Below are positions 1 to 64,000 of a stretch of DNA of 64,000 bases, one piece after another (position 1 is the stretch's first letter; each line of letters starts with the position of its first letter). The position numbers were made by a program, and so were the translations under genes. The stretch is from Pseudoxanthomonas spadix (GTDB lineage: Bacteria; Pseudomonadota; Gammaproteobacteria; Xanthomonadales; Xanthomonadaceae). Where the stretch lies: contig NZ_RDQN01000001.1 in the NCBI RefSeq assembly GCF_003703395.1, positions 186,001 through 250,000 on the forward strand, written 5' to 3'. The notes below the pieces were generated by a model. It saw only the letters and a program-made list of their open reading frames with translations. It searched no databases and was not told the origin of the DNA.

Positions 1-126
1 GGCCTAGTGGCGGTGTTTTCCGAAACCGGCGCGGTGGTGGGACTGGCCCAGCTGTCCAGGGACGGGGTGCTTTCGCCCCAGCGGCTGTTCAACTGGCCGA
101 CCGGCGGCGGCCTGTCGCCGGACTGA
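1..126 (+). CDS. truB: tRNA pseudouridine synthase B, C-terminal end (partial)
   Basis: The window opens inside this gene; only the last 41 codons and the TGA stop at 124-126 are present. The tail contains [14 protein letters not shown] and ends shortly after [10 protein letters not shown], which resembles the C-terminal end of gammaproteobacterial TruB. TruB makes pseudouridine 55 in the T-loop of tRNAs. The downstream order truB-rpsO-pnp is the conserved order in many bacteria and supports the call. The catalytic part lies outside the window, so the identification rests on the tail sequence and the context. Confidence 0.75.
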
Positions 127-130
127 AACC

Positions 131-159
131 TTGTGCCGCAAGGTGGCCCCGCCTACAAT
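131..159 (+). promoter_or_regulatory. sigma70-type promoter of rpsO
   Basis: A -35 element TTGTGC (131-136) and a -10 element TACAAT (154-159) are separated by exactly 17 bases. The promoter starts five bases after the truB stop and would initiate near 166, giving rpsO a leader of roughly 118 nt. This suggests rpsO is transcribed independently of truB. Confidence 0.7.
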
Positions 160-283
160 GCTGCGGCCTTTTCAGGCGCCTGGCCCACGGGCCATTTCCT
201 CAATCGCAAGCGGCGGACCAGGCGGTGCGCGCGGTGGACAGTCCGCGTTCCTGCAGGTCGCGCATCACAAGAGAGCCACCACC

Positions 284-544
284 ATGTCCATCGACACCCA
301 GAAGATCATCGAAGAGAACAAGCGCGCCGCCAACGATACCGGTTCGCCGGAAGTCCAGGTCGCGCTGCTGACCGCCCGCATCGAGCAGCTCTCCGGCCAC
401 TTCAAGACCCACAAGAAGGACCACCACAGCCGCCGCGGCCTGCTGCAGCTGGTCAACCAGCGCCGCAGCCTGCTGGATTACCTGCACCGCAAGGACGCCC
501 CGCGCTACAAGGCCCTGATCGAGAAACTGGGTCTGCGCCGCTAA
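284..544 (+). CDS. rpsO: 30S ribosomal protein S15
   Basis: An 86-residue protein beginning [18 protein letters not shown], the usual length for S15. S15 binds the central domain of 16S rRNA early in small-subunit assembly. The family signature is visible: [15 protein letters not shown] near residues 19-33, then [11 protein letters not shown] near 43-53. I chose the ATG at 284 because the upstream in-frame extension to 131 lies in the promoter and leader and matches no S15. The gene sits between truB and pnp as expected, with its own promoter upstream and a strong terminator downstream. In E. coli S15 represses its own translation through the leader; whether that happens here cannot be read directly. 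Confidence 0.97.
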
Positions 545-558
545 AACCAGAATGACCG

Positions 559-593
559 ACCGCGGCGCAGTGATGCGCCGCGGTTCATTTTTT
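559..593 (+). terminator. Rho-independent terminator after rpsO
   Basis: A perfect 11-bp stem (559-569 pairing with 574-584) with loop GTGA is followed by a T-rich run (588-593). It lies 15 bases after the rpsO stop and about 110 bases before pnp. As in other bacteria it probably only partly separates rpsO from pnp transcription. Confidence 0.85.
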
Positions 594-703
594 CCGGCGA
601 TCGGAAAAAATCGCACTGCAACAACGGCCGCATACGCCGGCCACCCGCGCGCGACAAGGGTCGCAACCGGGTCAACCAGTTCGAGACACTTAGGAAAACC
701 CAC

Positions 704-2812
704 GTGGCAAAAATCACAAAGACCTTCCAGTACGGCAAGCACCAGGTCACCCTGGAAACCGGCGAAATCGCACGCCAGGCCGGCGGCGCGGTCATCGTCA
801 AGTTCGATGACACCGTACTGCTGGTTTCGGCCGTGGCCGCAAAGAAGGCCCGCGAAGGCCAGGACTTCTTCCCGCTGACGGTCGATTACCAGGAAAGGTT
901 CTATGCCGGTGGCCGCATTCCCGGTGGTTTCTTCAAGCGCGAAGGCCGCGCCACGGAGAAGGAGACGCTGATCTCGCGCCTGATCGACCGACCGCTGCGT
1001 CCGCTGTTCCCGGAAGAATTCCGCAACGAGGTCCAGGTCATCGCCACGGTGATGTCGCTGAACCCGGACATCGACGGCGACATCCCGGCCCTGATCGGGG
1101 CCTCGGCCGCCGTGGCCCTGACCGGCGCGCCGTTCAGCGGACCGATCGGCGCGGCCAAGGTCGGCTACATCAACGGTCAGTACGTGCTCAACCCGACCGT
1201 GTCCGAGCTGAAGGAGTCCAGGCTCGAGCTGGTCGTGGCCGGCACGTCCGGCGCCGTGCTGATGGTCGAATCCGAAGCGGCCGAGCTGTCCGAAGAGGTG
1301 ATGCTGGGCGCGGTGATGTTTGGCCATCGCGAGATGCAGAAGGTCATCCACGTCATCAACGAGCTGGTCGTCGAAGCCGGCACCCAGTCCTGGAACTGGA
1401 CCGCCCCGGCCAGGAACCAGGCCCTGGTCTCGGCGCTGAAGGAAGCCGTCGGCGACCAGCTGGCCGAAGCCTTCCAGGTGCGCGACAAGCTGCAGCGCCG
1501 CGACGCCATCGCCGCGATCAAGTCCGACGTGCTGGAGTCGCTGGCCGGCCGCGTGCAGGCCGATGGCTGGAGCACCGCCGAGCTGTCCAAGGAATTTTCC
1601 GAGCTGGAATACCAGACCCTGCGCGGCGCGGTGCTGAGCACCAAGGTCCGCATCGACGGGCGCGCGCTGGACACGGTCCGTCCGATCAGCGCCAAGGTCA
1701 GCGTGCTGCCGCGCACCCACGGCTCGGCCCTGTTCACCCGCGGCGAGACCCAGGCCATCGTGGTCACCACCCTGGGCACTGCGCGCGACGGCCAGGTGAT
1801 TGATGCGGTCTCGGGCGAGTACAAGGACAACTTCCTGTTCCATTACAACTTCCCCCCGTACTCGGTGGGCGAGGCCGGCCGCATGATGGGCCCCAAGCGT
1901 CGCGAGATCGGCCACGGCCGTCTGGCCAAGCGTGGCGTGCTGGCGGTCATGCCGACGATGGAGGAGTTCCCCTACACCATCCGGGTGGTCTCGGAAATCA
2001 CCGAGTCCAATGGCTCCTCCTCGATGGCCTCGGTGTGCGGCAGCTCGTTGTCGCTGATGGACGCCGGCGTGCCGATCAAGGCGCCGGTGGCCGGCATCGC
2101 CATGGGCCTGGTCAAGGAAGGCGACGACTTCGTGGTGCTCTCGGACATCCTCGGTGACGAGGATCACCTGGGCGACATGGACTTCAAGGTCGCCGGCACT
2201 TCCAACGGCGTGTCGGCGCTGCAGATGGACATCAAGATCGAAGGCATCACCGAGGAAATCATGAAGCAGGCCCTGGCCCAGGCCAAGGCCGGTCGACTGC
2301 ATATCCTGGGCGAGATGGCCCACGCGCTGACCACGCCGCGCCAGGAGCTGAGCGAGTTCGCGCCACGCCTGATCACCATCAGGATCCACCCCGACAAGAT
2401 CCGCGAGGTGATCGGCAAGGGCGGCGCGGTGATCCAGGCCATCACCAAGGAAACCGGCACCCAGATCGATATCCAGGACGATGGCACCATCACCATCGCA
2501 TCGGTGAACGGCGCCGCCGGCCAGGCCGCCAAGGCCCGCATCGAGCAGATCACCTCGGACATCGAGCCGGGCCGCATCTACGAGGGCAAGGTCGCCAAGC
2601 TGATGGACTTCGGTGCGTTCGTCACCATCGCGCCGGGCAAGGATGGTCTGGTCCATGTCTCGCAGATTTCCGTCGAGCGCGTGGAAAAGGTCTCCGACAA
2701 GCTCAAGGAAGGCGACCTGATCCGGGTCAAGGTGCTGGAAGTGGACAAGCAGGGCCGCATCCGCCTGTCCATGAAGGCGGTGGAAGACGGTGAGGGCATG
2801 CCGGTCGAGTAA
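704..2812 (+). CDS. pnp: Polynucleotide phosphorylase
   Basis: A 702-residue protein, typical for PNPase, a 3' to 5' phosphorolytic exoribonuclease of the RNA degradosome. Two RNase PH-like domains fill roughly residues 1-540. A KH domain follows with its GKGG loop near residue 570, then an S1 domain near 620-690 ([18 protein letters not shown]). The start is a GTG at 704 preceded by AGGAA at 692-696; translation from there gives the family's MAKITKTF beginning. The long leader between the rpsO terminator and the start is where PNPase/RNase III autoregulation acts in E. coli. A hairpin terminator follows the stop. Confidence 0.97.
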
Positions 2813-2839
2813 CGGTCCGCGCAATGGCTGCAATCGAAA

Positions 2840-2863
2840 AAGGCGGGCCAGTGGCCCGCCTTT
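2840..2863 (+). terminator. Rho-independent terminator after pnp
   Basis: A 9-bp GC-rich stem (AGGCGGGCC with GGCCCGCCT), a 3-nt loop and a short TTT run lie about 30 bases after the pnp stop. The A-rich run upstream of the stem would also let it work weakly on the minus strand, although no minus-strand gene needs it. Confidence 0.75.
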
Positions 2864-2926
2864 CGCGTCTGCGCAAGTAAAAAACAGCGCCTTCAGGCAG
2901 GCGGACGCGCTGCGGCGTGGGCCTCC

Positions 2927-2932
2927 TACAAT
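2927..2932 (+). promoter_or_regulatory. candidate -10 element of the NUDIX gene
   Basis: TACAAT lies 30 bases before the ATG at 2963. No good -35 is visible 16-18 bases upstream (GACGCG), so this is a partial promoter call. Confidence 0.35.
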
Positions 2933-2962
2933 GGTCGATCCTTCACTGCCGTGGCGCTCTCC

Positions 2963-3451
2963 ATGCCTTATACTCCCATCGTTGCCACGCTCGGCTACGT
3001 GCTGTCAGCCGACGGCAAGCAGGTGCTGATGATCCATCGCAACGCGCGGCCCAATGACATCCACCTGGGCAAGTACAACGGGCTGGGTGGCAAGCTCGAG
3101 CCGGACGAGGACGTGCTGGCCTGCATGCGCCGCGAGATCGGCGAGGAAGCCGGCATCGAATGTCAGGCACTGAGCCTGCGCGGCACGATCAGCTGGCCGG
3201 GCTTCGGCAAGCACGGCGAGGACTGGCTGGCGTTCGTGTTCGTGGTCAGCGCCTGGACCGGCACCCCGCTGGCCGAAAATCCGGAAGGCACGCTGGAGTG
3301 GGTGGACCTGGACCGGCTGCTGGAGCTGCCGCTGTGGGAGGGCGACCAGCATTTCCTGCCGCTGGTGTTCGATGGTGACCCGCGCAGCTTCCACGCGGTG
3401 ATGCCGTACAAGGATGGCCGCATGGTCTCGTGGAACGTCTCGCGCGCCTGA
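2963..3451 (+). CDS. NUDIX hydrolase, MutT/8-oxo-dGTP diphosphatase-like
   Basis: A 162-residue protein carrying a complete NUDIX box at residues 43-65 (G-x5-E-x7-REIGEEAGI), which binds the divalent metals that hydrolyse nucleoside diphosphate derivatives. The N-terminal strand MPYTPIVATLGYVLS and the MIHRNARPNDIHLGKYNG segment are typical of the 8-oxo-dGTP/2-OH-dATP diphosphatase branch (MutT/MTH1-like), so nucleotide-pool cleaning is the likely role, though substrate cannot be proved from sequence. The ATG at 2963 fits the family N-terminus better than the GTG at 2951. It stands alone between the pnp terminator and an unusual repeat region. Confidence 0.85.
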   Translation: MPYTPIVATLGYVLSADGKQVLMIHRNARPNDIHLGKYNGLGGKLEPDEDVLACMRREIGEEAGIECQALSLRGTISWPGFGKHGEDWLAFVFVVSAWTGTPLAENPEGTLEWVDLDRLLELPLWEGDQHFLPLVFDGDPRSFHAVMPYKDGRMVSWNVSRA

Positions 3452-3468
3452 GCCTGCGTGGGGCGGCT

Positions 3469-3683
3469 TCATCCACAGATGATGTGGATCACCTTCGGGA
3501 CAAGGATGTGGATAACTTCGGTGTGCGCCTGCAGCGCGACGTCCCGGCCGGGATGGCGAAAAAATGACCCGTGCGTAGCGGTGTATCCACAGGGGCTGTG
3601 GATGACTTCCGGGCAAGGATGTGGACAACCGCCGGAGCGCGTTGCGCGGCAGGCGTGTCAAGTGGTTTGGCGAAAAAATGACC
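3469..3683 (+). repeat. tandem duplicated element with six DnaA-box-like sites
   Basis: The gene-free stretch 3452-3888 holds two diverged copies of a unit of about 113 bp. Each copy has an inverted pair ATCCACA-N5-TGTGGAT (3471-3489 and 3585-3603), a third box 23-24 bases further (TGTGGATAA at 3507-3515, TGTGGACAA at 3620-3628), and the shared 16-mer TGGCGAAAAAATGACC (3554-3569 and 3668-3683). The box at 3507 matches the DnaA consensus exactly and the other five differ by one base. The consensus is established knowledge. A function as a DnaA-titrating, DARS-like or regulatory site is inference. Short minus-strand open frames crossing it contain the repeat and are probably spurious. Confidence 0.7.
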
Positions 3684-3888
3684 AGCCCTGTTGAAGGATT
3701 TCGACGCGCCTTGCTGAAAACCGGTGGCGGGGTGACTGCCGGCCAGGGGCGCTTGCCCGGATGGACCGCGCCGGCCGCGTCCGGTGCCGGTGCTGGCCGC
3801 AGGATCCGCACCGCGTGGCCTTGATTGCCAGGCGACACCGGCCTTGTCAGGCTGTGGCTTCTCTTCTCTTCGCTTACCGGTCAGGCCC

Positions 3889-4509
3889 ATGCCACGACAA
3901 CGCCATTTTTCGATGCTGCGCGATTTCCAGCTGGCCGACTGGTTCACCCTGGGCAACGCGTTCTGCGGCAGTGGTGCGGTGTTCGCCTCGCTGCACTACA
4001 TGCAGCAGGGTCGGGTCGGCGTGCTGCTGATGGGCATGGCGCTGATCCCGCTGGCCTTCATCTTCGATGCGCTCGATGGCCGGGTGGCGCGCTGGCGCAA
4101 TTCGGCTTCCACCCTGGGGCGCGAGCTGGATTCGCTGGCCGACGTGATCTCCTTCGGCGTCGCACCGGCCGCGCTGGCCTATGCCTGCGGCCTGCAGGGC
4201 GGCTGGGACTGGCTGGTGCTGAGCTACTTCATCTGCTGCGGGGTGAGCCGCCTGGCGCGCTACAACGTCACCGCCGAGGCGCTGTCCGCTGACCAGGGCA
4301 AGGTGAAATATTTCGAGGGCACCCCCATCCCGACCAGTCTGACGCTGGTGGTGGTCCTGGCCGTCGCCGCGGCCATGGGCGACATCGGGGCGGACATCTG
4401 GTGGGGTCAGTGGCAGCTGGGGCCGTGGCAGTTCCATCCGCTGGTGCTGCTGTTTGCGCTGTCCGGCTCGCTGATGATCAGCAAGACGCTGCATGTTCCC
4501 AAGCCCTGA
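3889..4509 (+). CDS. pssA: CDP-alcohol phosphatidyltransferase (phosphatidylserine synthase-like)
   Basis: A 206-residue integral membrane enzyme with the complete CDP-alcohol phosphotransferase signature DG-x2-AR-x8-G-x3-D-x3-D at residues 63-85 (D63, G64, A67, R68, G77, D81, D85), where the aspartates bind metal and CDP-diacylglycerol. Several hydrophobic helices flank it. The family exchanges CMP for an alcohol such as serine, giving phosphatidylserine for the inner membrane. The size and the C-terminal ISKTLHVPKP-type ending fit type II PssA. I chose the ATG at 3889, since an extension to 3784 has no family-like sequence. The ribosome binding site is weak. A PgsA-like or choline-using relative cannot be excluded. 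Confidence 0.75.
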   Translation: MPRQRHFSMLRDFQLADWFTLGNAFCGSGAVFASLHYMQQGRVGVLLMGMALIPLAFIFDALDGRVARWRNSASTLGRELDSLADVISFGVAPAALAYACGLQGGWDWLVLSYFICCGVSRLARYNVTAEALSADQGKVKYFEGTPIPTSLTLVVVLAVAAAMGDIGADIWWGQWQLGPWQFHPLVLLFALSGSLMISKTLHVPKP

Positions 4510-4512
4510 CGC

Positions 4513-4539
4513 TTGGCCGAACGCGCAGGTTGCTATGAT
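4513..4539 (+). promoter_or_regulatory. candidate extended -10 promoter of phaE
   Basis: TGCTATGAT (4531-4539) is an extended -10 element, with a weak -35 TTGGCC at 4513-4518 (15-bp spacer). Transcription would start near 4546, just before a GGGAG ribosome binding site at 4553-4557 that serves the ATG at 4565. This supports separate transcription of phaEC from pssA. Confidence 0.55.
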
Positions 4540-4564
4540 CTGGACTGGCGTCGGGAGTGCGGTG

Positions 4565-5755
4565 ATGGCGGGTGCGCAGTCGGGGTGGGATGAGCGGGCC
4601 GAGGCCCTGGGTCGCACGGCCTGGGAGGCCTGGGGCCAAGCACTGCGCAAGGCCGCGGCGGTGCCGCTTGAGATCGCCGCGCCGGCTTGGCAGCAGGTGC
4701 CGGGCGGCTGGCCGGGCTGGACCCCGCCGCAGGGCGTGAACGATGGCGATGTGATGGAGCGATCCGAAGGCATCGCCCGTCACTGGTTTGGCCGCATGCA
4801 GCACGTTGCCGCGCAGTTCGCCGACCGCGACAATACCCCCGAGGAAATCGTGGCCGCCTGGCGCAAGGCCCTGGGGGCGACCGAGGCCAGGCCGTATCCG
4901 GACCTGTTCAGCAGCCTGTTCGGACCCGGCGCGTTCGGCCTGGAAGGGCTGGGCGAACAGTGGATGCCGTGGCTGGAGGCGCTGCGCGGTCCGCTGGACG
5001 AATGGGCCGCGATGCCCGCCTTCGGCCCCGCGCGCGAACATCAGCAGCGCTGGAAGGCGCTGGTGCAGACCCAGCAGGCGCTGCGCGAGGCCGCCGAAAG
5101 CTGCCAGCGCCTGCTGGAAGAGGCCTCGCGTCAGGCGTATGTCCTGTTCGAACAGAAGCTGGGCAAGCGCGCCGAATCAGCCGCGCCGCTGGACAGCGCC
5201 CGCGCGTTGTTCGACGAGTGGATCGACGCGGCCGAGGACGCCTACGAGAAGATGGCCCTGTCCCCCGAATTCAGCCAGGTCTACGCGGCCCTGGCCAACG
5301 CCCAGATGCGCATGCGCGCAGGCATGCAGCGCGAGGTCGAACAGGTCGGCGACATGCTGGGCCTGCCCTCGCGTTCCGAAGTCGATGCCGCGCACCGCAA
5401 GATCCAGGAGCTCGAACGTGCGCTGCGTGGGCTGATGCGCGCCTCCGGGCTGGCTGCGGCGCCGACCGAGCCAGCCACGCCAGGCGCATCCGCTGGGTCA
5501 TCTGCAGCGCGGCCGAAGTCCAGGCGGTCGGCCGATGCCGGGCCCCTGTCCGCTGCACGCAAGTCCAGTTCCAAGGCGGCAGGGCGCAAGACCCAGGCCA
5601 AGGCCGCGCCTGACCCGGCGCCCAAGCGCCCGGCACGCAAGGCCAGCGCCGGCAAGGCTGCCAAGTCCACTGCCAAGGCGGTCGCCGCCGCCAGCAGGCG
5701 CGGCACGGGCAAGGCGCCGGCCACCACGCGCACTCGCACCAAGTCGCGCCCATGA
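4565..5755 (+). CDS. phaE: Class III polyhydroxyalkanoate synthase subunit PhaE
   Basis: A 396-residue protein that I recognise as PhaE from its position immediately before phaC and from its helical, Trp/Gln-rich N-terminal two thirds with the ALANAQMRMRAGMQ-type helix near residues 240-255. PhaE has no catalytic residues; it activates PhaC in the PhaEC complex on polyester granules. The C-terminal region, from about residue 305, is a long Lys/Ala/Ser/Pro tail, probably disordered and basic, resembling nucleoid- or granule-binding tails. The ATG at 4565 is preferred because GGGAG lies 7 bases upstream; the ATG at 4535 overlaps the likely -10 element. It overlaps phaC by 4 bases. Confidence 0.85.
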   Translation: MAGAQSGWDERAEALGRTAWEAWGQALRKAAAVPLEIAAPAWQQVPGGWPGWTPPQGVNDGDVMERSEGIARHWFGRMQHVAAQFADRDNTPEEIVAAWRKALGATEARPYPDLFSSLFGPGAFGLEGLGEQWMPWLEALRGPLDEWAAMPAFGPAREHQQRWKALVQTQQALREAAESCQRLLEEASRQAYVLFEQKLGKRAESAAPLDSARALFDEWIDAAEDAYEKMALSPEFSQVYAALANAQMRMRAGMQREVEQVGDMLGLPSRSEVDAAHRKIQELERALRGLMRASGLAAAPTEPATPGASAGSSAARPKSRRSADAGPLSAARKSSSKAAGRKTQAKAAPDPAPKRPARKASAGKAAKSTAKAVAAASRRGTGKAPATTRTRTKSRP

Positions 5756-6816
5756 GCAGCCCGCTGAAGGTCACCGCCGAGGCCCTGGCGGCCGAAGCCG
5801 CTTCGCTGCGGCACAAGCTGGGCGCCGGCCTGCGTACCCTGCCGGAAGTGGGCGACGTGCATTACGGGGTGACTGCGCGCCAGGAAGTCTGGCGCGATGG
5901 CAAGGTGGTGCTGTATCGCTTCATCGGCCAGCAGGCGCCCACCGCCAGGGTGCCGCTGCTGATCACCTACGCGCTGGTCAACCGGCCCTACATGGTGGAC
6001 CTGCAGGAGGACCGCTCGCTGGTGAAGGGCCTGCTGGCCCAGGGCCAGGACGTGTACCTGATCGACTGGGGCTACCCGGATCGTTCGGACCGGTTCCTGC
6101 TGCTGGACGACTACATCAATCGGTTCATCGACGGCGCGATCGACTACCTGCGCCAGGCCAGCGGCCAGCGCGCGATCAACGTAGTGGGCATCTGCCAGGG
6201 CGGCGCGCTGTCGCTGTGCCATGCCGCGCTGCACCCGCACAAGCTGCGCAACCTGATCACCATGGTTACCCCGGTGGACTTCCACACCCCCGACAACATG
6301 CTCTCCAACTGGGCGCGGCTGGTCGATGTGGACCTGCTGGTGGACACCCTGGGCAACATCCCGGCCGACCTGATGAACCTGAGCTACCTGATGCTCAAGC
6401 CATTCCGCCTGAACGTGCAGAAGTACGTGGGCCTGCTGGACATCCTGGATGACCGCCGTGCGGTGCAGGACTTTTTGCGCATGGAGAAGTGGATCTTCGA
6501 TTCGCCCGATCAGGTCGGCGAATCCTTCCGCCAGTTCGTCAAGCAGTTCTACCAGGGCAACGGGTTTGTCCACGGCGGCATCGTCATCGGTGATCACACC
6601 ATCGATCTGAAGCGGCTCACGATGCCGATCCTGAACATCTACGCCGAGCAGGACCATCTGGTGCCACCGGATGCCTCCAGGGCGCTGCGTGGCTTGGCCG
6701 CCAGTGACGACTACAGCGAGCTCGGTTTCCGCGGCGGCCATATCGGCATCTACGTTTCCAGCCGCGCCCAGCGCGAAGTCCCCGCCGCCATCGCCGGCTG
6801 GCTGGCCGAACGTTGA
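5752..6816 (+). CDS. phaC: Class III polyhydroxyalkanoate synthase subunit PhaC
   Basis: A 354-residue alpha/beta hydrolase that polymerises 3-hydroxyacyl-CoA into polyhydroxyalkanoate. The nucleophile Cys148 lies in the lipase-like box GICQGG, and Asp301 (IYAEQDHLVPP) and His330 (GGHIGI) complete the triad. These match Cys149, Asp302 and His331 of the Allochromatium vinosum class III enzyme, which is about the same length. The ATG overlaps the phaE stop (ATGA), indicating translational coupling and a 1:1 complex. No phaA, phaB, phasin or depolymerase is visible nearby, so monomer supply must be encoded elsewhere or come from beta-oxidation. Confidence 0.93.
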   Translation: MSSPLKVTAEALAAEAASLRHKLGAGLRTLPEVGDVHYGVTARQEVWRDGKVVLYRFIGQQAPTARVPLLITYALVNRPYMVDLQEDRSLVKGLLAQGQDVYLIDWGYPDRSDRFLLLDDYINRFIDGAIDYLRQASGQRAINVVGICQGGALSLCHAALHPHKLRNLITMVTPVDFHTPDNMLSNWARLVDVDLLVDTLGNIPADLMNLSYLMLKPFRLNVQKYVGLLDILDDRRAVQDFLRMEKWIFDSPDQVGESFRQFVKQFYQGNGFVHGGIVIGDHTIDLKRLTMPILNIYAEQDHLVPPDASRALRGLAASDDYSELGFRGGHIGIYVSSRAQREVPAAIAGWLAER

Positions 6817-6952
6817 AGCGCACCCACTGCCACTGTCGGACGCGTGCCGAGGGTGGTGTTGATCGTGTCATGGCCTGGGCCCTGCACCCGGGCATCGGGC
6901 TCTGCCTGCCGCCGTGGTTGCTGATTCCCGACCCGGCTTGAAGCGGCCGCGC

Positions 6953-7402
6953 ATGCCGGCCTGGTTGCGCGCGCTGGCCTGGGGTGCCGGCGCGCTGTGG
7001 ACTGCACCGAATACGGCGATCGGCTTGTTGATCGGCTCGCTCGGGATGCTGCGCGGCGCACGCGTGCACCTCAGTCGAAGCGAACATGCGCTGGTGTTTT
7101 CGCGCTGGCCGTGGGGGCCGGGCGGGGCGATCACCTTCGGCAACAGCATCGTCCATACCGGCGATTCGCTCGACCAGCGTTGCCCCACCTATGCGCACCG
7201 GGCCGGGCGCTGCGTGGAGCCGGCCGTGCGCCTGGGCGATCACGAACGTGCCCACGTGCTGCAATACATGGCACTGGGGCCGCTGTTCCTGCCGTTGTAC
7301 TTGCTGTGCGGCGGGATCAGCGTGCGCAACCGGTTCGAACGCGCCGCCGACCGCTATGCGCTGACCGGGCGCGGCTGGTGGCCGGCGCAGTTGCGCGACT
7401 GA
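6953..7402 (+). CDS. small membrane protein with HExxH...ExxxD motif, function unknown
   Basis: A 149-residue protein with a hydrophobic N-terminal segment (residues 7-32) and another at about 105-121 (MALGPLFLPLYLLCGG). Between and after them lie H97-E-R-A-H101 and E129-R-A-A-D133. HExxH followed by ExxxD is the zinc-ligand pattern of M48-like gluzincins, and here the hydrophobic segment separates the two parts. It is much shorter than HtpX or Ste24, so it may be a minimal membrane peptidase or a degenerate relative; I do not recognise a named family. I chose the ATG at 6953; a GTG at 6914 would add 13 residues. It lies between phaC and a TetR gene. Confidence 0.6.
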   Translation: MPAWLRALAWGAGALWTAPNTAIGLLIGSLGMLRGARVHLSRSEHALVFSRWPWGPGGAITFGNSIVHTGDSLDQRCPTYAHRAGRCVEPAVRLGDHERAHVLQYMALGPLFLPLYLLCGGISVRNRFERAADRYALTGRGWWPAQLRD

Positions 7403-7403
7403 C

Positions 7404-7600
7404 GTCGCCTGGCTGCAGGTCAGGCGCTGGAACCAGACGCGCGTGCAATGGGTGTGGTGGGTTCTGGATCAGGGCGCACGCCGGGCGGCCCTGGCCGAAT
7501 ATGCGCAGATCTGGCAACGCCGCCGGCCAATCTCTTGGGATATCGGCTGGGTCCACCGTCCGTTGCATGTCGGCCCATGCAGGCCGCGTGCAGGCGCTCA
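7404..7600 (+). other. protein-like open frame after the HExxH gene, possible remnant
   Basis: Directly after the stop at 7400-7402, a different plus-strand frame stays open and reads as a plausible Trp/Arg-rich protein (WNQTRVQWVWWVLDQGAR, then AEYAQIWQRRRPISWDIGW). It runs into the tail of the convergent TetR gene. There is no clear start or ribosome binding site except an ATG at 7448 in another frame. It may be the remains of a once longer or separate gene put out of frame, or chance coding. Confidence 0.25.
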
Positions 7601-8266
7601 GCGCGGCAGCGCGCCGTGCAGGAACTGTTCGACCGCACCGTCGATGAAGGCCAGCACCTGGTCGGTTTCGGGGTTGGGCATGTAGCCGCACGCGGTGCGG
7701 ATGGTCAGGTCGCCGAACAGCATCATGAAGAACTGGCTTGCCGCCAGCTCCGGTGTGCTGTGCAGGACCAGCGCGCCGCTGGCGACCTGTTGCTGGAAAT
7801 AGCCGGCCAGGCGGTTGCGGATGGTGGTGACCGCGTTGTCGAAGTACCAGTCGCGCAGCGCCGGGAAATCGCGGCCTTCGCCGATCACGATGCGGTTGAC
7901 CAGGTAGGCATCAGGTGTGGTCAGGCTTTCGGTGATCGAGCGGGCGGCCTTGCGCAGCGCCTGCGGCGGCGGCAGGCCTTTCAGCTCCATGGCGTCCAGC
8001 TGCCGGGTCATGTCCTGCAGGCGGCGCTCGACGATGGCGAAGGCCAGGCCTTCCTTGTCGCCGAAGGCGCGATACAGCGTGGCCAGCGAACCCCCGGCGC
8101 GCGCCACGATCTCGCTCAGGCGCGCGTGCTGGTAGCCCTTTTCGGCGAACACCTCAGTGGCCGCATCCAGAAATTTCTCCACGCGCCGCTCGCCGCGGCG
8201 GCATAGCCCGACCTTGCGCGCGGCGCGCGCCAGCGGGACCGGGGTTGGGGTTGCGGAGGCAGACAT
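7598..8266 (-). CDS. TetR/AcrR-family transcriptional regulator
   Basis: A 222-residue regulator. The N-terminal helix-turn-helix spans about residues 28-75 (EKFLDAATEVFAEKGYQHARLSEIVARAGGS, with the typical LYRAFGDKEGL recognition end). The C-terminal ligand-binding part resembles the AcrR/AefR type with FFMMLFGD near residue 182. It faces phaEC and the HExxH gene convergently, so it may not control them; its own upstream region (8267-8330) contains no obvious long palindrome. The ligand is unknown. Confidence 0.85.
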   Translation of the reverse strand: MSASATPTPVPLARAARKVGLCRRGERRVEKFLDAATEVFAEKGYQHARLSEIVARAGGSLATLYRAFGDKEGLAFAIVERRLQDMTRQLDAMELKGLPPPQALRKAARSITESLTTPDAYLVNRIVIGEGRDFPALRDWYFDNAVTTIRNRLAGYFQQQVASGALVLHSTPELAASQFFMMLFGDLTIRTACGYMPNPETDQVLAFIDGAVEQFLHGALPR

Positions 8267-8511
8267 GGGCAGGCGATCCGGGGAGCGGCGACGCTGGCCA
8301 ATCTAGCAAGAACGGTGCGCCCACGATGTTGCGCCGCAATAGCCGGGACGGCGGACCGCGCGGGCAAGGCCGGCCGGGGCGTGGGCGCCCTGCTTGTGCG
8401 TGACGCGAGGCGCCGCCGGCAAGCGCACCAGCGCCATCGCGGAAGGGGGCGGCGCCAGCGGCCGCGCCGATCACCGGGCGCGGGTTGCCGCCCGGCGCGG
8501 TGGCGGCCCTC

Positions 8512-8606
8512 AGAGGCTGAGAAAAATTCGACCGCCGTAGCGAGAGCGCCGCCGGCACGGGCGTTTGGCGACGGTCGCAGTAGGCGGGCGATTTTTCTCA
8601 GCCTCT
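8512..8606. repeat. 95-bp long hairpin with perfect 16-bp terminal inverted repeats
   Basis: AGAGGCTGAGAAAAAT (8512-8527) is repeated as its exact reverse complement at 8591-8606. The inner arms are also largely complementary, so the whole element folds into one long imperfect hairpin. Its right end touches the last base of the xseA stop codon. The rest of the gene-free stretch 8267-8511 shows no other clear structure. The T-run reading away from xseA (AATTTTT on the minus strand, 8526-8520) allows terminator activity. A MITE/REP origin is possible. Confidence 0.75.
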
Positions 8607-9949
8607 CAGTCCGGGGTCGTTTCCACCCGCACGCCGAGCTGGCCGTCGGCCAGGCGCGCGTTCAGACGGTCACCGACCTTCACCTGGGTGGTCGAACGCA
8701 CCAGTGTGCCGTCGGCCGTGGTGATCAGCGCATAGCCGCGGGCGACGGTCGCCAGCGGGCTGATCGCTTCCAGCGAACGCACCAGGCCGCGCAGGCGCAG
8801 GCTGTCGCGTTGCAGCTGGCGGGCGATGGCCGCCTGCGGACGCGGCTGCAGGGCGGCCAGGCGTTCGGCCAGGGCCGCCAGGCGGCGCTGTGGCGAATGC
8901 GCGCGCAGTGCGCTCAGCGCGTGGCGCAGGCGCGCGCGGCGGCGATCCAGCTGCGCCTGCCACTGCGCCTGCAGGTGGCGCAGTGCATCGGCATGGCGGC
9001 GACGCATCAGCTGCAGCCGCGCCTGCGGGCTTTGTGCCTGCAGGCGCAGACAGGCGCGGTCCACGCGCTGCTGCACCCGGTCCATGCGGTGCGCGTGCAG
9101 GCTGTGCAGGCGCCGGCCCAGCCCGCGCACGCGCATGTCCAGATCGGGCTGGGACGGCACCAGCAGCTCGGCCGCGGCCGAGGGCGTCGGCGCGCGCAGG
9201 TCGGCGGCGAAATCGCACAGGGTGAAGTCGGTTTCGTGGCCCACCGCGCACACCACCGGCACCGCGCAGGCGGCCACTGCGCGGACCAGCGCCTCGTCGT
9301 TGAAGGCCCACAGGTCCTCGATGGAGCCACCGCCGCGGGTCACCAGCACCACCTCGTAACGGCCGCTGTCACCGGCAGCGCGCACCAGTGCAGCGATCTG
9401 CGCCGCGGCGGTGGCGCCCTGCACCTGGGTCGGCAGCACCTCGACTTCCAGCAGCGGAAAGCGCCGGCCCAGCACGCTGATCACATCGCGCACCGCCGCC
9501 CCGCTGGGCGAGGTGATCAGCGCCAGCCGCCGCGGGTATGCGGGCAAGGGCCGCTTGCGTTCGCTGGCGAACAGGCCTTCGCCCGCCAGCCGCGCCCGGA
9601 GCTGCTCGAATGCGCGACGCAGCGCGCCTTCGCCGGCCTCTTCCATGTGGTCCAGCACCAGCTGGTACTCGCCGCGCGCCTCGTACAGGGTCACCCGGCC
9701 GCGGGCGAGCACGCGCAGGCCCTCGCGCGGGACGAACTTCAGCCAGCTGCTCTTGGGCTTGAACATCGCGCAGCGCACCTGGGCGCGGGCGTCCTTGAGG
9801 GTGAAATACAGGTGCCCGGACGCAGGGCGGGTGACGTTGCCCAGTTCGGCCTCGATCCAGATCGCCGGGAAGCTGCCTTCCAGCAGGTCGCGGGCCAGGA
9901 TGTTGAGCTGGGAGGGGGTGAGGATGTCGCGGGCGGGCAGGTCGTTCAT
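8606..9949 (-). CDS. xseA: Exodeoxyribonuclease VII large subunit
   Basis: A 447-residue protein, the normal size of XseA. It begins with the OB-fold domain (residues 10-105, including GHLYFTLKD near 45-53) and continues with the catalytic domain ([17 protein letters not shown] near 142-158, [16 protein letters not shown] near 206-221, and [25 protein letters not shown]). The Arg/Gln/Ala-rich C-terminal half forms the long coiled coil that binds XseB. With XseB it degrades single-stranded DNA. A -10-like TACACT lies 9 bases before its ATG, so the transcript may have almost no leader. It is divergent from ispG across 94 bases. Confidence 0.95.
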
Positions 9950-10030
9950 CTGCGCACCAGTGTACCGAGGCCGGTCAGCTCGCCAGTGGCCTGCCGGCTG
10001 CCGGTCGCCTCGCGGTCACCGGCGCTCCGC

Positions 10031-10036
10031 TAAAAT
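10031..10036 (+). promoter_or_regulatory. candidate -10 element of ispG
   Basis: TAAAAT ends 7 bases before the ATG at 10044. No clear -35 is visible. If it is used, transcription would begin at or next to the start codon, giving a leaderless or nearly leaderless mRNA. Confidence 0.4.
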
Positions 10037-10043
10037 GGCAGGC

Positions 10044-11321
10044 ATGAACGCCATTCCCGCCCCGCTTGCGACCCCAGAACCCACGCCCGTGGCCGCCGCC
10101 GGCCAGCCCCGGCGCATCACCCATCCGGTGCAGGTGGGCAAGGTGCAGCTCGGCGGTGGCGCCCCGGTGGTGGTGCAGTCGATGACCAACACCGACACCG
10201 CCGACGTTGCCGGCACGGTCAGGCAGGTTGCCGAGCTGTGGCGCGCCGGTTCGGAGCTGGTCCGGGTCACGGTCAACAACCCCGAGTCGGCTGCCGCGGT
10301 GCCGCGCATCGTCGACAAGCTGGCGATGATGGGCATCGAGGTGCCGATCATCGGCGACTTCCACTACAACGGGCACCAGCTGCTGGCCAATGAGCCGGCC
10401 TGTGCCCAGGCGCTGGCCAAGTACCGCATCAATCCGGGCAACGTCGGTTTCGGCAAGAAGCGCGACACCCAGTTCGCCCAGCTGATCGAGCTGGCCATCC
10501 AGTACGACAAGCCGGTGCGCATCGGCGCCAACTGGGGCTCGCTGGACCAGTCGCTGGCCGCGCAGCTGATGGACGAGAACGCCCGGCGCGCCACCCCGTG
10601 GGACGCCACCGCGGTGCTGCGCGAGGCGCTGATCCGTTCGGCCCTGGATTCGGCCCATCGCGCGGTGGAGATCGGCCTGCCGGCCGAGCGCATCGTGCTG
10701 TCGGCCAAGGTCTCCGGCGTGCAGGAGCTGATCGCGGTGTACCGCGACCTGGCCCGCCGCAGCCCCTTCGCCCTGCACCTGGGCCTGACCGAAGCCGGCA
10801 TCGGCTCCAAGGGCATCGTCGCCTCGTGCGCGGCGCTGGCGGTGCTGCTGCAGGAGGGCATCGGCGACACCATCCGCATCTCGCTCACCCCCGAGCCGGG
10901 CGCCTCGCGCACCCAGGAAGTCATCGTCGCCCAGGAGCTGCTGCAGACCACCGGCCTGCGCGCGTTCACGCCGATGGTCACCGCCTGCCCGGGCTGCGGG
11001 CGCACGACCAGCGAGTTCTTCCAGGAACTGGCCAAGGTCGTGCAGGAACACGTGCGCGGCAAGATGCCCGAGTGGAAGATCACCCGTCCCGGCGCCGAGC
11101 ACATGACCCTGGCGGTGATGGGCTGCGTGGTCAATGGCCCGGGCGAATCGCGCCACGCCAACATCGGCATTTCGCTGCCGGGCACCGGCGAAGCGCCTTC
11201 GGCGCCGGTGTTCGTCGATGGCGAAAAAACCGTCACCCTGCGCGGCGAGAACATCGCCCAGGCATTCGTCGCACTGATCGACGAATACGTCGACGCGCAT
11301 TATTCGCGCAGTGCCGCCTGA
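10044..11321 (+). CDS. ispG: 4-hydroxy-3-methylbut-2-enyl diphosphate synthase (GcpE)
   Basis: A 425-residue enzyme of the non-mevalonate isoprenoid pathway that reductively opens methylerythritol cyclodiphosphate to HMBPP. The [4Fe-4S] ligands are visible as Cys315 and Cys318 (ACPGCGRT) and Cys361 ([10 protein letters not shown]), followed by the usual glutamate. The TIM-barrel part carries [11 protein letters not shown] and IGDFHYNG. The start at 10044 (alternatively 10035) follows GGCAGG; sequence upstream is antisense to xseA and not IspG-like. In many gammaproteobacteria ispG sits between rodZ and hisS; here rodZ is at 58.6 kb without it, so the gene has moved in this lineage. Confidence 0.95.
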
Positions 11322-12012
11322 GCCGGGGGTCGGCGGCGCCGGTGTCGTCGGCCGCGTGCTGCGGCGGATCGGCTGGCGCACGGGCCTGTTGTTCGTGGCG
11401 ATCCTGCTGCCCCTGTGGGGCTTTGCCGAACTGGGCGAGGAGGTCCATGAAGCGGAAAGCTTTGTCTTCGACCAGCCGCTGCTGTTGCGCGCCAGGGCTG
11501 CCTCGGGTCCGTGGCTGGACCAGGCCTTCCTGGCCATCAGCTGGGCCGGCTACCAGGGCGTGATCATCGCCGATGTGCTGTTGATCGTGGCCCTGCTGGC
11601 GCTGCGACGCTGGCGCGAGGCAACCTTTGCCGGCGTGGCGGTGATCGGCTCGGCGCTGTTGAACGTGGGCACCAAGCAGCTGTTCGGACGTGCCCGTCCG
11701 AGCCTGTGGCCGTCGATCTCGCCGCAGGACAGCTTCAGTTTTCCCAGTGCCCATGCGATGGGCTCGATGACCCTGGTGATGGTGCTGGTGCTGCTGGCCT
11801 GGGGCACGCGCTGGCGCTGGCCGGTGCTGGTGCCGGCGGTGCTGTTCGGCCTGTCGGTGGGCGTCTCGCGCATCTACCTGGGCGTGCACTATCCCTCGGA
11901 CGTGCTGGGCGGCTGGGCCGCGGCGATGGCCTGGACGATGGGGGTCTATGCGGCGGTGTTCTCCGGCCTGCGCCGGCCGTGGAGGACGCCGCAAGCGGGC
12001 GCGCCGCGCTGA
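11311..12012 (+). CDS. PAP2-family membrane phosphatase
   Basis: A 233-residue protein with about five membrane helices and the three type 2 phosphatidic acid phosphatase motifs: KQLFGRARP (K-x6-RP), FPSAHAMG (the PSGH motif with Ala for Gly), and [12 protein letters not shown] (SR-x5-H-x3-D). The family removes phosphate from lipid phosphates such as undecaprenyl pyrophosphate or phosphatidate at the outer face of the inner membrane. A GTG at 11311 overlaps the ispG stop by 11 bases; a GTG at 11356 is also possible. The ispG neighbour supplies isoprenoid precursors, so an undecaprenyl-PP role is attractive but unproved. Confidence 0.85.
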
Positions 12013-12216
12013 CCCGGCCGGGACGGGCTGCTCCCTTGGGTGGTGGCCTTACGCGCCCGGCTGCGCAGCCTGGCGCCCGGATTTTCGCAACGGTGCGCGT
12101 GGCGGGTTGTCGCGTCGCGCTGCAAGTGCGGCTGCACGCGTCCTTCACAGGATCGAGGGGGTGGGCGCGCATGATCGTTCACACGAGCGGCGCTGACGCT
12201 GCACAGGCGCATCACC

Positions 12217-15200
12217 ATGCCTCCAGTTGGGAGGATGTCCCGTTTTTCTGCATGGCGCCGGGTCTTTCAGCCACGCGCAGCAGCGCTGCTCGAGCCGCAG
12301 CTCGATCGGCGCGTGGAAGCGCCGCCACTGCGTGCAGCCCTGTTGGGTGACGAGCAGATGGAAGTGCTGGGGCGTGCGCTGGCGCAGGAGCACGTCCTGC
12401 TTGCTGGCTCTTCGCGCGAACTGCTGCTGGCGCGGCTGAAGTCGAACGAACATGCCCTGGCCGAGGCCGCCTCGAAGCTGGCCCAGCTGACCGGCGATGG
12501 CCTGCGCCTGCATCCGGCCGGCGAATGGTTGCTGGACAACTACTACCTGGTCGAGGAACAGATGCGGGTGGCCCGGCTGCACCTGCCGCCAGGCTACAGC
12601 CGGCAGTTGCCGCGCCTGCAGAGCGGCACCGCGCCGGGATTGCCGCGCGTGTATGCGCTGGCTCAGCAGGTCATCGCCCATGGCGATGGCCGGGTCGATG
12701 CGCTCACGCTGAGCCGTTTCATCGCCGCTTACCAAGGCGTATCGCCGCTGAAACTGGGCGAGCTGTGGGCGATCCCGATCATGCTGCGGCTGGCGTTGAT
12801 CGATAACCTGCGCCGGATCGCCGACGCCATCATGCGTGACGGCGAGGACCATCGCCTGGCCAACGCCTGGTCCGAGCGCCTGAACGCGACCGCCGCGCGT
12901 GCACCGGCGGACCTGGTGCTGGTGGTGGCCGACCTGGCCCGCTCGCGCCCACCGGCCACCGGTGCGTTCGTGGCCGAACTGACCCGTGGTCTGCACGGGC
13001 GCGGGCCGGTGCTGTCGATGGCCAGCGGTTGGGTCGAACAGTGGCTGGCAACCGAAGGGCACAGCGTGGGTGGGCTGGTCCATGCCGAAAGCCAGCGCCA
13101 GGCCGCCGACCAGGTGTCGGTGAGCAACAGCATCGGCAGCCTGCGGTTTCTGGATGGCATGGACTGGCGCGAGTTCGTCGAGGCCATGAGCGTGGTGGAA
13201 CAGGCGCTGCGCGAGGATCCGGCCGGGGTGTACGCGCGCATGGATTTCCAGACCCGCGACGCCTATCGCCACGTGGTCGAAAACCTGGCGCGTCGCAGTG
13301 GCCGCGACGAGCCGGATGTGGCGCGCGAAGTGGTGACGCTGGCCCGGCGCGCGCCATCGCCGGCCGCCCTCCAGGCCCACGTCGGCTATTTCCTGATCGA
13401 CGCCGGATTGCCGCTGCTGCGCGCGGTGTTGCGCGGCCAGGCGCAGGCATCGCCAGCGCGTCTGCCGCGGCATCGGGCGCGGCGCGTGCCGCTGGCCGCC
13501 TACCTGGCACCGATCGCGGCGGTCATGCTGCTGTGGAGCGCGGTGCTGCTGCGCGCGATGCCGGCGCATGTGGCGGCAGGCTGGTGGTGGCTGGCCGGCG
13601 CGCTTGCGCTGCTGGCGGCCAGCGAGCTGGGCATCGTCCTGGTCAACTGGGTCGCCACGCTGCAGGTGCCGCCGCGACCGCTGCCGCGCATGGACCTGCG
13701 CCTGGGCATTGCGGAGGATTGCCGCACGCTGGTGGTGATCCCCAGCATGCTGGCCGGGCGCGAGGCGATCGACGAACTGGTCGCCGGGATGGAAGTGCAT
13801 TACCTGGCCAATCGCGACGGGCAGCTGCATTTCGCCCTGCTCACCGATTTCCTCGATGCCGACCAGGCGCTGCTGGCCGAAGACCTGGCGCTGCTGGATC
13901 ACGCGGCCACCCAGATCGACCGGCTCAACAGCCGCTATGCGCCCGAACACGGCAGCCGGTTCTTCCTGCTGCACCGGCCGCGCCTTTGGAATGCGGCCGA
14001 GGGCTGCTGGATGGGCGCCGAGCGCAAGCGCGGCAAGCTGGAGGCGCTCAACCGCCTGCTGAGTGCGCCGGACATGCCGGCCCAGGCGGCCAGGGATTTC
14101 CTGCAGACCCGCGGCGAGCTGGCCGGGTTGCGCCAGGTGCGCTACGTGATCACCCTGGACAGCGACACCCAGCTGCCACGCGATGCGGCGCGGGCGCTGG
14201 TCGGGGCGATGTCGCATCCGCTGAACGTGCCGCGCCTGGATCCGACCGGGCAGGTCGTCCAGGCCGGTTACGGGATCCTGCAGCCCGGGCTGGGCACGGG
14301 CATGGGCCGCGGCGAGGACTCGCGCTTCGCGCGCATGTTCGGGATCGAGCCGGGCATCGACCCGTACACGCGGGTGGTGTCGGACGTCTACCAGGACCTG
14401 TTCGGCGAAGGCTCGTTCATCGGCAAGGGCATCTACGCGGTGGCCACGTTCGAACACGTGTTGGCCGGTCGCTTCCCGGATAACCGCGTGCTCAGCCACG
14501 ACCTGCTGGAAGGCTGCTACGCGCGTGCCGGGCTGGTCAGCGACGTGCGCCTGTACGAACAGCATCCGCAGCGTTATGCCGCCGACGCCAAGCGCCGAGC
14601 GCGCTGGGTGCGCGGCGACTGGCAGCTGCTGCCGTGGTTGCTGCCGTGGGTGCCCACCGCGACGGGCGGGCGCGTGCGCAATCGGCTGTCCTGGCTCTCG
14701 CGCGGCAAGCTGCTGGACAACCTGCGGCGCAGCCTGGTCGCGCCGGCCGCGCTGGTGCTGCTGGTGGCTGGCTGGCTGTATTCGCCCGCACCGCTGCGCT
14801 GGACGCTGTGGCTGTTGGTGTTGTGGCTGCTGCCCGGCCTGGCCTCGGCGGTGCACGCCCTGGTGCACGTGCCCGAAGGCATGACCATGCGCCATCACGC
14901 GCGCCAGGTGGCGCGGGACCTGGGCCAGCAGCTGCGGCGGGTGGGCGTGACCCTGGCCTGCCTGCCGTTCGAGGCCGGCCTGCAGGTCTCGGCGATCGTG
15001 CGCACGCTCTACCGCATGGGCGTGAGCCGGCGCCACCTGCTGCAGTGGAGCCCATCCAGCGAAGTCGAGCGCAGCCTGCGCGGTGGCCAGCCCGAACACC
15101 GGTTGATGGCGCCGGCCGCAGGCCTGGCGGTGGCCATCGCGGTCGTGGTGGCGTGGCGGTCGCCGTCGGCACTGTGGGCCGCACTGCCGTTGCTGGCCGC

Positions 15201-18200
15201 GTGGGTGGCCGCGCCCTGGCTGATGGCCTGGCTGGGCGCGCCGCCACCGGCGCCGGGCACCCAGCTCGATGCCGGTCAGCGCGCCTTCCTGGGGCGCCTG
15301 TCGCGGCGCACCTGGGCGTTCTTCGAAACCCACTGCACCGCACTGCACCACTGGCTGCCGCCGGACAACATCCAGGAGCATCCCGTGGCCGTGGTCGCCA
15401 GCCGGACCTCGCCGACCAACATCGGCCTGGCGCTGCTGGCCAACCTGGCCGCCTATGACCTGGGATACCTGGCCGTGTCCGGCGTGATCACGCGCGTGGC
15501 CGACACCCTGGCCACGCTGGAGACCCTGCCGCGCCACCGTGGCCACTTCTTCAACTGGTACGACACCCAGACCCTGGTGCCACTGCCGCCGCGCTATGTC
15601 TCCAGCGTGGACAGCGGCAACCTGGGCGGCCATCTGCTGACCCTGCGCCAGGGGCTGCTGGCACTGGTCGATGCGCCGGCCATGTCGATGGCGACCTTCG
15701 ACGGGCTGGCCGACACCCTGGGCCTGCTGCGCCTGCCGCAGGCTCGCCAGAGCGAAGCGGCCGAGCGGGCCACCGCCGTGTTCGGCCATACGCTCAACGA
15801 GATGCGGGCGCTGCCCGACCCCAGCCTGCGCCAGGTGTCCGATGCCCTGGGCACGCTGATCGAGCAGGGCGAGTTGATCGTGATGGCGGGCCAGGCGGCA
15901 GGCAGCGACGGCGACGAACCCTGGGCGCAGCGCCTGGTCAGCGCGTGCCAGGCGGCGCGCGCCGATCTGCATCACTGCGCGCCGTGGCTGGTCAGCGCGG
16001 CCCTGGACGGCGAGCAGCATGGCCTGCGCGCGGTGCCGAGCCTGCGCCAGCTGCGCCAATCCAGTCAGATCGCCAGCGTGCAGCGCTGGGCCGGCGAGCG
16101 CATCCAGCAGCTGGAGCGCCTGGCGCACGTGGCCGGGCAGCTGTCGCTGATGGACTACGGCTTCCTCTACGACCGCACCCAGCACCTGCTCTCGATCGGC
16201 TACAACGTCGAGGAGCGGCGCCTGGACGAAAGCCGCTACGACCTGCTGGCCTCCGAGGCGCGGCTGGGCAACTTCGTGGCCATCGCCCAGGGGCAGCTGC
16301 CGCAGGAAAGCTGGTTCGCGCTGGGCCGCACGCTCACCGAGACCGGCGGCGAACCGACGCTGCTGTCCTGGAGCGGCTCGATGTTCGAGTACCTGATGCC
16401 GCAGCTGGTGATGCCCAGCTATCCGCATACCCTGCTGGACCGGACCGCGCATGGCGCGGTGCAGGCGCAGATCCGCTACGGCGCGCAGCACCAGGTGCCC
16501 TGGGGTGTGTCCGAGTCCGGCTACAACAGCGTCGACACCCGCCGCAACTACCAGTACCGCGCCTTCGGCGTGCCCGGCCTTGGGCTCAAGCGCGGGCTGG
16601 GCCAGGACCTGGTGATCGCCCCCTATGCCAGCGCGATGGCCTTGATGGTCGAACCCGACGCGGCCTGCCGTAACCTGCAGCGGCTGGACGGACTGGGCTT
16701 CGGCGGGCGCTTCGGCTTGTACGAAGCGATCGACTACACGCCTTCGCGGGTGCCGCGCGGCGAAACCCATGTGCTGGTGCGCTCGTTCATGTCGCACCAC
16801 CAGGGCATGGCGCTGCTGGCGCTGGACCACGTGCTGCGCGATGGGCCGATGCAGAAGCGCTTCGTGGCCGATCCGGAGTTCCAGGCCACCTTGCTGCTGC
16901 TGCAGGAGCGCGCGCCACGCACCGGCGGGGTGTATGCCAAGGGCCTGGCCGAGGTGGCCGCACGCGCCGCACCGCTGGACACCGGCATGCCGCTGCGCAT
17001 CTTCCGCGATCCCGACCAGGCCCAGCCAGCGCTGCAGTTGCTGTCCAACGGCCGCTACCACGGCATGCTCACCAGCGCCGGCGGCGGCTACAGCCGGGTC
17101 CGCGACATGGCCGTCACCCGCTGGCGCGAGGACGGCACGCGCGATCCGTGGGGCACGTTCTGCTACCTGCGGGCGGTGGAGGGCGGCGCGTTCTGGTCGG
17201 CCACCCACCAGCCCACCTGCGTGCCGGTGGACCGCTACGAGGCGATCTTTTCCGACGCCAAGGCCGAGTTCAAGGGCAGCCACCTTGGCTACGACAGCCA
17301 CCTGGAGATCGCCATTTCCGCCGAGGACGACGTGGAGCTGCGCCGCCTGCGCATCCGCAACCGTTCGCGCCACGCGCGGGTGATCGAGATCACCACCTAC
17401 GCCGAAGTGGTGTTGGCCCCGGCGCTGTCCGACGAGATGCACCCGGCCTTCAGCAACCTGTTCGTGCAGACCGAGCTACTGGCCGACAGGCAGGCGCTGC
17501 TGTGCACCCGGCGTCCGCGCGCCGATGACGAGGCGCAGCCATGGATGCTGCACCTGGTGGCCGTGCATGACGCGGACATCGCCACGATTTCCTACCAGAC
17601 CGACCGCGCGGCCTTCATCGGTCGCGGCCGCAGCACGCGCGATCCGATTGCGCTGGTGGAGACCGCAGCCCTGTCCGGCACCGCCGGCTCGGTGCTCGAC
17701 CCGATCGTGGCGATCCGCTGCCGGATCACCCTGGCACCGGACCAGCAGGCGCAGGTGGACATGGTCTATGGCCTCGGCGGGGACCGCGCGGCCTGCGTGG
17801 CGCTGATCGACAAGTATCGCGACCGGCGCCTGGCCGACCGGGTGTTCGACCTGGCCCTGACCCAGAGCCAGGTGACGCGTCGGCAGATCAACGCCTCGCT
17901 GAACGATGCGCTGCTGTACGAGCGCCTGGCTGCGCGCGTGCTGTTCGCCGATCCGCAGCTGCGGGCCGAGGCCGAGGTGCTGCTGCAGAACCGGCGCGGG
18001 CAGTCGGCACTGTGGGCGCATGGCATTTCCGGCGACCTGCCGATCGTGCTGCTGCGCCTGGCCGACCCGGACACCATGGCCCTGGTCAGGCAGATGGTGC
18101 AGGCGCACGCGTACTGGCGCCTCAAGGGCCTGCGCGTGGACCTGGTGATCTGGAACGAAAGCCAGGCCGGCTATCGCCAGCAGCTGCAGGACACCATCGT

Positions 18201-20898
18201 CGGCCTGCTTGCCGCCGACCCGGAAGCCAACGTGCTCGACCGTCCCGGCGGCATCTTCGTGCGCGCGATCGAACACATCCCGCACGAAGACCGGGTGCTG
18301 CTGCAGACCGTGGCGCGCGCCATCCTCAGCGATGCCAACGGCAGCCTGGCCGCGCAGCTGGAACGCCATCCCACCCTGCGCATGCAGCCACCGCTGCTGG
18401 AGCCGATCGCGTTGGCGCCTGCAGGCGATGCAATGGCCGCCGGCACGCTCGAGCCGGCGCCTGCGACAACGCCGCCGCCGGATGAGGCGGCGCTGCTGTT
18501 CGACAATGGAATCGGTGCCTTCGCCGCCGACGGCCGCGAATACCGGATCGTGCTGGAAGAGGGCGCACCCACCCCCGCGCCCTGGGCCAACGTGCTGGCC
18601 AACGCCGGCTTCGGCACCGTGCTCAGCGACAGCGGCGCCGGTTACACCTGGGCCGAGAACGCGCACGAATTCCGGCTCACGCCTTGGCACAACGATCCGG
18701 TGGCCGATGCCAGCGGCGAGGCCTTCTACCTGCGCGACGAGGACAGCGGCCAGGTGTGGTCGCCGATGGCGCTGCCGCGCCGCGGCCACGGCCGCTACCA
18801 GGTGCGCCACGGCTTCGGCTACAGCGTGTACAGCCACCTCGAGCACGGCATCGACAGCGAGCTGTGGGTGTTCGTGGATGTCGAGCAACCGGTCAAGTAC
18901 AGCCTGCTGCGCCTGAAGAACCTGAGCGGTCGTGCGCGCCGGCTCAGCGCCACCGGCTATGTCGAATGGGTGCTGGGCGACATCCGCGCGCGCTCGCACT
19001 TGCACGTGGTGAGCGAGGTGGACCTGGCCAGTGGCGTGCTGACCGCGCGCAATCCCTACAACACCGAGTTCGACGGACGGGTGGCGTTCTTCGATGTGGA
19101 TGCGCAGGTGCGCAGCGTCAGCGCCGACCGGGTGGAATTCATCGGCCGCAACGGCAGCCTGGCCGCGCCGGAAGCCTTGCGCCGGCAGCGGCTGTCCGGG
19201 CGCGTGGGCGCCGGGCTGGACCCGTGCGCGGCATTGCAGGTCCCGATCGAACTGGGCATCGACCAGCAGTTCCAGACCGTGTTCCGCCTCGGCGCAAGCC
19301 AGGGCCGCGATGCAGCGCTGGCCCTGGCCACCCAGGTGCGCGGCGTGGCGGCCGCGCAGGCGGCGCTGCAGGCGGTGCGCCGCTACTGGGACCACACCCT
19401 GGGCGCGGTGCAGGTGCGCACGCCGGAGCCTTCGGTGGACCTGCTGGCCAACGGCTGGCTGCTGTACCAGACCATCGCCTGCCGGTTCCTGGCGCGCAGC
19501 GGCTATTACCAGTCGGGCGGGGCATTCGGCTTTCGCGACCAGCTGCAGGACAGCATGGCCATGGTCCACGCGCAGCCGGCGCTGAGTCGCGCCCATCTGC
19601 TGCGCAGTGCGGCCCACCAGTTCCTGCAGGGCGACGTGCTGCACTGGTGGCATCCGCCGCACGATCGCGGCGTGCGCACGCATTGTTCGGATGATTTCCT
19701 GTGGCTGCCGCAGGCGCTGTGTCGTTATCTGGAGGTCACCGGCGATGCGGCGGTGCTGGGCGAACCGGTGGGGTTCATCGACGGCCGTGCGTTGAATGCC
19801 GACGAGGAGTCCTACTACGACCAGCCGCAGCCAGCCGGCCCGGCGCAGTCGCTGTATGCGCATGCGCGGCTGGCGTTGCAGCGCGGATTGGCGCAGCGCG
19901 GTGCGCGCGGGCTGCCGTTGATCGGCAGCGGCGACTGGAACGATGGCCTCAACCGGGTCGGCAAGGACGGCAGGGGCGAGAGCGTGTGGCTGGGCTTCTT
20001 CCTGCACGATGCGCTGCTGCGGTTTGCGCCGCTGGCCACCCGGCAGGGCGATGCCGGGTTTGCCGCCGAGTGCATCGCCCAGGCGCAGGCCCTGCGCGAT
20101 GCACTGGAAACCCACGCCTGGGACGGCGCCTGGTATCGACGGGCCTGGTTCGACGACGGCACGCCGCTGGGCTCGAGTGCGTCGGCCGAATGCCGGATCG
20201 ATTCGCTCTCGCAGAGCTGGTCGGTGCTGTCCGGCGCGGCCAGCCCGGCGCGGCGCCAGCAGGCGATGGAGGCGATGTACGCGCAGCTGGTCGATGCCGA
20301 TGCGCAGGTGGTCAAGCTGCTGGCACCGCCGTTCGACCTGAGCGGACACGACCCCGGTTACATCCGCGGCTATGTCCCTGGCGTGCGCGAGAACGGTGGC
20401 CAGTACACCCATGCTGCGGTGTGGGCGGCGATGGCTTTCGCCGAGCTCGGTGACCACCAGCGCGCGTGGGAACTGGCCGGCATCATCAATCCCATCGGCC
20501 ATGCCCGCGACGCGGCGGCGGTGCAACGTTACAAGGTCGAACCCTACGTGCTGTCGGCCGATGTCTACGCGGTGCCCCCGCACCAGGGCCGCGGTGGCTG
20601 GAGCTGGTACACCGGCGCGGCCGGCTGGATGTATCGGCTGCTGACCGAATCGCTGCTGGGCCTGCAGCGTGACGGCACCCGCATGCGGATCGTGCCGTGC
20701 ATGCCCGCGGCCTGGCCGGGCTATCAGCTGCGCTATCGTCACGGCGGCAGCGGCTATGTGATCGATGTGGTCCAGCGCGCAGACGCGGCGCCAAGCCTGC
20801 AGCTGGATGGCATCGTCCAGGACGGACTGGACTTTCCCTTGATCGATGACGGGGCCGACCACGCGGTGACGCTGGTCTGGCCGGGAGGCGGGCGATGA
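12217..20898 (+). CDS. ndvB: cyclic beta-1,2-glucan synthase-like giant membrane protein (NdvB type)
   Basis: A 2893-residue protein, close to NdvB/ChvB/Cgs length (about 2850). After an N-terminal region come paired membrane helices (about 428-480). A GT84 transferase domain follows, with ITLDSDTQLPRD near residue 644 and the R-R/Q-x2-RW-type RARWVRGDW near 793. More membrane helices lie at 841-887 and 961-1008, then a glucoamylase-like domain (about 1030-1520). Two GH94-type carbohydrate domains start near 1600 and 2105, and a GH94 phosphorylase domain has the putative acid Asp in GSGDWNDGLNRVG near 2570. The family makes, elongates, cyclises and trims periplasmic beta-1,2-glucans. The ATG at 12217 or 12235 may be used. 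Confidence 0.9.
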   Translation: MPPVGRMSRFSAWRRVFQPRAAALLEPQLDRRVEAPPLRAALLGDEQMEVLGRALAQEHVLLAGSSRELLLARLKSNEHALAEAASKLAQLTGDGLRLHPAGEWLLDNYYLVEEQMRVARLHLPPGYSRQLPRLQSGTAPGLPRVYALAQQVIAHGDGRVDALTLSRFIAAYQGVSPLKLGELWAIPIMLRLALIDNLRRIADAIMRDGEDHRLANAWSERLNATAARAPADLVLVVADLARSRPPATGAFVAELTRGLHGRGPVLSMASGWVEQWLATEGHSVGGLVHAESQRQAADQVSVSNSIGSLRFLDGMDWREFVEAMSVVEQALREDPAGVYARMDFQTRDAYRHVVENLARRSGRDEPDVAREVVTLARRAPSPAALQAHVGYFLIDAGLPLLRAVLRGQAQASPARLPRHRARRVPLAAYLAPIAAVMLLWSAVLLRAMPAHVAAGWWWLAGALALLAASELGIVLVNWVATLQVPPRPLPRMDLRLGIAEDCRTLVVIPSMLAGREAIDELVAGMEVHYLANRDGQLHFALLTDFLDADQALLAEDLALLDHAATQIDRLNSRYAPEHGSRFFLLHRPRLWNAAEGCWMGAERKRGKLEALNRLLSAPDMPAQAARDFLQTRGELAGLRQVRYVITLDSDTQLPRDAARALVGAMSHPLNVPRLDPTGQVVQAGYGILQPGLGTGMGRGEDSRFARMFGIEPGIDPYTRVVSDVYQDLFGEGSFIGKGIYAVATFEHVLAGRFPDNRVLSHDLLEGCYARAGLVSDVRLYEQHPQRYAADAKRRARWVRGDWQLLPWLLPWVPTATGGRVRNRLSWLSRGKLLDNLRRSLVAPAALVLLVAGWLYSPAPLRWTLWLLVLWLLPGLASAVHALVHVPEGMTMRHHARQVARDLGQQLRRVGVTLACLPFEAGLQVSAIVRTLYRMGVSRRHLLQWSPSSEVERSLRGGQPEHRLMAPAAGLAVAIAVVVAWRSPSALWAALPLLAAWVAAPWLMAWLGAPPPAPGTQLDAGQRAFLGRLSRRTWAFFETHCTALHHWLPPDNIQEHPVAVVASRTSPTNIGLALLANLAAYDLGYLAVSGVITRVADTLATLETLPRHRGHFFNWYDTQTLVPLPPRYVSSVDSGNLGGHLLTLRQGLLALVDAPAMSMATFDGLADTLGLLRLPQARQSEAAERATAVFGHTLNEMRALPDPSLRQVSDALGTLIEQGELIVMAGQAAGSDGDEPWAQRLVSACQAARADLHHCAPWLVSAALDGEQHGLRAVPSLRQLRQSSQIASVQRWAGERIQQLERLAHVAGQLSLMDYGFLYDRTQHLLSIGYNVEERRLDESRYDLLASEARLGNFVAIAQGQLPQESWFALGRTLTETGGEPTLLSWSGSMFEYLMPQLVMPSYPHTLLDRTAHGAVQAQIRYGAQHQVPWGVSESGYNSVDTRRNYQYRAFGVPGLGLKRGLGQDLVIAPYASAMALMVEPDAACRNLQRLDGLGFGGRFGLYEAIDYTPSRVPRGETHVLVRSFMSHHQGMALLALDHVLRDGPMQKRFVADPEFQATLLLLQERAPRTGGVYAKGLAEVAARAAPLDTGMPLRIFRDPDQAQPALQLLSNGRYHGMLTSAGGGYSRVRDMAVTRWREDGTRDPWGTFCYLRAVEGGAFWSATHQPTCVPVDRYEAIFSDAKAEFKGSHLGYDSHLEIAISAEDDVELRRLRIRNRSRHARVIEITTYAEVVLAPALSDEMHPAFSNLFVQTELLADRQALLCTRRPRADDEAQPWMLHLVAVHDADIATISYQTDRAAFIGRGRSTRDPIALVETAALSGTAGSVLDPIVAIRCRITLAPDQQAQVDMVYGLGGDRAACVALIDKYRDRRLADRVFDLALTQSQVTRRQINASLNDALLYERLAARVLFADPQLRAEAEVLLQNRRGQSALWAHGISGDLPIVLLRLADPDTMALVRQMVQAHAYWRLKGLRVDLVIWNESQAGYRQQLQDTIVGLLAADPEANVLDRPGGIFVRAIEHIPHEDRVLLQTVARAILSDANGSLAAQLERHPTLRMQPPLLEPIALAPAGDAMAAGTLEPAPATTPPPDEAALLFDNGIGAFAADGREYRIVLEEGAPTPAPWANVLANAGFGTVLSDSGAGYTWAENAHEFRLTPWHNDPVADASGEAFYLRDEDSGQVWSPMALPRRGHGRYQVRHGFGYSVYSHLEHGIDSELWVFVDVEQPVKYSLLRLKNLSGRARRLSATGYVEWVLGDIRARSHLHVVSEVDLASGVLTARNPYNTEFDGRVAFFDVDAQVRSVSADRVEFIGRNGSLAAPEALRRQRLSGRVGAGLDPCAALQVPIELGIDQQFQTVFRLGASQGRDAALALATQVRGVAAAQAALQAVRRYWDHTLGAVQVRTPEPSVDLLANGWLLYQTIACRFLARSGYYQSGGAFGFRDQLQDSMAMVHAQPALSRAHLLRSAAHQFLQGDVLHWWHPPHDRGVRTHCSDDFLWLPQALCRYLEVTGDAAVLGEPVGFIDGRALNADEESYYDQPQPAGPAQSLYAHARLALQRGLAQRGARGLPLIGSGDWNDGLNRVGKDGRGESVWLGFFLHDALLRFAPLATRQGDAGFAAECIAQAQALRDALETHAWDGAWYRRAWFDDGTPLGSSASAECRIDSLSQSWSVLSGAASPARRQQAMEAMYAQLVDADAQVVKLLAPPFDLSGHDPGYIRGYVPGVRENGGQYTHAAVWAAMAFAELGDHQRAWELAGIINPIGHARDAAAVQRYKVEPYVLSADVYAVPPHQGRGGWSWYTGAAGWMYRLLTESLLGLQRDGTRMRIVPCMPAAWPGYQLRYRHGGSGYVIDVVQRADAAPSLQLDGIVQDGLDFPLIDDGADHAVTLVWPGGGR

Positions 20899-21134
20899 GT
20901 ACGCGCATGCAGCTGGACCGCGAACTGGACCAGCTGGAGCAGATGCTGCCGATCTGGATCGAGAAGCTGCGCCACCCGAGCGAGTTCTGGCCGCAGTTCG
21001 ATGCTCTGGCCCAGGCCATCGTCGACGACGCCCCGCCGCAGGATGTCCAGTACGTGCAGCACCGCCTGGCGCTGATGCAACAGCAACATGGCCTGCACCG
21101 GGGCCATGGGCCCGGTGGCTACGATGATCGCTGA
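20895..21134 (+). CDS. small hypothetical protein coupled to ndvB
   Basis: A 79-residue acidic, glutamine-rich, helical protein (MSTRMQLDRELDQLEQML) with no membrane segment or signal peptide. Its ATG overlaps the ndvB stop by 4 bases (ATGA), so it is probably translated with it. The C-terminal end is His/Gly-rich. I do not recognise a family; the amphipathic helical composition suggests a small binding or regulatory partner of the glucan synthase. Confidence 0.6.
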   Translation: MSTRMQLDRELDQLEQMLPIWIEKLRHPSEFWPQFDALAQAIVDDAPPQDVQYVQHRLALMQQQHGLHRGHGPGGYDDR

Positions 21135-21196
21135 AGCCCTGCAGCGACAGGGCCTGCACCGTCTGTCCGAATCCCGCATGCGCTGCAGTGAATCAG

Positions 21197-21223
21197 CGTA
21201 GCGTGCCGAAGGTGGCAGCTACG
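21197..21223. repeat. GTAG...CTAC hairpin, REP-like
   Basis: CGTAGC and GCTACG bracket an imperfect stem (GTGCC/GGTGGCA) in the 109-bp gap after the small gene. The GTAG end and size resemble the GTAG-type REP hairpins known in Stenotrophomonas, but it is a single short copy and has no T-run. Confidence 0.35.
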
Positions 21224-21243
21224 CCCGCTCGAGAAGGATTGGC

Positions 21244-21417
21244 ATGGACGGCATCAAGCTGCATCGGATCGTGTGTCGATCCTTTGCGCCGGGCACGGTG
21301 ATCGCCGGCGGCGGCGTGCCCGAGCGCGCCAGCAACGATGGTCAGCCGCCGGCTTTCCCGCTGGACCCGGCGACGCTGCTGCCCTCGTTTGTTGCGCCCG
21401 AACCGCGCCTGCGGTGA
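21244..21417 (+). CDS. putative 57-residue small protein
   Basis: The open frame starts with ATG (MDGIKLHRIVCRSF) and has an excellent ribosome binding site, GAGAAGGA at 21231-21238, with 5 bases spacing. It ends at TGA 21415-21417. The product is Pro/Ala-rich toward the C-terminus (FPLDPATLLPSFVAPEPRLR) and has no clear signal peptide or membrane helix. No family is recognised. The strength of the ribosome binding site is the main support; it is too short for coding statistics to decide. Confidence 0.45.
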   Translation: MDGIKLHRIVCRSFAPGTVIAGGGVPERASNDGQPPAFPLDPATLLPSFVAPEPRLR

Positions 21418-21434
21418 GGCCAGCCGGAAATCAC

Positions 21435-21671
21435 ATGTTCATCCTGCGCCTGGGCCGCAGCCAGTCGATCGGCCCGGCGCGCCTGCAGCAGATGTGGAAA
21501 ATGGCCTGCGCCTGCCCTGATATCAGCGTCTCACGTCAGCCAGGACAGCAGGACGATCGCACCTATCTTCTGGCCGCGCATATGGACGTGCTCGAACACG
21601 ACGCCGAGCAGCGCATGCGCCAGATGCTGGAAGGCGAGGGCTTCCTGTTCCGGCTGATGCGCGCCCGCTGA
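21435..21671 (+). CDS. small hypothetical protein
   Basis: A 78-residue protein (MFILRLGRSQSIGPARLQQMWKMACACPDISV...) beginning 17 bases after the previous small frame. The C-terminal half (DVLEHDAEQRMRQMLEGEGF) looks like a folded amphipathic helical protein. No family is recognised. The start has a weak GGAAA site. It ends 26 bases before the convergent signalling operon. The longer in-frame extension upstream (to 21273) is Arg-rich and overlaps the preceding small frame, so I rejected it. Confidence 0.5.
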   Translation: MFILRLGRSQSIGPARLQQMWKMACACPDISVSRQPGQQDDRTYLLAAHMDVLEHDAEQRMRQMLEGEGFLFRLMRAR

Positions 21672-21697
21672 GCAGCGCCCAGGCCGGCGGCGTTGCC

Positions 21698-22816
21698 TCA
21701 GCTGTTGCCACGCGCCAGCAATGCTTCCATCACCACCTGTCCATCCTCGTTGCGTGCGACCAGGGTGCCGCGGTGGGCCTGTACGAACTGCTGCGCGATA
21801 TACAAGCCCAGCCCGAGCCCATCGCTGGCCCGGAAGCGGCCCTTGAACGGCTCGAACAACCGCGGCAGCAGTTCATCGGCAATGGCCCCGGCGTTGCGCA
21901 CCCGCAGCCGGATCTTGTCCGCGTCCAGGCCTTCCAGTTCCACCTGCACCGGCGCGCCGCCGCCGTGGACCACCGCATTGCCGATCAGGTTGGACATCAC
22001 CTGGGCGAAGCGGTCCGCATCGACGCTGGCCTGCAGGTTGCCAGTGCAGGTCAGCTGGATGTCCGCGCCGGGGTGAGCCTGGGCTGATTCCTCCACCGCT
22101 GCGCGGGCCAGCTCGGCCAGGTCGCCAGGCCTGAACTTCATGCGCAGCCCGCCGCTGCGGATGCGCGAGAAATCCAGCAGCTGCTCGACCATGCGCGCCA
22201 TGCGCCGGCCGCTGCTCTCCAGAAAGCGCAGGGTGCGCCGGGTGCCCTGGTCCTGTGGAAGCTCGTGGCTGAGCTTCTCGGCGCAGAGCAGCACCACCGA
22301 CAGCGGCGTGCGCAAGTCGTGGGTGAGCACGGCCATCATGGTCTCGTTCAGTTCCAGCGCACGCTCCAGCGCCGCGTTGCGCTTGGCCAGCAGCTGGCGC
22401 TGCTGGTAGAGCTCGATGAACACCTTGATCTTGCCCAGGATCACATGCGGCTCGATCGGCTTGTGCAGGAAATCCACCGCGCCGCTTTCATAGCCCTTGA
22501 ATGCACGCGTGGGATCGTTGGGCGAGGCAGTGAGGAAGATGATCGGCACCTGCCGGGTGCGCTGCGAGCCACGCATCAGCTCGGCCAGGGTGAAGCCGTC
22601 CATGTCCGGCATGTGCACATCCAGCAGGGCCAGGGCGACCTCGTGCTGCAGCAGCAGTTCCAGCGCCTGCGCGCCGGAACTGGCGCACAGGATGTTCAGG
22701 CCGTCGCGGCGCAGCAGCGCCTCCATCGCCACCAGGTTCTCCGGAACGTCATCGACGATGAGCAGGTTGACCGGCTCGCTGGGCGGTGGGGTGGCGTCGG
22801 ACTGGGTGAGCTTCAT
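21698..22816 (-). CDS. receiver-first histidine kinase (REC-HisKA-HATPase)
   Basis: A 372-residue cytoplasmic protein with inverted hybrid order. Residues 15-135 are a receiver domain with phospho-acceptor Asp66 and Lys119. HisKA follows with His166 in LTHDLRTPLS, and the ATPase domain (GLGLGLYIAQQ near 340) ends the protein. There is no membrane segment or input domain, so its input is presumably phosphorylation of its own receiver by a partner kinase. It is the last gene of a four-gene minus-strand operon with CheB, CheR and a hybrid kinase; its ATG overlaps the cheB stop by 4 bases. Output is unknown. Confidence 0.88.
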   Translation of the reverse strand: MKLTQSDATPPPSEPVNLLIVDDVPENLVAMEALLRRDGLNILCASSGAQALELLLQHEVALALLDVHMPDMDGFTLAELMRGSQRTRQVPIIFLTASPNDPTRAFKGYESGAVDFLHKPIEPHVILGKIKVFIELYQQRQLLAKRNAALERALELNETMMAVLTHDLRTPLSVVLLCAEKLSHELPQDQGTRRTLRFLESSGRRMARMVEQLLDFSRIRSGGLRMKFRPGDLAELARAAVEESAQAHPGADIQLTCTGNLQASVDADRFAQVMSNLIGNAVVHGGGAPVQVELEGLDADKIRLRVRNAGAIADELLPRLFEPFKGRFRASDGLGLGLYIAQQFVQAHRGTLVARNEDGQVVMEALLARGNS

Positions 22817-23397
22817 GGATAAAGCTGCCTCAAATGGGTGCAAAGATCTTGCAGGGTCAGCACGGCATCGGCGCCGGCGTGGGCCAGGGCCGAAGCGGGC
22901 ATCAGCGGCGAGCTGGCTTCCTGCGGCGACTGGATCCAGGCGGTGCCGCCGGCCGCGCGCACCGCGGCGATGCCGGCCGTGCCATCGCTGCTGGCGCCGG
23001 TCAGCAGGATCGCCAGCAATCGCGTGCCGAACACCTCGGCGGCCGATTCGAACAGCGGATCGATCGCCGGGCGCGAGAACAGCACCGGCGCATCCACCGA
23101 CAGCGCCAGCGTGTTGCGATCTTCCACCAGCAGGTGGTAGTCCGGCGGCGCAAACACCACCGTGCCGGGCTGTAGCGGCTGCTTGTCCTGCGCCTCGCTG
23201 ACCGGCAGGCGGCAATGGGTGGCGAGCAGTTCGGCGATGCGGCTGGTGCGGTCGCGTGGCAGGTGCAACACGATCAGCACCGGCACCGGCAGCTGCGCGG
23301 ACAGGCAAGCCAGCAGCTGCTGCAGCGCCAGCACGCCGCCAGCCGATGCGCCGATGACGATGGCGTCGAAGCGCGAGCTGGGCGCCGGCATGCTCAT
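22813..23397 (-). CDS. CheB-type methylesterase domain protein without receiver
   Basis: A 194-residue stand-alone CheB catalytic domain. The triad is visible as Ser18 (GASAGG), His45 (VLHLPRD) and Asp138 (LTGASSDGTAGI). Normal CheB has an N-terminal receiver that inhibits the esterase, and it is absent here, so activity would be set by other means, perhaps the neighbouring kinases. CheB removes methyl groups from, or deamidates, chemoreceptors, but no chemoreceptor gene is in the window. It overlaps both neighbours by 4 bases, showing tight translational coupling. Confidence 0.88.
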   Translation of the reverse strand: MSMPAPSSRFDAIVIGASAGGVLALQQLLACLSAQLPVPVLIVLHLPRDRTSRIAELLATHCRLPVSEAQDKQPLQPGTVVFAPPDYHLLVEDRNTLALSVDAPVLFSRPAIDPLFESAAEVFGTRLLAILLTGASSDGTAGIAAVRAAGGTAWIQSPQEASSPLMPASALAHAGADAVLTLQDLCTHLRQLYP

Positions 23398-24242
23398 GCG
23401 ACCTTGCGGTACAGGCGCTGCTCGCGCGCACAGGCTTCAAAGGCACGGGCATGGGCGCCGAACTGCAGCGACTCCTTGCTGCCCAGGCCCAGGAAGCCGC
23501 GATGCACAAGGGCCTCGTGGAACAGGCCGATCGCCCGGTCCTGCAAGGCCCGGTTGAAGTAGATCAGCACGTTGCGGCACGACACCAGGTGCACCTCGGA
23601 GAACACCGTGTCGGTGGCCAGGCTGTGGTCGGCGAACACGATGTTGCGCCGGAGCGTGCGGTCGAACACCGCGCCGTTGTAGGCGCCGGTGTAGTAGTCC
23701 GACAGCGATCCCTTGCCGCCGGCCTTGAGGTAGTTGCGGCTGAACAAGGCCATCCGCTCCAGGTCGAAGATGCCGGCCTCGGCCGTGCTCAGCGCCTCGG
23801 GATTGATGTCGGTGGCATAGAGGATGCTGCGCTCCAGCAGGCCTTCCTCGCGCAGCAGGATCGCCAGCGACCACACTTCCTCGCCGGTGCTGCAGCCGGC
23901 CACCCACAGCTTGATCGACGGATAGGTGCGCAGCACCGGGACAGCCTGCTCGCGCAATGCGCCGAAATAATCCGGATCGCGGAACATTTCCGAGACCTGC
24001 ACGGTGAAAAACTGCATGGCCTGGGCAAACAGCTCCGGCTCGTGCAGCAGCCGGTGCTGCAGCTGCGCCACCTGCGTGCAGTCGTAGCGCGCCATCGCCT
24101 GGCGCACGCGCCGGCGCAGCGAGGACATCGCATACTGGCGGAAATCGTAGTGGTAGCGCTGGTAGATCGCCTCCAGCAGCAGCTTCAGCTCCAGGTCGAA
24201 GAGCTCGGCCTCCTTCACTGGCGCGAGCACCACACCCGGCAC
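23394..24242 (-). CDS. CheR-type SAM-dependent methyltransferase
   Basis: A 282-residue protein with the CheR architecture: an N-terminal alpha-helical domain (residues 10-75) and a methyltransferase domain with the SAM loop VAGCSTGEE near residue 116, then YATDINPEAL and VSCRNVLIYF. CheR methylates glutamates in chemoreceptors. The enzyme domain is complete. It overlaps the 3' end of the hybrid kinase gene by 28 bases and cheB by 4. With CheB and two kinases but no receptor or CheA/CheW, the substrate is uncertain. Confidence 0.88.
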   Translation of the reverse strand: MPGVVLAPVKEAELFDLELKLLLEAIYQRYHYDFRQYAMSSLRRRVRQAMARYDCTQVAQLQHRLLHEPELFAQAMQFFTVQVSEMFRDPDYFGALREQAVPVLRTYPSIKLWVAGCSTGEEVWSLAILLREEGLLERSILYATDINPEALSTAEAGIFDLERMALFSRNYLKAGGKGSLSDYYTGAYNGAVFDRTLRRNIVFADHSLATDTVFSEVHLVSCRNVLIYFNRALQDRAIGLFHEALVHRGFLGLGSKESLQFGAHARAFEACAREQRLYRKVA

Positions 24243-27200
24243 AGCGAGACCAGCTTGTCCACGTCGATCGGCTTGGCGATGTAGTCGTTGGCGCCGGCTT
24301 CCAGGCAGCGCTCGCGATCGTCGGCCATGGCCTTGGCGGTGAGCGCGATGATCGGCAGATGCTGCAGGTGGCGGATCTTGCGGATCTCGCGCATCGCGGT
24401 CAGGCCGTCCATCTCCGGCATCATGATGTCCATCAGCACCAGGTCGACCTGGCGCACCTTCAGCCGCTCCAGCGCCTCCAGCCCGTTGCGGGCGATTTCC
24501 AGCTTGACGCCCAGCGGCTCGAGCACGCTGGACAGGGCGAAGATGTTGCGCACGTCGTCTTCGGCCAGCAGCACGGTGCGTCCGTCGAGCACCGCATCGC
24601 GGCGGCGCGCCTCGCGCAGCAGGCGCTGCTGGTCGCTGGGCAGCGAGGCCTCCACGCTGTGCAGGAACAGGGTGACCTCGTCCAGCAACCGTTCCGGCGA
24701 GCGCGCGCCCTTGATGATGATGCTCTTGGAGTAACGGCGCAGGCGCTGTTCCTCGTCGCGGGTCAGCGCGCGGCCGGTGTAGACGATCACCGGCGGGAAA
24801 GCGACCGCCTCGTTGTCGGCCATGCGTTCGAGCAGGTCGTAGCCGCTGCCGTCGGGCAGGGCCAGGTCGGTGACCATGCAGTCGAAGGTGGCCGCGGCCA
24901 GCTGCTCCATCGCCTCGGCGATGCTGCCCACGGTGGTGATTTCCAGCTGCTCGTGGGCCAGCAGGCGGCGCAGGCTTTCACGCAGCTCGCGGTCATCCTC
25001 GACGATCAGCAGCCGGCGCAGGTCGCGCGCGCTGGTTTCCTCCAGCTGGCGGATCGCGCTGACCAGGCGCTCGCGCGTGGCCGGCTTGAGCAGGTACCCC
25101 ACCGCGCCCAGTTCCATCGCCACCTGGCTGTGCTCCTGCGCCGAGACCACGTGCACCGGGATGTGGCGCGTGGACGGATCGCGCTTGAGCCGCTCGAGCA
25201 CGCTCAGGCCCGACACGTCAGGCAGGCCCAGATCCAGCAGCACGCCGCTGGGTCGCAGCTCGGCCGCCAGGGCCATGGCTTCCTCGGCCGTTGACGCCAC
25301 CACGCAGTCGAAGTCCATGTCGTGCGCCAGCTCGACCAGTGCATGGGCGAAGGCCGGATCGTCCTCCACCGCCAGGATCATCCGGCCCGGACGGTGGCCA
25401 CGATCGCGGTCGTCCTGCGCCCTGGGCACCGGCGCGGACTGCGCGGCTGCAGTGGCGGGGCGTTGGGTGCGCGCCACCGCCGCCGGTGCAGGCATTGCGA
25501 CCGGCGCCGACGTGGCCTGGCTGCTGGCCGGCACGGCGGGTGCCAGCGCGGCGGCGGGCGCGCCGTCCACCGGCAGTTCCAGGGTGAAGCTGCTGCCCTG
25601 GCCGGGCGTGCTGGCCACGCTGATCGCACCGCCCATGCGCACGGCCAGATCGCGCGAGATCGACAGACCCAGGCCGGTGCCGCCGAAGCGGCGCTGGGTG
25701 CTGCCGTCGGCCTGGCGGAAGGCCTGGAAGATCACCTCGGTCTGTTCCGGGGCGATGCCGATGCCGGTGTCGCGGACCACGAAGCGCACCCGCTGCGGGC
25801 CGTGGGCCTGTACGTCCAGGGTGACGCTGCCGCGTTCGGTGAACTTGACCGCGTTGGCCAGCAGGTTGTTGAGGATCTGTTGCAGGCGATGGCTGTCCAC
25901 CTGCAGCTGTGCCGGCGCGTCGGCGCTGGCGGCGATCTGCAGCTGCAGGCCCTTCTGTGCGGCCAGCGGCTCGAAGGTCTCGCGCAGGCGCAGCAGGATC
26001 GCTTCGGTGGCGACGGTCTCCTCGGCCAGTTCGACGTGGCCGGCCTCGATCCTGGACAGGTCCAGGATGTCGTTGATCAATGCCAACAGGTCGGTGTTGG
26101 ACGAATGGATCGCCTGCGCATATTTGACCTGCTCGGCGTTGAGGTTGCCCTCGCGGTTGTCCGCAAGCAGCCTGGCCAGGATCAGCGAGCTGTTGAGCGG
26201 GGTGCGCAACTCATGGGACATGTTGGCCAGGAACTCGGATTTGTAGCGCGAGGAGGCCGCCAGCTCGCGGCTGCTGCGCACCAGTTCGGCCTGCGCACCC
26301 AGCAGCAGGTGGCGCTGGGATTCCAGCTCGTGGGTGCGTTCTTCCAGGTGCACGTTGATCTGTTCCAGCTCGGCCTGCTGCTGCTCCAGGTTGGCCTGGG
26401 ATTGCTGCAGGCTGCGGCTCTGCTCCTCCAGTTCCTCGTTGGTCACCCGCAGTTCTTCCTGCTGGGTCTGCAGTTCCTCGCTCTGGCGCTGGGTTTCTTC
26501 CAGCAGTTCGACCAGTTCCGAACGCAGCTGCGCGGTGCGCAGGGCCACACCGATGGTTTCCATGCAGCGCTCCAGCAGCGCCAGCGCACGGCGGCCATCG
26601 TCGCTGACCGCAAGTCGGCCCAGTTCCAGGACGCCGACCACGCGCCCGTCGGCGGTGACCGGCGCGATGAACAGCTCGGCCGGCGCACTGCGCCCCAGTG
26701 CCGATTCGATCGGCAAGTGTGCGCCCTGCGGGCCGCGCAGATGGCGCGGGCGTGCCTGCTGCACCACTTCGCCCAACTGGCCGTTGTCCAGCGGCAGCTC
26801 GTGCACGGCTGATAGGGGCAGGGCAATGCCGCCGGTCAGCAGCAGGCGCTGGCCCTGCACCCGATACAGGGCGCCGACCTGCGCATCGAGCTGCTCGCAC
26901 AGGATGCGCAGTGCCAGTTCGGCCATCTGCGCAGGTTCCAGATCGCCCTGCAGGCTGACCGCCACCGCGTTTTCGCTCTCCTGCAGCCACAGCATGTATT
27001 CGGCGTGCAGGCGTGCGCGGATGGCCTGCATCGCGATCAACCCGGTGGCGATGAAGCAGATCCCGCCCATGCTGCGGTTGACGATGGAGAACGATGCGCT
27101 GTTGCTGGCCGGTGCCAGGTGGTAGCCCACCACCAGCAGTACGCAGGCGAGCAGGGCCAGGATCAGCGGCACCTGAGGACGACGCTGGAACAGGCACACG

Positions 27201-27334
27201 GACACGGCCAGGAAGTAGCCCAGCCATACCGCATAACCCAGCGGTGTGACCAGTTCCGCAAACAGCGTTGCGATCGACAGGGCGGCTGCGGCCGCCCAGA
27301 TCCAGGGGTCACGCGATACGGGCGCAGCGCTCAT
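24215..27334 (-). CDS. membrane hybrid histidine kinase with three receiver domains
   Basis: A 1039-residue sensor. Residues 8-110 hold about three to four membrane helices; a GAF-like domain covers about 125-275. A long Gln/Glu-rich coiled coil (about 280-365) leads to HisKA with His374 (ANMSHELRTPLN), then the ATPase domain (NLLANAVKFT, GTGLGLSIS). An Ala/Pro linker (about 600-645) precedes three receivers starting near 652, 775 and 918; the last has LVLMDIMMPEMDG. The middle receiver has DLALPDGSG. It is the first gene of the operon with CheR, CheB and a receiver-kinase, implying a phosphorelay linked to methylation. A TAAAAT -10-like site lies at 27366-27371. Confidence 0.92.
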   Translation of the reverse strand: MSAAPVSRDPWIWAAAAALSIATLFAELVTPLGYAVWLGYFLAVSVCLFQRRPQVPLILALLACVLLVVGYHLAPASNSASFSIVNRSMGGICFIATGLIAMQAIRARLHAEYMLWLQESENAVAVSLQGDLEPAQMAELALRILCEQLDAQVGALYRVQGQRLLLTGGIALPLSAVHELPLDNGQLGEVVQQARPRHLRGPQGAHLPIESALGRSAPAELFIAPVTADGRVVGVLELGRLAVSDDGRRALALLERCMETIGVALRTAQLRSELVELLEETQRQSEELQTQQEELRVTNEELEEQSRSLQQSQANLEQQQAELEQINVHLEERTHELESQRHLLLGAQAELVRSSRELAASSRYKSEFLANMSHELRTPLNSSLILARLLADNREGNLNAEQVKYAQAIHSSNTDLLALINDILDLSRIEAGHVELAEETVATEAILLRLRETFEPLAAQKGLQLQIAASADAPAQLQVDSHRLQQILNNLLANAVKFTERGSVTLDVQAHGPQRVRFVVRDTGIGIAPEQTEVIFQAFRQADGSTQRRFGGTGLGLSISRDLAVRMGGAISVASTPGQGSSFTLELPVDGAPAAALAPAVPASSQATSAPVAMPAPAAVARTQRPATAAAQSAPVPRAQDDRDRGHRPGRMILAVEDDPAFAHALVELAHDMDFDCVVASTAEEAMALAAELRPSGVLLDLGLPDVSGLSVLERLKRDPSTRHIPVHVVSAQEHSQVAMELGAVGYLLKPATRERLVSAIRQLEETSARDLRRLLIVEDDRELRESLRRLLAHEQLEITTVGSIAEAMEQLAAATFDCMVTDLALPDGSGYDLLERMADNEAVAFPPVIVYTGRALTRDEEQRLRRYSKSIIIKGARSPERLLDEVTLFLHSVEASLPSDQQRLLREARRRDAVLDGRTVLLAEDDVRNIFALSSVLEPLGVKLEIARNGLEALERLKVRQVDLVLMDIMMPEMDGLTAMREIRKIRHLQHLPIIALTAKAMADDRERCLEAGANDYIAKPIDVDKLVSLCRVWCSRQ

Positions 27335-27458
27335 GCTTGATCGTGGAAGTCGAAAAAGACGGAGGATTTTATCCGATCACCAGCGCGCGCAGCCGCCTTT
27401 GACGCATGCACGAATCCTTCACGCCGCAGCTTGCCAGACTCCGGGGCGTGGGCTGCGT

Positions 27459-27482
27459 GCGGCGCGCCGCGCCGCCGTTTTT
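27459..27482 (+). terminator. terminator-like hairpin in the leader of the receiver gene
   Basis: An 8-bp GC stem (27459-27466 with 27468-27475) with a minimal loop is followed by CG and TTTTT. It sits 21 bases before the receiver gene start, and no plus-strand gene lies upstream, so it could act as an attenuator. Its very tight loop lowers confidence. Confidence 0.4.
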
Positions 27483-27503
27483 GATCGTCAGGACAGGTTT
27501 TCC

Positions 27504-27869
27504 ATGAGCCAACCCTTGCGCGTCCTCCTTGTCGAGGATCAGGCCGACCTTCGCGAATTGATGGCCGATGCCTTGACCGGCCTTGGCATGCAGGTCGCCA
27601 CCGCCGCCGATGCCAACAGTGCCTTGTCGCTGCTCGATGCGGACCCGGTCGTCGACGTGCTCCTGAGCGACGTTTACATGCCCGGCCAGATGAGCGGCGC
27701 CGAGCTGGCCGTGCGCGTTTGCAGCAAGTTTCCCGAGGTGCGCGTGATCCTGGCCTCGGGCCAGGGCCGCCACCAACTGCCGGAGCTGCCGGCCAGTGTG
27801 GAGTTCGTGCAGAAGCCCTACAGCCTGGCCCAGCTCATCGGCCTGCTGCGCAATCGTGCCTCGGCCTGA
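27504..27869 (+). CDS. stand-alone receiver-domain response regulator
   Basis: A 121-residue single-domain receiver (CheY-like). Phospho-acceptor Asp56 (LLSDVYMP), the acidic pair Glu11-Asp12 (LVEDQAD), Ser85 (ILASGQG) and Lys104 (QKPYS) are all present. There is no output domain, so it acts by protein contact or as a relay or phosphate sink. The ATG at 27504 follows CAGGACAGG. It is divergent from the three-receiver hybrid kinase, so it is a likely partner of that system; the pairing is inferred from position. Confidence 0.85.
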   Translation: MSQPLRVLLVEDQADLRELMADALTGLGMQVATAADANSALSLLDADPVVDVLLSDVYMPGQMSGAELAVRVCSKFPEVRVILASGQGRHQLPELPASVEFVQKPYSLAQLIGLLRNRASA

Positions 27870-28191
27870 GGGGTTCGCGCGCGGCGCCTCCAGCCAATTG
27901 TCGGGTGACATCACCTGCGGGTGGGAGGGTCAGCGTGATCGTGGGTCGATCGTGGCGTGTCCGGCAGGCAAGGTGGAGCCCCGTGGTCCTGCTCGGGTGT
28001 TTCCCGGAAAAGTCACTGCCGGGCGCGCGGCCCGTCAATGCCGTTGCCCGCCATCAGGGTCGGTCCGGCTGTCCTGCAAGGACCGGAGCGCTGACGCGAC
28101 AGCGCGCACTGTTCACACCTTGAACGTCGGCGCGTGCGCAAGCTGCGCGCCATGATCGGGCCGCCGGTGCGCCCGGGGAAGGAGCGCGGGA
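27870..28191. other. 322-bp gene-free stretch
   Basis: I see no RNA gene, convincing terminator or repeat here. Short frames on both strands lack ribosome binding sites. The last 20 bases hold a strong AAGGAG site for the DUF421 gene, and TTGAAC at 28121-28126 is a possible -35 without a good -10. Confidence 0.5.
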
Positions 28192-28671
28192 ATGGAACAC
28201 AGCCTGTTTGATCTGGCGATGCCGTGGTGGCAGTTCGTCCTGCGCGCGGTCGCGGTGTACGTGGTGGTGCTGTTGATGGTGCGCGTGACCGGCAAGCGCG
28301 CCCTGGGGCAGACAGCGCCGTTCGACATGCTGGTGATCGTGCTGCTGGGCGAGGCGGTGCAGAACTCCCTGATCGGCGAGGATACCTCGCTGCTGGGCGG
28401 GCTGATCCTGGCGGCGGTGCTGCTGCTGCTGAACTGGCTGGTGGGCTTCGCCACCGCGCGCAGCAGGCGTCTGGACCTGCTGGTCCAGGGCAGGCCGGTG
28501 GTGTTGGCCCGCGACGGCCAGATCGCCTGGGAAGAACTGGTCAAGCGCAATGTCAGCTACGCCGATTTCGAAACCTCCAAGCGTGAGGCCGATTGCCGCG
28601 ACGACAGCGAGATCGACCTGGCCATCCTGGAGACCTCCGGCAGGATCACCGTGCTGCGCAAGAGGGACTAG
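28192..28671 (+). CDS. DUF421 (YetF-type) membrane protein
   Basis: A 159-residue protein. Three membrane helices fill about residues 13-85, with the family's RVTGKRALGQTAPFDMLVIVLLGEAVQNSLIGED segment in and after the first. A small soluble C-terminal domain follows (LLVQGRPVVLARDGQIAWEELVKRNVSYADF...READCRDDSEIDLAILETSGRITVL), typical of DUF421/YetF. Its function is unknown; related Bacillus proteins affect spore and membrane properties. The start is well supported by AAGGAG at 28180-28185. It precedes a GacA-like regulator by 89 bases but probably has separate transcription. Confidence 0.88.
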   Translation: MEHSLFDLAMPWWQFVLRAVAVYVVVLLMVRVTGKRALGQTAPFDMLVIVLLGEAVQNSLIGEDTSLLGGLILAAVLLLLNWLVGFATARSRRLDLLVQGRPVVLARDGQIAWEELVKRNVSYADFETSKREADCRDDSEIDLAILETSGRITVLRKRD

Positions 28672-28691
28672 CCTGGCAGGCAGGCTCAGGC

Positions 28692-28720
28692 TTGCCCCTC
28701 GCAGACGCCGGGGGTAGGCT
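28692..28720 (+). promoter_or_regulatory. candidate promoter of the GacA-like regulator
   Basis: TTGCCC (28692-28697) and TAGGCT (28715-28720) are spaced by 17 bases, about 40 bases before the ATG. Each hexamer matches the sigma70 consensus in four of six positions. Confidence 0.4.
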
Positions 28721-28760
28721 CCGGGGCGGGGAATTGCCGCGTTTGACAAGGGGGACAGGG

Positions 28761-29408
28761 ATGACGATCCGGGTCTTTCTGGTGGACGACCACGCGCTGG
28801 TCCGCACCGGGCTGAAGATGATTCTGGCCGATCAGGTCGATATCGAGGTGGTCGGGGAAGCCGAAAGCGGCGAGCAGGCACTGCCGCAGATCCGCAGGCT
28901 CAAGCCGCACGTGGTGCTGTGCGACATGCACCTGCCGGGCCTGAGCGGGTTCGATGTGACCGAGCGCATCGTGCGCGGCGACTCCGGCAGCCGGGTGATC
29001 ATCGTCTCGGTGCTGGAGGACGGGCCATTGCCCAAGCGCGTGCTCGAAGCCGGTGCTTCGGGCTACGTGGGCAAGGGTGGCGATGCCAACGAACTGCTGC
29101 GCGCGGTGCGCGATGTCTCGCGTGGCAAGCGCTACCTGGGCAGCAACGTGGCCCAGAATCTGGCGCTGTCGTCGATGAGCCAGGACGCCTCGCCGTTTGA
29201 CGGGCTGACCGCACGCGAGCTGGAAGTGGTGATGCTGCTGGTGCAGGGCCTGCGCCAGAACGAAATCGCTGCCCGGCTCAGCCTGAGTCCCAAGACGGTG
29301 AGCACGCACAAGACCCGCGTGTTCCAGAAGGCCCGGGTGCAGGACACGGTGGCGCTGGCCCGGTTGGCCGCGCAATATGGATTGGTCGACACGGCCCGGG
29401 TCGTCTAG
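28761..29408 (+). CDS. gacA: GacA/UvrY-type two-component response regulator
   Basis: A 215-residue regulator with an N-terminal receiver (acidic Asp9-Asp10, phospho-acceptor Asp55 in LCDMHLPG) and a C-terminal LuxR-type helix-turn-helix near residues 148-205 (LTARELEVVMLLVQGLRQNEIAARLSLSPKTVSTHKTRVFQKA). Length and the DDHALVRTGLKMIL beginning resemble GacA/UvrY, which activates small RNAs that sequester RsmA/CsrA. The partner kinase (GacS/BarA) is not adjacent, as is usual for GacA. The usual uvrC/pgsA neighbour is absent, so another NarL-family assignment is possible. The start has GGGGACAGGG directly upstream. Confidence 0.75.
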   Translation: MTIRVFLVDDHALVRTGLKMILADQVDIEVVGEAESGEQALPQIRRLKPHVVLCDMHLPGLSGFDVTERIVRGDSGSRVIIVSVLEDGPLPKRVLEAGASGYVGKGGDANELLRAVRDVSRGKRYLGSNVAQNLALSSMSQDASPFDGLTARELEVVMLLVQGLRQNEIAARLSLSPKTVSTHKTRVFQKARVQDTVALARLAAQYGLVDTARVV

Positions 29409-29423
29409 ACGCGGGCCTGTCGA

Positions 29424-29447
29424 GCAGCGCCCGGAATCAGGCGCTGC
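29424..29447. terminator. hairpin between converging gacA-like gene and rne
   Basis: GCAGCGCC (29424-29431) pairs with GGCGCTGC (29440-29447) across an 8-nt loop that contains the rne stop codon. There is no T-run on either side, so any termination would be weak; it may protect the 3' ends. Confidence 0.35.
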
Positions 29448-32400
29448 GTTCGCTCCCGGGCCTGTCCGGCGCGCGCTGGTCGTCGTTGTGGGCTTCGGTT
29501 TCCCCCTGGGTCGGACGCGGGGCCGACACCGGCTCGAACAGGTGGCCGGTCATCGACTCCGGCAGGTCGGGGTCGGCGCTGAAGAACGGCGAGCCTGCTG
29601 CCGGGCCGCTGGCCGGCATGGCCGGTGCTGCAGCCGGCGGCGCCGGGCCGACCGACGCGTCCTCAATGGGCCGGGCGGCCTCGGCCTGGCGCACGGACGG
29701 CGCGGACTGGGCTTCGACCGGCAGGTCCGGCTGCGGCTGCGCGATCGGGGCGTGCCGGGCTGGCGTGTCCTGGGCCGGGGCCACGGCGATCGGTTCCGGG
29801 GCTCCAGCCGAAGGCGTGTCGATGCTCGGTGCGGCCTCGCTGGCCACCACCTGGACCTGCGCCTGTGCCGGTTCGGCGACGACGGCCTCGGGTCCGGCGG
29901 GCCGGTGGCTGGCGATCCTCGGTTCGTCCTCGATCTCGGTCGCCGATGCGACTTCGGCCGAGGCTGCAGCGGCGGCCGGGCTCGGCGGGTTCACCTGCTC
30001 GGCGACCGGGGCAGGCGAGGCGATCACGGCCGGTCCGGCGGGCTGCGCTGCTTCAGTGCCCGATGCGGGCGCGATCGGCGCTTGCTTGCCGGTGCTCGCC
30101 TCGACCACCACGGCGGTCGCGCTGGCGGCGGCCACCGCCGCGGTGCTGGCGGCATTGGCCTGGGCCCGTGGCGGAGTCGGCCTGGCGGTCGCCGGTTCGG
30201 CGTCGTCGAAGTCGAACTCCGGCTGCGAGGAGGAAGGCACCACCACCGGTTCCTCCTCGCCCCCCAGCTCGGATTCGCCCAGTTCGCCGGCGGCATTGGC
30301 AGTGTCGCCACTGCCGCGACGACGGCGACGACCGCCGCGACGGCCGCGACGACGACGCGGCGTGCCGGTTTCATCGACACCCTCGGTCTGGTTGTCGTCA
30401 CCCGCCTCATCGCTGCCATCCTCGGCATCGGCCAGGGTCTGGTCTTCCTCCGGGGCGACCGGCGGCCTGGGCTTGCGCGGTTCTGCCTGCGGCTCGGCCC
30501 TGGCTTCGGTCACCGCTGCGGGCGCTTCGGCCTGCGGCGCGGGCGCGGCCTGGACCGGTGTGGCACCTTCGGGCTGAAGGGCGGTCGCGACCGCCGCTGC
30601 AGTCACCGCATCACTGCTCTCAAGCGGCTTGCGCGGCTCGCGTGGCTCGCGCGGCGGTCTGGGCGGACGGTTGCCGTTGGCCGGCTGCTCCTGGGCGCCG
30701 TCGTGCTGCGGCCGGGGCGGCCTGGGCGGCTGCTGTGGCTTGGCCTGCTGTTGCGGCTGCTGCGACCGGGCCGGCGGTTCTGCGCGGGTGCGCGGCGAGC
30801 CATTGCCCGGGGCCTGCACGGCATCCTTGTCCTTGTTGCGGCCATCGCGGTCACGGCGCTGAGCGTTCTGCTGGCCGCCGCGGGCATGGCTGCCGCCCTG
30901 GCCGCGGCCACCCTCGCGACGCTGCGGGCCGGTGTTGCCAGCGTGATCGTTGCGGGCCGGAGCGGTCTGGCTGCGCTGCGGCTGGGCTGGCGCGGTGGCC
31001 GGGCTGCTGGCGGCGCCGAACACGCGCTTGAACCAGCCGACCACGCCGCCGGCTGCGGGCTGGGCGACCGGCGCTGCGACGACGGGTGCCGGCGTGGCTT
31101 CGACCGGGGCCGGGGCCTCGCGTTCCTGACGCACCGGCGCCGGCTGGGCGTGCTTGACCGTGGTCACCGCCGGTGCGGCCGGGATGTTGAGCTGGGCCTT
31201 GGTCAGTGCATGCACCGGCAGCTTGCGCGGGGTGCCGCGCTGGTAGCTGGGCTTGGCGGACTCTTCGCCCAGCTCGTTCTCGCGCAGGCGGGTGACCTCG
31301 TAGTGCGGGGTCTGCAGTTGCTCGTCGGCGACGATGATGATCGGCGCATCGTGGCGCTGCTCGATCTCGCGCAGGGCGTTGCGTTTCTCGTTGAGCAGGT
31401 AGTTGGCGATTTCCAGCGGCGCCTGCACCAGCACCTGGCCGGTGTTGTCCTTCATCGCGTGCTCTTCGGCCACCCGGATGATGGACAGCGACAGCGACTC
31501 GACGCTGCGCATGCGGCCGTGGCCTTCGCAGCGCGGGCAGACGATCTGGCTGGACTCGCCCAGGCTGGGGCGCAGCCGCTGGCGGCTCATTTCCATCAGG
31601 CCAAAGCGCGAGATCCGGCCCAGCTGGACCCGGGCGCGATCGTACTTGAGCGCGTTCTGCAGGCGGTTCTCGACTTCACGCTGGTGCTTGGCCGAGGACA
31701 TGTCGATGAAGTCGATCACCACCAGGCCGCCCAGGTCGCGCAGGCGCAGCTGGCGGGCCACTTCCTCGGCTGCCTCGCAGTTGGTCTGGAACGCGGTTTC
31801 CTCGATGTCGCCGCCCTTGGTGGCGCGGGACGAATTGACGTCGATGGCGGTCAGCGCTTCGGTCTGGTCGACCACGATCGAGCCGCCCGAGGGCAGGCGC
31901 ACGTTGCGCTCGTAGGCCGCCTCGATCTGCGATTCGATCTGGAAGCGGTTGAACAGCGGAATGTCGTCGGTGTAAAGCTTGAGCTTGCGCAGGTTGTGCG
32001 GCATGACCTGCTGCATGAATTCCTGGGCGGTGGCGTAGAGCTCCTCGGTATCGACCAGGATCTCGCCCACGTCCGCGCGCAGGTAGTCGCGCAGGGCACG
32101 CACGATCAGGCGCGACTCCTGGTAGATCAGAAACGGCGCCGGCCTGGACAGGGCGGCTTCGGCCACGGCCTTCCATACGCTCAACAGGTAATCCAGGTCC
32201 CACTGCAGCTCTTCGGCATCGCGGCCGACGCCGGCGGTGCGGATGATCACGCCCATGTCCTCGGGAATGGTCAGCGCATCCATGGCGGCTTTCAGCGCGG
32301 CCCGGTCGTCACCCTCGATCCGGCGCGAGACGCCGCCGGCGGTGGGCGAATTGGGCATCAGCACCATGTAGCGGCCGGCCAGGGAGATGAACGTGGTCAG

Positions 32401-32742
32401 GGCCGCGCCCTTGTTGCCGCGCTCGTCCTTGTCGACCTGGACCACCACTTCCTGGCCCTCGCGCAGCAGTTCGCGCAGGCCGGCCTTGTTGTGGTCGACC
32501 CCGGACTGGAAGTAGTCGCGGGAGATTTCCTTGAGCGGCAGGAAGCCATGGCGCTCGGCGCCATAGTCGACGAAAGCCGCTTCCAGCGACGGCTCGAGCC
32601 GGGTGATGCGGCCCTTGTAGATGTTGGACTTCTTCTGTTCCTTGGACGGCTGCTCGATATCGATGTCGTAGAGCGTCTGCCCGTCGACGATGGCCACGCG
32701 CAGTTCTTCTGCCTGCGTGGCATTGATCAACATACGTTTCAT
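29437..32742 (-). CDS. rne: Ribonuclease E
   Basis: An 1101-residue endoribonuclease and degradosome scaffold. Residues 1-510 are the catalytic part: an S1 domain (about 35-125, with [21 protein letters not shown]), a DNase I-like region with DVNSS near 303, and the zinc-link CPRCEGHG near 401 that holds the dimer. Residues 511-1101 form a long disordered Pro/Ala/Gln/Arg-rich scaffold with a strongly basic [15 protein letters not shown] stretch near 805, likely RNA-binding. This tail is where helicase, enolase or PNPase would dock. The start at 32742 ([18 protein letters not shown]) matches the family. It faces rluC divergently. Confidence 0.96.
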
Positions 32743-33148
32743 TGTCGCGTTCCTCGCGCTCTACCGCGCGACAAACGCCATGGCGTTCTTGCTTCTGGAA
32801 CGTTCGGCCGCTTCCCGCGCAGGCGCGGGTGGGCGGGTTGGAGCTTCCAGCGCTTCGACACCACGGCGAGCCGCGGGAGCGCTTGTTGTTGTTGTCGGTG
32901 TTGCGGGACCGTCGGCCATCCGGCCATCAGGCCGGTTGTGCCGCGCGGGACGTGTTCAGCTCGGATGTCTGACGCACCCGGCGGTGTCAGGGATTGCCGG
33001 CGAGCCGCTAACATGGCCGCCCCGGGGACGGTGGTCGCGTACTGTGCCGGGCTTCGCCAGGAAAGCTGGGCTTCTGGCCCATGAAGCAACTTCCCTGCGA
33101 AATCAAACCCTTATCTCGCACGCCGAGTGTAACAGACAAGATGGACGA
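32743..33148. promoter_or_regulatory. rne leader and divergent rne/rluC promoter region
   Basis: This 406-bp gap separates rne and rluC. On the minus strand an extended -10, TGTTACACT (33134-33126), could start rne about 377 nt before its ATG, leaving a leader similar in length to the autoregulated E. coli rne leader (361 nt). No good -35 is visible. The rluC promoter is not clear. No open frame here has a convincing ribosome binding site. Confidence 0.4.
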
Positions 33149-34129
33149 ATGACTGCCCCCGCACGCCCCGAACATCCCGCCGCGCGCAGCGCCGTGCGGA
33201 CCGTGGTGGTGCCCGAGGATCGGGAGGGCCAGCGGCTGGACAATTTCCTGCTGGGCCAGCTCAAGGGGGCCCCGCGCAGCCTGGTCTACAAGCTGGTCCG
33301 CAGCGGCCAGGTCCGGGTGAACGGGGGCCGGGCCAAGGCCGAGCGCAAGCTGCTGGCCGGTGACCAGGTGCGGGTGCCGCCGGTGAACCTGGAGGACACC
33401 GCGCCCGGTTCAGCCCCGCCGGCCGGGTTTCTGGCCCGGATGGAGGCGGCGATCGTGTTCGAGGATGCGCGCCTGCTGGTGATCAACAAGCCGACCGGGG
33501 TGGCCAGCCACGGCGGCAGCGGGATCAGCCATGGCGCGATCGAGACCATGCGCGCGCTGCGCCCCAAGCAGGCGCTGGAACTGGTCCACCGCCTGGACCG
33601 GGACACCTCCGGCCTGCTGGTCCTGGCCAAGAAGCGCGCGGCCCTGACCGAGTTGCAGGCGCTGCTGCGCGAGGACGCCGGCCCGAACAAGGGCATTCGC
33701 AAGCGCTACCTGACCCTGCTGACCGGGCGCCTGCCCGACGGCACCATGACCGTGGACGCACCACTGCTGGTCGGCCTGCGCCAGGGCGGCGAGCGCCATG
33801 TCCAGGTCAACGACGCCGGCAAGCCCAGCGTCAGTCACTTCAAGGTACTGGAACGCCGCGGCGGCCAGTCCTATTGCGAGGTGCTGATCGAAAGCGGCCG
33901 CACCCACCAGATCCGCGTGCACGCCCAGCACCTGGGCCATCCGGTGGCCGGGGACGACAAGTACGGCGATCCGCAGGCCAACAGGCGCCTGCGCGAACAG
34001 GCCGGGCTGAAGCGGCTGTTCCTGCACGCCGCCTCGCTGGAGTTCTCGCTGGATGCCGGACGCACGCCCTATGTCCTGAATGCGCCGCTGGCCGACGACC
34101 TGGCCGCGGCGCTGGACGCGCTGGCGTAG
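33149..34129 (+). CDS. rluC: 23S rRNA pseudouridine(955/2504/2580) synthase
   Basis: A 326-residue pseudouridine synthase of the RluA family. An S4 RNA-binding domain covers about residues 28-80 (QRLDNFLLGQLKGAPRSLVYKLVRSGQVRVNGGR). The catalytic domain has HRLDRDTSGLLV at 147-158 with catalytic Asp150, and later SGRTHQIRVHAQHLGHPVAGDDKYG. Divergent pairing with rne is the conserved arrangement for rluC, which is the main reason for choosing it over RluD. The ATG at 33149 lacks a strong ribosome binding site; in-frame sequence upstream lies in the rne leader. Confidence 0.9.
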   Translation: MTAPARPEHPAARSAVRTVVVPEDREGQRLDNFLLGQLKGAPRSLVYKLVRSGQVRVNGGRAKAERKLLAGDQVRVPPVNLEDTAPGSAPPAGFLARMEAAIVFEDARLLVINKPTGVASHGGSGISHGAIETMRALRPKQALELVHRLDRDTSGLLVLAKKRAALTELQALLREDAGPNKGIRKRYLTLLTGRLPDGTMTVDAPLLVGLRQGGERHVQVNDAGKPSVSHFKVLERRGGQSYCEVLIESGRTHQIRVHAQHLGHPVAGDDKYGDPQANRRLREQAGLKRLFLHAASLEFSLDAGRTPYVLNAPLADDLAAALDALA

Positions 34130-34208
34130 GAGCGCACCGCAGGGGCGCGATGGGGCGTTCCCGGTAAAGCCTCTCGCGGCCCTGCCCGAGCCGGCCGCAC
34201 AATCAGGT

Positions 34209-34646
34209 CTAGGGTTGTGCGGATTTGTTCTCGTCCAGCGTGAGGCAGGCGTCCGGCCGGACCTGTGGGGTGGGGAAGTTCACCGGCACGTTGATGGTCT
34301 GCGGAACCGGCTGGCCGGCGCGGGTGGCGGGCTTGAACTTCCAGGTCTTGACCGCGGCCACGGCGGCCTCGTCCAGCGCAGGCGTGCCACTGCCGCGCAG
34401 GACGGTGACCTCGGTCGGGGTGCCGGCCGTGCCCACGGTGACCTTGAGCGTGGAGGTGCCGCCGTTGCCGTTGCAGGCTGCTTCCAGCGGGTACTGTGGC
34501 GGCGGGGTTTCCAGGGCGGCCAGTTCGGTCGGTGGCGGGGTGGCCGGGGCGGCGGCCTCGGGCTGCCGGCCGCAGGCGGCGATCAGCGCAACCAGCGAGC
34601 AGGACGCCGCGACACGCAGCGGGGTACGGACAAAAGAAAGGTTCAT
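34209..34646 (-). CDS. lipoprotein with TonB C-terminal domain
   Basis: A 145-residue protein with a lipoprotein signal peptide (lipobox LIAAC, Cys25). After a Pro/Ala-rich linker there is a TonB C-terminal-type domain (about residues 50-130; [56 protein letters not shown]). TonB proteins normally have an N-terminal membrane helix joined to ExbBD; this one is a secreted lipoprotein and cannot receive energy that way, so it is more likely a periplasmic adaptor. The start overlaps the phhB stop by 4 bases, suggesting one transcript. Confidence 0.8.
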
Positions 34647-34990
34647 GCGTCGGGCTCCAGTGCCTGCACCTTGGCGGCGCAGATGAAGTCATTCTCGCTC
34701 AGTCCGCCGACGTCATGGGTGGAGAAACGCACCACCACCCGGTCGTAGTGCACGCCCAGGTCGGGATGGTGGTCCTCGGTGTGGGCGATGTAGGCCATGG
34801 CGTTGACGAAGGCCAGGGTGCGGTAGTAGTCGGGGAAACGAAACGTGCGGGTCAGGGCCTTGCCCTGTTCGGCCAGTTCCCAGCCGGGAATCTGCGGCAG
34901 CAACTCGGCCACGCGCGCCTGTCCCAGGCGGTGTTCGACACCGCTGCGCCGCAGGCAGTGCGCCTGCGCCAGGGGAATCAGATCGGACAT
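34643..34990 (-). CDS. phhB: pterin-4a-carbinolamine dehydratase
   Basis: A 115-residue enzyme with the family core: [42 protein letters not shown], with His70 and E72-D-H-H-P76 in the active site, then [16 protein letters not shown]. It recycles tetrahydropterin used by phenylalanine hydroxylase and can be a dimerisation cofactor. The start at 34990 has a good AGGAGA site 7-12 bases upstream on the minus strand. No phhA is adjacent. Its stop overlaps the TonB-C lipoprotein gene start. Confidence 0.93.
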
Positions 34991-35071
34991 GGACAATCTC
35001 CTGCGTGGGTGCAATGTGCGTATGGGGTTCAACCAGCTGAACGTACCACTGCCCGGCGTGACCGCTGTGTT

Positions 35072-35101
35072 CTGACCGCTCGGCCGTGGGCTCGGTAGAA
35101 T
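35072..35101 (+). promoter_or_regulatory. nfuA promoter, probably giving a leaderless mRNA
   Basis: CTGACC (35072-35077) and TAGAAT (35096-35101) are spaced by 18 bases. The -10 ends only 6 bases before the ATG at 35108 and no ribosome binding site is present, so initiation at the start codon itself is likely. Confidence 0.5.
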
Positions 35102-35107
35102 ACGGCC

Positions 35108-35701
35108 ATGATCCAGATCACCGACACTGCCCAAGCCCATTTCCGCAAGCTGATCGAACGCGAGGCCACGCCCGGCCTGGGCGTGCGCCTGAGCGCGGTC
35201 GACCCCGGTACGCCGCGCGCCGATGCGCGGTTGGAGTTCGCCGAACCGCGCGAGCTGGCCGGCGACGAATGGGCCGTGGATTGCGAGGGATTCACCGTCT
35301 ACATCGATGCGGCCAGCGTGCCGTGGCTGGGCGATGCCGAGATCGATTTCGTCACCCGGGGCGCCGGCAGTCAGCTGACCATCAAGGCGCCGCACATCAA
35401 GGGCAAGGCGCCGGCCGAGGGCGCCTCGCTGGTCGAGCGCGTGCGCTGGGTGGTCGAGCATGAGGTCAATCCGCAGCTGGCCTCGCATGGCGGCCGGGTG
35501 GCGGTGGAGGAGGTGACCGGCGAAGGCGTGGTGCTGCTGCGCTTTGGTGGCGGCTGCCACGGCTGCGGCATGGCCGATGTGACAATGAAGCAGGGCATCG
35601 AGAAGACCTTGCTCACGCGCGTGCCGGGGGTCACCGCGGTACGCGACGCGACCGACCATGACACCGGCCAAGCACCGTACATGCCGCGCGACGCTGCCTG
35701 A
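35108..35701 (+). CDS. nfuA: Fe-S biogenesis protein NfuA
   Basis: A 197-residue protein with an N-terminal degenerate A-type domain (residues 1-95) and a C-terminal Nfu domain with the cluster-binding Cys150-x2-Cys153 ([19 protein letters not shown]). NfuA carries [4Fe-4S] clusters to target enzymes such as aconitase and protects them under oxidative or iron stress. Length and domain order match E. coli NfuA. The next gene follows after 12 bases, so they are probably co-transcribed. Possible users in this window include IspG and RlmN. Confidence 0.95.
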
Positions 35702-35713
35702 TTCCGCGGCCCG

Positions 35714-37531
35714 GTGACGACAGCCACCGAGATCATCGCCTTCCTGCTGTCACGCAGGACCGCGCCCATTATCCAGAGGACCACCGGCCTGCCACATGGC
35801 TGGGAAATCTGGCTGCGCAACGCGCCGCGCCATGGCCGGCTGACCTATGAGCCGATCGATGCGCTGATCGCGCAGCTGGGCGCGCGTGCGGCCAGGCCGA
35901 CGCCGCCGGTGGTGCCGATGGGCCGCTGGCGCGCGCTGCGTTCGCTGCTGTGGCAGCACTGGGATCCGCCGCCGCGCGAGGAACGCGGCACGCGCTGGGC
36001 CGGCGGCCTGGGCAGCCTGCTGCTGCACCTGGGGTTCTTCGCGTTACTGATCCTGGCCAGCCTGATCAACATGCCCGCGCCGCAACAGGACACTGACGGC
36101 ACGCGCGTGCAGTTGACCCTGATCGGACGCGGCAGCCAGGGCGAGGGCGGTGGCGCCGGTCCGCAGACCCCGGACACCGGTGCACAGGCCGCGGCGGCGC
36201 CAGCGGCGCGTGCGCCCAGTCCGCCGCGTCGGGCCAGCGCGGCGGCGGCACCCGTGGCGGCGCCGCCGGCGCCTGCCGAGCCCGCGCCACCGCCACCCGC
36301 GGCCCAGCCGCCGCTCGCCGCGCCGCCCGCGGCGGCGCAAGCCGAACCGCAGCCCGAACCGCCGCAACCGGCGCCGGCCGAACAGCCGCTGCAGGTCACC
36401 CAAACCCCGCAGCCGACCCAGGACTTCGTCCTGCCGCCGGTGACACTGCCGCAGGTCCAGCTGCAGGCGCCGGCGGTCCAGCTGCCGCAAGCCGCCGCGC
36501 GCGTGCGCGAGATCGAAACCGTGCAGAACCAGCGCCCGGTGGCGGTCCAGCAGGTGGCGCCGCGGCCGCTCGACGTGCCCGGCCCGCGTGAGCCCGAAAC
36601 CCCGGTGCGCCAGCGCGAGATTCCGATGCCGGCCGAGGTGCCCACGGTGCAGGCGCCGACCCTGCAGGGCGTGCGCCCGGCCGCGACCACGGCCGCCGAG
36701 GTCCCGCTGCGCGCCGCCCAGCCGGCGCAGGCCCGCGTGCGCGAGATTCCGATGCCGCCCGCGCCCGCCGTGTCAGCGGACACCACCGCCCCGGCCACGG
36801 CCAGTGCAGCCTCCAGCGCCGCCGCCACGCAGGCTGCAGAAGCGGAGGAGGCGACCGCCGCCGCTTCTGCAAGCGCCAGCCGCCCCTCCACGGCCAGTGC
36901 CCAGGCCGAGCAGGGCCAAGCCGCGCAGGCGTCCAGCAGCACCGCCGACAGCGGCGCGCCTCCTTCACCGACGCCGGGCGGGCAGACCGCCGGCAGCCTG
37001 GCCAACGCCCCTGGTGCCGGCGCCAAAGCCAGCGACGGCCTGGGCACGCCGGGTCCAAAGGCCGCCGACGACTGGGGTCGGTCCAGCAAGGCCGCGCCAG
37101 GAACCGAGGCCGGCGCCGGCCAGGGGCTGAAGGGCCTGTTCAATGCCGACGGCAGCGCCAGGCTGCCCGACGGGCTGGCCGGCGGCAGTACGGTCAAGCC
37201 GGGTGTGCCCGGCTCGCGCCAGCAGGCCAGGATCGATGCCGACCACGCCGGCACCTGGCTCGACCGCCCGTCCTTCGGTTACGAGCCGACCATGTTCGAC
37301 AAGTACTGGATCCCCGGCGGCTCGCTGCTGCAGGACTGGGTGCGTGCCGGCGTGCGCGAGATGGAGATCCCGATCCCCGGCACCGGCAAGCGGATCCGCT
37401 GCGTGATCTCGGTGCTGCAGGCAGGCGGCGCGTGCGGTCTGTTCGATCCGGACAAGAATGCGCAACCTGCAGGCGCGCGACCGCCGCCGGACATCCCGGT
37501 CAAGCGCAAGCCGATCCCGGTGGGCAGCTGA
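35714..37531 (+). CDS. Pro/Ala-rich transmembrane repetitive protein, TonB/TolA-like architecture
   Basis: A 605-residue protein. The N-terminal cytoplasmic part (1-98) carries [16 protein letters not shown], followed by one membrane helix (about 98-121, [21 protein letters not shown]). A very long Pro/Ala/Gln-rich periplasmic stalk follows (about 125-480) with repeated REIPMP motifs. The C-terminal globular domain (about 500-605; [21 protein letters not shown], then [16 protein letters not shown]) has two cysteines in [13 protein letters not shown] recognise this as the family called transmembrane repetitive protein in Xanthomonas; function is unknown. A GTG at 35714, 12 bases after nfuA, starts it. 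It could span the periplasm. Confidence 0.8.
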
Positions 37532-37626
37532 CGCAGCGGCTGCACCGGCCTGAGGTCGCAGCTGGTCGCGGCTGTATCAGGGGAAAAGGGCCTTGCAGCC
37601 CCGTTATTCGTTCGGCGGAGCCGGAC

Positions 37627-38097
37627 TCAGTCCAACCCATGCAGGTCGCGCAGCTGGCCCTTGCGCGAGGCGAAGTACGCGGCAAGGTTGGCGATGTCCG
37701 CATCGCTGAGGTCCTTGGCCTGCGGCGTCATCAGGGCCTGATCGCGATCGCCGGCACGGTAGGCCTGCAGCGCTTGGGCGAGGTAGTCGGCGTACTGACC
37801 GGCCAGGCGCGGGTAGCTGGCGGCGATGGGTTGGTTGCCTTCCGGGCCGTGGCAGTCCACGCAGCTCTGGCCGGTGGCCTTGCCCTTTTCCTGGGCGCGC
37901 TTTTCGCCGGCGGCGATGTTGCCGGGCGGGAGGCCTGCGGACGAACCGCTGCCGTATTCGCCGCTGGCGTGGCCGGGGTTGGCCGCGGCGGTGTCGGAGG
38001 TCTCGGTCTTGGAACAGGCACCAAGCGCAAGGGCGGCCAGCAGGGCCACGATCAGGGGCAGGCGTGGCGGGCGTGGAACGAGGACGGCTGTGCGCAT
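37627..38097 (-). CDS. lipid-anchored c-type cytochrome
   Basis: A 156-residue protein with a lipoprotein signal (lipobox ALGAC, Cys28) and one class I cytochrome c domain. The heme motif is C79-V-D-C82-H83, and Met123 (ALMTPQ) is the likely distal ligand. The family pattern YPRLAGQYADYLAQALQAYR...LSDADIANLAAYFAS resembles cytochrome c4/c5 halves and mono-heme subunits. It would transfer electrons in the periplasm to an oxidase or reductase. It follows a second, similar cytochrome by 7 bases; the pair looks like a split c4. Confidence 0.9.
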   Translation of the reverse strand: MRTAVLVPRPPRLPLIVALLAALALGACSKTETSDTAAANPGHASGEYGSGSSAGLPPGNIAAGEKRAQEKGKATGQSCVDCHGPEGNQPIAASYPRLAGQYADYLAQALQAYRAGDRDQALMTPQAKDLSDADIANLAAYFASRKGQLRDLHGLD

Positions 38098-38104
38098 GGT
38101 CGGC

Positions 38105-38521
38105 TTACTTCAGGCTGGACAGGTAGGCGGCCAGGTCGGTGATGTCCTGGTCGGAGAAGCTCTGGGCCTGGGCCTGCATCGTTGGATGCTTGCGCTTGCC
38201 GGCCTTGTACTCGGTCAGCGCCTGGACCAGGTATTGGCTCGTCTGCCCGCCGATCCGCGGCACATGGTAGTTGGGGTAGGCGTTCTTGTAGCCGGTGACG
38301 CCATGGCAGCCCTGGCAGGTGTAGGCAAGCTGCTTGCCGGCTTCCAGGTTGGGCTTGGGGGCCGTCGGCGCGGGCGGAGCCGGTTCGGCAGCCGGCGCGG
38401 CAGGTGCCGGCGTTGCGGGTGGGGAAACGGGATCCTTGGCATCCTGGCGAGCCTGGCTGGCGGGGATCACCCCAGCGAGCAGCAAGCCGAAACAGGCGGC
38501 GAACAACAGCGGTCGCGTCAT
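38105..38521 (-). CDS. periplasmic c-type cytochrome
   Basis: A 138-residue cytochrome with a signal peptide (MTRPLLFAACFGLLLAGVIPASQA), an Ala/Pro-rich linker (about 28-58) and one heme domain (C69-Q-G-C72-H73; Met115 probable distal ligand). The domain ends SFSDQDITDLAAYLSSLK, very like the neighbouring cytochrome gene, so the two probably arose by duplication of a c4-type half. I prefer the ATG at 38521 because the signal peptide starts there; the frame continues upstream to 38608 without signal character. A candidate promoter lies just upstream. Confidence 0.9.
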   Translation of the reverse strand: MTRPLLFAACFGLLLAGVIPASQARQDAKDPVSPPATPAPAAPAAEPAPPAPTAPKPNLEAGKQLAYTCQGCHGVTGYKNAYPNYHVPRIGGQTSQYLVQALTEYKAGKRKHPTMQAQAQSFSDQDITDLAAYLSSLK

Positions 38522-38577
38522 GTCGTGTTCCGAAATTTGCGCGCGCCGCGTTCGATCCGCAGCGCTTGGCCATGCCG

Positions 38578-38608
38578 AGTATAGCCTGCCGTTCAGCGTC
38601 TCCGGCAA
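38578..38608 (-). promoter_or_regulatory. candidate promoter of the cytochrome pair
   Basis: On the minus strand, TATACT (38583-38578) is a good -10. TTGCCG (38608-38603) is a possible -35, but the 19-bp spacer is longer than ideal. Transcription would begin near 38570, about 50 bases before the ATG. The rest of the 228-bp gap shows no other feature. Confidence 0.4.
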
Positions 38609-38749
38609 GGCACATGCCGGGGAAAAAATTGATGCATCGCAACAACTTGCACGTTCCGGGTGCGGACCTGGCCTTGCGAGAACCAGGCCATGTGCTGCGG
38701 CGGGCGCGCAGCTGGCCGTGCCCTTGCGCGCATGGGCAGGTTGCGGTGG

Positions 38750-39982
38750 TCAGCCCAGCAGCTTGCCGGCGATCAGCGCACCGGTCATCCAGAAGCCGAG
38801 CATGCTGCCCAGGTTGGTCAGCAGGAAGGTCAGCACCACCCGGCACACCCGGTTGCGGTACCAACCCCTGAGGGTCTGCGCATCGTCGCGCAGGGCCAGG
38901 AAATCGCCGTAGGCCGGCTTGCGCAGGTGCACTTCGGCCAGGGCGCTGAAGGCGCCGGCCGGCAGGCCGGGACGGAATGGCTTGAGCGGGGCGGCGATGA
39001 CCGCCGCCAGGATGCTCAGCGGGTGGCCGGCCGCGGCCAGGCAACCCAGGCCGGCCAGGCCGCCGGTCAGCACCAGCCACTGCAGCAGCAGGGTGCTGCC
39101 GAGCTTGAACCCGCCGCTGTAGAAGCCCCAGCCGATGCCGCCCAGCACCAGCACGCTCAGCAGGATCATGATCCACGGCAGCCTGCGCCGGGCCTGCACG
39201 TGTTCAAGTTCGGCACGCACGGTGGCCGGGTCGTCGTGGTCCTCGGCCAGGTGCCGGGCCAGGCCCTGAAGGTGGCCGGCCCCGACCACCGCCAGCACTT
39301 CGCGCGCGGTGCCGGCGTGTTGGCGCAGGCTGGCGGCCATGTAGCGGTCGCGCTCGGCGATCACCGCCTCGAACAGGGCCGGGCTTTCCCTGGCGAACTC
39401 GCCGAAGCTGGCTTCCAGCATGTCGCCCCGTTTGAGCTGCTCGATCTCCGCTTCGCCCACGTGTTCGGAGGCGAACAGGCCACCGAGCAGGCTGGTGCCC
39501 AGCTTGAGCTTGCCGAAGAAGCCCAGCTTGGCCGAGGCCCGCTTGAAGGTCAGGCCGACCTCGCGGTCGATCAGGTGCACGGCCATGCCGCGTTCGTGTG
39601 CGGCGGCCACCGCGCGCTTGAGTTCGGCGCCGGGCTCGATGCCCAGCTGCTCGGCCAGGCGACGCTGGTAGGCAGCCAGGGCCAGGTTGGCGGCGAACAG
39701 CGCCACCCGGCCCTTGCGGATCACCTGTACCAGGTCCAGCTTGGCCAGCGCATCCGGATCGCTCAGGGCCTGCAGCCGCTGGGTGTCCAGTTCCACCGCC
39801 ACCGCATCGTAGGGATGCGAATCGATGGCGTGCTGCACCGCATCGACGCTGGCCCTGGACACGTGTGCGGTGCCCAGCAGGGTGTAGCGCACGCCATCGC
39901 GCTCGACCACGCGCATGGGTTGTTCGACCGCATCGTCGAGCACCAGCGGCGCGGGCAGGGCGGGGGAGTCGGGATCGGTCAT
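38750..39982 (-). CDS. TraB/PrgY-family membrane protein
   Basis: A 410-residue protein. The N-terminal TraB/TIKI-like domain (about 20-265) has GTAHVSRAS near residue 37 and VGAGHLQGL near 232, the conserved histidine motifs of this possible metalloprotease fold. The C-terminal third has about four membrane helices (about 270-300, 302-345, 385-410). PrgY of Enterococcus binds a peptide pheromone; in proteobacteria the role is unknown. Domain order and length match bacterial TraB proteins. No neighbour indicates a function. Confidence 0.85.
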   Translation of the reverse strand: MTDPDSPALPAPLVLDDAVEQPMRVVERDGVRYTLLGTAHVSRASVDAVQHAIDSHPYDAVAVELDTQRLQALSDPDALAKLDLVQVIRKGRVALFAANLALAAYQRRLAEQLGIEPGAELKRAVAAAHERGMAVHLIDREVGLTFKRASAKLGFFGKLKLGTSLLGGLFASEHVGEAEIEQLKRGDMLEASFGEFARESPALFEAVIAERDRYMAASLRQHAGTAREVLAVVGAGHLQGLARHLAEDHDDPATVRAELEHVQARRRLPWIMILLSVLVLGGIGWGFYSGGFKLGSTLLLQWLVLTGGLAGLGCLAAAGHPLSILAAVIAAPLKPFRPGLPAGAFSALAEVHLRKPAYGDFLALRDDAQTLRGWYRNRVCRVVLTFLLTNLGSMLGFWMTGALIAGKLLG

Positions 39983-40091
39983 GGATTACTCATCAAGGGG
40001 ATCGCATGCGGTGCCGTCGCCGGCGCCCGCTGCCTGTGTACCGTGTCGAGCCAGCGGCCGTGCTTGCGGCCGATGCCCGCGGGGATCGCCA

Positions 40092-40976
40092 TCAGTCGAT
40101 GTAGCGCTTGGTCAGCTCGCCGTAGGCGTCGATGCGGCGATCGCGCAGGAACGGCCAGATCCGGCGCACGTGCTCGCTGCGCTGCAGGTCCACTTCCACG
40201 CTCAGGATTTCCGGTCCGCCGCCGGCTTGCGCCAGGAATTCGCCCTGCGGTCCCAGCACGTGGCTGTTGCCCCAGAAGTCGATGCCCGCCGCGCCCAGCG
40301 GCGAGGGTTCATGGCCAACCCGGTTGCAGCTGAGCACCGGCAGGCCGTTGGCCACGGCATGGCCACGATGGCTCAGCACCCAGGCATCGCACTGGCGATT
40401 CCTTTCGTCCTGTGCATCATCCGGGTCCCAGCCGATCGCGGTCGGATACAGCAGCAGGTCCGCACCGGCCAGCGCCATCAGGCGCGCGCCTTCCGGATAC
40501 CACTGGTCCCAGCACACCAGCACGCCCAGCCGGCCGACCGAGGTGTCGATGGGGGTAAAGCCCAGGTCGCCCGGGGTGAAGTAGAACTTCTCGTAGAAGC
40601 CCGGATCATCCGGGATGTGCATCTTGCGGTACTTGCCGGCGGTGCTGCCGTCGGCGTCGAACACCACCGCGGTGTTGTGATACAGCCCGGCGGCGCGGCG
40701 CTCGAACAGCGAGCTGACCAGCACGACCTTGTGCCGCCTGGCCAGTGCGGCCAGGCGCTGGGTGCTGGGGCCGGGAATCGGTTCGGCCAGGTCGAACTCC
40801 TGGACCGATTCGTGCTGGCAGAAGTACGCGCCGTTGTGCAGTTCCTGCAGCAGCACCAGCCTGGCGCCGCGGCGGGCCGCTTCGGCCACGCGCTGCTCGA
40901 TTACCGCCAGGTTGGCATCGGCGTCCCCATGGTTGTTTTCCTGGATCAGCGCGACGGGCAAGCGATTACGGGTCAT
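40092..40976 (-). CDS. aguB: N-carbamoylputrescine amidase
   Basis: A 294-residue nitrilase-family enzyme with the Glu-Lys-Cys triad: Glu45 (LLQELHNG), Lys118 (YRKMHIPDD) and Cys155 (VLVCWDQWYPE). It hydrolyses N-carbamoylputrescine to putrescine, CO2 and ammonia. NNHGD near residue 14 and the GFYEKFYFTPGD segment are typical of AguB. I chose the ATG at 40976; upstream in-frame sequence is not conserved in character. It lies 124 bases downstream of aguA, which makes its substrate, so together they convert agmatine to putrescine. Confidence 0.95.
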   Translation of the reverse strand: MTRNRLPVALIQENNHGDADANLAVIEQRVAEAARRGARLVLLQELHNGAYFCQHESVQEFDLAEPIPGPSTQRLAALARRHKVVLVSSLFERRAAGLYHNTAVVFDADGSTAGKYRKMHIPDDPGFYEKFYFTPGDLGFTPIDTSVGRLGVLVCWDQWYPEGARLMALAGADLLLYPTAIGWDPDDAQDERNRQCDAWVLSHRGHAVANGLPVLSCNRVGHEPSPLGAAGIDFWGNSHVLGPQGEFLAQAGGGPEILSVEVDLQRSEHVRRIWPFLRDRRIDAYGELTKRYID

Positions 40977-41100
40977 GGCGTTGTGGCGGGACGGCGGGGA
41001 GAAGCCATGGTAACGCGGATGGCGAAAACACCTGGCGCGCGCTGCATCATGCTCCACGGGTCGCATCACCCGTCCTGGAGTGAAGCGACGCGGCGAACGT

Positions 41101-42144
41101 TCACAGCGCCAGCAGCCCCTCGGGCAGCTGCATGGTCACGCAATGCAGGCTGCCGTTCTGCCAGATCAGCGCACGGCAGGGGATCTGCACGATCTGGCGG
41201 CCTGGATACGCCTTGGCCAGCACCTTGGCCGTCAGGTCATCGGCCGGATCGCCATAGGCCGGCATCAGCACTGCGCCATTGACGATCAGGTAGTTGGCAT
41301 AGCTGGCAGCCAGACGGCGGCCGCCGTCCAGGATCGGCTGCGCCCACGGCAGCGGATACAGCGTGTAGGGCGCACCGTCGAGCGTGCGCAAGGCCGCCAG
41401 TTCGCCGGCCATCGCGGTGAGTTCGGCGTGGTGCGCGTCGGTAGGGTCATCGCAGGCCTGGTAGACGATCGCGTTGTCCGGGGCGAAGCGGGCCAGGGTG
41501 TCGATGTGCGCGTCGGTGTCGTCGCCTTCCAGATAGCCATGGTCCAGCCACAGCACGCGCTGCTGGTGCAGGGTGGACTGCAGGGTCTGGGTGATCTGCT
41601 CGCGCGAGGCATCCGGATGGCGCTCGTGCAGGCAGCGCCAGGTGGTCAGCAGCGTGCCGCGGCCATCGGTTTCGATGGCGCCGCCTTCCAGGGCGAAATC
41701 CACGCTTTGCACATAGTCATCGCGGAACACACCCGCGCCGGTCAGGGTGCCGACCAGCTGGTCGTCCAGTGAGGCTTCGTACTTGCCGCCCCAGCCGGTG
41801 AAACGGAAATCCATCAGTTTGAAGCCGTCCTGGCCACGCAGGCAGATCGGGCCGGAATCGCGCAGCCAGGTGTCGTTGTACGGTGCCTCGATGAAGCGCA
41901 CCTGGCCCATGTCCACGCACGCCGAGCGCAGCCGTGCTTCGGCGTAGATCTGCAGGTCGGCGTCGGCCACGCAGATCACCACCGGCTCGAAGCCGGTGAT
42001 GCCGGCCACCAGGGCGATATAGGTCTCTTCGACGGACTCCAGGCGCGGCGCCCAGTCGGTTCCTGCGTGCGGCCAGGCGATCAGGATCGCGGACTGGGGT
42101 TCCCACTCCGCGGGCAAACGGACATTGGTCATCGGATTTTCCAT
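41101..42144 (-). CDS. aguA: agmatine deiminase
   Basis: A 347-residue member of the guanidino-modifying superfamily that turns agmatine into N-carbamoylputrescine. Visible are RLPAEWEPQSAILIAWPH at the N-terminus, the substrate-binding TWLRDSGPI (about 92-100), the catalytic DHGYLEGDDTDAHID segment, and the nucleophile Cys335 (GSLHCVTMQLP) near the end. The start may be 42144 or the ATG at 42132 (MTNVRLPAEW); the second fits homologous N-termini equally well. It shares direction and pathway with aguB. Confidence 0.95.
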   Translation of the reverse strand: MENPMTNVRLPAEWEPQSAILIAWPHAGTDWAPRLESVEETYIALVAGITGFEPVVICVADADLQIYAEARLRSACVDMGQVRFIEAPYNDTWLRDSGPICLRGQDGFKLMDFRFTGWGGKYEASLDDQLVGTLTGAGVFRDDYVQSVDFALEGGAIETDGRGTLLTTWRCLHERHPDASREQITQTLQSTLHQQRVLWLDHGYLEGDDTDAHIDTLARFAPDNAIVYQACDDPTDAHHAELTAMAGELAALRTLDGAPYTLYPLPWAQPILDGGRRLAASYANYLIVNGAVLMPAYGDPADDLTAKVLAKAYPGRQIVQIPCRALIWQNGSLHCVTMQLPEGLLAL

Positions 42145-42252
42145 CGGCTGGGCCGGGATGGGTCACCGGCGATTTTCAAGGATGCGCTGGGCCGCCTCGC
42201 TGGCCGGGCAGGCAAGCGGCACGGCGCAACGCGGCACGCGCGCCACGTCGTG

Positions 42253-42579
42253 TCAGCGGATCGGCGGCTTGGGGCCAATCTCGTTGGGGCTGGCCTTGTT
42301 GGCCACCACGTCGATCACCTTGTTCTTCTCGAAGTACACGGTGAAGTCCGGGTAGACCCAGCGGTTGATCGTCGGCCACTGGCGCTTCTGGCCGCCGCGC
42401 GGCTCCAGGCGCTGGGCGGGCGCACCGAACCTGGCCTCCACCTGCGCGGTGGTCAGGCCACGCACGGGCAGGTTCGACGCCGGGTCGCGGGTACGGTCCA
42501 CCAGCAGGGTTTCCGACCATGCCGGCGTGCCCAGACTGGTCAGGACGAGCAGGGACAGCGCGCGCAGGTGAGCTTTCAT
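42253..42579 (-). CDS. periplasmic SmpA/OmlA-like small protein
   Basis: A 108-residue protein with a signal peptide (about residues 1-22, ending TPAWS). The mature part has the two-helix plus strand pattern of small BamE/OmlA-like domains: RGLTTAQVEARFGAPAQRLEPRGG, then INRWVYPDFTVYFEKNKVIDVV. It is not a lipoprotein, unlike BamE. This type is common in gammaproteobacteria with unknown function. The frame continues upstream to 42828 through the tandem repeats, but the signal peptide at 42579 marks the real start. It follows rpmJ on the same strand after a terminator. Confidence 0.75.
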   Translation of the reverse strand: MKAHLRALSLLVLTSLGTPAWSETLLVDRTRDPASNLPVRGLTTAQVEARFGAPAQRLEPRGGQKRQWPTINRWVYPDFTVYFEKNKVIDVVANKASPNEIGPKPPIR

Positions 42580-42630
42580 GGCAAGGGACCCCCGGGTGAG
42601 GCGGTCTTTATAACAGCAGTGCCGGCCACA

Positions 42631-42780
42631 AAAAATCGCCTGGAGCGATTTTTGACGTTGCGCAGCAACGGCCCGAAGGGTGGCCGCCAGGGATGGTGGG
42701 CCACCAAAAATCGCCTGGAGCGATTTTTGACGTTGCGCAGCAACGGCCCGAAGGGTGGCCGCCAGGGATGGTGGGCAACA
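42631..42780. repeat. two tandem copies of a structured 75-bp repeat
   Basis: Copies 42631-42705 and 42706-42780 are identical except for two bases near the end, and the first bases of a third copy merge into the rpmJ terminator. Each copy holds AAAAATCGC-N5-GCGATTTTT, then CGTTGC-N3-GCAACG, then CGGCC...GGCCG, so it can fold into three hairpins. The length is a multiple of three, so frames on both strands stay open, but no start or coding pattern supports a protein. It lies between rpmJ and the OmlA-like gene. Confidence 0.85.
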
Positions 42781-42802
42781 AAAAACCGCCCGGGCGGGCG
42801 GC
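42780..42802 (-). terminator. Rho-independent terminator after rpmJ
   Basis: On the minus strand CCGCCC pairs with GGGCGG across a 4-nt loop and is followed by six T. It lies 28 bases after the rpmJ stop. Confidence 0.8.
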
Positions 42803-42829
42803 TTCTGCTGGACCGGCCGGCGCTGCAAC

Positions 42830-42955
42830 TCAGCGCTGGCGGGCCTTGAAGCGCGGGTTGGACTTGCAGATCACGAAGACCTTGCCACGACGGCGAACCA
42901 CCTTGCAGTCGCGGTGACGGGCCTTCGCCGACTTCAGGGAGGACAGGACCTTCAT
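42830..42955 (-). CDS. rpmJ: 50S ribosomal protein L36, zinc-independent (YkgO) type
   Basis: A 41-residue protein ([17 protein letters not shown]...[11 protein letters not shown]). It matches the YkgO-like branch of L36: it has single Cys17 and Cys30 instead of the C-x2-C...C...H zinc ribbon of the usual L36. In bacteria with both forms, the zinc-free copy is normally made under zinc starvation. Here it has a near-consensus promoter and I see no Zur box, so it may be the constitutive L36. It is far from the spc operon where rpmJ usually sits. Confidence 0.93.
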
Positions 42956-43003
42956 GATGTAAAACCTCGGCGTAGAATGGATTGAAGCGGACTCAAGCCG
43001 CCC

Positions 43004-43033
43004 ATTCTAGCCTTCCTTTCCCAGCCGATTCAA
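43004..43033 (-). promoter_or_regulatory. promoter of rpmJ
   Basis: Reading the minus strand, TTGAAT (43033-43028) and TAGAAT (43009-43004) are spaced 18 bases apart, about 50 bases before the rpmJ ATG. AGAATGG (42974-42980) and CCATTCT (43002-43008) form a 7-bp inverted repeat that overlaps the -10 and could be an operator. Confidence 0.6.
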
Positions 43034-43131
43034 GCAGTTGAACGGACATGTGTTCCGGCGCCTGGAAATGGGGCCGGGCGCGCGGCCGCTTCGGCCATAA
43101 TTTCACGCTTGCCCCCCACGCAGGTCCTGCA

Positions 43132-43812
43132 ATGACTTCACCGATCCCCGTGCTCACCATCGATGGCCCGTCCGGCGCTGGCAAGGGCACGGTCAGCCGC
43201 ATGGTCGCCTCGCGGCTGGGCTGGCACTACCTGGATTCGGGCGCGTTGTACCGCGCCGTCGGCGTGGCGGCCAGCTGGGCCAACCTGGACCTGTCCGATT
43301 CGGCCGCCCTGGTGCGCTGCGCGTTCGACACGACCGTGACCTTTCGTGAACAGGCCGGCGCGGAGATGCGGGTCATCGTGAACGGGGTCGATGCCACCGA
43401 CGAGTTGCGCCTGGAAACCACCGGCGCGGTCGCTTCGGCCATCGCCGCCATCCCGGAGGTGCGCTCGGCGCTGAAGGAGCGCCAGCGGGCGTTTCGGGTC
43501 GCACCTGGCCTGGTCGCCGACGGCCGCGACATGGGCACGGTGATCTTCCCGGACGCTCCTTACAAGGTGTTCCTGACCGCCAGCGCCGAGGAGCGCGCGG
43601 AGCGTCGCTATAAGCAGTTGAAAGACAAGGGGGTTTCGGTGACAATTGACGGTCTGCTGCGCGAGATCCTCGCGCGCGACGCCCGCGATGCCCAACGCAC
43701 GGTGGCGCCGCTGCGGCCGGCCGAAGACGCCGTCCTCATCGACACCACCGGATTGGCCATCGATGCCGTCGTCCAGCGGGTGTTGGCCCTGGTGCCAACA
43801 CCGGTGGCCTGA
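43132..43812 (+). CDS. cmk: cytidylate kinase
   Basis: A 226-residue kinase that phosphorylates CMP and dCMP with ATP. The P-loop GPSGAGKGT is at residues 12-20, and the [14 protein letters not shown]-binding segment and [15 protein letters not shown] are typical of Cmk, with the [13 protein letters not shown] lid region later. The start follows CAGGTCCTGCA. A -10-like CATAAT lies at 43096-43101. The order cmk-rpsA-ihfB is the conserved gammaproteobacterial one. Confidence 0.96.
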
Positions 43813-43910
43813 AAGGTCCTTCGCAGCAGAACAGCGCCACGCCGGCATGTCGCCGTCGCGGTTTACCTTAAACCAACTACACACGGCAGCCGTCTTGGTG
43901 CCTTGAAGGG

Positions 43911-43948
43911 TGGACAGGGGCGATGGCCGAAAGGCCGCCACCTGTCCG
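43911..43948 (+). promoter_or_regulatory. hairpin in the rpsA leader
   Basis: GGACAGG (43912-43918) pairs with CCTGTCC (43941-43947), and inside it GGCC-GAAA-GGCC forms a GNRA-capped stem. It lies 24 bases before the rpsA start and there is no strong Shine-Dalgarno sequence. In E. coli S1 controls its own translation through leader hairpins; a similar role here is inference. Confidence 0.5.
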
Positions 43949-43971
43949 TGTGTCCAACCGAGTATTCAACA

Positions 43972-45663
43972 ATGACCGAATCATTTGCAGAACTGTTTGA
44001 GCAGAGCCAGACCCATCTGGCCAAGCTGAAGCCTGGCTCCATCGTGGTCGGCACCGTGGTCGAGGTGCGCAACGACGTGGTGGTGATCAATGCCGGCCTC
44101 AAGTCCGAAGGCATCGTGCCGATCGAACAGTTCCGTAACGACGCCGGCGAGATCGATGTGGGTGTGGGCGACCAGGTCAAGGTCGCGCTGGACTCCCTCG
44201 AGAACGGCTTTGGCGAAACCGTCCTGTCGCGCGAGAAGGCCAAGCGCGCCATGGTGTGGGACGAGCTGGAAGAAGCGCTGGAAAAGAACGAAACCATCAC
44301 CGGCCGCATCAGCGGCAAGGTCAAGGGTGGTTTCACCGTCGACATCAAGGACGTGCGTGCTTTCCTGCCAGGTTCGCTGGTCGATGTGCGCCCGGTGCGC
44401 GATCCCGGCTACCTGGAAGGCAAGGAGCTGGAGTTCAAGCTCATCAAGCTTGACCGCAAGCGCAACAACGTCGTGGTCTCGCGCCGCGCCGTGGTCGAGT
44501 CCGAGCACTCCGAGGAGCGCGAGGCGCTGATGGACCGGTTGCAGGAAGGCGTGGTGCTGAAGGGTGTGGTCAAGAACCTCACCGACTACGGCGCCTTCGT
44601 CGACCTGGGCGGCATCGATGGCCTGCTGCACATCACCGACATGGCCTGGAAGCGCGTGCGCCATCCATCCGAAGTGGTCGAAGTGGGCCAGGAGCTGGAA
44701 GTGCGCGTGCTCAAGTACGACCGCGAGCGCAACCGCGTCAGCCTGGGCCTGAAGCAGCTGGGCGAGGATCCGTGGGACAACATCGCCCGCCGCTACCCGT
44801 CCAACAGCCGGGTGTTCGGCAAGGTCTCCAACGTCACCGATTACGGCGCGTTCGTCGAGATCGAGCCGGGCGTGGAAGGCCTGGTGCACGTTTCGGAGAT
44901 GGACTGGACCAACAAGAACGTCAACCCGTCCAAGGTGGTGCAGGTCGGTGACGAAGTGGAAGTCATGGTCCTGGACGTGGACGAGGAGCGTCGCCGCATC
45001 TCGCTGGGCATGAAGCAGGTTGCCGCCAATCCGTGGGAAACCTTTGCTGCGATCCACAAGAAGAACGACAAGGTGTCCGGCCAGATCAAGTCGATCACCG
45101 ACTTCGGCATCTTCATTGGCCTGGACGGCGGCATCGACGGCCTGATCCACCTGTCGGACATCAGCTGGAACTCCACCGGCGAAGATGTCGCGCGCAACTT
45201 CAAGAAGGGCGACACCCTGGAAGCGGTGGTCCTGGCCGTCGACCCGGAGCGCGAGCGCATCAGCCTGGGTGTCAAGCAGCTGGAGCAGGATCCGTTCGGC
45301 CAGTACATGGCCGCCCATCCGAAGGGCTCCAAGGTCCAAGGGACGGTCAAGGAAGTGGATGCCAAGGGTGCCACGATCGAACTGGCCGACGGCGTCGAAG
45401 GCTACGTGATGGCCCGTGACATCTCCCACGACCGGGTGGACGATGCCAGCCAGCACCTGAAGGTCGGCCAGAAGATCGAAACCAAGTTCATGGGCATGGA
45501 CCGCAAGGGCCGCACCCTGCAGCTGTCGATCAAGGCCAAGGACGAGGCAGACACCGCCGAAGCCCTTGCCGAGTACAACAAGACCACGGCCGAAGCCTCC
45601 ACCGGGACCACCAGCCTGGGCGCCCTGCTGCGCGCGCAGCTGGACGGCGGCAAGTCCGAGTAA
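43972..45663 (+). CDS. rpsA: 30S ribosomal protein S1
   Basis: A 563-residue protein built of six S1 RNA-binding domains, the length of gammaproteobacterial S1. Successive repeats are visible as [120 protein letters not shown] and [24 protein letters not shown]1 binds mRNA at the ribosome for initiation. The ATG at 43972 begins [10 protein letters not shown], as in homologues. It lies between cmk and ihfB with a structured leader upstream. Confidence 0.97.
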
Positions 45664-45682
45664 GTCAGTCGTACGCGTGAAG

Positions 45683-45716
45683 CCACGCCGGCCCGGTTCG
45701 TCCGGGCCGGCTGTGG
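45683..45716 (+). terminator. strong hairpin between rpsA and ihfB
   Basis: GCCGGCCCGG (45687-45696) pairs with CCGGGCCGGC (45702-45711), extended by CCAC/GTGG outside. There is no T-run, so it may stabilise the rpsA 3' end or cause partial termination rather than act as a full terminator. Confidence 0.45.
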
Positions 45717-45744
45717 TCATGCCCCATGTTCCACATCGCAGACG

Positions 45745-46053
45745 ATGACGAAATCCGAACTGATCGAAATCCTGATCCGCAAGCAGCCACACCTGAAGCC
45801 GGACGACGTCGACCTCGCGGTCAAGTCGTTGCTGGAAATGATGGGCGGGGCGCTGACGCGTGGCGAGCGGATCGAGATCCGCGGTTTCGGCAGTTTCTCG
45901 CTGCACTATCGTCCGCCACGCATGGGCCGCAATCCCAAGACCGGCGATCCGGTCGCGTTGCCGGCCAAGCATGTGCCGCATTTCAAGCCCGGCAAGGAGC
46001 TGCGCGAACGCGTCAGCACCGTGGCGCCCATCGAGGAGATCGGCAGCGACTGA
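45745..46053 (+). CDS. ihfB: integration host factor beta subunit
   Basis: A 102-residue DNA-bending protein of the HU/IHF family ([18 protein letters not shown]). The arm region [44 protein letters not shown] holds the proline (in RNPKTGD) that intercalates into DNA. With IhfA it bends DNA at promoters and recombination sites. Position after rpsA and [12 protein letters not shown] distinguish it from HU and IhfA. Confidence 0.96.
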
Positions 46054-46167
46054 AGGTCGCGTGCGGTCCCCAGCGTCTTTCAGGTCCGCCTTCGGCGGCC
46101 TGCGTTTGACCTGTCCCTCGGTCCCGCCTCGGCTAAGCTAGGCGCCAACGTTCCCGGAAGGGGCTGC

Positions 46168-46461
46168 ATGAATATCATCCGCCTGGTCATTGCCCTGACA
46201 TTCCTGGCCATCGGGCTGGTCATCGGCATTCTCAATACCCAGCCGATCACGCTCAACCTGCTGTTTACCCAGATCTCCACCGGCTCGGGCGCGGCGATCA
46301 TCGTCTCGCTGCTGGCCGGCGTCTGCATCGGTGCGCTGATCGTCCTGGCCACCGTCGCCTGGCCGCTGTATGCGCGCCTGCGCAAGGCTGGCAAGCTTCC
46401 CGTTGCCGCCGCGCCCGTGCCCCCGCCCACCACCGACGCCCCCCCGGGCAGCGGAGTCTGA
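46168..46461 (+). CDS. lapA: LapA-domain membrane protein
   Basis: A 97-residue protein with two membrane helices (about 4-23 and 42-66) and a Pro-rich tail, matching the LapA (DUF1049, YciS) family: NIIRLVIALTFLAIGLVIGILNTQPI. LapA works with LapB, which lies 4 bases downstream, in controlling lipopolysaccharide synthesis. A strong GGAAGGGG site precedes the start. No clear promoter pair was found in the 114 bases after ihfB. Confidence 0.92.
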   Translation: MNIIRLVIALTFLAIGLVIGILNTQPITLNLLFTQISTGSGAAIIVSLLAGVCIGALIVLATVAWPLYARLRKAGKLPVAAAPVPPPTTDAPPGSGV

Positions 46462-46465
46462 TTCG

Positions 46466-47644
46466 ATGGAGTTCCTCGACCAGTGGTTCTGGTTTGTCCT
46501 GTTCGTGCCGCTGGCTGCGCTGATCGGCTGGGTGATTGGCCGCCGCGGTGGCCAGCGCCACAACGTCAGCCAGGTCAGCCATCTGTCCAGTACCTACTTC
46601 CGCGGCCTGAACTACCTGCTCAACGAACAGCCGGACAAGGCCATCGAGCTGTTCCTGCATGTGGCCGAGCTGGACAAGGAAACCTTCGAGACCCAGGTCG
46701 CCCTGGGACACCTGTTTCGTCGTCGTGGCGAAGTCGATCGCGCGATCCGCCTGCACCAGGGGCTGGTCCAGCGCAACGACCTGAGCGATCAGCAGCGGGT
46801 CCAGGCGCTGCTGGCCCTGGGCGAGGACTACATGAAGTCCGGGCTGCTGGACCGCGCCGAAACCGTATTCACCGACCTGGCCCGGATCGACCAGCGCGCG
46901 CCGCAGGCGCTGCGCCATCTGATCGGCATCTACCAGGCCGAGCGCGACTGGGAAAAGGCGATCGACAACGCGACCCGTTTCGAGGAAGCCACGGGCGAGC
47001 CGATGGGCAAGCTGGTGGCCCAGTTCGAATGCGAGCTGGCCGAGCGCTATCGCACGGCCAATGCCATTGATTCGGCCCGCGCCGCCATCGCCCGTGCCTA
47101 CCAGGCCGATGCCAAGTCGGTGCGGGCCGGCATCCTGGAAGGGCGGCTGGAAGTGGAGGCAGGCAACCCCGAGGCGGCCATTCGCGCCTTCGAGCGTGCC
47201 GCACGGCACGATCCAGACTACCTGCCCGAAGTCCTGCCCGGACTGCTGGACAGTTACGAGAAGGTGGGGGATGTGCCGGGTGCACGGGCGTTCCTGTCGG
47301 AGATGTGCGAGCACTATCGCGGCATCGCACCAGTGCTGGCGTTGGCCAAGCTGGTGGAAAAGCACGACGGCCTGCACCAGGCGCGCGTGTACCTGGCCCG
47401 CCAGCTCAAGGATCGCCCCTCGGTGCGTGGCGAGGCGGCCCTGATCGATCTGACCCTGCAGGAAGGCACCGATCCGGACGCCACGCTGCATGACCTCAAG
47501 CACATCACCGACCAGTTGCTGGTGCGCAACCCCAGCTATCGCTGCACCCGTTGTGGCTTCGGCGCACGGACCCACCACTGGCAATGTCCCAGCTGCAAGG
47601 AGTGGGGCACGGTCAAGCCCTTGCTGAACTACGCCGTCGTCTGA
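46466..47644 (+). CDS. lapB: lipopolysaccharide assembly protein B
   Basis: A 392-residue protein (YciM). One N-terminal membrane helix (about 6-24) is followed by TPR repeats (about 50-340) and a C-terminal rubredoxin-like metal site C360-x2-C363 and C374-x2-C377 (CTRCGF, CPSCKEWG). In E. coli LapB delivers LpxC to FtsH and so sets lipid A synthesis. Domain order and length agree with the family. Its stop overlaps the start of the next gene by one base, so LPS control and O-antigen genes are transcribed together here. Confidence 0.95.
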   Translation: MEFLDQWFWFVLFVPLAALIGWVIGRRGGQRHNVSQVSHLSSTYFRGLNYLLNEQPDKAIELFLHVAELDKETFETQVALGHLFRRRGEVDRAIRLHQGLVQRNDLSDQQRVQALLALGEDYMKSGLLDRAETVFTDLARIDQRAPQALRHLIGIYQAERDWEKAIDNATRFEEATGEPMGKLVAQFECELAERYRTANAIDSARAAIARAYQADAKSVRAGILEGRLEVEAGNPEAAIRAFERAARHDPDYLPEVLPGLLDSYEKVGDVPGARAFLSEMCEHYRGIAPVLALAKLVEKHDGLHQARVYLARQLKDRPSVRGEAALIDLTLQEGTDPDATLHDLKHITDQLLVRNPSYRCTRCGFGARTHHWQCPSCKEWGTVKPLLNYAVV

Positions 47645-48627
47645 TGCCGGGCCTGCTGCCGTGGCTGTTGTTGCACGCAGGCGCCGCTGCTGCGCTGACC
47701 TGGGGAACCCGTCGTTACGCGTTGTGGCGTGGCCTGCTGGACGCGCCGGGCCAACGCCGAAGCCATCGGGTGCCCACCCCGCGCGGTGGCGGCATCGCGA
47801 TCGCGGCCGTGGTCCTGCTTGCCTGTGCATGGCTGGCCTGGCGCGCGCCGACGCATGCGCGGTCGATCGGCCTGTTTGCAGGTGGACTGCTGATGGTGGC
47901 GGCGATCGGCTGGATGGACGATCATCGCCCGTTGCCTGCTGCGCGACGCTTCGTGGTGCACCTGCTGGCCGCCTCGCTGCTGGCCGGCGCACTGGCCATG
48001 CAGGCGTTGCCATGGTGGCAGGTCGTGCTGGGCTGGCTGTTTGCCGTGTGCCTGGTGAACATCTGGAACTTCATGGACGGCATCAACGGCCTGGCCGCGA
48101 GCCAGGCGGCCATTGCCGCCGCCGGCTATGCCCTGGTGCTGCCCGCACCGTGGGCCTGGATTGCCTGGGCGCTGTGTGCCGGATGCCTGGGCTTTCTGCC
48201 GATGAACTTCCCGCGCGCCAGGATCTTCATGGGCGACGTCGGCAGCGGGGCGCTGGGCTATGTGCTCGCCGGGCTGATCGCACTGTCGATCACGGGTGTG
48301 GAAGCGCTGCCATTGACGCTGTTGCCGATCTGCGCGTTCAGCATTGACGCAGGCTTCACTCTGCTCCGTCGTGTACTTTGCCAAGAAGCCTGGTGGCAGC
48401 CGCACACCACGCATGCCTACCAGCGCGCTGCGCGTCGCCATGGGCACACACCGGTGACCGTCCTCTGTGCTTTGTTCTCAATCGCCGCTACCATTTCCAT
48501 GGTGACCCTTTGGCAGACCACTTTCATGGTCGCGCTGATGGTCGCACTGGGTGTGTGTGTGCTCGCGTCCTGGATCTGGTCGCGGCAGCAAAGGCTCGAA
48601 ACTCCAGGGATAAGGAACGCTGAATGA
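47644..48627 (+). CDS. WbpL/WecA-like glycosyltransferase family 4
   Basis: A 327-residue integral membrane protein with about nine to eleven helices and the motifs of polyprenyl-phosphate sugar-1-phosphate transferases: GWMDDHRPL (Asp92-Asp93), NIWNFMDGING (139-149) and FMGDVGSG (195-202). The family transfers a sugar phosphate (GlcNAc, FucNAc or QuiNAc) from UDP-sugar to undecaprenyl phosphate to start O-antigen or other glycans. The neighbour is a WbpM/CapD-like dehydratase that could supply its UDP-sugar. Start and lapB stop share one A (TGATG). Confidence 0.85.
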   Translation: MPGLLPWLLLHAGAAAALTWGTRRYALWRGLLDAPGQRRSHRVPTPRGGGIAIAAVVLLACAWLAWRAPTHARSIGLFAGGLLMVAAIGWMDDHRPLPAARRFVVHLLAASLLAGALAMQALPWWQVVLGWLFAVCLVNIWNFMDGINGLAASQAAIAAAGYALVLPAPWAWIAWALCAGCLGFLPMNFPRARIFMGDVGSGALGYVLAGLIALSITGVEALPLTLLPICAFSIDAGFTLLRRVLCQEAWWQPHTTHAYQRAARRHGHTPVTVLCALFSIAATISMVTLWQTTFMVALMVALGVCVLASWIWSRQQRLETPGIRNAE

Positions 48628-50531
48628 AGCAATGGCGCACACGCCTGTCCATTTCGCTGCCACGCGTGGCCATCATTTGCCACGACCTGGTCATGGTCTG
48701 GCTGTGCTGGCATGGACTGCACTGGCTGCGCTACGCGATGGTGCCCGGGGCCCCTGCGCTCCCCTGGTGGTCGACCGAATCGTGGATCGTATTGGGCGCC
48801 CAGGGATTGGTGTTCTGGCGGGTCGGCCTGTATCGCGGGCTGTGGCGTTTTGCCAGCGTCCCGGACCTGGGCAACATCTTCAAGGCCGGTCTGGTCGGCC
48901 TGCTCGCCATTGCCATCGGGCTGGTGATCTACAACCGCATTGATGCGGTGTCGCGTGCTGCGCTGGTCTTGTATCCGTTCGCATTGGTAGGCCTGCTGGG
49001 CCTGCCCCGGCTGCTGTACCGCGCATGGAAGGACAACCAGACCAGCGATGTCATGGAGCTGGGGGCCAAGCGGGTGCTCGTGCTGGGCGCCGGGCGCGCC
49101 GCCGAGGCCTTGCTGCGTGACCTGCGCCGCAGCGGCGCCTGGGAGCCGGTGGGCATCCTCGACGATGCCAAACGCCTGCACGGCACCAAGCTGCGCGGGG
49201 TGCCGGTCCTGGGCGAACTGGCCGACGCCGGCACGATCGCGCGCGAGACCGCCGCGCGCCTGATCGTCATCGCCATGCCTTCCCTGGATGCCACCGCGAT
49301 GCAGCGCGTGGTCGGCATCTGCGAAGGCACCGGCCTGCCGTTCCGGACCGTGCCGCGGCTGGTCGACATCCTCGAGGGGCGCTCGCTGCCGGGCGAGCTC
49401 AAGGAAGTGGCGATCGACGACCTGCTGGGCCGCAAGCCGGTCACCCCTGACTGGAAGCTGATCCGCGGCTGGCTGGGTGGGCGCACGGTGCTGGTGACCG
49501 GTGCAGGCGGCTCGATCGGTTCGGAACTGTGCCGGCAGTGCGCGCGCCACGGTGCGCAGCGCATCGCGCTGATGGAAATCAGCGAGCTGGCCCTGATCAA
49601 GTCGCACGAGGCATTGACCCGGGCGTTTCCCGACTTGGAAATCCTGCCATTTCTCGGCAACTGCGGCGATCCGGCCGCGATCAGGCGTGCACTGGACATG
49701 GCCCGGCCCGACGCGGTCTTCCACGCCGCGGCCTACAAGCACGTGCCCTTGCTGGAAGGCCAGTTGCGCGAGGCCATCTGCAACAACGTGCTGGTGACCG
49801 AAACCATGGCGCGCGCCTGCCGCCAGGCCGAGGTCGGGACCTTTGTCTTCATCTCCACCGACAAGGCGGTCGACCCGGCCAACGTGCTGGGGGCGAGCAA
49901 GCGCCTGGCCGAAATGGCCTGCCAGAGCCTGGACGAACGTGGCCGGACCCGCTTCACCACGGTGCGCTTTGGCAACGTGCTCGATTCGGCCGGCTCGGTG
50001 GTGCCGCTGTTTCGCGAACAGATCCGCAATGGCGGCCCGGTGACGGTGACCCATCCCGAGGTGACCCGATACTTCATGACCATCCCGGAAGCCTGCCAGT
50101 TGATCGTGCAGGCCGCCGCCAGCGCGGCCCATGCGTCGATCTACACCCTGGACATGGGCGAGCCGATCCCGATCCGCGTGCTGGCCGAACAGATGATCCG
50201 CCTTGCAGGCAAGCAGCCCGGACGCGACGTGGCCATCACCTACACCGGCCTGCGTCCGGGCGAGAAGCTGCACGAGACCCTGTTCCATGCCGATGAGCTG
50301 TATCAACCCACGGCCCATTCCAAGATCCTGGAAGCGCGCGCGCGCGAGGTTTCCGGCGAATCCATCACGCGTGCATTGCAACAGCTGCGGCAAGCTGTCG
50401 CCGATTACGACACCGATGCGATCACCCGCATCCTGCACGCGGCGATCCCAGAGTTCAGCCCCGCGCCGGAGCACAAGGCGAGCAGCACCGTGGTTCCCTT
50501 CCCAACCCGAGAGGCCAGGACTTACCGATGA
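48624..50531 (+). CDS. membrane UDP-sugar 4,6-dehydratase (CapD/WbpM/PglF-like)
   Basis: A 635-residue protein. The N-terminal part has four membrane helices (about 15-36, 52-70, 88-106, 112-132) and a first nucleotide-binding fold (VLVLGAGRAAEAL, 151-163). The C-terminal SDR domain has the NAD loop GAGGSIGS (293-300), FHAAAYKHVPLLE (366-378), FISTDKAVDPANVLGASKR (409-427) and RPGEKLHE. The STDK...ASKR arrangement with no Tyr in the usual YxxxK is the WbpM/PglF type. It would make UDP-4-keto-6-deoxy-sugar for O-antigen or N-acetylated sugars. It overlaps both neighbours by 4 bases. Confidence 0.9.
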   Translation: MKQWRTRLSISLPRVAIICHDLVMVWLCWHGLHWLRYAMVPGAPALPWWSTESWIVLGAQGLVFWRVGLYRGLWRFASVPDLGNIFKAGLVGLLAIAIGLVIYNRIDAVSRAALVLYPFALVGLLGLPRLLYRAWKDNQTSDVMELGAKRVLVLGAGRAAEALLRDLRRSGAWEPVGILDDAKRLHGTKLRGVPVLGELADAGTIARETAARLIVIAMPSLDATAMQRVVGICEGTGLPFRTVPRLVDILEGRSLPGELKEVAIDDLLGRKPVTPDWKLIRGWLGGRTVLVTGAGGSIGSELCRQCARHGAQRIALMEISELALIKSHEALTRAFPDLEILPFLGNCGDPAAIRRALDMARPDAVFHAAAYKHVPLLEGQLREAICNNVLVTETMARACRQAEVGTFVFISTDKAVDPANVLGASKRLAEMACQSLDERGRTRFTTVRFGNVLDSAGSVVPLFREQIRNGGPVTVTHPEVTRYFMTIPEACQLIVQAAASAAHASIYTLDMGEPIPIRVLAEQMIRLAGKQPGRDVAITYTGLRPGEKLHETLFHADELYQPTAHSKILEARAREVSGESITRALQQLRQAVADYDTDAITRILHAAIPEFSPAPEHKASSTVVPFPTREARTYR

Positions 50532-51430
50532 CCCAGCGTATCCACAAGGCAGTGTTTCCCGTTGCCGGGCTTGGCACGCGCTTTCTGCCGGCAACCAAGA
50601 CGGTGCCCAAGGAAATGCTGCCCATCATTGACAGGCCATTGATCCAGTACGCGGTCGATGAGGCCGTCGAAGCCGGCTGCGATACGCTGATCTTCGTGAC
50701 CAACCGCTACAAGCATGCGATCGGCGACTACTTCGACAAGGCCTACGAGCTGGAAGACAAGCTCGAGGCCGCGGGCAAGCTGGAGCTGCTGGACAAGGTC
50801 CGCAATCCGCTGCCCAAGGGCGTGCGTGCCATTTTCGTGACCCAGACCGAAGCCCTGGGCCTGGGCCATGCGGTCCTGTGCGCCAAGACCATTGTCGGCG
50901 ACGAGCCATTTGCGGTGATGTTGCCTGACGATCTGATCGTCAATCGCAACGGTGACGGCGCGCTCAAGCAGATGGCCGACGCCCATGCATCCACCGGCGC
51001 CAGCCAGATCGCGGTGCAGGATGTCGAGCCTGAACAGACCGCCAGCTACGGCATCGTCGCCACCGATGCCTTTGACGGTCGCAGTGGCAGGATCAATGCG
51101 ATAGTCGAAAAGCCCAAGCCAGAGGACGCGCCGAGCAACCTTGGCGTGGTCGGACGCTACGTGCTCGATGGCAGCATCTTCAAACTGCTGGAAGACACCA
51201 GGCCCGGTGCCGGCGGCGAGATCCAGCTGACCGATGCCATCGCCGCGCTGCTCAAGCGCAAGCCCGTGAATGCGTATCGCTTCAAGGGCACGCGCTTTGA
51301 CTGCGGGGCGCACATTGGCCTGGTCGAGGCCACCATCCATTACGCGCTGCATAGCGAAAAAATCGGCGAAGCCGCGGCCGAAGCCATGCGCAATGCGCTG
51401 AAGGAACTGGGCGTTCGCGAGTCCGAATGA
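50528..51430 (+). CDS. galU: UTP-glucose-1-phosphate uridylyltransferase
   Basis: A 300-residue nucleotidyltransferase that makes UDP-glucose. The N-terminal FPVAGLGTRFLPATKTVPKEMLPI and the EKPKP and GTRFDCG motifs are characteristic of GalU, as is IQYAVDEAVEAG. UDP-glucose feeds xanthan-like and LPS polysaccharide pathways and also the beta-glucan synthase at 12-21 kb, giving a direct metabolic link inside the window. The ATG overlaps the preceding stop (ATGA), and a strong terminator follows, so this is the last gene of the lapA-galU operon. Confidence 0.96.
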   Translation: MTQRIHKAVFPVAGLGTRFLPATKTVPKEMLPIIDRPLIQYAVDEAVEAGCDTLIFVTNRYKHAIGDYFDKAYELEDKLEAAGKLELLDKVRNPLPKGVRAIFVTQTEALGLGHAVLCAKTIVGDEPFAVMLPDDLIVNRNGDGALKQMADAHASTGASQIAVQDVEPEQTASYGIVATDAFDGRSGRINAIVEKPKPEDAPSNLGVVGRYVLDGSIFKLLEDTRPGAGGEIQLTDAIAALLKRKPVNAYRFKGTRFDCGAHIGLVEATIHYALHSEKIGEAAAEAMRNALKELGVRESE

Positions 51431-51454
51431 TCTTGCCGGTTTCAGTGTGCTGAC

Positions 51455-51483
51455 GAAGAAGGCGGCCAATGGCCGCCTTCTTC
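51455..51483. terminator. bidirectional terminator between galU and the thiolase gene
   Basis: A 13-bp perfect stem, GAAGAAGGCGGCC (51455-51467) with GGCCGCCTTCTTC (51471-51483), has a 3-nt loop. The CTTCTTC tail is only moderately T-rich, but the hairpin is long and sits between two convergent operons. Confidence 0.7.
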
Positions 51484-51528
51484 ATGCCGGTTCGCCAGGT
51501 TCGATTCCAGGGCGCTGCCAGGATCCGA

Positions 51529-52737
51529 TCAAAGTGCTTCAAAGATGCCGGCTGCGCCCATGCCGGTGCCGATGCACATGGTCACCATGCCGTACTTGTG
51601 CTGGCGACGGCGCATGCCGTGGACGATGGTGGCGGTGCGGACCGCGCCGGTCGCGCCCAGCGGATGGCCCAGGGCGATCGCGCCGCCGAGCGGGTTGACC
51701 TTGGATGGATCCAGCTCGCTGTCGCGGATCACCGCCAGCGCCTGCGCGGCGAAGGCTTCGTTGAGTTCGATCCAGTCCAGCTGGCCCTTGTTCAGGCCGG
51801 CCTGCTTGAGCGCCTTGGGAATCGCGGCGATCGGGCCGATGCCCATCACCTCCGGTCGCACGCCGGCGACCGAGAAGCTGACAAAGCGCGCCAGCGGGGT
51901 CAGACCGTAGTCCTTGATCGCCTGCTCGGAGGCCAGCAGCACCGCGCCGGCGCCGTCGCTCATCTGCGAGGAGTTGCCGGCGGTCACGCTGCCACCGAAC
52001 TGGCCGTTGCGGAATACCGGGCGCAGTTTGGCCAGGCTTTCGATCGACGAATCCGGGCGCGGACCCTCGTCGTTTTCCACCAGCAGCTTGCGCAAACGGA
52101 TGGTGCCGCCAGCGGCCAGGTCCGGCTGGTGCGAGACGACCTGGTAAGGCGAGATTTCCGACTTGAACTCGCCGGCCTGGATTGCGGCGGTGGCCTTCTG
52201 GTGCGAGGCCACGGCGAAGGCGTCCTGGTCTTCGCGCGAGACCTTCCATTCCTCGGCGACCTTCTCGGCGGTGATGCCCATGCCGTAGGCGATGGCCACG
52301 TGGTCGTCGTGGAACACTGACGGCGACAGCGCGATCCTGTTGCCCATCATCGGCACCATCGACATCGATTCGGTGCCGCCGGCCAGCATCAGGTCGGCGT
52401 TGCCCAGGCGGATCTGGTCGGCGGCCAGGGCCACGGCCTGCAACCCGGAGGAGCAGAAGCGGTTGATGGTCTGGGCGGCAATGGTGTTTGGCAGGCCGGC
52501 CAGCAGCACGCCGATGCGCGCCACGTTCATGCCTTGCTCGCCCTCGGGCATGGCGCAGCCGATGATGGCGTCGTCGATGCGCGTCACGTCGATGCCCGGT
52601 GCCTGGGCGATCACCGACTTCAGCACGTGCGCCAGCATGTCATCGGGCCGGGTGTTGCGGAACACGCCCTTGGGCGCCTTGCCCACCGGAGTACGGGTGG
52701 CGGCGACGATGTAGGCATCCTGGATTTGTCTGGTCAT
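51529..52737 (-). CDS. fadA: acetyl-CoA C-acyltransferase (3-ketoacyl-CoA thiolase)
   Basis: A 402-residue thiolase. The nucleophile Cys95 (INRFCSSGLQ), His358 (ALGHPLGATG) and Cys388 (MCIGTGMGAA) form the catalytic set. Thiolases of this branch cleave 3-ketoacyl-CoA in beta-oxidation, and the neighbouring multifunctional gene makes that the likely direction. The ATG at 52737 fits the family (MTRQIQDAYIVAATRTPVGKAPKG); a longer in-frame extension runs into repeat sequence and is rejected. It lies 125 bases downstream of the 3-hydroxyacyl-CoA dehydrogenase gene in the same operon. Confidence 0.92.
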   Translation of the reverse strand: MTRQIQDAYIVAATRTPVGKAPKGVFRNTRPDDMLAHVLKSVIAQAPGIDVTRIDDAIIGCAMPEGEQGMNVARIGVLLAGLPNTIAAQTINRFCSSGLQAVALAADQIRLGNADLMLAGGTESMSMVPMMGNRIALSPSVFHDDHVAIAYGMGITAEKVAEEWKVSREDQDAFAVASHQKATAAIQAGEFKSEISPYQVVSHQPDLAAGGTIRLRKLLVENDEGPRPDSSIESLAKLRPVFRNGQFGGSVTAGNSSQMSDGAGAVLLASEQAIKDYGLTPLARFVSFSVAGVRPEVMGIGPIAAIPKALKQAGLNKGQLDWIELNEAFAAQALAVIRDSELDPSKVNPLGGAIALGHPLGATGAVRTATIVHGMRRRQHKYGMVTMCIGTGMGAAGIFEAL

Positions 52738-52769
52738 GGGCTTCTCGAAAATTTTGGGCGATGGGCGAT

Positions 52770-52855
52770 CGGGACTCGGGACTGGGGTTTCGGGACTCGA
52801 AAAAGCCAGGGCGGCCGGCGTTTTCCGAGTCCCGAGTCCCGCAACCCGAGTCCCG
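52770..52855. repeat. large inverted repeat of GGGACTCG-like units
   Basis: Left arm 52770-52804 carries CGGGACTCGGGACT, then CGGGACTCGAAAA. Right arm 52821-52855 carries TTTTCCGAGTCCCGAGTCCCG, then CCGAGTCCCG, so the arms pair imperfectly over about 35 bp. It fills most of the gap between the thiolase and dehydrogenase genes. Similar GGGAxTCGGGAxT repeats are common between genes in Xanthomonadaceae. Confidence 0.75.
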
Positions 52856-52862
52856 GCTTCAA

Positions 52863-55262
52863 TCAGTTCCTCAGCGGCTTGCCGGTTTTGAGCATGTGGC
52901 TGATGCGCGCCTGGGTCTTGTCCTGCTGGGCCAGTTCGACGAAATGGCGGCGCTCCAGCTGGAGCAGCCATTGCTCGTCCACCAGCGCGCCGCGGTCGAC
53001 TTCGCCGCCGCACAGCACGGTGGCGATACGGCTGGCGATCTCGTAGTCGTACTCGCTGATGAAGCGGCCTTCGAGCATGTTGACCAGCAGCATCTTGAAG
53101 GTGGCGATGCCGACGTCGCCGGCCACCTGGATGCGGCGCGCGGGCAGGGGCGGGCGATAGCCGGACTCGGCCAGTGCGCAGGCTTCGTTCCGGGCGATGT
53201 ACAGCGACTCGTACGGGTTGAAGGCCACCTTGTCGGTGGTGCGCAGCAGGCCCAGCTCCTTGGCGTTGATCGCAGAGGTGGAAACCTTGGCCATGGCAAT
53301 GGTCTCGAAGATCTTCTTCAGCTCGGCGAACACGTCGCCGCCCGGGCCGGCGGCCTCGGAGGCGCGCACCGCCAGCTCCTTCAGGCCGCCGCCGGCCGGC
53401 AGCAGGCCCACCCCGGCCTCGACCAGACCGATGTAGCTTTCCAGCCCGGCCACCGTCCTGGCGCCGTGCATCTGGAACTCGCAGCCACCGCCCAGGGCCA
53501 GGCCGCGCACTGCGGCCACCACCGGGACCAGCGAATACTTGATCCGCTGGCTGGTGGCCTGGAAGTTGGTGACCATCGCCTCGAACGCATCGATCTTGCC
53601 GGCCTGCAGCAGGCCCAGCACGCCGGCCAGGTCGGCACCGGCGGAGAAGGGCTCGGCGTGCTGCCAGATCACCAGGCCCTTGAAGTCACGCTCGGCGCGG
53701 CCGACCACTTCCTGCAGGCCATCGAGCACCTGGTCCGAGACGGTGTTCATCTTGGTCTTGAAGCTGACCACGGCCACTTCGTCACCGTCGTGCCACATGC
53801 GCACGCCCTGGTTCTCGAACACCGTTTCACCCTGCGCGAACTGCTCGCCCAGCAGCGGGTCGGGGAAACGCTGGCGCCTGTAGACCGGCAGCGCCGAGCG
53901 CGGCAGCTTGGCGTTCTGCACCGGGCTGTACGAGCCCTCGGCCGCATGCACGCCGTCGCGGCCATCGAACACCCAGTCCGGCAGCGGTGCGCTGGACATG
54001 CTCTTGCCGGTGACGATGTCATCGGCGATCCACTGCGCCACCTGCTTCCAGCCTGCGGCCTGCCAGGTCTCGAACGGGCCCAGCGACCAGCCGTAGCCCC
54101 AGCGGATGGCCAGGTCCACGTCGCGCGCGGTTTCGGCGATGTCGGCCAGGTGGTAGGCGCTGTAATGGAACAGGTCGCGGAAGGTCGCCCACAGGAACCG
54201 GGCCTGCGGGTGCTGGCTTTCGCGCAGCCTGGCGAACTTCTCGGCCGGATCCCTGATCTTCAGGATCTCGACCACTTCCGGTGCCGCGGCGCGGTCGGCC
54301 GGGCGGTAGGGATTGGCCGATCCCAATTTTTCCAGGTCCAGCACCACGATGTCCTTGCCGGCCTTGCGGAAGATGCCGGCGCCGGTCTTCTGGCCCAGTG
54401 CGCCCTTTGAAACCAGCGCTTCCAGCCACTGGGGCGACTTGAAGTACTGGTGCCACGGGTCGTCGGGCAGGGTCTGGGCCATGTTCGCGATCACGTGAGC
54501 CATGGTGTCCAGGCCGACCACATCCGAGGTGCGGTAGGTGGCCGACTTGGGCCGCCCGACCAGGGGGCCGGTCAGCGCGTCGACTTCATCAAAGCCCAGG
54601 CCGAATGCTTCGGTGTGGTGGATCGTGGACAGGATCGAAAACACCCCGATCCGGTTGCCGATGAAGTTCGGGGTGTCCTTGGCGTAGACCACGCCCTTGC
54701 CCAGGGTGGTGACCAGGAAGGCCTCCAGGCCTTCCAGCACGGCCTTGTCGGTGGTCCGGGCCGGGATCAGCTCGGCCAGGTGCATGTAGCGCGGCGGGTT
54801 GAAGAAATGCACGCCGCAGAAGCGGTGGCGCAGCTGTTCGGGCAGGACATCGGCCAGCGCGTTGATCCCCAGGCCCGAGGTGTTGGAGGCCAGCACCGCG
54901 GTAGGCGAGACGAACGGGGCGATCTTCCGGTACAGCTCCTGCTTCCAGTCCATCCGCTCGGCGATCGCCTCGATGATCAGGTCGCACTCGCGCAGCTGCT
55001 CCAGGCCGCTGCTGTCATCAGGCGTACCGTAGTTGGCCGCGGTGATCGCCTCGGCCAGGGCCTTGCTGGCCAGCGGCGCGGGCGAGAGCTTGCCCAGGTT
55101 GGCGATGGCCTTGAGCACGATGCCGTCGGCAGGGCCTTGCTTGGCCGGCAGGTCGAACAGGACCGTGTCCACGCCAGCGTTGGTCAGGTGCGCGGCGATC
55201 TGGGCGCCCATGACGCCGGCGCCCAGCACCGCGGCACGACGGACAAGCAGTTTCTCAGACAT
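52863..55262 (-). CDS. fadB: 3-hydroxyacyl-CoA dehydrogenase / enoyl-CoA hydratase
   Basis: A 799-residue bifunctional enzyme with the dehydrogenase first: Rossmann loop GAGVMG (14-19), VLASNTSGLGI, the HFFNPPRYMHLAELIPA segment and the GNRIGVF helix. The C-terminal hydratase/isomerase domain has SAGADLAGVLGLL and VVAAVRGLALGGGCE. This order (dehydrogenase then hydratase) and length match FadN of Bacillus rather than E. coli FadB, so the symbol is approximate. It catalyses the middle two steps of beta-oxidation. The start at 55262 is supported by MSEKLLVRRAAVLGAG; the TetR gene lies 28 bases upstream. Confidence 0.9.
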   Translation of the reverse strand: MSEKLLVRRAAVLGAGVMGAQIAAHLTNAGVDTVLFDLPAKQGPADGIVLKAIANLGKLSPAPLASKALAEAITAANYGTPDDSSGLEQLRECDLIIEAIAERMDWKQELYRKIAPFVSPTAVLASNTSGLGINALADVLPEQLRHRFCGVHFFNPPRYMHLAELIPARTTDKAVLEGLEAFLVTTLGKGVVYAKDTPNFIGNRIGVFSILSTIHHTEAFGLGFDEVDALTGPLVGRPKSATYRTSDVVGLDTMAHVIANMAQTLPDDPWHQYFKSPQWLEALVSKGALGQKTGAGIFRKAGKDIVVLDLEKLGSANPYRPADRAAAPEVVEILKIRDPAEKFARLRESQHPQARFLWATFRDLFHYSAYHLADIAETARDVDLAIRWGYGWSLGPFETWQAAGWKQVAQWIADDIVTGKSMSSAPLPDWVFDGRDGVHAAEGSYSPVQNAKLPRSALPVYRRQRFPDPLLGEQFAQGETVFENQGVRMWHDGDEVAVVSFKTKMNTVSDQVLDGLQEVVGRAERDFKGLVIWQHAEPFSAGADLAGVLGLLQAGKIDAFEAMVTNFQATSQRIKYSLVPVVAAVRGLALGGGCEFQMHGARTVAGLESYIGLVEAGVGLLPAGGGLKELAVRASEAAGPGGDVFAELKKIFETIAMAKVSTSAINAKELGLLRTTDKVAFNPYESLYIARNEACALAESGYRPPLPARRIQVAGDVGIATFKMLLVNMLEGRFISEYDYEIASRIATVLCGGEVDRGALVDEQWLLQLERRHFVELAQQDKTQARISHMLKTGKPLRN

Positions 55263-55290
55263 AGTCAACAAGCCTTTGTTTTGGTTGAAA

Positions 55291-55926
55291 TTACGATTCG
55301 ACGCTGCCGGCGCGAAGCCCGGCCTCGGCAAAGCGGATGAGTTCGCGTGCGGCGCGCTGGCGATGCGCAGCTTCGGCGACGTGGGCCGGGCGCTTGATCA
55401 GCCCGAAATCGGCCATGGCATAGGTCAGGGCGCCGGCCAGGAAGTCCAGGCGCCAGTACAGCGCTTCCTTGCTCAGTTCAGGCAGGCATTCGGCAATGGC
55501 CTTGCCGAACTCGCGCAGCACATGCCCATAGTGTTCGGACAGGAACTTGCGCAGATTGTCGTTCTTCTCCGCATAGGCCCGGGCGATGACCCGGACGAAG
55601 GCGCCGCCGCCCTGGCCGTCCTGGGCCATGGCCAGCGCCGGCTCCACGAACGCGGCCAGGATCGGCTCGAGCTTGCCCGGTGCCTGTTGCAGCGCGGTTT
55701 CCAGCTGGCTCAGGCGGGCCGCGGTCATCACGTCCATGCGCCGGCGGAAGACCTCGTTGACCAGATTTTCCTTGGACCCGAAGTGGTAGTTGACCGCGGC
55801 GATGTTGACATCGGCGCGGGTGGTGACCTGACGCAGCGAGGTGCTGGCGAATCCGTGCACCGCGAACAGCTCCTCGGCCGCGCCCAGGATGCGGTCCTTG
55901 GTGGAAAATGGAGTGCCTGCGGCCAT
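55291..55926 (-). CDS. TetR-family regulator of fatty acid degradation, PsrA-like
   Basis: A 211-residue regulator. The helix-turn-helix spans about residues 12-57 (ILGAAEELFAVHGFASTSLRQVTTRADVNIAAVNYHFGSKENLV), strikingly like Pseudomonas PsrA, and the C-terminal part includes LRKFLSEHYGHVLREF and ALYWRLDFLAGA as in PsrA. PsrA-type repressors are released by long-chain acyl-CoA or fatty acids. It is the first gene of the fad operon and its promoter carries a perfect 16-bp palindrome, so autorepression together with the fad genes is likely. Confidence 0.88.
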   Translation of the reverse strand: MAAGTPFSTKDRILGAAEELFAVHGFASTSLRQVTTRADVNIAAVNYHFGSKENLVNEVFRRRMDVMTAARLSQLETALQQAPGKLEPILAAFVEPALAMAQDGQGGGAFVRVIARAYAEKNDNLRKFLSEHYGHVLREFGKAIAECLPELSKEALYWRLDFLAGALTYAMADFGLIKRPAHVAEAAHRQRAARELIRFAEAGLRAGSVES

Positions 55927-55944
55927 GGGTTCCGATTGGGTGAA

Positions 55945-55960
55945 TCAAACGCTTGTTTGA
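55945..55960. promoter_or_regulatory. palindromic operator of the fad operon regulator
   Basis: TCAAACGCTTGTTTGA is a perfect 6-4-6 inverted repeat, 18 bases before the regulator's start. It resembles the PsrA box GAAAC-N4-GTTTC. A weaker AACAA-N4-TTGTT palindrome lies just before the dehydrogenase gene (55267-55280). Confidence 0.7.
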
Positions 55961-56046
55961 GTCTGCGCCTGCAGTGTGTCCAAGTCATGCTGCATCGCCG
56001 CAAAATCAGTGCGCGGCCAAGCGCTGCATGATGCCCGGTGATACGT

Positions 56047-56098
56047 TAGAATTTGTACAACAATCAAACCTAAGCCCGCGTTCCCACGCGGGTTTTTT
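56047..56098 (+). terminator. promoter-like site plus intrinsic terminator upstream of ndk
   Basis: CCCGCG (56075-56080) pairs with CGCGGG (56087-56092) and is followed by six T (56093-56098). A -10-like TAGAAT lies at 56047-56052, with no strong -35. No plus-strand gene precedes it, since the neighbour is divergent. It must therefore end a transcript starting in the intergenic region: an attenuated ndk leader or a very small RNA of about 40 nt. Confidence 0.6.
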
Positions 56099-56143
56099 CA
56101 TGTAACCTTGGGCTCAAGTGGCCCGCCCTTCGGAGAAGACCCC

Positions 56144-56569
56144 ATGGCGCTGGAGCGCACCCTGTCCATCATCAAGCCCGACGCCGTCTCCAAGAACGTC
56201 ATCGGTCAGATCTATACCCGCTTCGAGCAGGCCGGCCTGAAGGTTGTCGCGGCCAGGTACAGGCAACTCTCGCGTCGCGAGGCCGAAGGCTTCTACGCGG
56301 TGCACAAGGACCGCCCCTTCTTCAATGCGCTGGTCGAGTTCATGATCTCCGGGCCGGTGATGATCCAGGTCCTGGAAGGTGAGAACGCCGTGCTGGCCCA
56401 CCGCGACCTGCTGGGCGCGACCAACCCGAAGGACGCCGCGCCGGGCACCATCCGCGCCGACTTTGCCGATTCGATCCAGGCCAATGCCGCCCACGGCTCG
56501 GACTCGGTCGAGAATGCGGCCATTGAAGTGGCCTACTGGTTCGCTTCCACCGATGTGGTTTCGCGCTGA
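56144..56569 (+). CDS. ndk: nucleoside diphosphate kinase
   Basis: A 141-residue kinase balancing nucleoside triphosphate pools. The phospho-histidine is His117 (NAAHGSDS), as in E. coli, and [14 protein letters not shown] plus [16 protein letters not shown] are family signatures. The ATG at 56144 has GGAGAAG at 56132-56138. A terminator-like hairpin lies 45 bases upstream and could regulate expression. rlmN follows after 12 bases, so ndk is the first gene of a long operon running through bamB. Confidence 0.97.
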
Positions 56570-56581
56570 GGTCGCGCCATC

Positions 56582-57793
56582 GTGAACGAGATCGTGTCGC
56601 TTCCCAGCGTGACCACGCCCGGTGACTCCGTCGCCGTGGCAGCGGTGCGCAAGCAGAACCTGCTCGATCTCGATCGCCTCGGGTTGGAGCGCTTCTTCGA
56701 GGACACCCTCGGCGAGAAGCGCTACCGCGCCCACCAGGTCATGAAGTGGATCCATCACCGCTACGTCACCGATTTCGACGAAATGACCGACCTGGGCAAG
56801 GCCCTGCGTGCCAAGCTGCAGCAGCATGCCGAGGTGATCGTCCCGAACATCGTGTTCGACAAGCCCTCCACCGACGGCACCCACAAGTGGTTGCTGTCGA
56901 TGGGCGCCGATGGCAAGAACGCCATCGAAACGGTCTACATCCCCGACAGGACCCGCGGCACGCTGTGCGTGTCCTCGCAGGTCGGCTGCGCGCTGAACTG
57001 CCAGTTCTGCTCGACCGCCACCCAGGGCTTCAACCGCAACCTGTCCACGGCCGAGATCATCGGCCAGGTCTGGGTGGCTGCACGCCATCTGGGCAACGTC
57101 CCGGCGCAGATCCGCCGGCTCACCAATGTGGTGATGATGGGCATGGGCGAGCCGCTGGCCAATTTCGACAACGTCGTGCGCGCCATGAGCGTGATGCGCG
57201 ACGACCTGGGCTACGGCCTGGCCAGCAAGCGGGTGACGCTCTCCACCGCCGGCATGGTGCCGATGATCGATCGCCTGTCCAGCGAAAGCGACGTGTCGCT
57301 GGCCGTCTCCCTGCATGCGGCCGACAATGCGCTGCGCAGCGAGCTGGTGCCGCTCAACAGGAAGTACCCGATCGAGCAGCTCATGGCCGCCTGCGCGCGC
57401 TATCTGAAAGCCAGCCCCAGGCGCGATTCGATCACCTTCGAGTACACCTTGATGAAGGGCGTCAACGACCAGCCCGAGCATGCGCGCGCACTGGCCCGGT
57501 TGATGCGCCAGTTCGGCAACCAGATGCAGTCGCGCGAGGCGGGCAAGGTCAACCTGATCCCGTTCAATCCGTTCCCCGGCACGCGCTACCAGCGCTCGGA
57601 GGAGAGCGACATCCGCGCCTTCCAGAAAATCCTGCTGGACCAGCAGGTACTGACGATGGTCCGCCGCACGCGCGGCGACGACATCGATGCGGCCTGTGGC
57701 CAGCTCAAGGGACAGGTGATGGATCGCACCCGCCGCCAGGCCGCGTTCAACCGCCAGTTGCGCGAACAAGGCCTGGGTGATGCGGCTGCGTAA
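56582..57793 (+). CDS. rlmN: dual-specificity RNA methyltransferase RlmN
   Basis: A 403-residue radical-SAM enzyme that makes 2-methyladenosine at 23S rRNA A2503 and tRNA A37. The radical-SAM cluster ligands are Cys136-x3-Cys140-x2-Cys143 (GCALNCQFC), and the methylated Cys372 (DAACGQL) lies near the C-terminus. MMGMGEPL and FNPFPGTRY are further signatures. A GTG at 56582 starts the protein 12 bases after ndk with GAGG overlapping the ndk stop. NfuA in this window could supply its cluster. pilF begins inside its 3' end. Confidence 0.96.
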
Positions 57794-58595
57794 CCTGCTG
57801 CTGGTTGCCACGCTCATCGCGGTGGCCGCCAGCGGCTGCTCGCGGCTGACCTTCGTCCGTCCCAAGGGCGGCATCAGGGAGTTCGATGCGCCCAAGAGCG
57901 AATACAGGGTCAGCGACAGCAAGGCCACCCGGCAACGCCTGGAAGAACAGGACAGCCTGGGGCTGGCCGAACAGCGCCTGCGGGTCGGCGACCTGAAGAC
58001 CGCCGAGCAGGAAGCGTCGAAGGTGCTCGGGCGCAATCCCGGTTCGGTCGGCGCACTGACCCTGCTGGCAATCGTGGCCGATCGCCGCGGCCAGTCCAAG
58101 GCGGCTGGCGAGTATTACCGCAAGGCTGCCGAACTGGCGCCCAACGATGGCGGCATGCTCAACAACTATGGCGCCTGGCTTTGCGGCAACGGCTTCCCGG
58201 CCGAGGCGCTGGTGTGGTTCGACCGCGCCATCGCCGCGCCCAACTACAACCCGGCCGGCGCCCTGGCCAATGCCGGCGGCTGCGCACTGCAGACCGGCCA
58301 GTACGAGCGGGTGGAAACCGACCTGCGCAAGGCGCTGGCGCTGGACCCGACCAACGCGTACGCCCTGGTGTCGATGGCCCGCAACAAATACAGGTTGGGC
58401 CAGTTCATGGATGCGCGTGCCTTCATCGAACGCAGGATGACAGCTGCACCTGTCGACCCGGGCGTGTTACAACTTGCAGCCGACATTGAAACCAAGCTCG
58501 GCGACAGGGCAGCCGCCGAGAAATATCGGCAGCGGCTGCGGGCGGAGTTCCCCGATGCCGCTGCGGCAAGCTCCGGGGAAAGTGCACGGCCATGA
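57780..58595 (+). CDS. pilF: type IV pilus biogenesis lipoprotein PilF (PilW)
   Basis: A 271-residue outer-membrane lipoprotein with a signal peptide and lipobox Cys20 (AVAASGC). TPR repeats fill about residues 60-240 ([35 protein letters not shown] is the characteristic PilF helix pair). PilF pilots the secretin PilQ to the outer membrane. The ATG at 57780 (a GTG at 57777 would add one residue) lies within the 3' end of rlmN, a conserved arrangement in gammaproteobacteria. rodZ starts 4 bases before its end. Confidence 0.93.
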
Positions 58596-59470
58596 CCGAT
58601 CCGAACAGGACCCATTCGGCGCCCGAGAACGGGCAGCAGAAGGAGACTGGCGCAAGCCTGCGCCGCGCCCGTGAGCAGCAGGGCATGACGCTTGAGCAGG
58701 CCGCTGCGGCGCTGAAGCTGCCTGCGCGGATCGTCGAGGCGATCGAAGCCGGGCGCTGGCAGCAGCTGGGTGCGGCGGTGTTCGTGCGCGGCCACCTGCG
58801 CAGCTACGCCCGGCTGGTCGGGGTGAACCTGGACGATGACCTGGAGCACTCCACCCTGCAGGCCATCAGGCCGGTGGAACTGGTCAGCCACACCCACACC
58901 CCGCGCTACCAGCGCATGTTCGAGAGCGCTTCGCGGCGCGCGGTGTACGTGGTGATCACCCTGTGCTTCTTCGCCGTGCCGGTGTGGCTGCTGCTGTCCG
59001 ACGGCGCCGGCCAGCAGGTGCTCAGGACCGCCTCGCTGGACGTGCTGCCCAAGCCGCCGACCGAGGCGCAGGCCAGGCCAGGTGCTGCCGTGCCCGCGCC
59101 CTCGTCCGCGCCGGTGGTGGTGCCGGCCGTGGTGGCCGACGCCCCGATTACCGCGTCGATGGCGCCGCGCCTGAATCGAGAGCCGCCAGCGGCGGCCAAT
59201 GCCACGCCTGCGCTGAAGCTGCAATTCAGCGGCGACAGTTGGGTCGAGATCGACGGCCCGAACGGCCAGATCATCGAGCGCGGGCTGCTCAGGGCAGGTC
59301 AGCAGCGCCACTTCCAGCCCGGTCAAGTCGCACGGGTCAAGCTCGGCAATGCGAGCGCGGTTCAGGTTCAGCAAGGCGGGAGTACGGTGGATCTGGCGCC
59401 GTACCAGCGGGCCAACGTGGCGCGCTTTGCGGTATCCTCTGATGGATCACTGGCGCCGGTTCAGGACTGA
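58592..59470 (+). CDS. rodZ: cytoskeleton protein RodZ
   Basis: A 292-residue bitopic membrane protein. The N-terminal HTH domain (about residues 20-88, GASLRRAREQQGMTLEQAAAALKLPARIVEAIEAG...GHLRSYARLVG) binds MreB in the cytoplasm. One membrane helix lies near 117-136, a Pro/Ala-rich linker near 147-205, and a periplasmic DUF4115 domain near 208-290 (LQFSGDSWVEIDGPNGQIIERGLL). RodZ links the MreB cytoskeleton to wall synthesis for rod shape. It overlaps pilF by 4 bases; ispG, its usual next neighbour, is replaced by yfgM here. Confidence 0.93.
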   Translation: MTDPNRTHSAPENGQQKETGASLRRAREQQGMTLEQAAAALKLPARIVEAIEAGRWQQLGAAVFVRGHLRSYARLVGVNLDDDLEHSTLQAIRPVELVSHTHTPRYQRMFESASRRAVYVVITLCFFAVPVWLLLSDGAGQQVLRTASLDVLPKPPTEAQARPGAAVPAPSSAPVVVPAVVADAPITASMAPRLNREPPAAANATPALKLQFSGDSWVEIDGPNGQIIERGLLRAGQQRHFQPGQVARVKLGNASAVQVQQGGSTVDLAPYQRANVARFAVSSDGSLAPVQD

Positions 59471-59533
59471 CCCGCGAAGGGTCCAGACAGTCGCAATCAG
59501 ATGACCCCGCATCGGCGCGGGGCGAGAGTACGC

Positions 59534-60172
59534 ATGGCAATCGATGACCTGCTGGACGAGCACGAACAGAGTGAGCGCGTCCGCACCTGGCTCAAGAACA
59601 ACGGCGCCGGCCTGCTCGGCGGTATCGCACTCGGACTGGCGCTGATCTTCGGTTGGAAGTGGTGGGGCCAGCACCGGGAGCAGCAGGCCCAGGCCGGCCA
59701 TGGGGATTACGCCGCGGCGGTCAAGGCCATCGCCGGCACCGACCTGAAGGCTGCCCAGGACAAGGTCGTCGCACTGCGCAAGCAGGGCGATTCGGTCTAT
59801 GCCCAGCTGGCCGTGCTGCAGCTGGCCCAGGCGCAGGTGAAGGCCGGGCAGGCCGATGCCGCCCTGGCCACGCTCAAGTCCATGCCGGCCGAGGCGGCGA
59901 TGAAGCCTTACGCCGACCTGCATGCCGCGCGCCTGCTCAACGACGCCGGCAAGCCCGAGGATGCGATCAAGTTGCTGTCCGCCTACGACAGCGCCTTGGC
60001 CCTTGAAGTGCGCGGCGATGCGATGGTCCTGGCCGGCAAGCGCGAACAGGCGCGTGATTCCTATCTCAAGGCGCTGACCAGCCTGGACGTTGCCTCGCCG
60101 CAGCGCCGCCTGGTGGAAGTCAAACTCACCAACGCCGGCGGAACCCCGCCCGGGCCCGCGGAGTCGATCTGA
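59534..60172 (+). CDS. yfgM: YfgM, ancillary subunit of the Sec translocon / tetratricopeptide protein
   Basis: A 212-residue protein with one N-terminal membrane helix (about 25-44, GAGLLGGIALGLALIFGWKWW) and a periplasmic TPR-like domain. The MAIDDLLDEHEQSERVRTWLKNNG start is typical of the YfgM family. In E. coli YfgM interacts with SecYEG and the chaperone PpiD. The ATG at 59534 follows CGAGAG; the longer frame from 59501 lacks family sequence. Its stop overlaps the start of bamB by one base. Confidence 0.92.
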   Translation: MAIDDLLDEHEQSERVRTWLKNNGAGLLGGIALGLALIFGWKWWGQHREQQAQAGHGDYAAAVKAIAGTDLKAAQDKVVALRKQGDSVYAQLAVLQLAQAQVKAGQADAALATLKSMPAEAAMKPYADLHAARLLNDAGKPEDAIKLLSAYDSALALEVRGDAMVLAGKREQARDSYLKALTSLDVASPQRRLVEVKLTNAGGTPPGPAESI

Positions 60173-61359
60173 TGAATGTGGTTGTCAACATGAAGCGCGC
60201 CGCCGTGGTGGTCGCGCTGGTCGCAGTGTTGTCCGGTTGCAGCACGATCAAGGGCTGGTTCGGCGATGACCAGAAGGCCGCCGAAAAGGCCGCCACCGAG
60301 CCGCTGCCGCTGGACAAGCTGGAGAACGCGATCAAGGTCGACAAGCTGTGGTCGGCCAGCGCCGGCAAGGGCGAGCAGTTGCTCGGCACGCGCCAGGGGC
60401 CGGCCGTGCTCGAGGGCCGTGTCTATGCAGCGGCCATCGAAGGTGGCGTGCGCGCCCTGGACCTACAGACCGGCAAGGAGCTATGGCAGCACAAGATGAA
60501 GGAAGAGCGGGTCTCGGCCGTCGGCGCAGGCCAGGGTCTGGTGGTGGTCGGCACGCTGTCGGGCAAGGTGATCGCGCTGGATCCGGCCACCGGCGATGAG
60601 AAGTGGTCGGCCCAGGCCAACAACGAGATCATCGCCCCGCCGGTGATCGGCCAGGGCAACGTGGTCGTGCACGCCAACGATGGCCAGGTGCTGTGTTATC
60701 AGCTCACCGACGGCACCCGCCGCTGGTTCTGGAACCGGGACCAGCCGGCGCTGATCGTGCGCGGCAATGGTCCGGTCACCCTGGGCCCTGGCCTGGTCTT
60801 CGTCGGCGACGACGACGGCACCCTGAGCGCACTGGCGCTCAACGATGGCCACCCGATCTGGGACCAGACCGTCGGCCGGCCCGAGGGCCGCACCGAGCTG
60901 GAGCGCATGGCCGATGTGGATGGCGCGCCGGCCCTGGATGGCACCACCATCTACGCCACCAGCTACAAGAACTCGACCATCGCCATCGACGGCCCCAGCG
61001 GTCGCCCGCTGTGGAACCGCGACAACGGCGGTCCGGGCGGCCTGGGCATGGGGCCGACCAGCCTGGTCCTGTCCGACAACGGCGGCGCGGTGTGGTCGCT
61101 GGACAAGAACAGTGGCGGTTCGCTGTGGTCCAACCGGAAGCTGCTGCGCCGCTCGCTGACCGCGCCGGTGGTGCACGGCGACTACGCGGTGGTCGCCGAT
61201 TACGAGGGCTATGTGCACTGGCTGCGCCTGGACGATGGCCAGATCGTGGCCCGCGAGCGCGCCGGTGGCGACCCGGTCCGGGCCCAGCCGGTGGTCGCCG
61301 ACGGCGTGCTGCTGGTGCAGAACACCGATGGCAAGCTGACCGCATTCCGCATCAACTGA
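60172..61359 (+). CDS. bamB: outer membrane protein assembly factor BamB
   Basis: A 395-residue lipoprotein (YfgL). The lipobox LSGC puts the lipidated Cys at residue 23, and the mature part is an eight-bladed PQQ-like beta-propeller with repeated ALDLQTGKELWQ, ALDPATGDEKWSA and AIDGPSGRPLWN blades. BamB binds BamA to help insert beta-barrel proteins. The ATG at 60172 overlaps yfgM; a second ATG at 60190 may be used and would shorten the signal. A terminator follows, ending the ndk-bamB operon. Confidence 0.95.
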   Translation: MNVVVNMKRAAVVVALVAVLSGCSTIKGWFGDDQKAAEKAATEPLPLDKLENAIKVDKLWSASAGKGEQLLGTRQGPAVLEGRVYAAAIEGGVRALDLQTGKELWQHKMKEERVSAVGAGQGLVVVGTLSGKVIALDPATGDEKWSAQANNEIIAPPVIGQGNVVVHANDGQVLCYQLTDGTRRWFWNRDQPALIVRGNGPVTLGPGLVFVGDDDGTLSALALNDGHPIWDQTVGRPEGRTELERMADVDGAPALDGTTIYATSYKNSTIAIDGPSGRPLWNRDNGGPGGLGMGPTSLVLSDNGGAVWSLDKNSGGSLWSNRKLLRRSLTAPVVHGDYAVVADYEGYVHWLRLDDGQIVARERAGGDPVRAQPVVADGVLLVQNTDGKLTAFRIN

Positions 61360-61381
61360 ACCAGGCCTGCGAGCCTGTCGG

Positions 61382-61414
61382 GGGGAGCCGGAACATGCGT
61401 CCGGCTCCCCGTTT
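61382..61414 (+). terminator. Rho-independent terminator after bamB
   Basis: GGGGAGCCGGA (61382-61392) pairs with TCCGGCTCCCC (61400-61410) across a 7-nt loop, followed by GTTTT. It separates bamB from der. Confidence 0.8.
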
Positions 61415-61520
61415 TCGTATCCTGTGTCGCTTCGTCGCGCCTGTCATGGCCTCAGCTCCGGTTCCCGGATGGCTCTGGAGCTGAGGTGCCCTGCGTTTTT
61501 GTCTTTCCGGCCCTGCTCAC

Positions 61521-62921
61521 ATGCTGCCTCTCGTCGCCCTGGTGGGCCGTCCCAACGTGGGCAAGTCCACGCTGTTCAATGCGCTCACGCGCACCCGCGA
61601 TGCGCTGGTGCACGACCAGCCCGGGGTGACCCGCGATCGCAACTACGGCATCTGCCGGCTCGATCCGGAGCATCCATTCGTGCTGGTCGATACCGGCGGC
61701 ATCGCCGGTGACGAGCAGGGCCTGTCCGGGGCCACCGCGCGCCAGGCCCGCAGCGCGGCGGCCGAGGCCGACCTGGTGCTGTTCATCGTCGATGCGCGCG
61801 AAGGCGCCTCGGCGCTGGACGATGAGATCCTGGCCTGGTTGCGCAAGACCGCCCGGCCGACCCTGCTGGTGCTGAACAAGATCGACGGGGTGGACGAGGA
61901 CAACGCGCGTTCGGACTTCGCCCGCTACGGCTTCACCGACGTGCTGACCCTGTCGGCCTCGCATCGCCAGGGCCTGGACGAGCTGCTGGAAGTGATCCAC
62001 GAGCGCCTGCCGGAAGAAGGCGCCGGCGCGACCCTGGACGAGGATCCGGCGCGCATGCGCATCGCCTTCGTCGGCCGGCCCAACGTGGGCAAGTCGACCC
62101 TGGTCAACCGCCTGCTGGGCGCTGAACGCATGATCGCCTCGGAAGTGCCGGGCACCACCCGCGATTCGATCGCCGTGGACCTGGAACGCGACGGCAAGCT
62201 GTACCGGCTGGTGGACACCGCTGGCATCCGCCGCAAGGGCAAGGTGGAGGAGGCAGTGGAGAAGTTCTCCATCGTCAAGACCCTGCAGGCCATCGAGCAG
62301 TGCCAGGTCGCGGTGCTGCTGCTGGATGCCACCGAAGGGGTGACCGACCAGGACGCCAGCGTGCTTGGTGCGATCCTGGATGCCGGGCGGGCGCTGGTGG
62401 TGGCGGTCAACAAGTGGGATGGGCTGACCGAATACCAGCGCCAGCAGGCCGAGTCGCTGCTGGCGCGCAAGCTCAACTTCGTCGAATGGGCCGAGGCGGT
62501 GCGCATCTCGGCCAAGCATGGTTCGGGCCTGCGCGAACTGTTCCAGGCCGTGCACCGGGCCCATGCCTCGGCGACCAAGGTGTTCAGTACCAGCGAGGTC
62601 AATACCGCGCTGGAGATCGCCTATGAAGCCAATCCGCCGCCCAGCATCCGCGGCCATGTCTCCAAGCTGCGCTACGTGCATCCGGGCGGCGAGAATCCGC
62701 CGACCTTCATCGTCCACGGCACCCGCCTGAAAGTGCTGCCCGAGTCGTACAAGCGCTATCTGGAAAACTTCTTCCGCAAGCGCTTCAAGCTGGTCGGCAC
62801 GCCGGTGCGGTTCCTGTTCCGCGAAGGCAGCAACCCGTACGAAGGCAAGAAGAACGTGCTGACCGAGCGCCAGATCGCCAAGAAGAAGCGCCTGATCCGT
62901 CACGTCAAGGGACGCAAGTAG
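61521..62921 (+). CDS. der: GTPase Der (EngA), ribosome assembly
   Basis: A 466-residue protein with the two tandem G domains unique to Der: P-loops GRPNVGKST near residue 9 and again near 185, DTGG and DTAG motifs, and NKID and NKWD base-recognition motifs. A C-terminal KH-like domain follows (about 365-455), ending in a Lys-rich tail. Der is essential for 50S subunit maturation. It begins after a terminator and 107-base gap, so it probably has its own promoter, though I found no clear pair. moeA starts 4 bases after its stop. Confidence 0.97.
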
Positions 62922-62925
62922 CGCG

Positions 62926-64000
62926 GTGGCCGATGTCCCGACCCGGATCGATTACGCCCGCGCGCTGGAAATCGTCCAGCGCGTGGCCGGCGCGCGCCGG
63001 CCGGGCAGCGAACGGGTCGCGATCCAGCGGGTCGACGGGCGGGTGCTGGCGCAGGCGGTCACCGCGCAGTTCCCGCTGCCGCGGTTCGACAACAGCCGCA
63101 TGGATGGGTTTGCCGTGCGCAGCGCCGACCTGGCGGCCGATGTGCCGACCACGCTGACCCTGGCCGGCGAGCAGTTCGCCGGGCCGGATGCCGGCCTGGT
63201 CCTGCAGGCCGGCCAGTGCGCGCGCATCACCACCGGCGCGCCGCTGCCGGGCGGGGCCGATGCGGTGGTGATGAAGGAACTGGTGCAGCTGCACGGCGAC
63301 CAGGTCACCGTGCCGCCCGGAATCTTGGCCGGTAATGACATCCGCCGCGCCGGCGAGGACGTGCAGGCCGGCCAGCAGGTGCTGCACGCCGGCCAGGTGC
63401 TGACCCCGGCGCGGGTGTCGCTGGCCGCCGCGCTGGGCCATGCGGAGCTGGCGATCCAGCCGCGCCCGACCGTGGCGGTATTCTCCACCGGCGACGAGCT
63501 GGCCGAGCCGGGCACCGCGCTCAAGCCGGGCCAGATCTACGACAGCAACCGCGCGCTGCTGATGGGCCTGCTGCGCCAGCTCGGCCTGGAGCCGGTGGCC
63601 TGGCCGCGCCTGCCGGACGATCCGCAGCGGGTGGAAACGGCGCTGCGCGATGCCGCCGGCGCGTTCGACGTGGTGATCACCGCCGGCGGCGTATCTGCCG
63701 GCGAGAAGGACCTGCTGCCGGGCCTGCTGCAGGCGCATGGCCAGGTGCATTTCTGGAAGGTGAAGATCAAGCCTGGCATGCCGGTGCTGTTCGGCACGCT
63801 GGAACAGGCACTGCTGCTGGGCCTGCCGGGCAATCCGGTCTCGGTGCTGGCCACCTTCCTGGCGCTGGGCCGGCCGCTGCTGGACGCGCTGCAGGGCCGG
63901 GCCGAGCCACGTCCGCGCTTGACCGCGCGCCTGGCCTGTGCCTGGAACAAATCGCACGAGCGGCTGGAGTTCCTGCGCGGCCGCCTGCGCTGCAGCGAGG
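62926..64000 (+). CDS. moeA: molybdopterin molybdenumtransferase MoeA (partial)
   Basis: The gene runs off the window; 358 codons are visible of about 400-410. It starts with GTG at 62926 (MADVPTRIDYARALEIVQ). The MoeA signatures are present: RFDNSRMDGFAVR near residue 55, ITTGAPLPGGADAVVMKE near 100, the RRAGEDV segment, and in the MoCF/MoaB-like domain STGDELAEPG near 190, YDSNRALL, and TAGGVSAGEKD near 250. MoeA inserts molybdate into adenylated molybdopterin. It lies 4 bases after der, so co-transcription is likely. The C-terminal domain is incomplete here. Confidence 0.94.
   Translation, partial: MADVPTRIDYARALEIVQRVAGARRPGSERVAIQRVDGRVLAQAVTAQFPLPRFDNSRMDGFAVRSADLAADVPTTLTLAGEQFAGPDAGLVLQAGQCARITTGAPLPGGADAVVMKELVQLHGDQVTVPPGILAGNDIRRAGEDVQAGQQVLHAGQVLTPARVSLAAALGHAELAIQPRPTVAVFSTGDELAEPGTALKPGQIYDSNRALLMGLLRQLGLEPVAWPRLPDDPQRVETALRDAAGAFDVVITAGGVSAGEKDLLPGLLQAHGQVHFWKVKIKPGMPVLFGTLEQALLLGLPGNPVSVLATFLALGRPLLDALQGRAEPRPRLTARLACAWNKSHERLEFLRGRLRCSE

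Follow-up and report, generated by a model that had tools for sequence, protein, structure and literature searches.

A tandem pair of probable DARS-type DnaA-box elements with a dyad motif at fixed spacing in Pseudoxanthomonas spadix

DnaA is the protein that starts chromosome copying. The closest described counterparts of the locus reported here are the DnaA-reactivating sequences (DARS) of Escherichia coli, DARS1 (101 bp) and DARS2, each of which carries three DnaA boxes at one and the same spacing in the two sites, with box I in the opposite orientation to boxes II and III (PMC5742627); the DnaA molecules on boxes I and II interact head to head (PMC8682772). Full activity in vitro needs 42 bp flanking the last box (PMC4585315), and a DARS1 flank of ~50 bp enhances ADP dissociation in vitro, its role in vivo being described as undetermined (PMC5742627). 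DARS2 needs IHF and Fis, DARS1 is independent of IHF in vivo, and Fis and the DARS2 core are conserved in the gammaproteobacteria related to E. coli (PMC4245941). Since sequences similar to DARS1 and DARS2 are stated to be conserved in many proteobacteria (PMC10380432, citing another paper), that DARS exist outside E. coli is in itself no new idea. Our literature search, covering titles and the starts of abstracts, found no description of DARS in Xanthomonas, Pseudomonas or Vibrio, and for intergenic DnaA boxes in Xanthomonadaceae a title-level search found only the classification of oriC. Within this coverage, we did not find described the dyad site held in a single phase, the shifted third box, the tandem arrays at several loci or the association with priA that are presented below.

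The window, that is, the whole 64-kb stretch of DNA analysed (C1:186001-250000), belongs to a 3.37 Mb draft genome in 26 contigs. In the gap between the end of a NUDIX gene at 3451 and the start of pssA at 3889, it contains an array (3469-3684) of two diverged copies of a ~102-bp element (Table 1). An earlier note on this DNA had described two diverged copies with six DnaA boxes and two A-tract motifs, all of which we recovered in place; its period of about 113 bp becomes a copy-to-copy step of 114 bp (3469 to 3583). The array holds six of the nine boxes in the 64 kb that lie within one mismatch of TTATCCACA (shuffle mean 2.39), in agreement with the view that such clustering is unlikely by chance, and one of the six, at 3507-3515 on the minus strand, is indeed a perfect DnaA consensus. 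The inverted pair ATCCACA-N5-TGTGGAT reported for each copy is also far beyond chance: with up to two mismatches allowed, the window has two matches, both exact, against a shuffle mean of 0.06, and 0 of 100 shuffles reached two. The copies are identical in 72 of 104 aligned columns, 40 of 45 within the sites versus 32 of 59 elsewhere, which bears out the claim that the sites are kept while the rest differs. The claim of a conserved 16-mer A-tract held in part. In both copies, TGGCGAAAAAATGACC begins at +85, counted from the start of box I (3554 and 3668), the motif of copy 1 terminating in CCC instead of CCA; it is no invariant word, and in relatives it is a degenerate dyad. No Rfam RNA family matched positions 1-12000 of the window at the gathering score, and the IHF consensus WATCAANNNNTTR had no match in 3441-3720.

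Table 1. Features of the array and its flanking genes (window coordinates; offsets in bp from the first base of box I).
Feature	Position	Strand	Basis
NUDIX hydrolase gene, upstream of array	2951..3451 (GTG 2951, or ATG 2963)	+	ORF; name recognised from sequence
DARS-like unit 1	3469..3570	+	profile R1 61.6 bits, R2 50.4 bits
Unit 1 DnaA box I, TCATCCACA	3469..3477	+	<=1 mismatch from TTATCCACA
Unit 1 DnaA box II, TGATCCACA	3483..3491	-	14 bp start to start from box I
Unit 1 DARS box III position (+26), degenerate TCGGGACAA only	3495..3503	-	
Unit 1 strong third box, perfect TTATCCACA, at +38	3507..3515	-	
Unit 1 dyad-type motif TGGCGAAAAAATGACCC at +85	3554..3570	no strand	
DARS-like unit 2	3583..3684	+	profile R1 81.4 bits, R2 76.6 bits
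Unit 2 DnaA box I, GTATCCACA	3583..3591	+	<=1 mismatch from TTATCCACA
Unit 2 DnaA box II, TCATCCACA	3597..3605	-	<=1 mismatch from TTATCCACA
Unit 2 DARS box III position (+26), degenerate CCGGGCAAG	3609..3617	-	
Unit 2 third box, TTGTCCACA, at +37	3620..3628	-	<=1 mismatch from TTATCCACA
Unit 2 dyad-type motif TGGCGAAAAAATGACCA at +85	3668..3684	no strand	
pssA-like gene (phosphatidylserine synthase family), downstream of array	3889..4509	+	ORF; name recognised from sequence

Genome-wide, the exact paired-box word occurs at three places, two of them in the array, and the exact 15-mer GGCGAAAAAATGACC only at the two places of the array. A profile built from 19 units (R1) detected four units at three loci in this genome: the two in the array, one between tyrA and dapB (C1:559040-559114, with the motif TGGCCAGATTTTCGCCA at +84) and one upstream of priA (C22:250045-250140), the last being weak with R1 (E 0.005). 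This priA element reads TTATCCACA-N5-TGTGGATAA-N3-TGTGCATGG, followed by TGGTGAAAAAAACGCCA at +85, and thus reproduces the complete DARS1 arrangement of boxes (0, +14 and +26) and motif (+85). Opposed boxes I and II at a start spacing of 14 bp are found in both window units and in the two other units of the genome. The pattern that the earlier note had named as speaking against its reading, hundreds of random sites with unconserved spacing, is absent from this genome, with its four units at three loci and their conserved spacing.

E. coli DARS1, located between bioD and uvrB, has its boxes at 0, +14 and +26 and TGGCGTTAAAGACGG at +85. It resembles the window units in the opposed boxes I and II at 14 bp, the motif that starts with TGGCG at +85 and the compact size of ~100 bp. 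It differs from them in its box III at +26, a position which in the window units is degenerate in the orientation of box II, their strong box lying at +37/+38; in having only half of the dyad; in being single-copy in E. coli versus tandem here; and in its neighbouring genes. Within the stimulatory flank of DARS1, ~50 bp beyond the core, the TGGCG at +85 is common to both and the rest of the dyad is not. R1 matched DARS1 with 14.7 bits (E 0.003 in 94 kb). A second profile (R2), built from 93 Xanthomonadaceae matches and no other family, matched it with 20.1 bits over model positions 1-92 of 99, and R2 gave no other match at E<=10 among 224,504 E. coli K-12 bases, which included oriC, datA, DARS2 and priA-rpmE (DARS1 E 1.8e-4, or about 0.004 when scaled by hand to the chromosome, a rough calibration). 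The R2 match stops at TTGGCG and thus shows neither the A/T centre nor the right arm of a dyad in E. coli. Used as a query, E. coli DARS1 DNA matched 29 of the 369 genomes of the class sample, in the core only, with no match in the four Xanthomonadaceae genomes of that sample; several places were found by both DARS1 DNA and R2 (G511:C76:1288, G539:C4:127666, G353:C40:16254, G463:C82:5617 and G560:C307:4361).

DARS2 (455 bp, between rppH and mutH) was left unmatched by R2 within the 224.5 kb of E. coli at E<=10. With up to two mismatches per box, DARS1 and a single place in the DARS2 region are the only occurrences of the 14-bp head-to-head pair in 220 kb of E. coli; to this likeness between DARS2 and the array may be added the published co-factor role of Fis (PMC4245941). 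However, the IHF and Fis sites that DARS2 requires extend over about 400 bp, whereas the array is devoid of an IHF consensus. The E. coli DARS2 region also contains TGGCGAAAGATCAACCA (L030, position 2321), a sequence resembling the dyad, 185 bp from the box at 2136. As bioD, uvrB, rppH and mutH lie beside none of the 120 listed stretches of the class-wide scan described below, there is no synteny with E. coli.

In related genomes, a search of which the earlier note had proposed, R1 (E<=0.001) detected the element in 45 of 54 genera of the family Xanthomonadaceae: 166 of 198 genomes matched, at 1-14 units each, and the other 32 had no match at this threshold. The exact 15-mer GGCGAAAAAATGACC is present in 16 of the 198, its TGG sitting 84-86 bp from box I among the places listed, except in L020, which has the motif next to the boxes in inverted orientation. 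Several loci recur across genera, with the element adjoining nudix and/or pssA (genera g1, g11, g29, g30, g43 and g51), tyrA (g1, g7, g29 and g50) or priA (g1, g4, g14, g26 and g37). The NUDIX orthologues next to the element in other genera are 73-79% identical, and the pssA orthologue adjoins it there too; the closest named relative at the nudix-pssA locus, among the matches listed, is Pseudoxanthomonas sp. GM95 (nudix 89%, pssA 92%). The note also suggested that the array might control pssA or the NUDIX gene, but the element has other neighbours as well, tyrA-dapB, priA and miaB among them, which makes this an unlikely main role. Clusters of six to nine units were seen at L065 323-1604 (genome G173, which has 14 matches overall) and at G138:C1:4160080-4162501.

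Beyond the family, R2 (E<=0.001) matched 173 of 369 class genomes and 144 of 272 genera. In a sample of the phylum, 57 of 299 matched at E<=1e-4; 33 of these fell outside the class, where most of the matches listed stop before the dyad motif. Among 26 loci fetched outside the family, chosen by profile and counted by hand, TGTG stands at +26 in 21 and TGG at +84 to +86 in 18; priA is adjacent in seven. Contigs titled Phycisphaerales and Klebsiella pneumoniae (both MAGs; L123 and L136) carry the element and may be mis-binned.

To define the anatomy of the element, we filtered 93 family matches for redundancy and quality and aligned the 81 non-redundant units left on box I. With box I at 0, they have box II at +14 and the dyad at about +85, and their best third box (>=7/9 letters) lies at +37/+38 in 59 units, at +26 in two, and is absent at that strength in 20. 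The A-tract 16-mer proved to be one version of a dyad of 17 bp (TGG-N2-A-W5-T-N2-CCA) that stands at +85 relative to box I. We scanned a named genome collection for TCCACA-N5-TGTGGA followed, after a gap of 50-80, by this dyad, and obtained at least 120 stretches from sources including Pseudomonas, SAR86, Luminiphilus, Alcanivorax, Methylomonas, Marinicella, Thioalkalivibrio and Achromobacter, besides Xanthomonas, Stenotrophomonas and Lysobacter; many of these sources are related, so that the counts are not independent. Among 125 non-redundant matches listed, the gaps were 53 (2), 54 (7), 55 (1), 63 (1), 64 (14), 65 (90) and 66 (10), that is, 63-66 in 115 and 53-55 in 10, with no others within 50-80; a gap of 65 corresponds to +85 from box I. 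The short-gap variant, with the dyad ~11 bp (one helical turn) nearer the boxes, was seen in L125, L152, L156, L176, L187, L192, L194, L216, L225 and L228. Among the 128 class-wide scan matches listed, 53 had the third box at +26 and 40 had it at +37/+38, while two had it elsewhere and 33 lacked it; the redundancy keys differ between the 125 matches of the gap count and the 128 of the third-box and arm counts. Since the gap classes differ by one helical turn, as do the third-box positions, these data suggest that rotational phase matters. Because the loci for a further count of offsets, made with a relaxed motif, had been picked by motif or profile, that count is partly circular, and the case for conserved spacing is that of the gap scan. 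The steps between tandem copies cluster near 114, 126, 137 and 148 bp, as if the copies were held in phase, though common ancestry is possible; we did not use this clustering as evidence because the values were taken by hand from a non-exhaustive list and the lineages are related.

The TGG, the CCA and the A/T centre of the dyad were imposed by the search pattern and are therefore not counted as evidence. Against 2000 shuffles of the right arms, the inner arm positions (5 and 13) were complementary in 63 of 128 listed motifs (shuffle mean 40.7, maximum 58) and both arm pairs in 44 of 128 (mean 22.3, maximum 35), the outer pair (positions 4 and 14), at 63 of 128, being no better than the shuffles (mean 60.0, maximum 77). 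Because the dyad is symmetric, its partner might be a homodimer. Fis is our leading guess. The 15-bp sites of this protein are bordered by G/C and centred on A/T, prefer T/A at +/-8 and show a Y-R step in ~80% of half-sites (PMC4784862). The dyad resembles the high-affinity ones in its G and C borders, the T/A outside them and the A/T centre, and differs in the frequency of the Y-R step, 163 of 256 half-sites of the listed scan motifs versus about 80% (PMC4784862). The pattern GnnYAnnnnnTRnnC fits 60 of the 128 listed motifs, against a mean of 51.2 and a maximum of 59 in 2000 arm shuffles, and the motif of the window fits it on one half only, the left half failing. With only the inner arm pair exceeding the shuffles and the outer pair at their level, we do not claim Fis as a proven partner. 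The published points on the IHF independence of DARS1 and on Fis conservation (PMC4245941) cut both ways for a role of Fis at sites of the DARS1 type. DnaA (PF08299), a Fis homologue (43-51% identity) and Hda (TIGR03420, over cut-off) were each found in all 25 genomes examined, which makes it plausible that these genomes have a DnaA ATP/ADP cycle needing recharging.

We placed 75 clusters relative to dnaA in 24 single-contig family genomes. Their arm positions were below 0.3 in 16 cases, 0.3-0.5 in three and >=0.5 in 56 (KS p 8e-5), and 57 of the 75 were oriented with the replication fork (p 7e-6); both statistics ignore relatedness. All six of the 16 near-origin clusters whose loci were fetched lie beside priA. 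The E. coli arm positions, derived by hand from record coordinates, are ~0.66 for DARS1, ~0.41 for DARS2 and ~0.20 for datA, and the near-origin element (16 of 75 clusters) is unlike both DARS1 and DARS2 in location.

We read the array as a pair of DARS-type elements, with a probability of roughly 0.68, and we file it as a DARS variant because its strong third box is displaced by 11-12 bp past the place of box III in DARS and because R2 leaves DARS2 unmatched. The earlier note had proposed a datA- or DARS-like function; the DARS-like part is well supported by the geometry, the profile match to DARS1 and the conservation in unrelated gene contexts, whereas the datA-like part is unsupported. In the mechanism that we infer, from DnaA binding and ADP release to the identity of the partner and the effect on initiation, ADP-DnaA would bind boxes I and II head to head and the third box would stabilise the complex. 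Contact of the AAA+ domains would then eject ADP, and the apo-DnaA would leave and reload with ATP, yielding more initiation-competent DnaA. The dyad at +85 would be bound by a homodimeric DNA-bending protein, most likely Fis, and the fixed rotational phase of this partner might let it shape or contact the DnaA complex.

Alternatively, the boxes might merely bind and store DnaA, the dyad being an independent nucleoid-protein site. The array consists of clusters of good boxes, and E. coli DnaA has been argued to be titrated, with DARS1, DARS2 and datA representing a large fraction of the titration power (PMC12371093). However, titration would do without a fixed head-to-head geometry and without a phase-locked partner site, and 56 of the 75 clusters lie in the terminus-side half of the arm, whereas E. 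coli boxes are enriched near oriC (PMC12371093); we consider this explanation unlikely. The elements could also be DnaA-responsive promoter elements regulating neighbouring genes, as their intergenic positions and their strong association with priA would allow: of the 120 scan stretches listed, 30 have priA no more than 700 bp away, the PriA there being as little as 37% identical to that of this genome. Such a role is improbable, since the module stands beside many unrelated genes, also in tandem, and keeps its internal spacing fixed while the gene context varies. Among the same 120 stretches, 60 are near none of the genes queried.

Like datA, the array is an intergenic cluster of DnaA boxes outside oriC, and several genomes have copies near the origin, where E. 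coli has datA. A complex promoting the hydrolysis of DnaA-bound ATP is nevertheless quite improbable here, as the 8-kb datA stretch showed neither a profile match nor a 14-bp head-to-head pair and the array lacks the IHF consensus expected of a box cluster around an IHF site. A dispersed mobile or REP-like repeat with DnaA boxes present by chance, which might account for tandem copies and several loci per genome, is hardly credible: the copies are diverged with their conservation concentrated in the sites, the loci are orthologous across genera and the spacing is kept class-wide.

The reading as DARS-type elements can be extended to an evolutionary proposal, which we hold tentatively and put at somewhat below even odds. 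A compact DARS with a phase-locked homodimer site, for Fis or an unrecognised partner, may have been the ancestral DnaA-recharging module of gammaproteobacteria, of which DARS1 would be a decayed descendant. The Xanthomonadaceae would have multiplied this module into tandem arrays at dispersed places; the level of ATP-DnaA would then be set by how many there are and by their replication-timed dosage, and an ancient copy would stand beside priA near the origin. The element offers a signature for recognising DARS-type sites across much of the Gammaproteobacteria and a candidate explanation for the flank of E. coli DARS1, whose in vivo role was described as undetermined (PMC5742627). The genomes with 1 to 14 units constitute a natural series for models of how dosage and position act in DnaA recharging.
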